Below, piece by piece: positions 1-64,000 of a stretch of 64,000 bases of DNA; within the stretch, counting starts at the first letter, position 1, and every line of letters begins with the position of its first letter. Made by a program: the position numbers and the translations under genes. The stretch is from Onthophagus taurus (Eukaryota; Arthropoda; Insecta; Coleoptera; Scarabaeidae), in contig NC_091966.1 of NCBI RefSeq assembly GCF_036711975.1, positions 9,555,501 to 9,619,500 of the forward strand, given 5' to 3'. The notes beneath the pieces were generated by a model that was not told the origin of the DNA, ran no database searches, and was given only the letters and a program-made list of their open reading frames with translations.

Positions 1-339
1 GAGTAATAAATCCATAGCCTATCACACTTAAAGACATTACGCACACCTACCACTGATGTATACAAAGGTATAAAATATTTGGCCCCTAATAAATATCATT
101 CAACATGCTACTAATTAAATAATTTTCAATGTTTTTTAAATAAAAATATTACTCTCTTTTTTAATTTAACAATTCAAATGAATAAAGATTTAAGAAATCC
201 ATAAACTTTTTGTTTTAAAAATCAAATTAATTAATTAAAATAAGATATAAATATTGACAGTGCTTAGATCTTATTAATACTGTCTGAAATTGGGCAAGAA
301 ATAAATTCAATCAACAAAACAAAACAATATAAAACTTAT
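1..339. other. 3' flank of the first gene
   Basis: AT-rich sequence directly downstream (on the minus strand) of the stop codon at 340-342. It probably holds the 3' UTR of the minus-strand gene. No clear AATAAA was seen on the minus strand, only an ATTAAA-like hexamer near 163-168. I see no other feature here. Confidence 0.4.
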
Positions 340-3300
340 TTAAGTTGGTTTGGGGTAAGTTTTCGATTCCGTCGGTGTATCTTCTGTGTCGCTATCATCT
401 TGAGGCTCTTGAGATTCTGGCAGACGAATAAATGGAAGATGTTCGTTTCCACTCCACATTGAATAAAAATTTTGATGCATTCTTAAAGCATCCTAGAACA
501 AAATCACCATAAAAATTTAATACAAATAATTTATTTTCAACTTACACCACCCGCATATCCTTCAGAACCTCGCTCAGACGAACTCGTAGATCTACTATGA
601 ATGGAAAGACACGAAGACGAATCTGTTGAAGAACTACTTTTACGCGAAGTTAATGGAAAACCTTGTGGAAAAATATCGAAATGATCTGCACCTTGAATAC
701 CACTAGTACTTGGTACATCAATTGATTGCCAATTTCCTCTGGACATAAAAATTTAATATAATTATAATTAAAAAAATTCAAGAAAATAATAAAATAAATA
801 AATGCTACCATAATCTACCCTAAGGATAGCAAGAACAAATAAATATCAAACAAGAATAGGTTATAAAAGTTTGGAACCACTAAAAATAGATAATTTACTA
901 TATGCTGACGACATAGTGCTGATAGCAGAGAACCATAAAAAGAGAAGAAAGTTGGTTGAAATATGGGCAGAAGAAATTGAGAAGATGGGCCTAGAATTGA
1001 ATGTAAATAAATGTAAAATCGTGATAATAAATAAAGAGGAAATAAGAAATAACCGCAAAGAAATATTTATTAAGGAACAAATGATGTAAGAAGTATCATA
1101 TGAGTAGTTGAGTAGTATAATATCACAAGATGGAAGGATAGATTTAGAGATAAATGCAAGAATAAGGAAAACAAACAACGTATATCATACTCTAAACAGA
1201 ACAACTTTTGGGAATAAGGAGATAGATAAAAAGATAAAATTGAAAGTGTACAAACTTGGTGGCAGTCCCAATATTAACATATGACAGTGAATCCCATCCC
1301 AGAGGAGCTTATACTGACTCCAAACATTTTCGTTGCTAACGGTAAATCACCATATGCAATAGACAACCTAAGCCTTGACGTCACAGAGATGGGCGGAGCT
1401 TATACTGACTCCAAACATTTTCTGTGTTGCTAATGGTAAATCACCATATGCAATTTTCCATTAGTGTTAAAATAAAATAAACTAAGTGATGACACTTGAA
1501 ATGACATTTTTTGGCGGGTTATTTTAGCAACTGTCCACCTCTGTGACGTCAGACTTAGGCAGTCTATTAGTTAAAATAAAATAAACTAAGGCTCATTACT
1601 ACCATCTTCTGGTTAAACTATCTAAGGGATTATTACCAAGGTTATTGCTATTTTACGCGCTCTGGTTGGCTAGTAGATGGGTTTATCAATAAGATACATT
1701 TAACTAAAAGATGGTAGTAATGGACCTAAGGTCCATTAGCGTAAAATAGCCGTAACTGTGGTAATAATCCCTTAGATAGCTTAACCAGAAGATGGTAGTA
1801 CGAGCCTTAGTAACTTTTTAAATGACATTTCCAGCGACATTTTTATGGCGATTTATCGTTAGCAACGAAATTGTTTGGAGACGATATAAGCTCCGCCCAT
1901 CTCTGTGACATCACACTTAGGCAGTCTATTGAAATGAAATTTTTATGGAAAATAGTGGAGAGAACGAAGTGGGATAGGATAAGGAATGAGTAAATAAGAC
2001 TGGGAGTAGATCAAGAGGAGATAATCAGCAAAATAGAGAGAAAACAACTAAACTGGTACGCCCACATAATTAGAATGAACCATAGCACAATAGTGAGAAA
2101 GGTATTTGAAGCAAAGAATAAGGAAAAGAAGAAGAAGGGAAGACCAAGGAAGAGCTGGGAGGAAAGAATAACAGAAGTTGGGAAGAAGAGACTCTAGCAG
2201 ATATAAAGGAATTACCCAGCAACTGGAGGGAGTGGAAGAAGTGGTTGGAGGAATAGGAAAAGATTTATCTGACGCCATCAGGCATAAGGATCAGGAGAAG
2301 AAGCTACTTTGACATTTGCAGACTTCAATATAAAATTTTTATTGCACCTTTGCATATGACTTCCATACATTCTGCGATGAATTCGTTCCTCATGTGAATC
2401 TGACCAAACCATCGATGGATATCCTGGATAAGCTGGTCCTGAATAAGGACTATGAGGAATCACACATCGTGTTGGTCTGCATGATAACAATTGTATTGCT
2501 TCAGCTAAACCTTCTCCACTTGTTATTGTACCTGGTTGTGGGGAAGCATCTGAAAAGAAAAAAAATCAAATTAACAAAACTTACAAAAAAAGAATTTTAT
2601 TTTAACCTGGTGTTGCACTTCGACTTCGTTCTTGTGACGACGTTCCAGGAACAGCTAATTTTGATGGTAAATACCTTTGCTGCCAAGGAGCAGCTTCAAC
2701 CCTTCCACAATCCCAAGGCATTGACCATCTCCTCATAGTACTATCCCCTGTATCACTTCCAACATCCCCAGCAGCTGCTTCAGACCATCTTCGTTGTCCA
2801 CTAAGGGGAAATAAAGGAAAATGTAGAGGAGATCTTGATCCCCGACTAGGAAATGGCGATTTCATTGTGTGTAATTGTCCCGGATTTGGTAAAGGTCCTC
2901 TTATACTTTCAATATGGCCAGCACCTCTAATCATATCTGCAAAAGCACCAATAGGACTTGTTCCCCTTATAGGTTCGTTATATGGTGAAGATCCACGAGG
3001 GGGCTCTGGATTTTGACTTAAAGGGCTATGTTGACGGGGATGCTGTTCTGGGGGATGAGGTCTTGGAATTTCTTGACTTTTTGGACTATCTAAAATCCCT
3101 TTTTCCGACGTTAAATGGGGACTAGACATCGATGAATGTACGTCAGGGCCTCCTAATTGTGCGAAACATTGTTGTAAAGTTGCCATACTACATTCTGGGT
3201 CGTGGACTCCTCCCGCCGTTGTTTGACATGAAGGACACATTGCCATTCCCCCAAGGCATTCACAACCAGCCAATGAGAATTGATATTGTAAATTAATAAA

Positions 3301-3846
3301 TGTAAAAATCGTTTCTGTTATTATTTGTTGATTATGTTCTTGTTGTCTTTGTGCGTCTTCTTCTGTAAACGTTTCTCCTATCATCATATCTTGCATTGCC
3401 GCTGCTATATGAGTCTTCACTGTGTGACTAGCAACTATTGTCGATTTCGCCAACTCATCCCAACTTGCAAGACATTGAGATGCGAGCGAAATATTTTGCA
3501 TTTGAGCTAAGGTTGTAAAAGCTTGAGATAAACGTAAACCAGCTGAACATAAACTATTTAGCATCTAAAACAAAACCACATTTTATACTTAACTCATAAA
3601 CAACTCAATATAATTAAATATTACTTGTAAATAATAAATCCAACTATTTAAACATTCGGTAGCAGCGACTTTAAGAGCATTAGGACTGGGAGGTTGAGTA
3701 GGTTCTTCAAATTTTTTGTCTTTTCCTTCAAAACTGCTTGGTTCAGTATCAGAGATAGTGGCACCTTGAGTGTTTCTAAAAAGGATGTTGAATAAAATTA
3801 GAGGTGACTCACAAAAGTAAATGAATTGATTAACATACCGTTCCAT
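340..3846 (-). CDS. Conserved-looking protein of unknown function, 6 exons, 554 aa
   Basis: I do not recognise this gene. Exons on the minus strand are 3846-3839, 3775-3625, 3564-2607, 2549-2348, 738-546 and 492-340. Every border is gt/ag, split codons rejoin (for example MERNTQG across intron 1 and MQRGNWQ across the large intron), and the total is 1665 nt, so the model closes at TAA 342-340. The first ~165 residues look helical and Cys-poor. A short Cys-rich patch follows (CECLGGMAMCPSC). The middle is Pro/Ser-rich and disordered-looking, with two RRWS motifs (QRRWSEAA and MRRWSMPW) that could be basophilic-kinase or 14-3-3 sites. The tail is Ser-rich then acidic (around DDSDTEDTPT). There is no signal peptide or membrane span, so it is probably cytosolic. 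The 1.6-kb intron 2347-739 carries transposon debris on the other strand. The gene model is strong; the function is unknown. Confidence 0.85.
871..1290 (+). pseudogene. LINE reverse transcriptase fragment (5' half)
   Basis: The translated plus strand shows the RT catalytic motif in NLLYADDIVLIAEN, followed by the usual LELNVNKCK context. After an in-frame stop it continues as IISQDGRIDLEINARI and KIKLKVYK...PILTY. It is a non-LTR retrotransposon remnant lying antisense in an intron of the unknown gene. Its 3' half resumes at 1931 after inserted MITEs. It has internal stops and is dead. Confidence 0.8.
1304..1456. repeat. Tandem duplication with ~91-bp offset
   Basis: The block starting GGAGCTTATACTGACTCC at 1304 recurs at 1395. 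Similarity continues to the shared end TAAATCACCATATGCAA (about 1359 and about 1452). The copies are about 90% alike. The second copy lies inside the left arm of the MITE described next, so the array probably formed from MITE-end sequence. Confidence 0.75.
1358..1930. mobile_element. Composite MITE with CRE-bearing inverted ends
   Basis: The left end at 1358 starts AATAGACAACCTAAG and runs through TGACGTCACAGAGATGGGCG. The inverted partner ends at 1930 (CTTAGGCAGTCTATT preceded by CATCTCTGTGACATCACA). A third inverted end lies at about 1535-1568. Similarity in the outer arms continues for about 90 bp (TTATACTGACTCCAAACA against its reverse complement). The element sits inside the LINE remnant and itself contains the hairpin at 1586-1810. 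No transposase is present and I could not fix the target duplication. Confidence 0.7.
1586..1810. mobile_element. Nested foldback MITE with ~72-bp arms
   Basis: Arms at 1586-1657 and 1740-1810 are nearly perfect inverted copies. The left arm begins CTAAGGCTCATTACTACC; the right arm ends GATGGTAGTACGAGCCTTAG. The spacer is about 80 bp and contains a palindromic GGACCTAAGGTCC. There is no coding capacity. It lies inside the composite MITE, so it is probably the younger insertion. Confidence 0.75.
1931..2312 (+). pseudogene. LINE 3' remnant (C-terminal end of RT ORF)
   Basis: Plus-strand translation gives EMKFLWKIVERTKWDRIRNE, then a stop, then KIERKQLNWYAHIIRMN and KKGRPRKSWEE. This is the typical C-terminal string of RTE/CR1-like insect LINE polyproteins. 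It is in the same orientation as, and directly continues, the fragment at 871-1290, with the MITEs in between. Stops show that it is decayed. Confidence 0.8.
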
Positions 3847-5293
3847 TTTGGATTAAAATAAACGCGTTCCGACGGAAATTATTATCACAATAAATAACGA
3901 AACATAATACACTTATAATAACTATGTTTAAACCTCACTATTTTACCCTTAAATCGAATGTTACGCTAGGATTTCGATCGTTTGTACTTGGGATACATTA
4001 TTGCTGCGTTCGGGTAATGCACGTAACAAAGTATGGTCGCGAAATATCACATTTGTCGGAATTTATAAATAGTTAAAATACCTCTAAAAGGTTTTACGTC
4101 AATTTGTAAAATTGTTTTGTTTGGCAGGTTAGAGGAAAAAATTACAGTGATGCCAATCTAATCAAACAAGTGTTTCCAAAGGAACTAAAAGATTTAATTT
4201 ATATTTAAACTAGTCTTTAATAGATGGATCTTTTTCTTTAAATTTATTAAATTAAACTTTTATTTTATGGATTTAAATAATTAATGAAGAAACGACTAAT
4301 AAAATCTGCATAGTTATGTTATGATAATCGCGCCATCTCTTGTTGTTTATCAGTTGACACTTAAAATAGTTAAATGTCAATCATTTCAACATATTTGTCA
4401 AACTTGTGAAATTAAGAAAAGTGTATGGACATAGATAAAACTAATATTAATAAGTTAATTAAGCGGTATTAATGGTAATAAACTTTAATCATTATTAAAT
4501 AAACTTCAAAAAATTACCATGACTTTTAAAAACTAGATACTTTAAAAAAACTTTTCCTCTTTATTTTGAACTGCAACTGAATGATTTATATCTTAAATTA
4601 CCATTAAAATGCTCTGTTTATGACTCTCTTTATGATTCGAATCATGAAATGTGCGCTTTGATTAAAAAAAATGACTGAAAGAAAAATCTTTAAGAGAAAA
4701 TTGCAAATTTAGGTTATGTGGAACTTGTCAGAAAACTAAGAAACTTCAAAAAACACCTTATTTTATTTCTGGACGTTAAGCGATAAAGGTTCTATCAAAG
4801 AATAAGCTTTGAGAACCATAGGGTTTGATAATTATCAGTAAAAAAAAGTTTACCAAAAATTGGTATATGGCAGAAACTAAAAACTTTCCAAATGAATTAT
4901 TTTCCTATTTAATATATTGCTAATTTCCCCCCATGAAAGTCCAAATAGTTATTCAACAGGATTTAATTGTTTGGACTTTACAACTTTATCAATAAAATCA
5001 CTTTTTTTTAAACTTTAAGACACAAACAAGACGCCCGACGTTTTGAAGAACTTTTCAAGGAATTGGACGACGTGAACCAAAATTTTTTTGATGATGCCGT
5101 TAAAGTTGTGGATATTCTTGTAATATTGGATTATAAAAGTTGAAAAGACATTTGTAATATTTACAACCAGTTTAGGAAGTAAAGTATGACAGAAACAGCC
5201 GTGTTTAAAGATCTGGTTATATGTATGTTTTCAAGTATCTGTGTTGTCTTTAGCTCTGTTTGTTTTGGAAACAACTGTTGCTTCAATCGATTA

Positions 5294-5545
5294 CAAGGGC
5301 GTAGATAAGGGGGGGGGTAAAGGGGGTAATTACCCCCCCCCCAGAATAAAGAAAAGAAAATGTGTATTTTCGTATATATTTTTTTAATTTACTACTACTT
5401 TAGGGCTTTAGCAATAATTATATTTCTAATTTCTGACGTTAACGTTTATTTTATTTTCCCCCATAAACCTTGATTCTAAGCACTATTTGGCGAGCATAAC
5501 GCTGTAATATTACCCCCCTAGAACTAAAAGATATCTACGCCCTTG
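5294..5545. mobile_element. hAT-type MITE, 252 bp
   Basis: Perfect 14-bp terminal inverted repeats CAAGGGCGTAGATA bound the element. It is flanked by an 8-bp direct repeat ATCGATTA at 5286-5293 and 5546-5553, which is the target-site length of hAT elements. Runs of G near the left end and of C inside (up to 10) make an extra inverted G/C structure. No ORF is present. Ends and duplication are clear; the superfamily is inferred from them. Confidence 0.85.
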
Positions 5546-7789
5546 ATCGATTAAGCCCATATCTGCCTATACAAAGAATCTAAATGGATTGTTTCTACGT
5601 GATGTACACTGTTAGATAACCAAGCCGTTTTTTAGTCTATAGAAAGCCGGTTATTTAAATGATTTGCGGTGTTCGTTAAGAAAAAAAAATTTCTACAATA
5701 ACAACCAAAAAAGTTGCGCATCTTTACAAAATGAACTCTTGTTGTTGTAAAGATTGACTTTAATTTTATTAGTAGTTTTTTCCATTGTCGAATTATTCTT
5801 GGATCTATCAACAATGGGGTCACTAAATAAGAAAAATGTTTGAGACGGAAATACCTAGCGTGTCCACACTTCATTTAATTTAGTTAAAAGTTCTGGGAAA
5901 CCATTTTGTTTATTAACGAGCTATCCTGCTGAAACTAATGCAGCCGGATAATGACTCCTTAGAGAATATGAAAGCAGGAACCTAAATTACATAACAATGG
6001 AAGAAAGGCGCCTCATGGGGAGTTGATGTATTCAGCCATGTTGGACATCATAATATGAATGCTTAGGCAATACAGTCTACGATCGGTATACATATATATA
6101 GGACCATAAGGTATTGTCTTTGCCAAACAGTCACAAGATCAAGCCCTTCCAACAAAATCGTACGGAATTAAGCGGCACTATCTCCCTAAATAAGAACCTA
6201 AGATATTTCAGAAGAATCTGGAAAGCCAGGCTAGCATAGGTACTTACACGTCATACAACATGAATTGCAGTGGCCGGTTTTTTACGGTGTATTTCAAATC
6301 TTTGATTTTGTTATTGGTTCACTGTCTATTTGCTCATAACCATTAATGATTAGCTTTTGATGTTTTTCATGTACAAACCATTATTATTGAACGATTTCCA
6401 ACTGCCAATTCTGCCTGTGTTAATGAACTCCTAATAGTGCTGTTCTAATGTATTATCAGGATACTGATGATACTAGATTAAGAACATAATAGAGATTCTA
6501 GATTCTGTATTTCTATAATGGAGAATTTATAATTCCATTCCATTCTTGCTGGTACCCAAACATTACAATATGATAGCTTTTCCAGGAGAATAGAATTCTG
6601 CACGCAATTTACCTTGTAGAGTTCACAAAATGTTGCTTAAGCAACATCAACAATTTCAGTCACATCCAACATAACCGTGCCGTAACCATCTAGAATACTT
6701 TTGGCTATGTTGCCAGCATTAATATTAAACAATACAACACTGGTATTGTTTAATACTTTATCTTTATCTTTAATATTGGGACCACTTTAGATTATTTCAC
6801 TTTTTCCTGAAATACTTCCTAATCAAAGTCTGGTTTGTCACTTTCAAAAGTTGTTAGTTGACTTTAATAGAAAAACTATATATAATAAATTAATTTTTGT
6901 GTTTAAGCGTTTTATGACGATTTCAATTTCAATTTCAGATGGGATCCAAGAAGCAACTTACCTGTGCATGAATAGCAAGTTTTTTCAAATGAGATTGAAA
7001 ACTTAAATGAAATAAACAGATGTGGCTCTTGGGAACACCAACAATACTACAAACTAATCTATTGAATAAACTTTTTTATTGCAAGATTTTCAGAGTGAAT
7101 CCAGTAAGTAAAACATTCTTAATTTTTAATAAGATTATCTTTACTACTTTGTCTCATCCGTAACAAATCACCCAATATAAAGTACAATTACTAAATTAAT
7201 ACTATTATTAATCGACAATTTATAATTTAATTAATAATTAATTAATTGTGCTTATCTCTTACTATAAAATTATAATTAAAAAAAATATCAATAACAAAGA
7301 AGTGAGATTTATCCTCTTCAATCATATTTGAAATCACAAAATAAAATCAGATTAAAATAGAAGTCTTCTTCGTAATAATCATGTCAAATCCTTCCACTCT
7401 ACTTACTTCCGTTTCAGTTTCTTGAGCAAGTCATCTTGTAACTGATCTAGATGAACTGATCCTTTTACTCGCTGAACGTCCAACTTACTCCTAATAAACC
7501 TAATCAGTGTCACAAACTACCGTGAAATATCATGTTCGATTCAAACTAGGAAGCTGTTCGAATCGAGAAAGTCTACCACAATTATTTACAAACTTGTATA
7601 GTTACAAGAAACCCACCACATCATTATGAAAATTATACAATAAAAATTGGTTCAAATATTTAGAATTCCACCCAGCCTTTCTTTTATATTTAATTTAAGA
7701 TTCTAGTTAAGTACGTTATTGTTAATTTTTCTTCAGGTCACGTTAACATCGTACTCTACTGACACATGTCCTCGGGGTTCTTACAACTG

Positions 7790-8282
7790 TTAGCTCACCC
7801 AAGAAACCGTTACGAAGATTCTTCGACGAAGTGACTTTGAAGACAACGCGTCTGGGGAACTCTGCTTCTTGGTAAACCTTGAATCGGAGTCAATTCGTAA
7901 CGAATTTAGACGGCGGCACGGCGCCGTATGACGTCATGCGGTGAGCCACCAACAGGTGAGTTCTCTTCCACATCCAAAGACGTTTTTGACGCCCCGCCAA
8001 AAGAGACGGCGGTGGCAGAGCCAAAATCGCATACAACTTTCATTCCGCCACAATCCGTGGTCGCGTACAATCGTTCCTCCGGCTCGTTCTCGTTGCGCGT
8101 CGTTTTTGAGTGTTTTCCAGGAGGAAGATACCAAAACGGTCGGTTTTGATGTTATGGCACGCGAAATACCAGCAGGTGAATGAGGTTGATGTGTGCGTGT
8201 GTTCCGGTAGAGTTTCAATTTAGAAAGTGAGTAGGTACATTTGAAGACAATTTTATTTGGTGTGTTATTCGAAAAACGAAAT
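7790..8282 (+). promoter_or_regulatory. Probable promoter and 5' UTR region of furrowed
   Basis: This stretch is clearly GC-richer than its surroundings and lies just upstream of the furrowed start codon at 8283. It holds a perfect CRE/ATF palindrome TGACGTCA at 7929-7936 and CG-dense sequence (ACGGCGGCACGGCGCCG). Open frames occur on both strands here but none resembles a protein, which fits untranslated CpG-rich promoter DNA. The transcription start was not located. Confidence 0.45.
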
Positions 8283-11200
8283 ATGTGGTCGGCGAAGTGT
8301 TGCGATTTTTGCGGGTTATACCGTGGAGTTTTCGCAATTTTGATATCTTTTGTGATGGTGGTTGGGTTTAATTTGGATGTGGTTCAAGGAGATGGTAAGA
8401 CAAATAAAATCTTTTTATACCTTTAATAAATTTATTTGTGATTATTACAATATTATGCGTATTGATAAGATTTAAAGCAAGTGTTTTTTTTTGTTGGTTA
8501 TCTGATGTGGTAGGTTACTTTCAAATTAGAAGTGAAGGTTACTGGTTGACATTGTCTTGAGAATTACCAGGCAAAATATCGTTCACATTACCTTCACGAA
8601 AGAGAATGAAACGGTTTTTTTATTACTTTATTATTCTTGCTATTGCTCGACTATTTTTAAACAACGTAATAAGAAGAGAAATATAGGTTTTGAGATACAA
8701 GATATTTAATGTTGTGTTGTTAGATCAATGACGACAATTTTAGATTTAAATTTAAATTATCGTTCCAATAATATCATAATGACACATCATAATGTTTTAA
8801 GATCTGGAATAATACACCATTATAATGAGACAAGATACAGACTACATCCTGTATGCATCGTGAATAATTTGTACGTGAAACATTCCAGTCTAAAATCTAA
8901 ACGCTTGTTCACCTACACGGCAACCCACGTGGGATTTTTAGAATCTGAGGTCTTTACACTACAGAGTGACGATTGTCTCAAAAGGTCACTGTTAAATAAC
9001 AAAGTGTACACATACGTACAATTTTCTCCATAGCACATATCTTTTTATTTCTTGAGGTTGCTTAGAAACTTTGTTTTCTCTCAATAAATCGTTACTCAAA
9101 CCAAGGTGAAGTCCTACAAGAAGAGTTACTTTTAAGGTTTTTGAAGATAAAGTTTCAAAATATCGAATTTCTTATAATCAATTTTTAAAACAATATAAAT
9201 TCTCTTCCTGAATTTATTTTAAATTAATAAAGATTATGTGGACTATATCAATGTTGAAATAAATTCACAACCACAAGGTTATTACCCTACCTGCGCCTTA
9301 TTTGATGGCGACCCGTTTATGGAAGTATGAAATTACAGCTCCGCATTTAAGTATATTGAATGATCTCATTTAATACATTGATGATTCACTTCTTCAAGTA
9401 ATAACAATAAGTTAATAAATAATTTTATAGACAGATGTGATAGGTAAAGGAACTAAATGGTACACAATTTCCCATACTGTTCTTCTATTAACCGAAAATG
9501 TGCCATAAAATATCATTTTAATTAAGAATCCTGTTAAGCTATAAACAGAAAAACCTGATGAAATCTGGAAATTATCTAGATTTAATTGAGCTTTTAATGT
9601 TTTTTATAAGATAAACTATTTTGTTGCTAAATAGCTACAACATATGTAAACATGCCTAAGAACACCACATATTCCTATTTAACACAATTTGTAGGTGTAA
9701 AGCTTTTGTATTGTTAAATTTGGACCTCATATTTGGATCTGCAACTTCTAGAAGATGTGTAATTCTTACACTTTTCACATATTATCCATCAAAAGTGACG
9801 TATTCATGATTTGTTCCGCATTCAACTTTCTTCAAGTTTGGCAAGCTTCATCAGAGAACTCATAAGACCGATTGTGTTATATTAAATCAAAAACTTGTTT
9901 AATCGAATTCTAATCGATGATTAAGATGGTGTTAATTGATTGCTACGCTATAAGTAGTAGGTACTCATTAAGTTGACTCTCAATTTTATAAAGCTCGATT
10001 ATCGTTACGTTAATCCACTGCGTAGTTTATCCTGGTCTATCTATAAGCCCTATATTTTCTATTATTGCTAGATCATTGGTATAGGCCACTGACTTTACTT
10101 ACTCTATATTTTGTTAGTCTCAGTGGGTCGAATAGAACATTACATAGAATTCTTTGTGCAAGACATTTGAATGCAAGACATATCTTGCATTCAAGTAGCG
10201 TTTGATAATGTTCATTGACATTCATTTTCTTTATAAGGCTTCAATGGGATTATCTAAAGCGATCTGCACACATTTCCTTTATTTGTCATGTCTAAAACTA
10301 TATAAGTCACGTCCGTCGAAGTTCTTTTCGTCACAGCTTAATAGGTGCATAAGTTGGCATTTATTTGCTTCACCTTGTTTTTCTATTAGCATCAATCTCC
10401 AGTTTTCAAGATCTTTGGGAAATGAATGGTCTTTATTAGCATATTATACTATGATCTTCCGACTTCTTGCTTTCAGTCCAGAAAATTTTTCTTTTACTAA
10501 TATCTTAATCTTCTGATTTATTATTACTGCGTACAGTTTCCTCCAAATACTTTTTTGCAACTTGTCGCACAGTTTTAACCAAGCTTCTCTTTTCGTATTG
10601 TTAATTTCGTTTTTCATAAGTTTTCTGATGCAGTTTAGCAGAGTTTTTTCTTTACCTTAGTTCTTGAGCATAAAAATACGTCAATTTACTATGTTAACTT
10701 ACTCTCTCGCTTCACCTGTATAGGTATCCCTTTCTTGGTTATAATTTCTTTTCGTTGAGTGCGGTTCCTGTTGGTTCATTGATTTTATCTTCATATCTGC
10801 CAACACGTTTCTCTTATCTCTTCAACCTTCCATCCTTATTATTTCTTTCTGTCATTTTCGCTTCGATATTAAAAATAAAGATAAGTTGATCACTTATGGG
10901 GTTGTTTAAAATGGGGTTGAGCAGAAAATTATACTTCATAGAAAGATTCTGGAAGATCTCAAATTTCTTTCCCTGGGTCCCAAGTTCAGCGTACCGGTTA
11001 CATTGGATTCATCTCTCATTCCTCAACCTCTTTGTGACGTCGAATCCATTTTCAGATCTATCCCCCGGGTAGCTTAAAACTCAAGGAGGGTCAGAGCCAC
11101 GAATCTCATTATCAATCATGTTAAAAGAAAGATGAACGCTCTCCCCATGGCTGGTCTTATCTATCGTCTCCAAACAGAAGCGGGGCTTTTCTTGAAGAAA

Positions 11201-14200
11201 AGCAGACCGGACCCTCTCGTTGTTGTCCCTGCAGATAACGGTCAAGTTACTGTGGTCCTTAACCAGTCCTAATATGTTGACAAGTTCTTGGCATTGCTGA
11301 ATGACTCCATCCAGAGGAAACAAAATAAGTTTTGTAAAGAATTACTAGACAAGGAATACATCTCCAGACAGGTTTACAGGTCTCTGGTGTGTCATAATGG
11401 CACCCAAGTTTTATGGCCTCCCTAAGATCCATTAAGAAGGATCACCTCTTAGACCGATAATTTCTTTTGTTGGCTCTCCTACTTACCGGTTCCTACTCAA
11501 GTTAATTAATTAGATTTATGTGAAAAATATTCCTTTGTGCAACAATTTACACAACTTCTTACTTCCTTATTATAGTTTCGAACTATACAGCCCATCATCA
11601 GCAAAATTTACGAGTATTCTATTTCTTATAAACCTTAATCGATGATAATAAATAATGTCCTTGACATTATCTACAACTAAATATCCAATTTAGTTAAACA
11701 TCAAAACAGCTAAAGTTTAAAACAATTTCTTGTTTAAATTTTTTTACTTCTTATTCAAATGACATTGAAACTAACCATTTTTTTCCTTATAAATAATTTA
11801 TATTTTTCGTCATTTTTAATTCTAACATCCTGTGTAAATAAGTAGATTCAAATCTAAATCTATTGTAACCTTCGTTACTTATCTCAAAAATACTATACAA
11901 TAAGGAGAGAAAGCTACAAATGTAAATTCAGTTTTCATAAAGACTCGTAAATCGTTTTAAAACGTATTCAATATGTTTAGACTTGACCGGTTGGACGTAT
12001 TTATTTGAATCATTATCCATTTGAACGCAAAGCACGTATTTATTAATGTTTAATGTTAAACCATCCATTGTCCCTTTAAAGTAAACGAATAAAGTTGTTA
12101 TAACACAAGTCTTTCTAAATTGTGTCATTAGATCGTATTGTTAGATAAGGTTTAAAATTTATTCCAATTTAAATTCTTCTGTTCTATTTAGCAATTAAAA
12201 CGACAAAAAGTTAGAAAAGCGTATCTAACGTTTTTAGCATTTTAGAGTGGCTTGGTTTGAGCATTATGTAAAATGCTCATTGTGTTCCACATTGTTCGAG
12301 CAGCGGGTAGAAAGTACGACCACAAAATGGCTTTATCTATCTAGGAAATTTATTTTATACGTGTCAATTCGACCAGATTCATATCGTTAAGATACTATAA
12401 TGTTCGTATTGTGCGCTGTTGTGTCAAATTCAAACAACAAACAAAAATGATCCAGATTTTATTCAATGTTATCTAAAGATATAATTATAACGTGAAGTAA
12501 TTAACACGTATGTTTCAAGAAGGAAATTTATCGACAAGACAAAGTTGATGGCATAACTTAATTGTACATTGTTTACTTTGTTACTGTTATTACGTAATTT
12601 GTCCTTATTTTTATTAAAAGTCTTTAATTTCCTGGCTTTATAAGGAATCAAGAAATTGAGTAAAAAAAGTCGTTGAACTTTCGAAAACTTTTTTACCTTC
12701 GAGTTAATATTGGTTTAACTGTTTTTGAGAGTGTTTAATGTATTTAGTGAAATAACGTTAAATGATTCTTAAACACAAAAAAATTATTGATGTGTAAAAA
12801 TAAACCAGATCAATCTGATGAATAAATAAATAACTTGACACAATTGTTAAGCAATAAAGAATATGGTAAATATCAAGGTTAAGTATCGGAATACGTAAGT
12901 GGTCGTGTATAACTGTACACGAATACTCGTGAGTGAGATTATCCAAAGGCCGACATAGATATTGTTTCAGATCCACTCATGAAACGTATCTGCCGAGCTC
13001 ATTTACCACGATTCGCTGACTTTTCAAGCGATGAAAAAGAATTTAAGTCAATTACACAAAAATACAATGGAATTGTTTTTGATCGCGTGGTTTCTCACAT
13101 ATTTTCTCCCGTTAATTTTGCGCCGCACAAAAATAATGTTAAAAAAACCTGTTTATGAGCTGAAGAGGATGACACTAATTAAATCCGTTTCCTGTAAAAA
13201 TGTTGTTTTGTTTACGTGAAGTGTGAAAATTGAGCTCACAAAAACGCAGACTGGCGTCGAAATTATACCTCCTAATTGTTTGAACTATGCTTTCACCACT
13301 TTCTCTATTTGCGAAACGATGCAATACTGAGGAGTGTGTTCGGAATTTATAACTCTGGTAAAGTTGCAGTTTTAAATGACATCAGATTATTTGAAAGTGT
13401 TGAATATCACTTTTTCATGTAATGTGAAGATAAGAAAATGATATACCTAGTATGATGATTAATCTAACACCTTTGATGTATGTATGTATGTAGTTTCATG
13501 TTGGAGTGAATTCCTTCACAGCATTTAGCTCCAGCGGACTCTTTGTACGTCTTCACAATTTATAGTTCATTCAGGGGTCAGAAAACCAACCCAACGTTTT
13601 ACTGAATGTTTATACAGGTGTTCCGGTGACTCGGGGAATAAAATTAACCTCATATACTAGAGCAAAAATGATGACGATTGGTGAAAAAAATTTATTATAA
13701 AAGTCTTCAAATGGCCAAGATATGGGCCATCAAAGTTCAAAAATTTTAACACATTTTTCTAAATATTTGCAATACCGTTTATGGTAGAGCGTTGAAATTT
13801 GGTACAGGGTAAACAAATATCAAGCAAAATCATTGAACCAATTTTGACTTTGATCGGGCGGCGGCAAGCATGCTATACAGGGAGTCCCTAAAATTTGTTT
13901 GCTCGGAACTTTTTTGTTCGATCGTAACCCTACATTTATTTTTGCAGTTTCTAATAGAAAATTTATTTTAGAAGCTTTTATCACTCTTAGATAATATTGA
14001 TAAAAATCACCGTTTTCGTGTTAAATGCAAAAATGGTAGGCTCCCATTTCAATAACACTAAAAAAAAAAGTCTAAGTCTGCCATGACAATTAACAAACGA
14101 ATTCATTGACAGTTGTAAACACGCTTAGTCGTTTAAACAAATACTAAAAACCTTGTAGTGTTCGAAATGGAAAATTACACGTTTGGAGAACAAACCGATA

Positions 14201-17200
14201 TGCTTTTAACATTGGGTGAATGTCTTGGAAATTCCGTAGCAGCCGCTAATCGTTATCGGCAAAAATTCCCGAATCGTAGAACCCCCAAAAGAAAAACGTT
14301 TTCTCGAATTGAAACCTGATTAAGAGAAAATGGATCACTAAAACATATCTTTCTGAACAACTGCAACCCTAGATCTGTTCGAACTCCTCAATTGGAAGAG
14401 TTAATTTTAGAACATGCAGAAGAAAATAGTACCACTAGTACTTCGGACATGGCTAGGCGATTTGGGACGTCAAAAACGACTTTGTGGCGTATTCTTCGAG
14501 AGCAGCAGCTTTACCCATTTCACTGCTGGAAGGTTCAGGAAGTACAGCTTACCGATTATACAATTAGATAGGAATATTCCCAGAAAATGCAACAGAAAAT
14601 ACAAATTGATAATCAGTTTTTAGAAAAAATACTTTTCACCGATGAATCTACTTTTTCCAAAGATGGAATAATTAATTTAAAGAATTTACATAGTTGGGCT
14701 GAAGAAAATCCAAAATTTTTCAAAACTTGGAAATCTCAATGGAGATTTTCTCTCAATGTTTGGGCAGGGATTGTTGGTCCCGTTTTCTTGCCGTCAAGAC
14801 TTGATGGCCCTACATACCATCAACATTTGGAAGGATTAGACGAGTTCTTAGGTGACGTTCCGTTAAATACCAGAAGGGACATGTGGTATTTACATGATGG
14901 TGCCCCTGCGCACAGCACAAATGCAGTGAAGGAATTTCTAGGGAACCGTTTCCCGGGACGGTGGATCGGACGAGGAGCGGAAGCATCGATAACTTGGCCG
15001 GCCCGGTCACCAGACCTTACACCTATGGACTTTTATTTATAGGGGCGAGTTAAATCATTGGTCTACAGCGTTGAAATTAGATCAGTCGATCAGCTCAGGC
15101 TACGAATCGTCGATTCATTCGACCAAATTCGAACGGAGATAAATGTACTGCCTAGAGTACGATTTAATTTAAGGCGACGATATCAGGGATGTATTGATGC
15201 TAACGGAGGTCTTTTTGAACATTTTCTATAGTATTTTTTATTACTTGTCTTGTTATTTTATGTATTTGTTTTACTTTTCCTGTTAGCGTTGTCGTTAAAA
15301 TTAAATTTATTGTTTTGTATTATCTTTTATTAAATCAACTAAAACAAATTAAAAAGGGATTTACCTAATCTACACTTGGAAATGTTACATACATAATATT
15401 TATGACGGCTTAGTTCGATTTTCACTTGTCATGGCCGACTTAGATTTTTTTTTTGTTATTGAAATCGGAACCTAACATTTTTGCATTTAACACGAAAACG
15501 GCGATTTTTATCAATATTATCCAAGAGTAATAAAAGTTTCTAAAATAAATTTTCTATTAGAAACTGTAAAAATAAATGTAGGGTTACGATCGAATAAAAA
15601 AGTTCTGAGCAAACAAATTTTAGGAACATCCTGTATAGCATTGTTCCCGCGGACCGATCGAATTTATAAATTGCCCAATGGTTTTACGTGATATTAGTTT
15701 ATACTGTACCAAATTTCAGCACATTACCATAAATAGTGTTTAAGATATTTAGAAAAATGTATTAAAATTCCATAACTTTGATGGCCTGTATCTTCGAAAT
15801 TTGAGGACTTTTACTAATTTTTTTTACATGAATTGTCATCATTTTCACTCTAATATATGTGGTTAAATTTATTCCCCGAGTCACCGAAACATCCTGTATA
15901 GAACAGAAGGCTATCTTCTTTATGTCCGAAATTTGTACATTCCTCCAAATTTATACTTCTGCAGCTGTGGATGAACTTCCAGCAGCGATAACGTGGCTTA
16001 ACAGGGATCTTGCTAGTGTTCTAGGCTGGTCTAGAGGCCATGGCTTGAGTTTGAATATAGCAAAGACTCAAGCTATTGCTTTCGAATCAAGACCTTTGCT
16101 AACAAAATTGTACTCCATCAATAATACCCGTCTGATACTTGATGGTAACATCATATAATTCTCTCAAACAGTTAAAAACTTGGGGGTGATGATGGATTCT
16201 GCATAGTCCTGCACAGCCCTAGATTCAGTCTGTCTGCAGGAAGGTATATTTATATTGTTCGTCACAACCTCTGTTACTCTTTAATTCTCCCCCATTTGGA
16301 CTTTAAATTGACCTTGTGTTAATGTTATTGAATAATATATATTTTTGTGTTATTATTGTAAATCTTGGTGGCAACAAACTTATTATTATTATCAATTTTT
16401 AATATTACAGAGTTAAAATTATAATCAATGCATAATGTTATATTAAATCATATTGAAAATATAAAATAAAATCCAATACAATTACAACAAATTGAAATGA
16501 TGACACCTCTGAATCAGTTCAACCATAAAAGGTTTACGACTTGATTCACCGTTGAAATCACTACATTGAAATCAATAAGATTGTATAGTTGGGAAAAACT
16601 ATCATTTCAAACCTTAAATTGAAAAGATTATTACCAATAATTTAGCACAAGACTAAAATAAATTGTGATTCGAAGGTTATTTATTGGTGGGTATTTCGTT
16701 TGTATACAGCACTATTCAGGTTTTACTCGCATATACATTGTAAATACATACACTAAGTAGTGATAGAGGTCGAGAGATGCTGGGTGCGGATAAAAAATCA
16801 ACGCTCACTCGCGCAGCCATCGCGAGAATGCTTTTAAGAATTTTAAAGAGTTACGCCCTTTTGGTTACACTCCACAAGTAAAATTAAATCCGACTTAAAA
16901 TAGGATTTACAAGTACTATATACATTCATTGTGTCAGATTTTAATTTGTCTCTTAAAATTACTACTTTTCAAATTAAATATAAAAAGCGAAAAGTAAAGA
17001 ATGATCGGTTATGTAAATGTAGAATGTAATAAATACGATTGCAATTAAAATTAAATATTATCATAAATAAAAGATTATCAGGAGTAACTAGAGCAGAAAC
17101 GATCCCATTTCAATTAATATGGTTTCTTTCCCTACTTTACTTTTAACAATTTTACTCAGATTGTTCAAAGAAAAAAAATCGAAAGGAAAATCAATAACAG

Positions 17201-20200
17201 AACGTTCGATTTGTATTAAAAAAGGTGTGGCTTTAATGTGGTTTTATTGCGTCACTTATAAACGTTTTTAATTTAAAAAATTCTTTAGGATTTAATGCAA
17301 AAGAGAGAGATAAATATTTTCTATCAATAAATTATAACGTAAAGTTCCAAACTTATGTTAGCTGGGTAGTGTATATACTATAGACCTGTATAGTATACAG
17401 GATTTAGTATAGAGTTATTTTAAAATCCTGTATGTATTTAATCTATTCACCAGCTCTTTAATCTGCACATCATCACTTCTAAGTTTGTAAAACCTCTGTA
17501 AATATAAATCTAATATAAATATAAATCATGGTCATAGAAACCAATAAGAGATAGAAAAACTGTAAAAGAGATTGAATTTAAGACTGGAAATATTGAGGAA
17601 GTTGTTTCTACTAAATATTTAAATAAAGGACAGATTACAAGGATAAAAAATGTTGTTATGGTTGCATTCACTCAAGTGTTGTATTCTTCCTCCTCGCTGT
17701 CCAGTCTCTTTGGTGCCTTTCCCGTTTCTGCCCGATCTTTGTCTTTTCTACTATCAATTTTCTCAGTATTCTTCTTCTTTCCTCAGACTCTTTCTTGCCT
17801 TTTAAGTCTCTTTGTAGTCCTCATTGCCTCTGGCAGGTATCTTTATTCTCTTTTAGTCTCTATTAAGCCACATTATTCTATTACCAGCTGTCCGGTTCTG
17901 TTCAATTTCTTTCACTTCATTTTAGATTAATTCTCACATTTTACTTTCATTTTTTTGCATTACAGTCTTTTTCCAGTCTTGTTCTTCTTTGTCCGGTATC
18001 TTTGATTCCCTTTCAGATTGTATTGAGTTCCGTTCTTCCCTTACCAATCTCTTTGCTATCTTTGCCGGTTCTTTCTTCTACTTTTTTCGGGCTAGTTACT
18101 TTCTTGCATTTGCAGTTTTGCTGCGTTTCCCGTTTCTATTCAGTCTCTTTCTTTTACTAATTCCTTTTCCCAGTGTACTTCTGCTCTGTCTAGTTTCATT
18201 CTTACGTTTGCAGTCTCTTTTCAGCTCTCTTCCTCTTTGCCAGGTATCTTTAAAACCCATTTCAGCCTATAATTCTATTTTTCCCTTTCTACTCTCTTTT
18301 TAATATTGTTCTTATCTTACCAGCTTCTGTCTTGTCGTTCCAGTCTCATACTCGTCTTGCTCCTTTCTGTCCAATGTCACTTTTCTGTCTCCACAGTTTC
18401 TGTTCAGTTTCCTTCTTTAATGACGGTTTTTCTTATACTCTGCCAAATCTCTTTCTTTTTTCTCTATTCTCTGTTTTACTAAAAACTTTATTGGAAAATG
18501 GGAGGCAAAAAATAATTATGCTTAACTCCAGTGATTTTGAGTTGTTTTGAAAATCATATACTTGTTTCTTTATATCTTTCTTTATAAATTTATTAAAACA
18601 TTCCAATATTTCAACATCATTAATATATTAGCCGTTTTGACACTGACTTGTTAAACCTTTTAAAGTTTACCTGTAAATAAAGAATATAAAGAACTGCAAG
18701 GTGTATGACATTATGGTTTAGAGAGGTAGAAGGTTCGCGGGTACAAGGTGATCCGGTTAAAGAGCCCTCGCTTATTGGCCGCGGGGTCACGTTTATGCCT
18801 ATAAAGCTGCTTTCTACGCCCACCTTTACTTAAAACATTTTTCGTTTTGTTTACGGCATCAACAATAACAATGCAACGATAAACTTTTTAATACAATCAC
18901 CCATAATTTTTTATAATTATTAAACAAACGCGAATTCTAAAGAATACCCAAATGACGGTTTCGATAGATGGCGTCTAAAATGTCAAGAAGAAACTTTTAC
19001 TTGAACATCGTGATGTAAGCGGTTTCTATTTTATGGTTTTATTGGCAGAGAAAGTGGCAACTTTATCTAAGTAGAAAAACTTTGTTATCATTATAAGGTT
19101 TTTTCTTCAAATTCGAGTTGAACTATTCATGCATTAAATAAACGTTAATGACACATTGAAGTGTTATAAATTAGATCATTACAGAAACACCAAGATTTCT
19201 CGTTTTTAAATCGATCTCCTAACCAGTAGTGTTACTCTGAATGATTTGTTTTGAATCTTAACTTAATTTGTATTGTAAGAGATGAGATAATCTCATCTTG
19301 TGAAAGTGGAACACGGGTGTAAAATAAATCCATCACCGTGAAGAGTTTCGATGGCAAGGTAATAATTGAACTAATTTGGTTTGGTCGCACGTGCGTTATA
19401 CGAATGTGGGCTCGATATTTGCCTTATAATAAATAAACCGTTGGTTGACCTCAAAAACCACCCACGTCGGTGACACCAACAATTGTTTTGTCAAAAACAG
19501 GGCGTAAACCGTCGATTGACGTTCGTTACCGTGACCTCGACACTCAAATTTCACGTACTTATATGGTTTATGACCTTTTGTTTAAAAGTACCAAAGAAAA
19601 TTAACAAAATTTCTTTTTTATTTTTTATAATATACCAAAAAATTAACTTTTTAATTCATTTTAAGCGTGCGAACGTCTGAAAATGCACGGCTAAACTCGA
19701 AAGTTTCTAGTTCTAGGTCTAGTGATAACAATCTAACGCTGAATAATAACTAAAATTAGAACTAATAATGGCATTAGAACTAACACTAGATCTAGAATTA
19801 GAAACATTCGGGTTTAGACACTTAGTCATTTCTACTTCCATTTCTTGGTCTTATTTGAGATGGTGTCTGCTCATACTGTTCTTTAAAGTATTCCATCCAT
19901 TCTTTTTTGGTCTGATATGGTTGGGTTGGACATACTCATTGATGCTTTTCTTTGGTTTCTGTAGCATTTTCCACATCCGTTTCTGTTCACCATATAGATC
20001 ATACTCCATATCCTTTAAAAACTTTTTCCAATCATTTTGTTTGTTATTTGTTTATATCTGTGCAATTCTTCTTCTGATGGTGCGCTTTTGTATTTTAAAA
20101 CCTAGTAATAGTATGACTTAAAATATTTTGTTCGTTATATCCGAAGTAACGATATCCGTTATATCGAGGTTTTATTGTAATCGTTTAATGACACCATTGT

Positions 20201-23200
20201 TTGTAAATTAATGATGTGAACTATTTCCGCTTGCAAAAATATTTTCTCCCATCATAAAATTTTTTTAAATAGTACAGATTTCGTTTCTTAACTCAATAAA
20301 GAAGTAAAAATGCGGGCAAAGTTTGCGCCACACTCCCGTCTTGGTTATTCTTTTCAGGATGTGGATAGAGACACATTGGTAAAGGAAAAGAAATCTGTTG
20401 ATGGAGCAATATCTGTTAGAGAATGTGTGAACCAAAATGTTCTTTGGCAAAACGAAAAAAAATCTAAGAATGAGCCGTTAAAAGTAACGAGACTCCTTAG
20501 TTTTTTTTCTCTTGAAGAAAATTAAACATTTATTTTTTTTATGCTTTTCAAACAGTACTTTTTACCTGAACAACTTTTACTAACGGTTATGCCCGTATAC
20601 GGTGCATTTCAAGGTAAAATTACTTCATCAAGGTGTAAAACAGAAAAAAATAAGATGACACTAATGAGAATTTTAAAAGCTCTCTTCTAAACAATTTTAA
20701 CAGGAGATTTTCCGTATCGCACCGTTCAGACAGACTTTCAACCTGAGGCATTTTCATTTTAAATACTTCCCATGCTAGAACAAAAACACGACATCGTCGT
20801 CGTCGTCATCATCGTGGACTTTCACGTAGCGGCGCGGCAAAGAAATCTAATAAAGAAATCTAGGCGAGCGCAGGCGGTTTTACTTTTCCATTTTCGTCGG
20901 TTCGTTTCATTTTCACGTGAACAACACCGTAACCGAAGAGTGTAGGTTACTGCTGCGACCATGTGCAGACAGACTGTTAAATGTCAAGTCTCCTAACCGT
21001 TTATGTAATTTTAATTAGTTATAGTATGTTATGTAGATTTGCATAATCGAGACCTTTCAAAGAAAACAGTAAAATTGAAATGTATTAATAAGAAATATAT
21101 TTTAAAAACATAACGTGTAAGTTTCCAATTTAAATTCTTCCTATTACGTGATTTAAACGTGAACACAAGAGGTATTTATTATAATAACATAGTGAAATGA
21201 ACGTAACCGTGTAAATCGTGTAATTCACAAATTGGAGCGGTTTAAGAACGGCCGATAATTGAAAACAAAACCGTACGAGAACGCCTACGGCAACTTTCGA
21301 CTCGCGCAAAACGATTTTAGGTCAATTAAACTCCACGAAAAACGGTGTAATTTAAACGAGGCGAAAACGAAATGGGTTTGCGTATTCATACTCACGAAGT
21401 GGGTAATAAGCACACAATTTTTAGTCTTATTTTCGTTCTGTTTGATGTTCCGTTTGTACTCAATATTTTGTATTCGCGTTGAATCACTTTAATTCCGGAG
21501 AAAGCTACGTTTAATTTTATTAATATTATGTAGGTATGTATAATTTTGTAAAAAATTTCTACGAATTAATTTATTTAAACGAATTTTAATTAAATACAGA
21601 AATTTTAAAAGTTTTTTGAAAACTTTAAAATATTTTAAGTTAAGTTAATTATTTTTCAGAAAATTAATAATGTATTAAAATTAGGAATTTGAAATTAAAT
21701 TAATAAAGTGTAAAGTGAAGGTAAAAGTAGGTACTAATATGATTTCTATGGTAGTAAAAGTTTTAGTCCGACACCTTCCAATTTAAAACAGGATGGAATC
21801 AATTTGCAATGACCAAGTAATAACGTTTCCTACATTGGACCAAGTTAATCATCAAGAAACAGTAAATTGTGAAAGTAAAAGTTATAATCTTGTTACGTTC
21901 CAAGCGATTTTTATTATAGCAATTATAAAAAAATTAAAGCTTTATTTAATTTATCTATCAAACAACGAAACTTTGGGTAATAGATGCAGGAAAGATACTT
22001 AAATTCTTAAAATTTTATAAGATACTGGTCATACCGACTCTGATGTATGGCAGCGAATGACAAGGAAAAAGGACCTATGCAAGATAAAATGAAGTTTCTA
22101 AGAGCGACCAAGGGCTGTAACAGATTAGATCATATCAGAAACGAAGATATTAGAAAGGAATTGGAAATTTTCGCAGTTAATGATAAAATCAAAGAATGCA
22201 ATAAGAAATGGATGAACCACGTGCAGAGAATACTAAAATTGGCAGTACAGTATAAGCCAAGCGGAAGACGATCAGTGGGACACCCGAGAAAGAAGTGGTC
22301 TGGACGATAGATACAGGTCAACAAGGCCTAAACCGTTAAGTAGACGACGATGACGTCGACGACAACGAAACAGAAAAAAATATAACTTTTTCTTCTTTTT
22401 CTTCCTTTTGTATTTACACATAATTGCTTGTTTTTTTTCACATCTTTCTCCTATTTCGTCGTTGCATGTTTTTCTAGGCCTTTGCGATGCTCCTTGATCC
22501 AGATGGTGATGGCCGGTTCATATTATTCTAGTTTAGTAATCCAGCGAGTCAATCCAGTCCAGTGCTACTCATTTAAAAACTGTTGAATCGGTAATACTAT
22601 AATAACAATGATTTGAAGAAAGGAGTTCAAAAATTATTTTAAAACTGTTGAATTACTACTGTTAGAAGAAGTAACTGATGTAGTGGAAAAAGAATTAAAA
22701 AAAGAAAAACGGATTTGGATGAGAAATTGGATAAGCGAAAGAAATAAAAAGGGTGGTTTGATGCTTTGTGACAGCTGAAATCAGATCCTTATGAATTTTG
22801 AAAATTTTGAGTCGTTCTTATCATTAATTTCAAGTAATATTCAACGTATTCAGAGATCCTATACCTGCAAAAATAAAACTAGAAATCACTCTTTCCTTTT
22901 TATCTACTGGAAATCAGTAGAAATCAGTCACTGAAGTCTCAGTCCGAAAATTCGCATCAAGCCCTTGATTGGCCGTCTACACTATTCCAGTAGCGCTGGA
23001 ATGGGTGCTGGAGTCAAAACGTAGACCGTTCAATTTAGTCACTGGACTGGATTGCTTACTGGAGTGCATTCCAGTGCCCGTTCACATTATTCCAGTAAAA
23101 TTCCAGATCACTGGACTTAAATACTAATGGATTGTGAAAATGGTTCTGTTTGTTTAATGCTCAGTCATTGATTCTCATTTCTTTCTCTCCATCAGTGTTC

Positions 23201-26200
23201 TCCCAGCAAGTCTACGCATTATTTTGATTTCTATAGTCTCAAGTATGCTTTTTGTTTTGAATGTTTCGAGCTGGGTCTCTGCCGCATAAATTAGTATAGG
23301 TCTAATTGCAGTCTTGGAGATCCGGGCTTTGGTTTCAGTTGAAATAAGTTTATTTCGTCATTTAGGTACACCGGCACCCTTGATGCTCTTATATCCGTCT
23401 CTATAACTTAACACAACATATTTATTGTCGCATTTCCAAATGTTAGAGTCCTTGGACATAATTGTTACCGTGTTACTTAGTGGGAGCATAGTTGTGCCAT
23501 GTTGTGAATGCTGTTTGAAAATGTATTGCATACTGCTTCAAATTTGCATTTATTTTTGAATTCAAACCTTTGGATTGTGAGATCCACAAATGCCAATTAG
23601 TGTTCCCTGGATATTAAACGATCACTTCATCAGGTTATTGCATGTTTCTATAATAAAATAGGTAAGTTCGTATTTTCACTATAATGTGTGACAAACTCGT
23701 ACAGGTTTTCTTGACAAAATCATTGCCTTCAGTAATGAGACATATCTTTCTGCACTCAGTTCTTTTGTTGCTTCATCAAAAACATGTAATAAACTGATGT
23801 GACATGACATGTTCAATTAATATCCAGTCATTCGTGTTAAATTTTACTGTAGTGAATTCTAGAATGGCAAAAGGAGATGGCTTTCAATTGACAATTGCAT
23901 TGGTTTTTGCGTTTCATGCAGTTGCGAAAATGTATGTGAGCTTTTCTTAAAATATTGAACTACAATTTATTTAGTACTAATTCGACAGGCCGCATGTTAA
24001 ACGTTACCATCAAATTAATTAAATGGGCATAACAAGCAGTATGTTTCCATTTTGTTAATTTAGTAGCTGTCACAATATTTACCACATCATCTTTCAACAT
24101 TTGGCCACTAATCTTTCTGCCAAAATTTGGATATTAATTGACATCTAACTAATGGTTTTCAATTTTATAAATAATTCATCATGTAATAAAGTTTTCGACT
24201 GAATAATGTATAGTTTGAGTAAAGAACTCCAACAAATCTCATAAATTCTTCATTTTCCACCAAACTAAACGGATGATACTCTTTATAAATAATTTTTAAC
24301 AGTTACAAATCTAAACTTTTGTTCTTGTTAGATGGAAGAGGCTTTACAACGTTTATAAAACCTGTTAAAGATGTTTGCTGGTTGTGACAAAGATGGCATT
24401 CGTGCAGGATCTCTCTAATCTGAAACCTTGTTGTTCGACTGTTTTTATTGGTAATGATATCAATATATTCATTTATTTTATTTGATTGATTCTTGTGGTT
24501 AACTTCAGAGTGATGCAGAGAAATTTATTCCTCTATAGTTTTCTGTCATTTCGATGATCGCCATTCATCTGGGATTATATATTACGAGAATTTTTTTGAT
24601 GAAGTTATTATGTTCACTTTATGGTTTTCGTAAATTCAGTTGATTTTCTAAATCGCCGTAGAATTGCTTCATTCCTGATTCTATATACCCAACCCAAGGA
24701 CAGTAGAATCTAACAGGACTGCTACATCTATTGTTGTGACAACCTGCCCGCAAACTACGTCACACCATTTTCCACGCCCAGCTGTTGTTATGGTCTATGC
24801 GTTTACTGTGTATTTTTAAAGGTTATATCCTAGACATATTCATATTATTTTTGAAGTTTTATGTTTTTAGACGTATTAATGTCTATCATATAAACTCTAA
24901 AAACACAGACAGTTACCAGGCGTGACAAATAGTGTGACGTAGAGTGCGGGCAACCAACCCGTAGTGGACTACAAAAATACAATGGATGTAGCAGTCCTGT
25001 TAGATTCTACTGTCCTTGTACCCAACCAATCTTTAGGATCCTTCTATACTTCCACATCTCAAAGGCTTCTGTATCCCTGTAATCTTCTTAGCAGGGTTTC
25101 CGTCGATGTCTAGGACTCGACCTCGTAAAGGACCACAGGAAAAATATAGTATCTTAGCATTCTGATTTTTAAATCGTAGTTTAAGTCGTGTGTACAACAG
25201 ATTTATTTTATTAAAATTGTTTGTGCTTTAGCTATTCAACTCTTAATTTCCTCACTTGGGGTTGCATCGCTCATTAATAATGCTTCCCAAGTATGATATT
25301 CTGTTTACTCGTTGGAGTTGGATGCCATTCACGTAAATTCCATGATTCTGATAGTTATTACTTTTCTTTCCAATCATATATTTAGTTTTACTGGTGTTCA
25401 ATGTCTGTATTAGTATACCATCGTTACTATCTTCCAAAGCTTCATTGACGAGTTGCTCAGCCTAAAGATCATCTGACATCACTTATGTTTCTACTTCATC
25501 CAAAGATTAATTAGCTTAGCGTACAACTGCTGTTTGTTTCCAGTATAAATTTGATATTATCATTATGTCTTTGACATCAACATCTGTATCTTTCAGCATT
25601 ATATCATTTTATTTTTGTTTACGATCTTAAATTAAGGAATATGGAGGATGTCCCAATTTCATAGCATTCTATAGATGTCACATTTATGTTTATGAGACCA
25701 AAATATAATTCAATTCAAGTAGCTTGTAAAATTACGTCATCTCAATAATAAATTACGGTACTTGACTAGCCTTCCACTTAGCTCTCATATGCGAAAGACT
25801 ACGTCAATTTGCTCATAACGGTTTTGAGACGTAGAAACTCCAACAAATTCGCATTGTACAATTCACAAAAGAAGTAAATCTTACAAAGAGAACGAATTAA
25901 ATGGATAATAAAGCGGTGCACAAAGAAATTATACTCCCGCTCCCTAAACGGACCATTCCTACTTCTTTCCGCCGATCATAAGAACGACGAGTTCTCTCGT
26001 TGAACTTTCACAATGGATAATCATTACATTGGCGTAGAGCGTGTGGCAAGAACCGTAGTTGATTTTTATGGTACCTTTGAAACGCTAAATATCAGTTGCG
26101 TGACTGTCTCGCGGGTATTATTTCGAAAAAATAGTTCCGATCGAAAAAAGATTAAATACAAAAAAGAGCTTCAAGAAACAATAAAAAATATTTAACCCAA

Positions 26201-29200
26201 ATGTAGCAAAGAAATATATTTTAGCCCATCCACGTTTAACACGTTTGCATCATCGGGGACGCTTGTTGACTAGAAAAGAACATTGCTAATTTATTAACCA
26301 GACGTGTTCGATGTCGTAATTGTGAAACCGTTGGATGCAACCTTGTTAGAACGGTTTAGAACGAACCAAGAGGAGTCCGAGTTTACCACATAAATTTTAG
26401 TTATTGGTAGAAAAGGATAGATTAATTGATTCCTACTTAAATGGAGAATTCACACGTTATAATCTCTAGGAATAAGATTTATGTAATTTTCTCATGAAGC
26501 GGTTGAAACATCATTAGCAATTGAATTCAAATTTATTACTAACAAATACGGAGTAATTTAATAAAATAAAATCAAAATATTGTGTTGATATTAACATAAA
26601 TAGATCTCTGTATTGAATAATTCATAAGCAACGAGGCGTGTGAGCTTTAAGAATGTGTTATATACTGTCAGAAATCATTAACCATATAGAATGTTGTTCG
26701 TTTACACCATGATAAAAACTTTATGTACAACAAAGTATTAAAGTTTAACTAATAAATCATTGTAATTAGATAATACATAATGTAAACATTTTTTATGTAC
26801 AAACTTTTAAAATCATCACACGATATAACAGTATAAGTACATTGTAACTGTCGAACGAAGAAAACGTGATTCGAATGACACTAAGAAAACGTTTCTTGTT
26901 GGTAAAAGCAGAATGTCAACGACTGATCCAATTCCGCATTGTCTCTATTAGTAGTCTCTTGGAATGTTGCACGGAGATGGATAGAAAATGCATTTTAACG
27001 GATCGTTTCCAACAGACAATAACCTTTTTACATAATACTTTTTTTATAAACGAATTTTATTTTTATAGACGATGAAATCGAAAATAATTGCTTCCATATT
27101 GTTCTGAGTTGAACCGAAGTTAACGGAGTTTATTACGGGCAAAAATTACGAGGAGAAAGTGATGAAGAGTGCGTTTTTGCGTATAAAGTCGAATGAAAGT
27201 TGAATGGAAAACTTTGTAATTTCTTTAGAAACCTACATGAATTCTAATTTTGAAATTATTATATTTAAGTCATTGTTACGGTTATTAATTTTATATATTT
27301 TTATTTTTTATTACAGACATCGTTTGTGGTCATCCGGCTGTTCCACGAAATGCCAAGGTGACACTGAGTTCAAACTCTTTAATATCTGGGACTACAGCAA
27401 AGTACGTTTGTGACGATGGCTACGAAACCTTTGGAAATACGTTATTGACGTGTGGAGCAACGGGTCGCTGGGACGGTGAATTACCATTTTGCGGTAAGTC
27501 GTGTCTCAACTGGCATATTTACAAGCTTCAACATCGATTTAGAACTTTAAAAGTCTCGAAACGTTCTCACAACACGCCCTAAGCTGTGAAAGTCAGGCGT
27601 GCATTTTGAATTAAAAAAACCGTTTTCTTACATTTTTATTTAGGTACGAACATTGCGTATAGAAAACCTGCAAATCAATCGACAACAGTTCGAGGTGGAA
27701 ACCCACAAAATGCTAACGATGGCGAGAAAAACACCGAACATGATGGTAAAAGGTGTACGGAAACGCAAAAAGAAGTTAGTCCGTTCTGGCAGGTGGATCT
27801 TTTAAGACCTTACGCTATCAAAGTCGTTCGAATTACGACGAGGGGTTGTTGTGGTCACCAACCGTTACAAGATTTAGAGATCAGGGTCGGAAATAGTAGC
27901 AGCGACTTACAAAGGAATCCGTTGTGTGCTTGGTTTCCGGGAACAATAGGTACGTTAAAAAGTCACAAAAAAGAATTCCGGCTTTTAGTGGTACTTAATT
28001 ATAGTTACTCAACCGAAAGAATTTTTAGACCGTAACAAAAAAATGTAAAATAGTTTATTTTATAGTGGTATTGATTAATTTATTGGTCGTTTACATGAAA
28101 CAATAAAAATTATTAATTAAGAACTATAATTTTAAGCTTACTATTAGTAATTAGACACATTACTATTTTTATAGATTATTTGTAAATAAGCGTATAAATT
28201 AAATTATGAAAAGACTATCTAAGTGAATAGCGTGAAGAGCTTACCCGTTCAGGCATATGCTCATTTATCATACCTTACTGCTTGTGGTACCCTTTTTGTG
28301 CAACCCTAATTAGACTATTTGCAACTTCAAAAAGGAAACATCTTCAATGACATGTTTTTCTGTTTCTTTTTCATTCAAAATAGAATTTTCATCAAAGTAA
28401 ACTGTATGGTTTTTACCAACTAAATTTTTCGTTAAGTCTTTTACAACCCGATTCCTACATTTCTTTCAATCTAATCACTCACTTTTGTTTGTATCTAAAA
28501 CTTACACATGTAAAGCTTCGATCAGCTCGCATTCAAACCTTGTAACCTCATTTCATGGGTTTCCTAAGTATGTATTCACAAATACTGCTTCGGCCTTTGT
28601 ACTATATCATTGATTCACAAGCGCATAGTTTTCAATATAACATTTCAAATCTCGTTAATTATTCCTTATATTAAAAAAAATAATAATAAATACCCGCATT
28701 ACGATTTTTTAATAAAAGCGGGTTATCTAGTTCATTTCCTGGTTGTTAGTACCATCACCTGTAATCAGTTAAAATAAACGCACAACTTAATTTAACTTTA
28801 CTTATCAAACCATCATCTTAAGACACAGTAAAATAATATCTAGAAGATACCGTATACTGTGGTCAGTAACACAATCTTATCCTTGAAGATGGCCACGCAC
28901 CGAAACGATTTAGTAAGCAACTTTTGCGAAATTGTATTGTTTTCTAATTCCACAATGTATTGCGCAATGGAACTCCGTGTTTTGTGCAAAAAGATAATAC
29001 CAACAAATAAAACCTGGAAATTGGTTTCCGTTTTTAAGCGCTTCAAAATAATACCAAACACATATTCATTTCCATTCTAACAACATCTTTGATCTTTAAT
29101 TATCTTCATTTCAGACGAAGGAATCACGAAAACCTTCACCTGCGCCAGAGTTCTTATCGGACAACACGTTTTTCTGCAATTAGTTGGTGTTGAAGGTTCA

Positions 29201-32200
29201 TTATCTGTTTGTGAAGTGGAAGTATTTACAACTGATGGTAAATAAAAATAGTTTAATAAAAATTTATTGTTTTAAAATAATGTATTTCTTTTAGAATTTT
29301 CGATTGATCGGTGCGCTCCAAGATTAGCGCCAGAAGATGCTCAACTCGCCGCGTTCGATCACACGTGTTACGAGTTTGGCGTAGGTCGTGGTGGTTCTTT
29401 TGACGAGGCCAGGTCGTACTGTCGTGGACACGGAGGGGATTTGGTCCACGGAATGACTCAAGCAGCGACCACGTTTTTATACGCGGAACTCGAACGAAGA
29501 AAACCGAGCCTAAAGACGCAACTGGTATGGATCGGAGCACTAAAAGATCCAGGTCTCGTTGCGAAAACATGGAAATGGGTCAATGGTGAGTCTCTTCTTT
29601 ATCGATTTTCTATTGATAGTGTTCGTCTATCTCTTCCTGCGTTATTAGCTTTTAAATAGAATTTGAATACAATATCCGCTTTGTTAACGAATGGAAAGGC
29701 GCGATACGAAGGTTGTGCTTTCGACCGTTTTAACATCGAAATGGCCTCAATCGCGGTCCCCTTTTTGGCGTATTGCTGTAAAGGTGAATGTAGTAGGTTC
29801 ACGAATATATTATGGAAGCAATTTTACTTTCGTTCGTGATGTTGCACCTTTAAACACGATAAGTAATGGGCGTTTTCTTCGAACTCATGCTTGAGTGGGT
29901 ACCGTAATACTTATTAATTATTGTTGTTATAGTTCACGGATTTCTAGATAAATAAATTGGAAAATATTTCATTCATATGTAATAATAAGAGGTTAGAATT
30001 TAAATACAGTAAAACCTCGATATTACGAACCTCGTTAGAACGGAACATACTATTAATATTATCTACATGTATTTAATACATCAGTATATTTAAATATAAA
30101 TGTTAGCTTTGGTTAGCGCTCATAGATAGAATTCAACTCAGGTTATTCCTCAAGTTGCTCTATTTCATAGGTGTTAACCGATACTTGTACCTGTTGCTGT
30201 GGAACAAATATTTGTATGTTGTTCCTTGGAACAGTTACTAAATTTAAAAAATAAAAAATATCAAGTAAAATTGTGCAATTTTGAAATTTGGTGATTTATG
30301 CCATGTTACTAGAAACTGGTGATAGATAAATATGAAATAAATATGGATTATGATTTTTTGATGCATAAGAAATATTTTTTATTCATAACATTTTTCTCCA
30401 TCAGTTTAAGTACTTACGTTATAGTTGATTTTATTAAGATATATCGTCGAATTTTTACATTTTGGGAATTTATGCTGTATAATTAGAAACTGCTGATAGA
30501 TACATATGAAATCATTATGGATTATGATCTATTGATGCATTAGGAACATTTTTTATTCATAACGTCTATCTCCATCAGTTTGAGTACTTACGTTATAGTT
30601 GATTTTATTAAGGTAAATCGTCCAATTTTGGCGGATTTATGTTATATCATTAGTAACTGGTGATAGATAAATATGAAATCATTATGGATTATGATCTATT
30701 AATCCATTAGGAACATTCATAACGTCTTTGTCCATCAGTTTTAGTACTTACGTTATAGTTGATTTTATTAAAAAAAATCGTCGAATTTTTATATTTTGGG
30801 GATTTGTGCTGTATGATTAGAAACTGGTGATAGATACATATGAAATCATTCTGGATTATCATCTATTGATGCATTAGAAACATTTTTTATTCATAACGTG
30901 TTTCTCCACCAGTTTTAGCAGTTAGGTTATAATTGATTTTATCAAGAAAAATTGTTCAATTTTGACATTGCGTGATTTATATCATGTCACTAGAAGCTGG
31001 TGATAGATAAATATGAAATATGTAAGTATGAATTCTTCTTGATGCATAAGGAATATTTTTTATTCATAACATCTTTCTCCATCAGTTTTAATACTTTCGT
31101 TATAGTTGATTTTATTAAGAAAAACCGTCCAATTTTGACATTTTGAGGATTTCTGCTATATCATTAGAAATTGGTGATAGATACATATGGAATCATTCTG
31201 GATTGTAATCTATTGTTGCATTAAGAACAATTTTTATTCATGGCGTCTTTCTCCATCAGTTTTAATACTTACGTTATAGTTGATTTTATTAAGAAAAACC
31301 GTCTAATTTGACATTTTGTGATTTATGTTATATCACTAGCAAATGATGATAGATAAATATCAAATCATTCTGGATTATGATTTGTTGCTGAATTTGGAAC
31401 ATTATTTATTCATAACGTCTATCTCCATTAGTTTTAGTAGTTACATTATAGTTGATTTTATTAAGAAAAATCATCCAATTTTGGGGATTTATGCTATATC
31501 ATTAGAAACTGGTGATAGATAAATATAAAATAACTATGGATTATGATTTCTTGATGCATTAAAAACATTTTTTATGCATAACATCTTTCTCCACCAGTTT
31601 TAGTAGTTAGGTTATAATTGATTTTGTCAAGAAAAATTGTTCAATTTTGACATTGAGTGATTTATATCATGTCACTAGAACCTGGTGATAGATAAATATG
31701 AAATAAGTATGAATTCTGCTTTCTTTATGCATAAGGAATATTTTTTATTCATAACATCTTTCTCCATCAGTTTTAGTACTTTCGTTATAGTTGATTTTAT
31801 TAAGAAAACCGTCCAATTTTGTCATTTTGGGGATTTATGCTATATCATTCGAAACTGGTGATAGATACATATGAAATCATTCTGGATTATAATCTATTGA
31901 TGCATTAGGAATATTTTTTATTCATGACGTCTTTCTCCATCAGTTTTAGTACTTACGTTATAGTTGATTTTATTAAGAAAAATCGTCTAATTTGACATTT
32001 TGTGATTTATGTTATGTATATCACTGAAAACTGGTGATAGATAAATATGAAATCATTCTGGATTATGATTTATTGATGAATTTGGAACATTATTTATTCA
32101 TTACGTCTATCTCCATCAGATTTGGTACTTATGTTATAGTTGATTTTATTAAGAAAAATCGTCCATTTTGGGGATTTATGCTATAACATTAGAAACTGAT

Positions 32201-35200
32201 GATAGATAAATATGAAATAAGTATGGATTATGATTTCTTGATGCATTAGGAACATTTTTTATTCATCACGTCTTTCTCCATCAGTTTTAGTACTTACGTT
32301 ATAGTTGATTTTATTAAGAAAAACCGTCTAATTTGACATTTTGTGATTTATGTTGTATCACTAGAAACTGATGATAGATAAATATGAAATCATTCTGGAT
32401 TATGATTTGTTGATGAATTTGGAACATTATTTATTCATAACGTCTATCTCCATCAGTTTTAGTAGTTACATTATAGTTGATTTTATTAAGAAAAATCATC
32501 CAATTTTGGGGATTTATGCTATATCATTAGAAACTGGTGATAAATAAATATAAAATAACTATGGATTATGATTTCTTGATGCATTAAAAACATTTTTATG
32601 CATAAATAACGTCTTTCTCCACCAGTTTTAGTAGTTAGGTTATAATTGATTTTATGAAGAAAAATTGTTCAATTTTGACATTGTGTAATTTATATCATGT
32701 CACTAGAAGCTGGTGATAGATAAATATGAAATAAGTATGAATTCTGATTTCTTGATGCATAAGGAATATTTTTTATTCATAACATCTTTCTCCATCAGTT
32801 TTAGTACTTTTGTTATAGTTGATTTTATTAAGAAAAACCGTCCAATTTGGTCATTTTAGGGATTTATGCTATATCATTCGAAACTGGTGATAGATACATA
32901 TGAAATCATTCTGGATTATGATCTATTCATGCATTAGGAATATTTTTTATTCATGACGTCTTTTTCCATCAGTTTTAGTACTTACGTTATAGTTGATGTT
33001 ATGATTTTTATTATATCACTAAAAACTGATGATAGATAAATATGAAATCATTCTGGATTATGATTTGTTGATGAATTTAGAACATTATTTATTCATAACG
33101 TCTATCCCCATCAGATTTGGTACATACGTTATAGTTGATTTTATTAAGAAAAATCGTCCATTTTGAGGATTTATGCTATATCATTAGAAACTGGTGATAG
33201 ATAAATATGAAATAAGTATGGATTATGATTTCTTGATGCATTATGAATATTTTTTATTCATAACGTCTTTCTCCATCAGTTTTAGTACTTAGGTTATAAT
33301 TGATTTTATTGAGTAAAATCATCCTATTTTGATATTTTGGGAATTTATGCTATATCGTTAGGAACAGAGGAACAGGTATTTGGAACTATTACTTTGTAGG
33401 ACAAGGAACATATTATATCTAAAAATTAAAAATTTTTCATATAACAGACTTTCCATACATTGAAATTTTACTGTATTAAACAAAATAAAATAATATTAGA
33501 AACTAAGTCTGAACTAGTCTAGTTTATAACCTGGTTACATTTTTTTTAAATTATTTGTATTAATACATGTTTTCACTTTAATGACGAATGAGGTAAAGGC
33601 AATGTGTAAATTAGAAATCACAATTTTCCTGTTTGATAAAAACGCACTTATAGTATGTGCAAGAATATCTAGAGCGTATCGATTTCAGACGTCTGCTTAC
33701 ACACAGACCTCCTTAAGTAATCGCGCATCCTAGTTTTATTTAAATTTAGTCTAATTAAAGCCGTAACACTTACATATCATCAATTAGAACGAAAATTTCA
33801 CACCATTCATGGATTATTAAACATAAACGGCAATAATTTATGACATTATGTTCCTTTAAAAATTGCTCAACCATAAAATGATTTAAGTCTATAACATTTT
33901 CATAACCGTTACTAATTCTTTCATTTCTTTACTTTATTAAAGTTAACATTTTATTTATTATATTTAACGTTAAATTCATCAAATATACTTGGAGTCTTTA
34001 AATTGGGTATGTTTCCACAATAATTTTTTCTCAAAGGAAACTTTATACTCTATTATAGAAGTTTCTCATCAGATTAACAACGATGATGATACTTTTCCGT
34101 TATATTACGTGGTTTTCCTTTTTCTCCCACCATTTCTTTGCACGCGGATTTTTTCCGACCTCAATTCCTCCTTAACAATGAAATTAGGAAAGTCACAACT
34201 CTATATTGAAAATTGAAATATACACGAAGATAAATAAATAAGTAGAAATCATTTATCTCGTCACCTCGGTGTCGTTGCGGTTCGCCTTCAACTCCAGTTT
34301 GTTATTCGATTTACAGGTGACCCTGTATTAAGACCTTCGTGGGGAAAAAATCAACCCAACAACTATAACGGGGAACAGAATTGTGTGGTTTTAGACGGAG
34401 GAAGCAGTTGGTTATGGAACGACGTGGGTTGTAATCTAGATTATTTACATTGGATATGCCAACATAGTAAGTTTATTTATTATCTATTATATGCCTAGAA
34501 TGTTTGAAGGATAGATTGGGAGGTAAGAATTCAAGCGAGACTAATGGAAAGAGGTCAATTCTTGAGACAACAAAGAAAACTTTCTTATATAACTTATTTT
34601 GTTGATTGAATTATATAAGAAAAATTGTATCAATAAAATTAATTCATTAATTAATTTTGTCGATAACATCTTATTATTAAATCTTGAATTGAGTAATGAG
34701 GGTGTGGTTAAGAAAGTTTATAATGCTAATAATTTAATTAAAATTCTTTTAGAACCGCCGTCATGTGGTAGTCCGGATAAATTGCTTAATACCACAATAA
34801 TAGGAACTAATAACAGCATAGGAGCAAACATTAGTTATCAGTGTCCATTGGGGCACATGTTAGAGGGATCCGGAAATAGAACTTGTGGGCGAGATGGATT
34901 TTGGACTGGAATGGCTCCAAGTTGTAAATGTAAATAAAAAATTTATTCAAACTTATTCTTTTTTGACACCTATTTTGCATTTAAGATATTGATTGTGGAT
35001 CACTACCACTATTAGAACACGGCACAGTTGAATTAAAGGATAAAAGAACATCGCACGGCGCGGTAGCAATTTATTCTTGTCATGAAAACTACACTTTATT
35101 TGGAAAGGAAGAAAGAACCTGTGGTGACGGAGGTTTATGGACGGAGTCCGCGGCGAAATGTTTATTCGATTGGTGTCCAAATCCGCCTTCAAGTCAAGGA

Positions 35201-38200
35201 GGTCTCGTTACTACAACGGGAAATAGAGCTGGGGATACAGCTACCTATACTTGTCAACCGGGTTATATCCTTTTTGGTCAATCAATTTTATCATGTCGAC
35301 TTGGCGGGGAATGGTCGGGAAAAGCACCTTCTTGTAAATTCGTCGATTGCGGGGCACCTCCAAATATCGACCATGGAAGATACAAATTACAAAACGATAC
35401 AACTACTGTTGGAAGTTATATTGAGTATACTTGTGATGAAGATTACTGGTTGGATGGCGAACGTGTACAACATTGTACTAGAGAAGGAAAATGGTCTGCG
35501 GATGCACCATCTTGCGAATGTAAATAAATCAATAAATATATTAATACTTAATACATTAAATTAATTTTTAGTAATTGTTTGTGATGAACCAGGAGTTGCG
35601 GAAGGAAGTTATGTAGTTGGATATGATTTTAACGTACACTCAATGATTGAATATCATTGCGAAGAAGGTTTCTTATTAAGAGGAGAAGCTGTAAGAACAT
35701 GCACAAGGGAAGGGGAATGGTCTAAATCTGCACCAACTTGCGAATGTAAGCTAATCTAAAAAAACTTAATTAAAAAGCCATATTGATCAAAATTTTTTAG
35801 ATATTGATTGTGGAAAAGTAGCTGCTTTACCAAACGGAAAAATAACATACGTTAACGATACAACATATTTAGACAGTATAATTCATTACTCATGCGCAAA
35901 CTACTACAGACTTAGTGGCGTCCCAAGAAGAACTTGCTTAGAAACTAAACAATGGAGTGATAATGCACCGAAATGCGAAGAAATAAGATGTAGTGAACCG
36001 AGTATACCAGAACACAGCATTCTTTCGGTGACCGGCAACGATAGGATGTACGGTCGAACATTAATTAGAACATCCGAATCTTCAAATGAAGGGGCGAGGT
36101 CTTATAAAATCGGTGCAATATCTAAGTATAGATGTGAACGTGGATATAAAGTTATTGGGGAACCTCTTAGAACTTGTGAAGATACTGGTAATTGGAGTGG
36201 TGATGTTCCTCAATGTGTTTGTAAGTTATTTGGAGACTTAAATAAATATAACTTTTAAGATCTTTTTGCTACGTGGGGAAAAATGCTTTCAAAAACGGAT
36301 TGTGGGGTTTTTATAAGCAGCTTTTCTAGTTTTAAAAACGTATTTTATTTATTAACAGTAATTAAAATTGTGCCGGCTAGATGTCCGCATTGGTGTGCAG
36401 GATTTCTCCTAAACCGGAAGTCGAATACTCAAATTTCGAGAACGATTACTTTTTTAAACTCAAAAACTACGGAACTACGTAGGATTTTTTTTAAATATTC
36501 AGTTTTGGCAAAATGGTGCCAATTTTACCAGAAATGTCATAATGTTTAAAGTTGATCAATACGAAAACTTAAATATTTTCTGTCGAAGCCTCTAATTAGC
36601 GATTCGTGCATTTGTCCTTCCTGATGATTATTCTCTCTTTCTGCAGCTAATCGTCTGACTATAAGTTTCTACGAGCTTCTTTAGCCTCATTGGTCATGGA
36701 GCGTACAGCGTGGGCAATGCGACGTTCGTGGCAAAACTCAAAATACTAACTTTAGTACTTGCATTATTTCCATAATACTTGTAAGACCGTCATTAAAATT
36801 ACAAGAGGCAATATCGGACGAGATGCCAACCACTTTCTTGCTACCATGAACCGTTTTTGGTGCCATAGACCACAACGTTGTAACTTTCATTATAACTTTT
36901 GTGTATCCCCTTAAACATCTTGTCAAAAGATCTTCTCTGGAAAGTTCTTCATTGCTGGCTTTTACACCCATACGCCAGCATATTGTACGTCAGTTTGGAG
37001 TCCATAATACCTTTGAAAGTTTTGCTGTTTCCATCTCCTATGTAAAAACAGTACTTCAAATTATACTTTTCTTCGGATCGTTAAAACATCTCTATAACGG
37101 AATCCACTTCCATTTTTCCTGAAGATCCCGTATTGTTTATATCACATTTTTCTTTATGATCTTCCACCCAATCTTGGTATTCTGCAGTGTCTTCTTTACC
37201 TTTCCAGTAACTGCACTTTCTGCAAATTTTTGACTTTATTTCCAGATCAACTATTTTATGCGTACGCCAATCAATGTTGTTCCACCAAGTAGAGATGAAA
37301 ATCCCCTCTTCTTCCATGTTCCATCACCAGAAACTGTTATTCCTCCTACTTGGTTATTCTGAATGGATAATTCTGTTTCTTTGCTGGCTGCCTTCGAAAA
37401 ACATTTGTCGTGCACGGCTCTTGTTGCAAGTGCAATTATCGTAATTACTTTATCATAAAAAGAATGGAAAACACATAAAAGCGCAAAACTTTGTAATACC
37501 ATTCCAATATCAAGTAGTCTCATAACAAATATTAATTTTTTGATTCACCTTCTTTGCAAAACAACAATATTAGCAAATGCAGTAAAAATAGAAACAAAAT
37601 CAATGAAACGGTATCCAAATGCTGCATCAACGTTGATGTTGTAGTTATCTTCGCTATTTTTAACTTCTTAGCTGCACTGGTCACACTCTCACTTTGATGT
37701 TTCAAAATATGACGATTAAAAGGTTTTCTGCCACGTACTGTACGTCTCACTGCACGATATGAAGAACCTCGCATTCCTTTTTTACCACCCATACTTATTT
37801 TTAACTTTCACCGTTGAAATGTGCGAAAAGGAAACTGAATGTCTAACTAACGTCAAAATACCTACATATACATATAATCGAGTAAAAAGGAAACACAAAA
37901 AAGTTATAGGTGGCTTGGATTCTCATTCTAGACAATCTAAAATACACTTTAAACGAGAAAAAAACACATTTTTTAAATTTCAAAGGTAGCATACCTCCTT
38001 GAATCAATGAAAAAAGCATATCAAATCATTTCTGATCCATCATTGACATTCAATTTTAAGTTATAATTAATCTCTGCTAATTTTCTGTCACAAATATATC
38101 TCTGTAACTTGAATCTTAAGTTACTCGATGTTAGTTAACATAAAAAAATGAATTATTTTTAGTACCTCTTACTAATCACGTATTTCTAAATAACAGATGT

Positions 38201-39306
38201 TAATTGCGGTGTTCCTGATAACTTAATAAACGGAAAAGTAACATTAGCATCAAACGCATCTTATTACGGAGCTTTGGCACTTTATGAGTGCGACTCAAAC
38301 TTTGAAAGAGACGGAATTTCGAGAAGATTATGTTTAGAAAATGGAACGTGGAGCGGAGAAGCGCCAGTTTGTAAAGGTAATCTCATTCAGTAAAGAAATA
38401 GAACTCAATCCTTATTTTATTTTGTTGTTTAGAAATTCAATGTAAAAATCCCGATTCATTGGAAGGAGTTACATTCCACGTGAGTACATTTAGTGTGGGC
38501 GGAATTGTGCATTACATGTGTCCAAGAGGACACGTAATGCAAGGAAATTCAACTAGGATTTGTTTAAAGAATGGAATTTGGAGTGGAAGGGCCCCTGTTT
38601 GTACTCGTAAGAAATGTTATAGACTTATTAAACATCATATTGAAATTTTTTTTTAAGCTGTCAATTGCAAACATCCACCGAAAATTGAGAACGGAAGAGT
38701 TTTGGTAACAAACGGAACTGTTTATAACAGTGCTATAGAATATCATTGTGTGCCTCAATATAATCGTATTGGGCCATATTTGAGAAAATGTATGGATACC
38801 GGAGATTGGTCTGGTGATGAACCTCGTTGTGAAGGTACAAATAAATCATCAATCTATTCGTTATTAACATAATTAAATTTTAGTTGCTGTTGAAGAACCG
38901 CAAGATTCCAATATTGGTACTAATATTGGTATCGGAGCAGGAGTAATCTTCTTTTTACTATTAGTAATTGGATTAACCTACTATAAATTGTAAGTTATTC
39001 ATCTTTAATTTTCAAGTTTATCACACTAATTTTTTTTGTAGAAGAAAAGCTGTACCTGTTAAAAATACGGAAAACGTTGAAAGTGCCGAAAGAAAAGAAG
39101 ATAGAAACGCGGCAGTGATGAGTTACGCAACATTAAGTGATAGGAATGGATATGCGTCACAAATATCAAAGAATTTATATGAAAACGCAGAGACGTTGTA
39201 CGATTCTCCGTATGATGAGTCTGGACGAGATAGTGGTACTTATGAACCAGAACCTGTAGGAAGAAATGGTAACATGGTAACAATAAACGGAGTCGCTGTT
39301 AGGTAG
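8283..39306 (+). CDS. fw: Furrowed-type selectin-like receptor: sushi, fucolectin, C-type lectin, 10 sushi, TM (1121 aa)
   Basis: Exons: 8283-8394, 27317-27493, 27644-27949, 29115-29237, 29295-29585, 34317-34466, 34753-34929, 34986-35519, 35572-35745, 35801-36220, 38197-38376, 38433-38606, 38658-38834, 38884-38989, 39042-39306. The total of 3366 nt closes in frame at TAG. Order: signal peptide (1-37, hydrophobic VFAILISFVMVVGF), sushi 1 (~39-96), fucolectin/F5-8C-like domain (~97-239, with FWQVDLLRPYAIKVV), C-type lectin domain (~240-386, with ICQH end), ten sushi repeats (~387-998, CxxG...W...C spacing), membrane span (~1011-1031), Tyr-rich tail. This order matches Drosophila Furrowed, a membrane adhesion protein of eye and bristle development and planar polarity. 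Most domain borders coincide with introns in the same phase, typical of shuffled extracellular modules. I chose ATG 8283 because it directly precedes the signal peptide. The symbol is by homology. Confidence 0.93.
10020..10900 (-). pseudogene. LINE (jockey/R1-like) RT remnant
   Basis: Minus-strand translation gives KREAWLKLCDKLQKSIW near 10610-10540, then FPKDLENWRLMLIEKQGE near 10420-10360, then VAYTNDLAIIENI near 10090-10050. The last matches the RT catalytic block with ADD decayed to TND. The order fits the linker, fingers and palm of a jockey/R1-type reverse transcriptase. Frames shift and stop repeatedly. Confidence 0.6.
10167..10194. repeat. Perfect 12-bp inverted repeat, 4-bp loop
   Basis: TTGAATGCAAGA at 10167-10178 is followed by CATA and then TCTTGCATTCAA at 10183-10194. 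It lies inside the LINE remnant. A nearby half copy (GTGCAAGACA at 10157) suggests local duplication. Confidence 0.6.
11090..11520 (+). pseudogene. Penelope-like retroelement RT fragment
   Basis: Plus-strand translation shows DPLVVVPADNGQVTVVLNQS, then APKFYGLPKIH, a stop, then EGSPLRPIISFVGSPTYR. The PKFYGLPKIHK...PLRPI(I/V)SF string is diagnostic of Penelope-like elements, as is the preceding PAD(N/K)G block. There is at least one stop (after PKIH) and frame changes, and no GIY-YIG endonuclease was found. It is a dead 5'-truncated copy. Confidence 0.7.
13615..15896 (+). mobile_element. Tc1/mariner-related element with ~470-bp terminal inverted repeats
   Basis: Termini are CAGGTGTTCCGGTGACTCGG on the left and its near-inverse ending CGAAACATCCTG on the right, both flanked by TA (13613-13614 and 15897-15898). 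Inverted similarity runs through about 13615-14095 and 15427-15896, with mismatches and small gaps. That includes a second TATACAGGG/CCTGTATA pair (13872 and 15641). The interior encodes one dead transposase. The TA target and transposase place it in the IS630-Tc1-mariner group. Length is 2282 bp. Confidence 0.85.
14167..15231 (+). pseudogene. Transposase, Tc1/mariner-related, 3 internal stops
   Basis: One unshifted frame of 355 codons runs from ATG 14167 to TAG 15229-15231. In-frame stops lie at 14317-14319 (TGA), 14569-14571 (TAG) and 15040-15042 (TAG). An N-terminal helix-turn-helix region (MLLTLGECLGNSVAAANRY and FGTSKTTLWRILRE) precedes the catalytic core. Core acidic residues are seen in FTDESTF (~159), LHDGAPAH (~244) and RSPDLTP (~283), so the second and third Asp are 38 residues apart. 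The C-terminus (YQGCIDANGGLFEHFL) matches the family's usual end. No frameshift and only three stops indicate fairly recent death. Confidence 0.85.
15955..16200 (+). pseudogene. LINE RT fragment abutting the transposon
   Basis: Plus-strand translation gives LNRDLASVLGWSRGHGLSLNIAKTQAI and, after a stop, FSQTVKNLGVMMDS. This is the RT region between the palm motif and the K-LG-V motif of jockey-like LINEs. It begins within 60 bp of the right end of the Tc1/mariner-related element. Only about 80 codons remain. Confidence 0.65.
17650..18510 (+). repeat. Pyrimidine-rich degenerate minisatellite
   Basis: About 850 bp with strong strand bias to C and T. A core like (C)AGTCTCTTT or close variants recurs at least ten times at irregular 30-80 bp spacing (for example near 17702, 17808, 18137, 18208). 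Long open frames here are a by-product of the base bias and encode only Ser/Phe/Leu-rich strings. It lies in furrowed intron 1. Confidence 0.55.
19680..19835. mobile_element. Copy of the CTAGAACTAG palindromic repeat family
   Basis: TTTCTAGTTCTAGGTCTAGTG at about 19705 is paired with an inverted copy near 19775-19805 (AACTAACACTAGATCTAGAA), both bordered by a GGCTAAAC/GGGTTTAG motif. The same arms occur at 40741-40851 and 41719-41777, so this is a second, shorter and more diverged copy of that family. Confidence 0.65.
19840..20120 (-). pseudogene. LINE linker-region fragment
   Basis: Minus-strand translation gives KRTIRRRIAQI, DWKKFLKDMEYDLYGEQKRMW and SINEYVQPNHI, with one frame change. This is the endonuclease-RT linker of RTE/CR1-like insect LINEs. 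It abuts the Tigger-like end at 20120-20180. Confidence 0.5.
20120..20180. mobile_element. Tigger/pogo-like terminal repeat end
   Basis: On the reverse strand this reads TACAATAAAACCTCGATATA then ACGGATATCG. This is close to the CAGTAAAACCTCGATAT end of the Tigger-like element at 30007. Only one end was found, so it is a solo or truncated copy. Confidence 0.45.
21995..22320 (+). pseudogene. LINE 3' remnant
   Basis: The plus strand encodes KMKFLRATKGCNRLDHIRNE, then RKELEIFAVNDKIKE, KWMNHVQRI and GRRSVGHPRKKW in a mostly open frame. This is the C-terminal segment of an RTE/CR1-like LINE polyprotein. It is related in layout to the one at 1931-2312 but clearly a different family. Confidence 0.75.
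22510..23115 (+). pseudogene. Decayed PIF/Harbinger-like element
   Basis: A string KKRIWMRNWISERNKKGG followed, after a frameshift, by LKSDPYEF resembles the start of Harbinger transposases. Flanking it are several copies of GGCCGGTTCA/CCCGTTCACATTATTCCAGT-type sequence (22514, 22972, 23077) with many CACTGGA/TCCAGT words. The direct-repeat arrangement suggests more than one nested MITE copy. Borders are approximate. Confidence 0.5.
23160..23370 (-). pseudogene. LINE RT C-terminal fragment
   Basis: Minus-strand translation gives KARISKTAIRPILIYAAET then KSILETIEIKIMRRLAGRTL. This is the post-palm region (RP(I/V)L-YG-E-W context) of non-LTR RTs. It is short and isolated. Confidence 0.6.
24600..25440 (-). 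pseudogene. LINE remnant interrupted by a MITE
   Basis: From 25437 downward the minus strand encodes ILIQTLNTSKTKYM, VNGIQLQRVNRISYLGSIIN and IRMLRYYIFPVVLYEVES, then RRILKIGW. The MITE at 24695-25018 interrupts here. When the MITE and one target copy are skipped, the frame resumes as VYRIRNEAILRRF. It is an RTE/CR1-like LINE with several stops. Confidence 0.75.
24695..25018. mobile_element. MITE, 324 bp, 9-bp target duplication
   Basis: Ends are near-perfect inverted repeats of about 35 bp starting CAAGGACAGTAGAATCTAAC. They are flanked by the direct repeat TACCCAACC at 24686-24694 and 25019-25027. Further inward, GCCCGCAAACTACGTCACAC and GTGTGACGTAGAGTGCGGGC are also inverted. A 9-bp duplication suggests a Mutator- or Merlin-type enzyme, which is inference. 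Confidence 0.85.
30007..33473. mobile_element. Tigger/pogo-like non-autonomous element enclosing a satellite
   Basis: The left end, CAGTAAAACCTCGATATTAC at 30007, and the right end, whose reverse complement reads CAGTAAAATTTCAATGTATG from 33473, match over about 40 bp with substitutions. Both are bordered by TA (30005-30006 and 33474-33475). The interior has no transposase and consists mostly of an 18-copy tandem array. The whole lies in furrowed intron 5, between the two exons of the C-type lectin domain. Termini suggest the pogo/Tigger branch. Confidence 0.6.
30290..33365 (+). repeat. 18-copy tandem satellite, unit ~173 bp, higher-order pattern
   Basis: Counting the core ATA(G/A)TTGATTTTAT, copies start at 30421, 30595, 30755, 30929, 31102, 31276, 31448, 31614, 31787, 31960, 32136, 32301, 32473, 32642, 32815, 32989, 33131 and 33297. 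Spacing is 160-176 bp except one shortened copy of 142 bp. Copies 4, 8, 14 and 18 share GGTTATAATTGAT. Copies 5, 9 and 15 share CATAAGGAATATT. Copies 7 and 13 share AGTTACATTATAG. This shows blocks of four and six units duplicated as groups. Confidence 0.9.
36738..37792 (-). pseudogene. Mutator-like transposase-domain gene remnant
   Basis: On the minus strand, pieces in order are an N-terminal basic region (37792-), ISGDGTW-type VSGDGTWKKRGFSSLLGGTT (about 37350), KIVDLEIKSKICRKCSYWKG with EYQDWVEDHKEKC and SGKMEVDSVIEMF (37260-37085), and LLTRCLRGYTKVIMKVTTLW then SDIASCNFNDGLTSIMEIMQ (36920-36750). These match the Cys-containing Mutator-like domain common in arthropod mobile genes. At least two frame breaks are present. 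It lies antisense in the 36221-38196 intron of furrowed. Confidence 0.7.
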
Positions 39307-39772
39307 AAAACCTAAAAATGTGTAGAAAATGAAATAATTACGATTTAAAAGGAATAAGTGGGATTAGAACTGAGATTTAACAACTCTAATAACTAATAAG
39401 TGAAGAACAAAGTCCTAAACATATGTACTTATGATTAGTAATACAATCGTTTGTGATCCCTACAACTAAACTGTCATCTAAAAACATTAATATTATCGTA
39501 GATGATTCAATATTTCTATGTAGACAGGTAAAACTTAAGATTACCACACCACAAAGAATTTTTTTAAGAACTCGTATGAATAGAAAATGTATATTTTGTA
39601 ACATGTAAATTATTTGTACTATATGTCTATAGTTATTTGCACACAGTATGTGATTTAAAACTTGTTTTCTACATTTAAAAGTTTGCGTTAAACGTTTAAA
39701 ACCTGTTTTAAATGGTGTGATGTATTGTGTAGTATAAGTATGACTGAGAATTTTTGTAAAAGATGTAAAGTA

Positions 39773-39778
39773 AATAAA
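39773..39778 (+). terminator. Poly(A) signal for furrowed
   Basis: AATAAA, 467 bp after the furrowed stop, in T-rich surroundings (ATTATTTTTATTAGG follows). It is the first good match after the stop codon. Confidence 0.6.
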
Positions 39779-39989
39779 GATTATTTTTATTAGGTTTTAA
39801 TACTAGATTTTACTTAAACTATATCACAAAATAACTGTTACTATACCGATGTAGCCCTTCAAACTTTAAGTGATTGAGAAAGTGCCTCAAAAAGGCAACT
39901 ACTATACTATTCGTATTTTGTAATGTTATTAGTTTCTTCTTCTATTTTCTCCACTCAGGCTTAAAGCCAGTTCTTCATCAATAATGCCT

Positions 39990-40690
39990 CTATTCTGTGC
40001 GCAAATTGTCGCTCCATCTTTTCCTTGGTCATTCTAGGCTTCGTTTACCTAGCGGCGATTTATCCCTGGCCCTTTTCACTAGCCTATCTTATCCCATTTT
40101 TTCTTCCATTTATGTGTCCAAATTGTTGATATTTTCCACTCCACAAAATGTTCTTATGTCTTCGCTTCTTTCTCTACCGTTTAGAGTTCTGCGAAGTATC
40201 TTCATTTTTGCCGTTTCCAATATCCGTTTTGTTTTAGACATAAGATCGGTAAATATGTAGATATTTGTTCTTCCATAAAGTATTGTTTAAGCAGCCTGCG
40301 GTTTTACTAGCTTTCCTGACTTGTCAGGATACTTCCTCTTCAATATTACCGTAACTTGATAGTTCAACTGCCAAGTACCTGAATGTCATGACTTATTCTA
40401 TTATCTTCTGGTTCACTTCCATTTTACATCAAAGTGGCTCTTTCGTTGTTGTCATGCACTTAGTTTTTTGTGCAGCAATGGACATGTTTCAATTGTTTCG
40501 CTATGTTGTTAAATGTTTGCAAGTTTCTCTGTAGATCGTTCTCGTTTTCCGCAAAGAGGATCGCGTCATCAACATAACAGAGAATCACAAATTCCTGATC
40601 ACCCATTTTGTAGCCCCTGTCCATCTTGACTTTTTTATGATTTCATCAATCACAAGATTAAATAATAGAATCCTATTGTCGAATGCCAGG
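39990..40690 (-). pseudogene. LINE RT remnant with YVDD motif
   Basis: Minus-strand translation from about 40680 gives LFNLVIDEIIKKVK, GYKMGDQEFVILCYVDDAILFAENENDLQRNLQTF and then decayed sequence. The DEIIK...GY-MG---I-CY(A/V)DDA-L-AE string is typical of RTE-like RTs. Stops follow soon after. Confidence 0.75.
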
Positions 40691-40740
40691 ATTTAATGTT
40701 AGTTTTATATTTCAGTAAAAATAGACATTTTAACGCTTAG

Positions 40741-41777
40741 TAACAATTAAAACTAGAACTAACACTAGACCTAGAACTAGAAAGTATCGGGTTTAGCCGT
40801 GCGTCTTCAGACGCATTTCTAGTTCTAGGTCTAGTGTTAGTTCTAGTTTTAGTACAATAAAAATGTACAACATAGTGATATCTAGCAGCATCATGTTTGG
40901 ACTCATTTTAATGGTTTTTTTAATAAAGAATACATCATAAAAGAACACCATGAAGTTGTCCATTTGTCTATTATATGATAACTAACTTCAGATTTAAAAT
41001 GTCAACCTCAATTTTGACATATTTGTAATCTTCATTAAAAATCCTTTAAAATAAGTACAAACATGACATATTTATCTTCAATATTAATGAAGTTATAGTC
41101 AACTTCCGGTTAGAAATGTCAAAGTCAATTTTGACATATTTGTAATTGTCGTGAAAAATCCTTTAAAATGAGCCCAAACATGATACGTTTAATTCCAATA
41201 GTAGTCGAGATATAAGCAACTTTTTGGAAACTAACTTCAAATTTAAAATGTCACGTAACTGGTTCGTTAGAACTTTTTCAGGTTCCACTATTCGTAGAGG
41301 AAGGGTAGAGATTTGAAATTTTGGTAGCATGGGTTACTATTCTATTTTTATATACGGTTATTCATTCACAACTTTCGATCTAAAATATTTTCAAGATGGC
41401 CGCCACTTCCGGTCTACCGGAAGTAGACCATAACTTCGTTATTTTAAATGGAATGCTGTAGTTTTTATTACACCGTTTAATTGTAAGTAGAAAATAGGTT
41501 GACTTTGATAAAAGTTATTGGTACCTAGCGTTTTTCGTTTTCAAGTTATTTGGAGTTTGGGGTATCTTATACAGGTGGTCAAAAATTGAATTACTGTTTC
41601 TCCATATTCAATGGCGAGAAAGTCGAAAATTTTAAATGGAACGCCCCATATTTTTTAGCCTGTCAGAAATGGAATTTAATTCTCTATAAATTATTTATAA
41701 ACATTCCTCTAAGACGCTCGGCTAAACCTAAAACTTTCTAGTTCTAGGTCTAGTGTTAGTTCTAGTTTTAATTGTTA
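40741..41777. mobile_element. Non-autonomous element with CTAGAACTAG-rich inverted ends
   Basis: The left end from 40741 (TAACAATTAAAACTAGAACT) and the right end to 41777 are inverted copies of about 55 bp and share the GGCTAAAC/GTTTAGCC border. The interior has two copies of a ~115-bp unit containing TCAATTTTGACATATTTGTA (near 41010 and 41131) and an inverted ACTTCCGG/CCGGAAGT pair (41405-41424). No ORF resembles a transposase, and a clear target duplication was not found. Confidence 0.6.
40748..40851. repeat. Perfect 36-bp-arm palindrome with nested hairpin
   Basis: 40748-40783 and 40816-40851 are exact reverse complements, built of CTAGAACTA-type words. The 32-bp spacer itself contains TGCGTCT-TC-AGACGCA, a second perfect hairpin with 7-bp arms. 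It lies at the left edge of the repeat element above. Confidence 0.9.
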
Positions 41778-42193
41778 TTCAACCTTATATTCTTGTACAT
41801 TTTAATATTTTAAATATCATTTTTTTGATTTAATCCACTTACCTTGCTTATAATTTCATCCATTTACCCATTTTGAATTAAATACAACCTTTAAATCCAA
41901 TTAATTATGTGTTTTTCATTAAAAAAACTTAAATTCAACGTCAATTTTGAGAAGCAACTACAATGGCAATGTTTGGATCTTAATTACCATGGTAACCGAG
42001 TCAAGTTGGATAACCTTAAAATAATAAAATTTTATTTCGATTTTTTATCAATTCTAACTAAATTTTTATTAATTTTAAAACAATTCGAATTCTTTACGAT
42101 TATCTTATTATTATTATCTTTATATTTTTGTGTATTGCTTCTTAAGTGAAATACACTGTGTAAATAAAAACTTAGAAATGTCAATTCTTCCAA

Positions 42194-42201
42194 TGACGTC
42201 A
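42194..42201. promoter_or_regulatory. CRE/ATF palindrome upstream of TMEM115
   Basis: Perfect TGACGTCA about 390 bp before the TMEM115 ATG, in locally GC-richer DNA (GGCCTTTGCGGGG follows). Its role as a promoter element is inferred from position only. Confidence 0.35.
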
Positions 42202-42587
42202 CAGCAAGGCCTTTGCGGGGGGATACGTTCATAACAACAGCGTTTATAGGGACCATCATAACTTTTGTTATTAATTAAAAACCTCTACTATTTACGCCCG
42301 TATAAATTAGTTGCAACCTTCATTCTAGAAAATCAAAAGAAATGTAGAAAAGCAAAAAATTATTTGAAGTTGTAATAAACATGAATTACAGTTACTTACT
42401 GTTAAGTTTATTTAGGTTTAAGTTGGTATCATTTGACAGATGTTGTCAAAATATTATCCTTTACATTCGGTGACACAACAAGCAGTTTTTCACATTAAAA
42501 ATAGAAAATTTCCCAATAAAACCCAAAAGATAGCACAAATGTTTTCGCAAGAAATCACTCAAATGAATTTATAAAGTAATTCTCGTA

Positions 42588-43794
42588 ATGGCAATCTTTA
42601 AGACGGTGGGTAGAAACTTGCCCTATCTAAAGCAACAGTCTGCTGCTCTTTTAGGCAATACAAGCGCCTCCGTGAAGTTTATATGTGCCGTAGTGATCTT
42701 TACGTATTGTCTTTCGTATTCGGAAACAGCGGTACATGTTATTTCGGTTACACCGGGGCTATTGATGCCACCATCGTTTTGGATATGGACTGCATTTACG
42801 TTTTGTTTCTTGGAAATCCATTTTTGGGAGGTTTTAGTCGATATTATAACGGTGGGATTGTGTGGAAAACTGATTGAACCGTTATGGGGCCAGATGGAGA
42901 TGTTAACTTTTTTTGCTATTGTAAATCTGGGAGTAGCAATTATAAGCACTACGTTTTATTTTATCTTGTATGCTTTTTCGTTTAATGCATACTTATTATT
43001 TTCTGTGCACATCCACGGATTGGCGGGGTACATAGCGGGAGTTAGTGTAGCTGTTAAACAAATCATGCCTGATTTAATATTGATTAAGACACCTTTAGGA
43101 AAATTAAGCAATCGAAATGTACCTTTACTTGTATTCTTTTTGTCATTATTACTTTGGTTGGTGGGTTTATTAGAAGGGACTTATCCAACCATGTTTCTTA
43201 GCGGGTTACTTATTAGTTGGATTTATTTAAGATTTTATCAAAGGCATTCGAATGGTACTAGGGGAGATATGGCTGATTATTTTACTTTTGCAAGGTAAAA
43301 TTAATATTAATTAATTTTATTTTCTTTTATTAAGAGTATTTTGTGTGTTAGTTTCTTCCCAAATGTAATTCAACCACCTATTGCTATTGTTAGTAATACT
43401 ATTTATGGGCTGTTTGTCAAAATTGGGCTTTGTAATAAAGTTATAAGGAGATTTGATATTGCAAATCCTACAGGTGTTACTATATCAGTTTCAAGTGCTG
43501 ATCAATTAGATACAGAACGTAGAAGGTAAGTTTGAATTAAATAATTTTTGTAATTTACAAATTTTTTTTCAAAATTGTTTTAGACAAATTGCTTTGAAAG
43601 CATTGAGTGAACGACTTTCAAAATCTCAATCTCAAGATAAACAACCGTTATTACCAAAGTCAAATGTAAAAGTGGCGATGCCCAGCGTTATGCAAGGGAC
43701 ACCACCAATCCCCTCAACTTCTTCGAATGTACCCAGTCCAAAAACCCTCCCAAAATCACCCAGCGCACCATCTACAGTAATTCCAATGACATAA
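42588..43794 (+). CDS. TMEM115: TMEM115 homologue, Golgi rhomboid-like membrane protein (363 aa)
   Basis: Exons 42588-43294, 43352-43525 and 43584-43794, total 1092 nt, all gt/ag with AG|T and AG|A split codons restored (SFFPNVIQPP, RRRQIALKAL). The N-terminal two thirds contain several hydrophobic spans with the family's strings FIW(T)AFTFCFLEIHFWEVLVD, LIEPLWGQMEML and HIHGLAGYIAG. These belong to the DUF1751/TMEM115 rhomboid-like fold, which lacks the rhomboid protease Ser-His pair. The C-terminus is polar and Pro/Ser-rich, expected to face the cytosol. Family members sit in the Golgi and affect retrograde transport and glycosylation. Its 3' end faces INTS1 tail-to-tail, 201 bp apart. Confidence 0.95.
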
Positions 43795-43995
43795 CATTAA
43801 CTTTCTTTACATATGTACAGAACAACATTGTTATTTTATTTTTTAATATATAATTTACTGTTATTTATGGTTTTATTAAAACCCAAAAATATAATACATT
43901 CTTTTTAATTCAATTTTATTTCTTCAATTAATAAGAGTACAACTTTATAATGTTAAAACTTATAAATTAATCATCAATTTTGTTAATAAAAATTA

Positions 43996-46900
43996 TTAAT
44001 AACCTGATTGCAAATTTAATAATCCAATAGATTTCGTTAAAGCATTTGTTGTGTTCAATTGAGAAACTAAACCCAAACGAAATATACGTCTCAAAATAAC
44101 CATAGCATGTTCCTGCATACTCACTACCAACTGCGGCAACTTGGTTAAAATATTTTCGACAACGTCCGCGTTTCTACTTTCCAAACATGATAAGATGGAA
44201 GGTAACGCTTCCTCACTAACACTTGGATCAAACTTTAATAATTTCAATAACATGCGAAGTGCAAGCTCGCGAACAGCTCCGTTTGAACTGTTTATATTAT
44301 TATAAAGGTATTGAGAAGCTGGTTGAAGAAATTGCGGTTTTTTATTACAAATATATTCCAACTCTTGCAGCGCCAATAGTGGGTCAGCAGATTGAAGACC
44401 GTTTATAATCATGGGCCATTGTTGTGGAAGGTGTTCAGCATCGGGTGGTGTTGGAGTCCTAATAACGATTTGATCTTGATCTTCGTTACGATCTTGAGAA
44501 GGAAATGAAACGCTTGACAACAAAGATCTAACGCTCGGTTGAACCGATTGGATTTCATTCAAAATGTGTCCCTTTTCTTGTAAATATTTCAACGAATATT
44601 GTACGTCTTTTATCATCCAGTTTTGTAAAAATCTTACCAAACGATTTACAGGAGTCGTTAATTCTTTCATATGACCATGATACTTTAATAATTGAAAATA
44701 CGAATCCAAAATGTTGTATAAAACGTCAGTTTTTTGGAAAATATGGGGTTGTAATAGCTCTAATAAGCCTAAAACTTTAGCGAATAACGTTAAATGGCCG
44801 CGATTTTTAAAAACGGGCCAATCATATTGTGCTCTTCCTCTTAAACTTCCCGCGATCATCGTTAATTGCCTTAAAATTAATTCGGGATGCATTGAAGCTA
44901 ACTTTCTTACGCAACGTTCTAAATCGGGATGTCTTGTAGTCCAATCTTTGTATTTAGTTGTAGCTGTAAGCGAACTGATTAAAGTATGTGAGATTATATC
45001 AGCAGCGCTTGGAGTCATATCAGATTGAATTTCGCTTAATAAATAATCTTTTGGTAAATATTTTCGAATATTCGGCTTTTCCATGTAAGAAATTAATAAT
45101 AAATGTTTTGCCATTGGATTCGTTTCAGTTTTTTTCATCAAATGTTTAACATAAATCGATAATTGAAGATTTTCGCAACTTATTAAAACGGGAAGACGTG
45201 ATTCCATTTTTCTTATAAAATCATGTTCTTCCAATTCGGCTTCTTCTAGTATGTAATCAACCATTTTTAAAATTTGTGGCATTGTTAAACACAAAATATC
45301 TTCACTATGGTAATGTTTCGGCGTTGCTTTATCTCGTCCTTGCCATAATTTCGGACTTTGTGTTAAAGCTGTTAAAAAGTCCAAAACAGCAATGGGACAA
45401 TAAGATTGAGAATCATCTTCTAATAAATGTCCAACGACTTTCCCTAAAGTGTTCCAACTTGCTCTTTGAAGCAAAACTGAAAGTAACAAAGGTCTAAATC
45501 GCAAATTTTTCTTCGAAAATAACAATTCCATTTGTAATTGTTGGTTTGAACCCGAAACGTGAAGCTCCGTGGCCATTAACCAATCAACGAGTGAACCTGC
45601 GTTTTCAAATTGAGGATTTTCTATGAGAACTTTTCCAAATTCTCGTCCTAATTCTTCTAGTGTACGATTATCTTGAGGATCTTTATTTTTTAATTTTTTA
45701 GAAAAATCGTTCTTTTCAGCTTCGTGCGGTTTGGATTGTTTTAGATTCATTTCTAAGAATTGTGCAAAAACGATCGCTAAAGGGCACGATTTATCTTGAA
45801 TAGTATCAAGTAAACGACTCGCTAAACGTAAAGTATCTTGGTTACAATTTTCTTTCACAAAAATTAAACGTAACAGTAAAAAAAGAGATTTCTTCTCTAA
45901 AACAACTTGAATCACCGCAAGTGGGGGAATTGAACACAATAAATGAATCACTCTTTGCGTGAAATGTGAGTCCTCTTTCATTTTTTGTGTTATAGCAATG
46001 ATATCTTCAAAAGTTGATCCTCCGGAATATCCACTAAATATTTTAGCTAAACAATTCATTAAAGAATCAACTGAATTATCGGATAACCCCGGTTTTTTCT
46101 TTTTGATGGGTAAAGTTTTCCTCGCTGGAGCTACATTGATAGCATCATCATCTTTAATGAGGGGACTTTCCATTTCTAAAGCTCTCACAAAAATTTCACC
46201 ACCAACGGCTCCTCTTCGATTTTGTACCTCAACTAATTGAATCATATAATTTTTATCTAAAACATGATGAACCACCAGTTTTGGATCGCTAGTTGTCGCC
46301 TTATCCAAAGTTTGAAGCAATTTACTGATTGAAACAACCGGAATTCCAAACGATTGGATAAATAAAACTAATTGTTGTGCGTTTAATTTTTCAACGGCTA
46401 AATCAACGAGTCTCAACACGTTCGAACGAATCATTCTTAATTTTAACCAATCGGGTAAAAGAATCGAATCGTCGGCTGTATCAGGGAAGAAAGTAATCAT
46501 TCGATCTTCGTTTAATGGAAACCACATATCCAAAAGCGCGTTAAATTCTTCAGAATCTTCAAGAGGACCATATGTTAATAAAATAATCGATGCTTGAATG
46601 ACCAAGACTTGTATAACACATTGATCCCCATTACCCCAAGTTACCACTACCTGATCTTGATTTTCAGCGGGCCACATAAAATTTTCATCCGGCGGTTGGC
46701 GTACTTTATGTAAATATGTGTAAAATATCGAAATTAAATCTCGTAAAGTTCTCATATTTTCACCAGGCAAAATATAAGTCGTTATACTATTACGTTCAAC
46801 GATAAGTGATGCTAAATCAAAAATTAATTCTAACTCCCCCAAACCATCAATACCTTTCGTAGCTAAATAGTTAATATAATTTGAAATGTGAACAGGATTC

Positions 46901-49900
46901 GTTTCAACTAAAGTCGCCTGCATCAATAAATGAATTAATATATGCCTAACATTGTTTATATTTGGAAGGTACGAAATATAATGAGTCAACCAATGCGTTT
47001 GATTTACATTTTCAGCGGTAATTTCCCCATCTTCATTCGTATTTAAAACCAGCGTTAATCCTTTAATCGCGCGATTTCTACTTGAAGCATGCGGAGATGT
47101 TAAACGTCGCAAAAGATATTCTAAAACTTCGGTGGAATTCGAACCATCAGATCCATGAACGACCGTTCGTAAATGAGCGAGTAATTGACTGTGTTTAGTT
47201 AACTTTTCGGTTGGTGTGTTGGTTAATAAATATTCGCATAAACATTGAACGGGAAGATGAGCTAATGCCCCTTCGGAGTTATGAACCAATTCAGCTAACC
47301 ACGGCATATGGGCCACGCCACCTTGACTCGACATTATATCTAAAAGAAAATCTGGACTTCGAGAACGACAAAGTAAATGGCCCAATCTGTGGGTGTTATT
47401 TAAAGCTTGTAGTTGTTCTAATACTAAAGGTGGTGGTCTGCGAATATCACCTATTAAAATGAATAGAATTAATAATGCGTTTTGATGATTTAAAAAAGAT
47501 TACCTGTTGGATTTAATTCAATTAATTGTGGAAGTAGTAAACTGGTTTGTTCGTTGATTTCTTGTTTTGTACTAGCTGCTGCTAAATGGGTTTCAAATTC
47601 TAAGATCTTTTGCCTCTCTATCGCCAACATTTGTTGTTCTTTTCCTATAAATTCTTCTGTCGCTTCGGTTGAAAGCATTGTTGATGGAGGAAACGTGAAG
47701 TGACTAAAAACAGTGATTTATATAAATATTTTGTTTAAATAAATTGTTATTAAAAATAATTAAAGAAATAAGTTGAGTAATTTCAATTTCCTGCTACAAC
47801 TTTTGAACTAAAAGATTTTTTGTAATATGATCTGTTATAACTTTTAAAAAGCGAAGTTCAACAAATTTTTAAATTTTTTTCGATATCTATGCATCTGAAA
47901 GCAAAAGTGCAAGAGAGCAATATTGTTCAGAATAAAATTTGCAACAAGATTTGTTCTAAAAGTTTTTGTGTAAAATGATCCGTTTCCCAAGTGTTACCCT
48001 TAACAGCTGATAAAACAACGAAATTCATCAAATTTTCATATTTTCTCGATATTTATGCATCTGAGAACAAAATTGCAAGAGAATAATATTGTTAAGAATA
48101 AAATTTGCAACAAGATTTGTTCTAAAAGATTTTTTGTAATATGATCCGTTATAACTTGTAAAAAGCAAAATTCATCATTTCTTCAAATTTTTCTCAATAT
48201 CTATGCATCTGAGAGCAAAAGTGCAAGTGAGCAATATTGTTCAGAATAAAATTTGCAACAAGATTTGTTCTAAAAGTTTTTTTTGTAATGTGATCCGTTT
48301 CCCAAGTGTTACCATTAATAACTTGAAAAACGACGAAATACATCAAATTTTCATGTTTTCGTATTTTTGTCGATATCTATGCATCTGAGAGCAAAAGTGC
48401 AAAAGAGCAATATTGTTAAAAATAAAATTTGCAACAAAATTTGTTCTAAACATTTTTTGTGATATGATCCGTTCTAGAGTGTTACCATTAACAACTTATA
48501 AAACAACAAAATTCATCAAATTTTAATTTTTTCGTATTGTTCTTGATATTTATGCATCTGAGAGCAAAAGTGCAAGAAAGCAATATTGTTAAGAATAATA
48601 TCAGCAACAACTTTTGTTCTAAAAGATTTTTTGTAATATGATTCGTTTCCTAAGTATTACCATTAACAGCTGATAAAACAACGAAACTCATCAAATTTTC
48701 ATATTTTCGTATTTTTGTCGATATCTATGCATCTGAGAGCGAAAGTGCAAGAAAGCAATATTGTTAAGAATAATATTTGCTACAACTATTATTCTAAAAG
48801 TTTTTTTGTAATATGATCAGTTTCCCGAGTGTTACCATTAATACAATGAAATACATCAAACTTTTGTTTTCATATTATTTTTCTCGATATCCATGCATTT
48901 GAGAGCAAAAGTTAAACAGCAATATCATTAAAATCAACAAAGGTAAAGTTTATATTTCTGGTACTATGATAAACAGATGAGATGGTATCTTACTGAGTTC
49001 TACTTTATAGTAATTCTTCAAGTAGGGACACGTATAATCGAACAATATTTAAATATCAAATTAAATAGACACGATTAAGCTAACTTTATTATTCATTATT
49101 AATTAAATAAATTATTAATCTGACATAGAGAAGATTAAACATAGGATACCTTATGAATCCTCACCCTATTAAGCAATCGCGGAAGTGTTAAAGACTGAAG
49201 ATTTTGATTATTGAGCTTAAAATGTCAAATTTCAAGCATAAACACATAAACTATAAAAGATTTAACATTCTTTTCTCAAAATAACTCAGATATTAAAAGT
49301 TATTAATCAAATTTGAATCAAATAACATTTTCAACCTCAAGATACCCCACTGAGATTAAACTGAAAGATTAACAATGCTTAAAAATCTTTTAAAGTTTTG
49401 TCTGGAAAGTTGATATTAAAACGTCAAGTTTTATATAATACCAGGTTCCAATCAATTGATCTATAATAAACACTAAAAATAAATTTTAAGTTTGATTTGA
49501 CATATAACATTCAAAATTAACAAACGTCAAAATCTACGTTTGAATGTTAAATAAAATGTCATTTTCAAGATCAAGTGTGACAAAATATGATTTTGTACTT
49601 TATATTTTATAATTCGCGACGGTAATGAAAGCTATTACAGTACTTAAACGGGTGCTGTAATGAGACTCCTTACAGCATCCGATGCTGTAATGAGATTTTA
49701 GTAACATTTTATGGAACCAGTTCAAGTTGGTGACATTTTATTACTTTCTTTAATCTTCTTCTCTTCGCACCACGCCTTAAATTTAGCGTACTGTTGTTCG
49801 TACCTTTCGTGGAACTTCTCTGGAAGTAGTGTTTTAATAGAACTCTGAGCAATTTCTCTTATTTCGGAAGGTGTACATGAAACATTTTTTTCAGGTGAAT

Positions 49901-52900
49901 ACATTTTGTATTTTGACAATTCAAATTTCTATTTTCGGTGGTAAGTATTACAGTGTTGCCAACTGCTATATTCCTAGACATTCCTAGATTATCAACATTT
50001 ATTTTATTTTTGTTAAAAAAAAAGTATTTCATAAGACTTAAAGCACTCATTCATTAAAAATAATTAAAATTAAAATGCATTAAACTTGCATTGAATTTTT
50101 TAATATACTATTAGGCATCTCTGTGTTCAAATATCGTTTAAGGACGACATGCAAGCACAAAAAATCATTTATAAATGGGGGATAAGTTTACCATAATATA
50201 GTTAGGGTATATATCATCGTTTCACGCAACTCGAGAATTCTTGTTTCCAAGACATCACAAACTACAATCATAAATAATATAGTACTTACTTAGTTATACA
50301 CATTTCCATAAACATCCTTAAAATTCTGTATTTACTCCATGCTAAACTTCCAAACGTACTCGGATTATGAGCAGCAATAATTAACAAAATTAACCAACTT
50401 TTCCAATAAATCGACGAAATCGCCAATTTAGGCGGGGTATATCCAACAGGTAATGTAATATTTTCCGGATAATTATAACAGCATAAATTAAAGAAAAGAT
50501 CGACAATCTCAAGTTTATCCATAACTAAAGGCATCACCGAATCAGTCGTCAAATTTCCGGCTCTCCTCACCAATTGATCACAAATATCAACAATGTCGTT
50601 AGCCGAAACAGGGTGTTCTTTAGAAATACCAATAACTAAAGTTCGAAATAAAGTTTGTTCTAATAATGGTACTTCGCTTATTAATCGGAAAAATAAATTT
50701 CTTTCATTTTCTCCAGGCCATGAGTCAACCTTGCAGTATTGTTCGACTGGTTCTAATAACAATACTTTATGTATAGCGTATTGAAAGTCGCTAACGTGAG
50801 GTCGAAAGGTTCTTAAAGCCCCCTCGTGAAGCCATACGGCAGCTTCTCTTTGAATATTAGAAACTTGTAATTGGAAATGTTGGAAAATGCTCGCATCTTT
50901 TTTACTTTGTGAGGCCGCATCACGAACTTGAGGGCTAATGCACAAAAACATGCACATACAAACCAAATCGACGAGAGATAAAAATATTCTGTCTTTGAAT
51001 TCTGAGTCTCTAATTAAATTCGACATTTCTTTGCGTTCTTTTAAAAGCGAATGAACAACGTTGCATAAATTGAAATCTTGTTTTAATACTCGGTTAATTT
51101 CTTTTAATAAAGTACGAATCGATCGTAAATAATCGTCTTTGTTTAAAAGTAATTCTAAACAAATATCTGTAAAAGCATCTGCCCCACCTTCTGGAGATAC
51201 CTGAAACATCGCTCCAACAACCAGTAAATTATTCGTATTTCTTGTATTTGAGAGTTCGTTATAAACGGTGTATTTTAATAAGGGATATAAATTCTCTGGA
51301 AATGATAACACCATCTCTTTTAAACAATTATTAAAAAACGTTATCATAGGTTTATTTTTAATTCTCAATTTACTTAAATGTGCCACAACTTCCAAATCCC
51401 TTTGAGTGTTTGTCGAGCAATTATAACAAAGATACGCTAAAAGTTCCTGGGCAGGTTTCATCAATTTATGATTGTGGAGCCAATTTTCAATTCTAGACAC
51501 CGCTATTATTCGTATCTCAACCAAACCTGATGCTATACTTAAAAATCGAACGAAATTTTTTGTTATTGCATCCGGTTGTTGTCGCCTAGTCAATTGTTCT
51601 TTTATGGCTTCAAGGCATATTTGTTCAACAATTTCTTGTGCTTGTGTATATCGGGAATATGTATTTATATTCCAACTACTAACAATTGATTTAAACTCAT
51701 TCATACCTAAAACAAAAAGTTTATTTAAAAATAAATATAGTGAAATTTCGATATAACGGAATAATACGGGGAAGGAATTGTTCGTTATAACTAAAAGTTT
51801 GTTATATGACAAATTTTGGTTTAGCTGTGCGTCAGTTTAAAATTGAATCAGTTAACTTAATCAAAAATGTAACGCCCAACGATCCAGGAATATGGAAAAC
51901 AACTAAAAGAATAATCAAAAAAAAAGAAACCAATTCCAACATCAATCCATCAAGAGAACACTCTTAGCACAGATGCTGATAAAGCCGTAGGTTTTTCAAA
52001 CTATCTTGAAAAAATATTCACTCCACAATTTTCAAAAGCGAGTTACACATTCACAAATAAAATTCGACAGTATATAGAACCTAATCTTCCTGTTAATAAA
52101 GCCACTATTGATCATACCACCCCTGAAGAACTTCGAATGATTACCAATAGCCTCCAAAAAAGCTCCTGGTCACGACCTTATCCCGAATTCAGTGATCAAA
52201 AATCTACCCAATCAGACCTTAAATATATTAAGCTCCATTTTACCATCTGCATAAATCTGGGATACTTTCCTAACGCCTGGAAAAAAACTGAAATATTAAT
52301 GTTTAGAAAACCTGGCAAAAATAAACGTGAAATCGAAAATTATAGACCTATTAGTCTGCTTCCTACCATGGATAAATTGTTTGGGTTTAACTTTTTGAAT
52401 CATACCTAATATTCAATACGGGTTTAAAATTGGTCACTCAACAGTAAATCAACTCACAAAAGTGATGGAAATAATAGAGCGAGGATATGAAAATAAACAG
52501 TATACAACAGCTGCTTTTTTACACATAACAGAAGCCTTTGATTCAGTATTGCTATATAGCTTAAAATATAATATCCTTAAAGCTAATATACCTGAATACC
52601 TCAAAGCCCTAATTTTCTCATTTCTGGATGACGTAAAATTTTCTTTACGTCAGAGTTAATGCCTATAAATCCGAATCAAAACCCAACAGAGCTTGAGTTC
52701 CTCAAGGCAGCATCCTCTCACCACTGCTATTTAATATCTGTTTACCACCCAAAATGAAAATCTAGAAAAATCCATTCAAGATCTCAAAAACTCAGTTAGT
52801 GAGATACATAAATAGTTATTGACTTGGTGCTTTCACTTTAATCCAAGTAAATGTGAGGTCTAAATATTTACCCTTAGACAAGTTAAAAATCCTACAACAA

Positions 52901-54951
52901 TAATAATCAAAGATCACCTTTTAAACTGGAATACGAAAGATAGCGCTATCAAATCTTTGGGAGTATATTGGGACCAAAGACTTACATGGAGTACCATATT
53001 AATAAAAAATTAAACGAAACATATACAAGACTGAAAGAACTTTATCCCCATCATCAACAGAAAATCGAAACTGATATTAATCTAATAAGATCTAATATTA
53101 AAAAATTTAAGTGCTACAAAATAAAATTTTAAGAATGTTTGTAGATACCCCATGATTTGTGAGAAACTCAATAATTAATTTCAATTGTTATCAAAGCCAT
53201 GAAGTAACATTTAATGTTGAACTGGTTGACTCTGTTAATAAAAAAAATATATATACAGGTGTTTCTAAATTGATGCGAAAGATTTCAAGGAATGATTTTT
53301 CAGCACAAATTAAGAGGAGTCTTTCATATAACTTTTTGTTCAAACTCCCTTTACCACCGAGTTACAGCTCTCTAAAGTTAGGGGAAAAAATTGTTTTTAT
53401 TTAATAAATCCACTATGGAGGAATTTAGAAATTTGGCAGATAACTGTTGCTAATAAAATGAAAAATAAACCCATATAATACTTTGTATTAGAAGTTTTTA
53501 ATGCGTCTTCATTTTGTTATTTAAAAACTTGATTTAAATAGAGGGATCAATAAGCAACTTCTTTATCTCTTGACATTTTCTCCTAAAATTGTTAGTTTAA
53601 TCACAAAAAAATAAAATAATACACAGGCTCAAGTGAATTAATTCAGAGATTGGTATTATTAGTCAAAAAAATGAGGTTATGTCAAATTGACCTCAACATT
53701 ATTTTATTTTTTGTGATCAAACTAACAATTTGTTAGTTGTTAAATATCAAGAGAAAAGAAAGTTGCAGATTTTCTCCCTTAACTTTACAAGGCTATAACT
53801 TGGAGGAGAAGGGGTTTTGAACAAAAAGTTATATGAAAGACACACCCCTTAATTTTCGATGAAAAATCGCCCCTTGAAATCTTTCGCATCAATTTAGAAA
53901 CATCCTGTATATTTTGTCCGTTATATCGAAGTAATAAAATAATTTCATTTATAAAGTAATAATTAGATAATTACTTTCATCATCATCATTAGAATTAATA
54001 GTTAGAGGACTTGAAGTGTCACGTCCTGCTGGAGCCCATGTTTCAGTAGCTAAAAGTAGTTTTGGTGGCTGTTTAGTATTAAAAGCTGTGCTTATATTAT
54101 CCACAAACGGTTTACAAAATGGGTTATCTATCCAAACTCGATCTCCAACAGCGTCTTCTACATACAGCTATACAAAAATAAAATTAATACATAATTTTTA
54201 AATGAAATAAATAAGTTTTATACCTTAACAAAACTTTCTGGCCAATGCCCAACTGAATTGAAAGCATATAAAAGTATGTTTATGAATAACATTTGATTAT
54301 GTGGATTATTTTTTGTTGGGGCTTTAAGTCCAGCGATAATATCCCTTCTTATAGAGCTTATTAGAGCGGCTACAACATTCTCATTAACGAAAAGTGTTGG
54401 TTTTGAATAAACCAACAGTAATAGATTACTATAAAGTACTTTGCATGGTTTAAATCTTTGTACTTTAATAGAACGAATAGCTCCTAAAATATATGATACC
54501 TAAACAAACAAAAAAAATTACTAAATAACTAAGAACATATAATAAATCATACCGCTTTTTCTGTATTGCCAATATGTACACTATTCATAACCAACTCCAT
54601 GAAATCACATGCTTCACAATCAACAGCCATAGCTTCCCAAGCTTCTGCACTAGATTGTCCTGGATTACTTCTTTCAGTTGGGATCAAAGTGGACATACAA
54701 GGGGCAGGGGTTGTTGTTGGTCGTGTAGGTAATGCCACTTTCATTTTCTTTAATGCGGGCCCAGCTGGTAAAGGAGTTGTATTTTCCCGTTTCCTATCAA
54801 TTTGTCCTTTACCCGAAGTTGAAGGTTTTTGTAAAGAAGGTCCAGTACGTTTTGGGTCATTATCTCTTGATGCGGACTGTTTTGAACCCAATGCAATGAA
54901 CATATCAGGGGGTTGTTGCGTTATTTTCCCCTTTGGCCCCCTTGAAGCCAT
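43996..54951 (-). CDS. IntS1: Integrator complex subunit 1 (1979 aa, 6 exons)
   Basis: Minus-strand exons 54951-54553, 54499-54224, 54167-53975, 51706-50290, 47703-47504 and 47450-43996 sum to 5940 nt and close at TAA 43998-43996. Family landmarks appear in order: an N-terminal low-complexity region with DMFIALGSK, GHWPESFVKLYVEDAVGDRVWID across an intron, PENITLPVGYTPPKLAISS, MEMCITNHFTFPPSTML across intron 4, THLAAASTKQEI, and LGHLLCRSRSPDFLLDI with LPVQCLCEYLL. INTS1 is the large helical scaffold of Integrator, the nuclear complex that cleaves snRNA 3' ends and attenuates paused RNA polymerase II. Length is slightly below Drosophila and human orthologues. It has no paralogue-like breaks. 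It is head-to-head with midnolin and tail-to-tail with TMEM115. Confidence 0.96.
47800..48930 (-). repeat. 7-copy tandem repeat, unit ~170 bp, in INTS1 intron 4
   Basis: The word TATGCATCTG or a close variant recurs at 47888, 48054, 48202, 48378, 48551, 48726 and 48892, that is at 148-176 bp spacing. Units also share GTGCAAGAGAGCAATATTGTT, TTTGCAACAAGATTTGTTCT and ATGATCCGTTTCCCAAGTGT-type blocks. Units 1 and 3 resemble each other most (both with GTTATAACTT and AAAAAGC), hinting at an older dimer. It is unrelated in sequence to the furrowed satellite. Confidence 0.88.
49670..49690. repeat. 21-bp palindrome with flanking TGCTGTAATGAG repeats
   Basis: TTACAGCATC, a single C, then GATGCTGTAA. 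The word TGCTGTAATGAG occurs at 49653 and 49683, and ATTACAG again at 49634. It lies just downstream of the recombinase-like fragment on the minus strand. Confidence 0.6.
49722..49919 (-). pseudogene. Crypton/tyrosine-recombinase-like N-terminal fragment
   Basis: The minus strand encodes IKTLLPEKFHERYEQQYAKF then KAWCEEKKIKE and soon stops. The pattern L-P-E/K-x-x-x-x-Y-x-x-x-Y-x-x-F-x-x-W is the usual start of arthropod Crypton-like or retroelement-derived tyrosine recombinase proteins. No catalytic domain follows. It lies in INTS1 intron 4. This is tentative, as the match is short. Confidence 0.35.
51840..53150 (+). pseudogene. Jockey-type LINE remnant
   Basis: Plus-strand translation has, in order, NDPGIWKTTKRI, YIEPNLPVNKATI, FPNAWKKTEILMFRKPGKN with ENYRPISLLPTMDKLF, QYGFKIGHSTVNQL, TEAFDSVLLYSLKYN and IKSLGVYWDQRLTWS. 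This is the linker, fingers, palm and thumb order of a jockey RT. Several stops and frameshifts exist and the YxDD block is lost. It is antisense to INTS1. Confidence 0.85.
53256..53907. mobile_element. Foldback MITE of Tc1/mariner type, 652 bp
   Basis: The left end is CAGGTGTTTCTAAATTGATG and the right end is the inverse of CAGGATGTTTCTAAATTGAT, with TA on both sides. Inverted similarity extends about 100 bp at the tips. A second inverted pair (AATTGTTAGTTTAATCACAA near 53590 and its inverse near 53720) covers the middle. It has no transposase. Its terminal 9-10 bp resemble those of the element at 13615. Confidence 0.85.
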
Positions 54952-56670
54952 TTTTAACGATTTTTCCTAGTTTTAAACTACAACATAACCTCAATTTTTT
55001 GTTTGGGTTTTTTATAACAGATTATGCGTGGGATTCTAAAAAGGTTTAAATTAATGAATAAGCAAGTATGAACCAATTAGTTTTGGTGAAAGATAGCTAT
55101 GATGATTAAGAATATAAATTAATATTTTGTTTGTGTTAAACGTTTCAAAGACACCTGACTTATTCACTGATTGGTGAATAAATGATATAAAATTAGTGTC
55201 AGGGAATTTACGATAAGATAATAGCTTTTAAGATATTCCTCGATTATTTGAGTTATTTTAAAGATATTTGCGAGTTCTTCAGGAAGTGGTAAGACAAAAA
55301 ATGTAAAAAATAAGTTATTTTATTAGAATTTTCTATTTTTAAACAAGAATAAGCTATAATAATAAAATATTTTTTTTAGGTTGAAAGAATATATATTAAT
55401 TGTAATGTTATATAAAAAAGATTCTTTAATATTTTATTAATATCTGACAGAAATAAACCAATGTGACACATGATGAAATAGCGCCCTCTGTCTGAATGAT
55501 TCAATGATTATTAAAATAGCCAAATAGCCTAAAAATTACAAATTCCCTAAAACCAAACTGTTTTATTATTTTATTCTATAAGAACATCCTGTAAATGGAA
55601 TTGAGATCTATATAACCGGGATTTTGCATTACTGGGATACTTCTATAAGAACAGTAAAGGTTCTTATTCAATTTCAACTGTAATTGGTCGTTTCCATACA
55701 CATCAGCAAGTTGTACGATATAACATGTAATTAATAAATTTAATAAACTTTCCTTGAATGTATTAATAATATGAATACTTCGAATTACTAAAAAGCCTTA
55801 AAGATAATGTTACATACAAAATTTTATGAAAAATATTTAAATTAACAATTGATTTTTAGCGCCATCTCTTACAGACTAAAAACTTCATACAATTACTGTC
55901 AAAAATAACTTAATTGTGTATGTATGATATAATACGTAATTAATAAATTTGATAAACTTTCCTTGAATATATTAATAAAATGAATACTTCGAATTACTAA
56001 AAAGCCTTAAAGAAAATGTTACATAAAAAATTGGTGGTAAAATATTTAAATTATCAATTGATTTTAGCGCCATCTCTTGGTACTGGCTAAAAACTTTATA
56101 CAATTACTGTAACAAAATTTAATGATTAGCTATAAAAAATACACGAAATATTGTGAAAAGTATTTAATAAGTACTTAAAAATCACTACTTATAGGAAGAT
56201 TTATACTTATACGTATAGGAGAGAGTTTGAATAATTGAAAAAATGGCATATTCTTAAATAAAGATTGCAAACAACGCCCTCTAAGGGAATAAATAAAAAA
56301 TAGACGTCAGCTTGTCATTAACAGTAGCTGTCAAGTGTACCGGGTTGGCGATTGGTGGTCGTGGGTTGTGTACCGTTGCTGGCATCTGTCGGTGTTCGAT
56401 GTAAAAATCAGGTATTCCCCCACCACGGTGTGTCCGTCCTTGTCCCGTTCCGTGCTTACCTATATTTTTAATCAAGTGTGGTTGGCATGTAAAACCTGTC
56501 ACAACTGGGACTTTGGGAGACCCGCATTTTTCGTTTTGTTTTTGTGCGTGCGGTGCCGTGGAAATGGTACGACCGAAAGTGTACGGACCCGCAACGAACA
56601 AAGACGGTACTTCGGTCGGTTTTAAGGGAACGGGGCTCCGTTGTTTATAAAGGCTACCGAGTGTTTAAAT
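54952..56670. promoter_or_regulatory. Divergent upstream region between INTS1 and midnolin
   Basis: It separates two head-to-head genes. From 55731 to about 56120 there are two tandem copies of a ~208-bp unit, starting TAATAAATTTAATAAACTTT at 55733 and a variant at 55941. Each carries AGCGCCATCT (55858-55867 and 56066-56075). Related motifs AGCGCCCTCT (55480-55489) and AACGCCCTCT (56273-56282) flank them. The 56320-56640 part is GC-richer and probably holds the midnolin 5' UTR. No TATA box could be assigned. Confidence 0.5.
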
Positions 56671-59600
56671 ATGGAAGATAATGCCGAGGCGAGCCCTAAC
56701 CCCATTTCTCAGGGGTGTGGCAGCCGATCGCAAATCTCTATCCAGATTAGCCCTACGACGGGCGGCGACTTCGCCGTCTTGGTCGAACCCAGCATCACCG
56801 TGGAAAACCTCAAGAAACTTGTGTCTAAGAAACTCAAATTGTCCAGGGACAGGATATGCCTATTGTTTCGCAACAAGTAGGACTTTGAGAGCTTTTATTA
56901 TTTTTTTTTTTGAGAATTTATTGAGTCGTTTTCGTCATTGTTTGTTACTCCTTTTCTTTCTTTTCTAGGCAGTTGCAGGAGGGACACATTGCCCAATATG
57001 GGATTTCTCATGGATCTAAAATTACCTTAGTACCTAATGTTGAAACAGGACTTATTGTAAGTATATTTATAATTATTATCATTTTATAATTGATAATTAA
57101 TTGTTAAGAATGCACCTATTTTAATTGATAAAACAATATCAAGAATTATTAATTATAATCAATATTCATATTTATAAAAACATACTTCTTTGTTTGTAAG
57201 GGGTAGTGTAAATAACCTCAACTTTAGGTTTTGCAACATTTCACGCGTTGATCTAACTTAATTCTTATCAATATTAGTCACTTTATGTTAGGTAAGTACC
57301 TTGATTATTAATAAGATTGATAACAAATATAGCTTACATTTTAATTTGTATTTGAATTAAAAGAAAATTCTTTATCATTACTTCCCTAAAAGCTCTTTGT
57401 TTTCTTCCTCGTGTAATGTTGCAAGAAAATTTTAAATTCTTAGCTATTCCTTATCAATATTAATTACTTCACATGTTAGATACCAGTATTATTAATAAGA
57501 TTAGTGTGCCAACAAAAAAATATTTTGCAACAAACAAGCCCTGAAATATATTTGTTCATTTAAGTAGTAAACAATTCTGATTATTATTTTTGATAAGCAT
57601 TTTATTAAAACAATGAGTAAATTTTAATAAGTAAGTTGACAAATGCAGAAACCATACAATAGGGCAATTTCGTTATTTTATGATTAACATCAACCAATGA
57701 TTAATTGATTGGTTTACCTAGCTTAACCACGATATTAATTTGATTTGGAAATTGATGCATCCTTTGATATTTACAATAGGATTGTAGAATAAGATCATTT
57801 TATTGAGATAAAGTGCATTATATTTACTTTCTTGAATATAAGAAAAATGTAACAAGAAATATTGTATGTGTGCAAAAATAGAACCTTGGTATTTTGATAA
57901 ATATATGCTAGGTATGTATGGATATAACAGATAAATTAGTATCAATTTCTAATTGGTAGTTCTGCCTATTTACTGTCCTATTTAGGCAAAATGTCGCTTC
58001 ATCAGAGAAAAAGATTTGGAAATAAAGCGTGGCCAGTTGAAATCTTCATTTAGTTCATGCACTAGTCACACTTTGTATAGATAGTTTTTTTTCTTTTTGG
58101 AACACACGTAACACCGACCGCTGTGAAATGTGATGGTTTGCTGCAATTTGTCGTGAACTGCTATGAGGAGCATCTTCAATAAACTTGTAAAATATTTTGT
58201 TTGACGTTTTCGTCAATTTAAGAACGCCCTCGTTTGCCATCCAATAAGAATTAAAATTTCTATCCGTTGAGTTTCAATTAAATCCGACATAATTATTATA
58301 AACAATGAAATTGCTGAATCACTAATAACAAAAAATAACGCCAAATAACAACAATAAACACAAAAATAAAATGGAATTATTGCTAATCTTTCAATTACTA
58401 ATTTAATGGGTACAGACACTTCTCCCCATTTCCTAGATGTCCACGGTGTGAGTATTGGTATCAGCTTTTTTTGACTATTTTGCCCGTATCTTCCCGCCAT
58501 CTGGACTCCCACTCTTCCATTGCTTCCTTAGTCGCTTCGTTCTTTTCGGTTGAGTTTACGCTTCTTCTTTTAACTAGCAAGTCAATGCAAAGATGCAGCC
58601 TCATCCAATCTATCGCAAGAAGGTCCATGGGAGATGGAGTTGATCAGCTTTGATGCTGTATTAAAAGTTAGCGGTACAAACGATTCAGGGGAAACCAGTC
58701 TTAGCCATCCGTTTCGCCAACCTGTCCGCATGATCGTGTCCCTTATTTCCGGTGTGTATTTTCCGCCACTTTATCGTGACGTTGTTATAAATATTAGCCT
58801 CCTCAAGTGATTGCCGACAAGACTTCACAAACGATGATGTAGTTCGATGCCTACTAAGCGCCAGCATAACCTGTCTGCTATCAGTGCAGATTACAACGCT
58901 TCTGCCAACTTTTTTGTGCAAAAGTTGCTCTGGGGAGAAGGGAAAAAAAGAAGAAAGAAGGGGTTGTTTACGAACAGCCTCACTCCAGAGATCGCTCCGG
59001 ACTATCCATGGTTACCACCAACTTAATTTATTCCATAATTTTGCCGCAGACTGTATATCACTAGGCGTTTTATAGAATTGGAGAAAGTTGAGTGTAGACC
59101 TTACTTCTAAACACAACCTTAGTTGCTCCAGGTTCTCTTTGTTTTCTTTTCTTATAAAAATTAAAGTAGAAAGACGCATATTAGTTTCGAATAAATAATA
59201 GTTGTAAATTTTACAGATTTAATTGTCAAAAACAGCATTTACGACATTTCTTTACATCATAATGAAATAGGCAGTTGCGCAAACTTTAAATCAATATTGT
59301 AGTGATTGAAGATTGTTTGCGGTTATGCCGCTTTACCTTTTGAATGCAAATGTAAAAATCCTGCTCAACGGTGTAGCCAAGTCAAAAGTAACCATTTTGG
59401 CGTTTATACCATTTTGGCTTGATAGCGTTGATGTAAATTTACTAAAGAAAGATCTAATTCGAAATCACCATGCTGAATGAACTTATTTTGGCGATTCGTG
59501 TTATTAACAATTTTATTAAATACTCCAGTATTTTATCACAAGCTTCCGATCGCTGACCAGGCAGGAAATCGCGATAAAATTAGGAATTATCAGCATAAAG

Positions 59601-61356
59601 ATGACAAGAACAATACATTAACTTCGAAAATAAATTGCTGGCATAGATTGTAAATAAGATAAGACCAAGGAAATTACAATGTCTAGATTACTGAATTTGT
59701 AGTAATATTAAATTTATTAAAGTAATTGTTTGTGGTAATCCGTAATAATCAAAACATTTCTTAGGTTTATTGCCTTAATGAAAATATAATAGAAGCAAAC
59801 CCAAAAAGAACAAAACATGATAATTTAAATAGAAATATTTGAAGGAAACTGCAGATTATGATTACCAGAAGTCTTTTTTGGGCTTCCTCGCCTTCGTGCT
59901 TATTGCTGTTTCTTAGCTTATGGCCAATCCTATACCATTTCCTCTGCTTGATTTAGTCACTATTGGGTCGTTGGTGTTGGTTTATTCTTTCCTATAAGAC
60001 TTCATTGGATATCACTTCGGCCATTTCACATTTATAATGAACACTTGTAATTTGTGCAATATCCTCAAGGTGACCTTCCATTTCACACTCATACTAACAT
60101 AACAATTTTTTTTTGCCACATTGGTTATTATCACTTCTATGTGGCCCTTGATGTTGTTCTTCTACTAATGTTGAAATTTCTTCATAAACTTGTTTGATAA
60201 CCATTGTCCAAAGAAATACCTTCAACAACTAAATTGTGAGTAGAAACGTGTTTGATTTTTGTTCTGCTCTCTTCTTGTTTAGGAGATAACATTCGCTCAT
60301 GATATAATTAATAATAAAGGCCTTATAGGAAAGTTATTCTTTTAATTCAAAAATACATTCAGTAAAAATAATAAGATAATCGAATTTGAGAATTGTGATT
60401 ATGTGTAAAAAAAAGGAGTAGAATTAATACAAACGCATTAATAGAGTTTGAATACAATAATTAAAAGCTTATTGAAAAGCCTTTTACAATAATGTACTTA
60501 CAGATAAATCTAATAAATTTAAAATTAAATCAAATAAAACAATATAGTTATAAAGAGGAAAAAAAGCTGATAACGAGAACGTTTAGTACATGAGGTTGAA
60601 ATTAATTTTTGGAAAACATTTTTATGATATCAATTATTTTAAATATTTATAGGCTCAACGTCCAGAAGCCAGTATAATACAAGCTTTGGAAACGTTGAAC
60701 GACGCCCAAGTCCACGAGTTCCTGTGCGGAAAAGCACCCCTGAATCTCAGCATGCGTCTTGGCGATCACATGATGCTCATCCAACTTCAATTGAGCACCG
60801 TGTCGGGCGTCAAGCCTGCGGCACCTAGCGGCAATTCCACTGGCGTTACGCGGTCTCCCAGTCTCATACAAGCTTCCAGAAATTTACAGCACACCCTCAG
60901 ACGTTTATCCGCAGACGTATTTTCTGGTAGAGATGAAGGTATGAAATGTTTTTAATATTTTTGAAGAGATAACAAATCAAATTGTTTTTATTTGTAGGTA
61001 GAAGAGGAAGTATTTATTCAGGAACATTTAGTGGAGCATTAAATCCAGCACTACAAGACCCTAAAGGCAGGCCACGTAGAGATGTAGCAACAATAGTTCA
61101 CATTTTGAATGACTTGTTGTGTTCGGCGCCCGATTTGCGACGCGTCAATATAAAAAATACGGACGGAACGGCTCAATCTGCTGAGCAGGAGGAGCAACCG
61201 TCGGGGTCATCATGTAGCGAGGACCAGAATTTGCGAACTAGGGGCAAGTTGGAGCACCTTCGGCTTGTAATGGGCGAACGACGTGCACGACGGCGGCAGC
61301 GAAAGCAGAAGCCGTACTCACTGCCCCAGAGCGATCCGGATACCGTAACCGCATGA
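56671..61356 (+). CDS. stx: Midnolin (Drosophila stuxnet) homologue, 312 aa
   Basis: Exons 56671-56876, 56969-57056, 60653-60938 and 60998-61356 total 939 nt and close in frame at TGA. I chose ATG 56671 because the ubiquitin-like domain follows directly (about residues 18-95: [13 protein letters not shown] to [11 protein letters not shown]). Residues ~99-144 ([20 protein letters not shown], then [15 protein letters not shown]) and ~197-240 ([28 protein letters not shown]) are the two halves of the substrate-catching domain. The basic C-terminal helix (~275-300, [12 protein letters not shown]) is the proteasome-binding helix in vertebrates. Midnolin carries nuclear proteins to the proteasome without ubiquitin; stuxnet controls Polycomb levels in flies. 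It is shorter than human midnolin because of short linkers. Confidence 0.94.
57235..57510. repeat. Degenerate ~190-bp duplication in midnolin intron 2
   Basis: Two segments, 57235-57330 and 57420-57510, share CTTATCAATATTA, a GTTAG(G/A)TA(A/C) block and TATTAATAAGATT in the same order. Similarity is moderate. I see no coding signal. Confidence 0.4.
57950..58310 (-). pseudogene. Mariner-like transposase fragment
   Basis: Minus-strand pieces are [18 protein letters not shown] (near 58290), [15 protein letters not shown] from a helix-turn-helix (about 58110), and [18 protein letters not shown] (about 58000). The last is the FSDEATF...G-VN-QN block around the first catalytic Asp. Frames change between pieces and the second half is missing. 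It lies in midnolin intron 2. Confidence 0.65.
58390..59100 (-). pseudogene. LINE fragment with RNase H and C-terminal region
   Basis: The minus strand encodes [28 protein letters not shown] and [20 protein letters not shown] (58921-58690), the D-S-x-A and H-x-G-x-x-G-N-x-x-A-D blocks of a LINE RNase H. Downstream, [13 protein letters not shown] and [18 protein letters not shown] form the usual tail. The type is I/R1/jockey-like. The mariner-like fragment lies directly downstream. Confidence 0.75.
59870..60230 (-). pseudogene. RTE-like LINE 3' remnant
   Basis: Decayed minus-strand strings include [35 protein letters not shown] and, after stops, [11 protein letters not shown]. These follow the order C-ETWK-T---I-KLQVF----L..I.WPD.ISN then KWRWIGH-LRK of insect LINEs. 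Identity is low but the order is preserved. Confidence 0.5.
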
Positions 61357-62638
61357 GAAGAGCCCCTCGTCCGCAACTAGGGTATTAACCGTCATTATTA
61401 CTTGTTTTTTCTTTTTTAATACTAGATTAGGGCACCGTCTCGCGTATTTTTAGGAAATATACTCTTTATAAAAGAGTTTTTGTTTTATATCCGTTTAGGT
61501 TGTAAGAGAAGTTTTGCAAGTTATTATTTTTACATTTACGATCGTCTGTAATGCGATGACTCAAGTGATTGAATTGTCACGAGCAATAAGGCGAAAATAT
61601 AAGATTGTCAGTGAAGTACAATTGTGTCTTTCTTTTCTTTTTATTAGGTGGTAGAAAATCCTAGATATTTGTGTGGATTTTTGAAATAAACTGCCTATAG
61701 TTGTATTTTTACAAAAAAAAACCAAAATTCCTTTCAGGGTGTTCAATGTTTTATTTTTATCCCTTTTTGATGCAATAAATATTTATTAACAAAATCAATC
61801 TTTTTGTTTTCAATTTTGCATTTACATTGTTTTTAAATTCAAGAAGATTCAAGAAAATGTGCCTAAAAATCTTGAGCTAGGAACAAAGGTCTGTGTTATC
61901 AGAAATATTGTTCACTAACATTTAGTTTTCAGAGAATTATTATAATAAATGTATAATACGTTACTAATGGGTTAAGCAAGTTATATAAAAACTATAATCA
62001 TTAGGAAAGCAAGGAAAAAAGGAAAATGTCCTTGAACATGTTTAAAGAATCATTATGGTTAAATTTAAAAAGATGTGTTAATAATGCTACTAAGAAATAA
62101 CTTTTTTTTAATTTTATTTCATTACTTCAGTGTGGATGAAAAAAAACCAAATTGTGTATTAAAATAAAACCACAAAATACAAAATCAACAGATTTACTTC
62201 TCTTCATCATTTTCAACTTGCATGTGAAACATATGGCACTCAACTAGCACACGAAGCTGGGAATTGTTGGTCCCAGACCGAAAAATGATTTAACGTACAA
62301 CGCCGCCGCCGACGCTAAACAAAATTAATGTCCATTCATTGAGCGAAAAACGCGCAACATCACAAGAAAAACATTTACATCATCATTATTTTTTATAATC
62401 CGTTTTTTTGCAACAATAACAGCAATAGTGGTAGTAGTAATAATTATGATAAAACAAGATAACAATACCGTTAGAATACTGCACGCCGCGGGACTGATTT
62501 TTAAACCACCGACCAATTTTTATTATTTTTTTGATTTCTAGTTTCACCATCGGTCGACCCTCGACCAGTAAAGCCCCACTAAGAGTGCGACTGGATTTGA
62601 ACGTGGTTGCAATAATAGACTAGAGACTTAAACGATTG
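61357..62638. other. Convergent intergenic region, midnolin and STK11 3' ends
   Basis: It holds the midnolin 3' UTR with AATAAA at 61685-61690 and 61774-61779, then AT-rich DNA. A short CGCCGCCGCCGACG tract lies near 62299 and a polypyrimidine/ATT-rich stretch follows. The part next to 62638 should be the STK11 3' UTR. No other gene was seen. Confidence 0.55.
61774..61779 (+). terminator. Poly(A) signal for midnolin
   Basis: AATAAA followed by TATTTATTAAC and a T-rich stretch, 418 bp after the stop. An earlier AATAAA at 61685-61690 is an alternative. Confidence 0.5.
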
Positions 62639-63183
62639 TCACGATTGTTTGCAACCAGGAAACCGTTTCACCGTGATACAAGAGATGGGTTTCTTCCATC
62701 TTCGCTTTGAAACATGTGCGACTGTTGATCCACCATTTTTCTGTTGACTTTCCGCTCTTCGTCGTTCGTTAAGCTCATGTTCTGTGAAATATTGAACGTC
62801 ACTTATACCACCATCACTTTGCGTTTCGTAATAATGATCAATTAAATATGGAAGAACTGTCATTGAATGTAGTTCATCTCCACGGAGAGGTGGAATTGGA
62901 ACTGGTTCACAATCTCTTTTAGGTTTATGTCCAAACCAACTAGAATTTAATAAAAAGTATTTTAAAAAATGAAATTGTTGCAAATAAAATTAATCTTACG
63001 CGTTTTCTCTAATATCTTGCAATGAAAATCTTTTTATTGGTTCTTTATGAAGCATTCCTTGAAGTAAACCACGGAGTTGATCATCAACTTCTTTTGGAAT
63101 TGTAAAAATACCGGTTGCTATATTTTCAAAAAGCCTATAAATGTTGTCGCCTTCAAATGGATAAGTACCGGTTGTAATATTAT
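62639..63183 (-). CDS. Lkb1: STK11/LKB1 kinase, last two coding exons (partial)
   Basis: Exons 63183-63000 (184 nt) and 62939-62639 (301 nt) join as ENA|WFG across a 60-bp gt/ag intron. They encode the end of the kinase domain (YNITTGTYPFEGDNIYRLFE, LLQGMLHKEPIKRFSLQDIR) and the C-terminal flank (VPIPP, then SMTVLPYL). The protein ends GCKQS, a CaaX box for farnesylation like the human CKQQ end. LKB1 is the master kinase of AMPK and related kinases and a cell-polarity factor. The human RRLS phosphosite just before the CaaX box is replaced by VKRFPG. The first exon here starts with two bases of a split Tyr codon, so all upstream exons lie beyond position 64000. Confidence 0.95.
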
Positions 63184-64000
63184 ATCTACAAAGAGAAGAA
63201 AAGTAGAATTACTTAATATTATTTAAAGATAGGGCCAGATTAACTAAACACAAACATTTTTTTTTTATTATTGGATCATTTTATGTAAGGTAATGACGAT
63301 TTTGCACGATTAAATGTTTTATTATAGGAGAAACTATATTTTTTTCTTTTTAACGCTCTATTCATACACATTCTATTCTTTTCATCATAGAAATCTGGAT
63401 GAAGTGTGTACAAGAATAAATTCTGCTCTTCAATAGCTTCTGTAAAGATCTTAAGAATCTTTTTCATTCGTTACGATTTTGAATTCAAAACGCACTAATT
63501 AAAATATGGTAATGTCCTAAAAACAACATTCGTCAAAAGGTAAAGAAAACAGCAAAAACAAGGGTAAAAGAAGACATGACGATAATCGTAGTGATGTAGG
63601 CAACATAGTTCGTGTGGTAAATTGTAACTAATGTACTTTCACCTTACAAGATTTTAAAAACAAGAATTAATTTAAATTATGTAATAAAAATCGATATAAA
63701 TCTTTTAACCCCGATTAATCGATTTAAGTTGTGGGCGAATATTCCTAAATCATAACAAACCTTCTTACATATAGAATTGAACCATAACTTTCAAATAATA
63801 ATATTGCTATTTAGCATTTACAAAATTAAAGATTGTATCAAAAAAAATTTATTTTGTTATACAAAAAAGATTAGTAATGAAAACTAAATTTACTGCTTAA
63901 TTTTATGTCACACATTATATTTATTGGTATCTATTGCAAAATTTTCAAAACAAGTTATATATTTTTTTTAATACTTGCTATGGTTTTCCAGAACTTATAG
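63184..64000 (-). other. STK11 intron, runs off the window edge
   Basis: Upstream intron of STK11 on the minus strand. I looked for the preceding kinase exon (WS-GVTL context) and did not find it, so the intron is longer than 817 bp. A 63-codon frame at 63467-63276 has no recognised homology. The rest is AT-rich. Confidence 0.6.

Follow-up and report, generated by a model that had tools for sequence, protein, structure and literature searches.

Carriage of satellite DNA by MITEs is a known principle, described, in the accounts summarised here, from Xenopus and Drosophila. In Xenopus tropicalis, miDNA4 (Scalvenzi and Pollet 2014) is a Tc1/mariner MITE with a satellite in variable unit number; it was proposed to have captured an earlier repeat, and end-less arrays are said to arise from it (as outlined in PMC12628747 and PMC9659126). 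Xstir, also from Xenopus (Hikosaka and Kawahara 2004), is found as MITE, as tandem array and in composite states (outlined in the same two papers, PMC12628747 and PMC9659126). In Drosophila virilis, Tetris is a nonautonomous DNA transposon that supplies the ~220-bp internal repeats TIR-220, which also occur in longer arrays (as reported in part of PMC4079207). Lastly, Helitron/DINE elements contain central tandem repeats, that is, a satellite-like array between conserved ends (PMC12628747, PMC9659126, in outline). A literature search by titles and abstract openings returned no hAT-borne satellite array, which is not proof of absence; no hAT carrier appears in the outlines used here, and the term "hAT" is absent from the main text of PMC12628747 and occurs twice in PMC9659126, each time in a title of its reference list that does not concern a satellite array.

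The locus discussed here lies in a 64,000-nucleotide stretch of the Onthophagus taurus genome (the window), where the ends of a nested hAT-like element, of a family with 8-bp target duplications, enclose a ~173-bp satellite; this element in turn lies within a Tigger-like element. As far as the outlines of these systems go, the likeness to miDNA4 consists of a MITE holding a satellite in variable unit number and of the occurrence of end-less arrays, whereas the carriers differ, being Tc1/mariner in miDNA4 and here an element with 8-bp duplications and hAT-type ends whose window copy is nested in a Tigger-like element. The three states outlined for Xstir are all found, but the Xstir repeats may come from the interior of the MITE itself, while the satellite-less copies here have no trace of the unit. 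Tetris, as far as its partial account goes, is likewise a nonautonomous DNA transposon acting as the source of internal repeats that also form arrays, although it is foldback-like and has its repeats in the inverted repeats, in contrast to the one internal array between short ends described below; with Helitron/DINE, as outlined, the shared trait is the array between conserved ends. The locus is thus a good example of a known route of satellite DNA spread. Very probably, a nonautonomous hAT-like element captured the satellite, spread in the loaded form and landed in an old Tigger-like element of an intron, with a deletion following later.

The intron (29586..34316, forward strand, with donor 29586 and acceptor 34316 picked by eye) splits a C-type-lectin domain of a lectin/sushi/F5-8C gene. 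The two Lectin_C halves are on the ORFs 29276-29659 and 34238-34498, either side of the array, and sushi and F5/8C domains are on ORFs near them, which bears out the intronic position proposed in the first-pass annotation. The gene, which we take to be furrowed-like, appears to be an animal one, of insect type.

The same annotation had described the array as lying between Tigger/pogo-like ends with TA on both sides (30007-33473), and both the array and the TA-flanked ends were seen, together with dispersed copies in the genome (291 Mb, 33 contigs searched). The outer ends read TA followed by CAGTAAAACCTCGAT (from 30005) and ATTGAAATTTTACTG followed by TA (to 33475), with the two TA target duplications at 30005..30006 and 33474..33475 of the forward strand. 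They pair as an inverted repeat of 22 nt with 82% complementarity, a pairing that is weak evidence by itself because 94 inverted pairs exist in the same stretch. Comparison of the left 234 bp with the genome gave, among the best 40 of 601 candidates, 38 matches besides the window that cover the Tigger part wholly or partly at 72-84% identity, and one further match that covers the inner element only. Of the left ends of the family that were recognised (26, one locus being counted twice), 19 have TA immediately before them; on the right, the segment 33423-33452 is 100% identical to the end of the Tigger copy L008. The inverted ends are CAGTAAAACCTCGATATAACGGA-like on the left in the family copies and ...TTTTACTG at the right end in the window, and these TA-flanked ends of CAGT... 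type are what we take as the mark of Tigger/pogo. In the window, the left part of the element (30007..30157, forward) runs up to the landing site of the inner element, a position across which the Tigger sequence continues uninterrupted in other copies (for example L003, L005, L006 and L008), and its right end occupies 33421..33473 (forward), the middle part being missing.

The inner element spans about 30166-33420 and was delimited by comparison of its copies. When 30165-30275 was compared with the genome, 27 of the 39 matches besides the window (best 40 of 45 candidates) started exactly at 30169, and the right stretch 33360-33420 was found at the right edge of many arrays. Alignment of copies gave the ends TAGAGGTGTTAACC... 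and ...CCAAAAATACTAGTTTATAACATCTCTA, and the termini TAGAGGTGTTAAC... and ...TTTATAACATCTCTA, searched as patterns with up to 3 mismatches, had 38 (left) and 57 (right) matches genome-wide, with none for either reversed control. Pattern and similarity searches combined recovered at least 51 left ends and at least 76 right ends (75 with neighbours within 400 bp merged). A right end on the same strand follows within 6 kb for 20 of the 51 left ends, at spans of 303-4680 bp, as compared with 1 when strands were flipped and 0.045 on average when positions were shifted.

Paired copies are flanked by 8-bp target duplications. Taken together, ten such copies agree at 60 of 80 positions, where the permutations have a mean of 30.8 and none of 5000 is as high, and the same copies have no excess of matches at lengths of 4-7 and 9-12 bp. 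L076 matches at 8/8 positions, eight pairs at 5-7/8 and L064 at 1/8. These ten are the entries with both ends legible among 18 examined; left out were the window, whose right end is lost, L102/L103, in which the right end is shifted (gttgtatc/gttgtacc by eye), L104/L105, in which the ends were not recognised, L087, L085 and L082, each with one end damaged, and L093 and L002, which have only the left end in the sequence examined.

The short TIRs of hAT-type elements start with YARNG. A start of this type is present in most copies compared, as TAGAGGTGTTA on the left and TAGAGATGTTATA (reverse complement) on the right, while in the window copy it is mutated to CATAG. Because of the 8-bp duplications and the YARNG-type start, the inner element points to the hAT superfamily, of which we take it to be a nonautonomous member. 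Inside the 20 paired spans, none of the best 150 of 1076 candidate matches to the hAT dimerisation domain (PF05699), compared by eye, was found, and the interior of L085, compared with the genome and likewise judged by eye, led to no transposase linked to the inner ends; loaded copies would have spread by cut and paste with a hAT transposase acting in trans. At the right edge, CTAA near 33419 had suggested a Helitron, an interpretation that was dropped since other copies end in ...AACATCTCTA with 8-bp duplications. To our knowledge, neither a target duplication nor a TIR is expected of Helitrons, whereas the hAT-like element has both.

The window copy begins after CTCTATTT (30158..30165, forward), the left copy of the presumed 8-bp duplication, at a Tigger position also used in L002, L112 and L097/L098; since its right end is lost, the right copy of the duplication is lacking. 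Its left end (30166..30254, forward; CATAGGTGTTAACC..., two changes from TAGAGGTGTTAACC) has the start shared by other matches and agrees with the terminus. On the far side of the satellite, the right part (33361..33420, forward; GGAACAGAGGAACAG...) lacks the last ~33 bp, and many right-edge matches stop near 33420, although hAT-like copies elsewhere run on past the equivalent point to ...TTTATAACATCTCTA. A later deletion would have taken these ~33 bp and also the central part of the Tigger-like element; because it removed both, only Tigger ends would be visible outside the array.

Four copies of the hAT-like element (window, L002, L112 and L109), that is, 4 of the 51 left ends, are inserted at one 8-bp Tigger site (CTCTATTC) in both orientations. 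In L109 the orientation is reversed, with the flanks gaatagac/gaatagag, and L112 was sampled because the junction pattern matched it. Tigger was entered at more than one site, because a fifth copy (C2:21414900-21416787, L096/L072) interrupts a Tigger copy elsewhere, not far from the left end of that copy. When the other flanks were scanned against Tigger reference copies with up to 5 substitutions, no match was obtained for 16 flanks on the left and 28 on the right (in some cases flanks of one and the same element), in a scan that also missed L002. The Tigger parts of the window and L002 are 79.0% identical, rank 28 of 29, and the two copies look like separate landings because these parts are not close relatives. 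Both copies have lost the hAT-like right end, with different breakpoints. On the basis of sequence comparison, a composite ancestor shared by the two appears unlikely, and a Tigger and hAT composite moving as one unit is not supported, given the distance between these two Tigger parts and the opposite orientation of L109.

The loaded copy in the intron would have landed at a preferred 8-bp site in an old Tigger/pogo-like element. A stronger reading would make the Tigger-like element a true landing pad: insertions would occur separately, in both orientations, at one 8-bp site and would load different Tigger copies with arrays of the satellite. By this route one MITE family would deliver satellite again and again into a second one, and via the latter into introns genome-wide; we regard this as a tentative proposal, with the balance somewhat against it. 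In any case, a site used repeatedly in another MITE offers a natural example for the study of target choice by a hAT-like element.

The same observations bear on what carries the satellite. According to the first-pass annotation, the Tigger-like pair was the carrier of a transposable satellite; were this so, the Tigger-like element itself would have acquired the satellite and would move the packaged unit, with the inner ends being merely a part of Tigger. The arrangement in both the window and L002+L111 (Tigger left end, satellite, Tigger right end) is what such a carrier would produce. However, the inner ends recur at many places that have no Tigger flanks, they are accompanied by 8-bp duplications of their own and they occur in both orientations at the Tigger site, and few Tigger parts resemble that of the window less than the one in L002. 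Furthermore, 27 of the 29 Tigger loci examined have no satellite match within about 1.5 kb on each side; of the other two, L002 has the nested hAT-like element, and in L024 the satellite starts at a distance of about 1.3 kb, separated from the Tigger end by other sequence. Tigger as the carrier is accordingly very improbable. The satellite mostly lacks Tigger flanks, an outcome that the first-pass annotation had itself named as refuting its proposal, and the Tigger-like element is an outer shell only. The idea of a transposable carrier that holds the satellite in varying unit numbers stands, as does the position of this copy in a gene intron, but the carrier is the nested hAT-like element.

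How the satellite entered this hAT-like carrier is suggested by the junctions, which were read by eye. A satellite match in the preceding 400 bp is present for 24 of 32 right ends examined, and 20 of these 24 share the array-element junction ...TATATCACTA/GGAACAGAGG (by eye, point changes allowed; slashes mark junctions), proportions that are not genome-wide because most loci were chosen by similarity to the right end in the window. The other satellite-bearing right ends (L073, L083, L109 and C1:35704264) have other junctions. Seven of the eight right ends without a satellite match read ...ACGRTT/GGAACAGAGG or nearly so (by eye), and L084 differs. At C10:8946771 the inner sequence is kept up to TTGTATAA and is followed by satellite, which would place the acquisition of a ~173-bp tandem-repeat piece at TTGTATAA[CGGTT]GGAACAGAGG, near the right end of the nonautonomous hAT-like element. 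The common junction suggests one capture and then spread with different unit numbers, and together with the target duplications it illustrates how satellite DNA can reach genes by cut-and-paste movement. Unit numbers vary among the copies, with about 5 in L068, 17 in L002, 18 in the window and 20 in L109, and the array at each site would have grown and shrunk via unequal exchange or slippage.

The satellite also occurs without the carrier. There are 364 satellite matches in the genome and 40 arrays among the matches listed; for 14 of the 40 a hAT end was found on the expected side and strand at a distance of up to 3 kb (controls: 0.02 with shifted positions, 0 with flipped strands); the remaining 26 of 40 are an upper bound for arrays lacking ends, because end detection used best candidates. 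Within 14 merged regions, several arrays have their limits at other unit positions, in unrelated sequence (by eye), and some arrays keep a mere end remnant, for example C1:35704264. Loaded, unloaded and end-less states coexist in one genome, and with the three side by side, the order of satellite and element becomes testable in relatives.

Two orders can be considered. The satellite may be older and independent, with the hAT-like element taking a piece of an existing array, so that element-borne arrays form a side branch. The satellite unit HMM found no match in the satellite-less copies L064, L082, L085, L087 and L107, and derivation of the unit from the element's own interior was rejected for this reason; the missing trace agrees with an independent origin. 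Likewise, the satellite-less copy L076 is surrounded by a related but divergent array that runs on the other strand, so related tandem DNA also occurs outside the loaded element. The 26 listed arrays with no detected end point the same way, but only as an upper bound, and we consider this order somewhat probable. Alternatively, the satellite was born when a short piece inserted into one hAT-like element was duplicated there, and the free arrays descend from it by release and loss of the element ends, a scheme close to that outlined for miDNA4 in review. The junction common to 20 of 24 right ends and the arrays with an end remnant only would fit such a birth, but the divergent array around the satellite-less L076 does not, nor do the free arrays, which differ in their unrelated flanks and in their phases; this order seems rather unlikely. 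We infer a sequence in which the capture of a tandem-repeat piece would precede the spread of the loaded element, the landing in Tigger and the deletion.

In the window, the satellite occupies 30255..33360 (forward) with about 18 units and a local higher-order pattern of four types. Tandem Repeats Finder reported the 173-bp array at 30259-33002 with 16.0 copies and 80% matches, overlapping rows reaching 33332, and the monomer HMM, built on the window's own units, gave 19 forward matches from 30259 to 33371. A second array of the window (47792-48850) has only short weak matches to the ~173-bp satellite. From 30925 on, the monomers belong to four types that recur in a largely ordered manner (ABCD ABCD CD AB D); members of one type are 87-96% identical, those of different types 70-86%. 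All 16 full window monomers have their nearest relative in the window when compared with 352 monomers from other loci, by margins of 1 to 9 points, while the mean identity is 85.9% within the window and barely lower, 85.4%, to other loci; the array therefore goes back to local re-amplification of an old mixed set of units.

Palindromic CTAGAACTAACACTAGACCTAGAACTAG modules, which also occur within Tigger-like copies, lie at 19674-20179 and 40731-41787 of the window, and additional Tigger-like ends, TTTCGATATAACGGA and TCCGTTATATCGAA, are found in the stretch 51726-53951, which also contains inverted repeats at 53260-53902. At 13619-15891, ORFs that, judged by eye, resemble a mariner-type transposase are flanked by long inverted arms (369 and 72 nt) whose complementarity is about 85%. 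The window also holds another tandem array (47792-48850), composed of about 6 copies of a ~175-bp unit, with a period close to that of the first, ~173-bp array and without clear sequence similarity between the two.

Elsewhere in the genome, the hAT-like copy at locus L076 (L076:17-2637) lacks the satellite, has a perfect 8-bp duplication and is surrounded by a divergent, satellite-related array on the opposite strand. The copy at L107 (C2:22153350-22154790) is likewise satellite-less and, by eye, seems to contain a nested mariner-like fragment. Finally, a hAT-like copy on the same contig (C2:21414900-21416787; L072:1584-1710 and L096) is nested in a Tigger copy, at a different place from the 8-bp site that four hAT-like insertions share.
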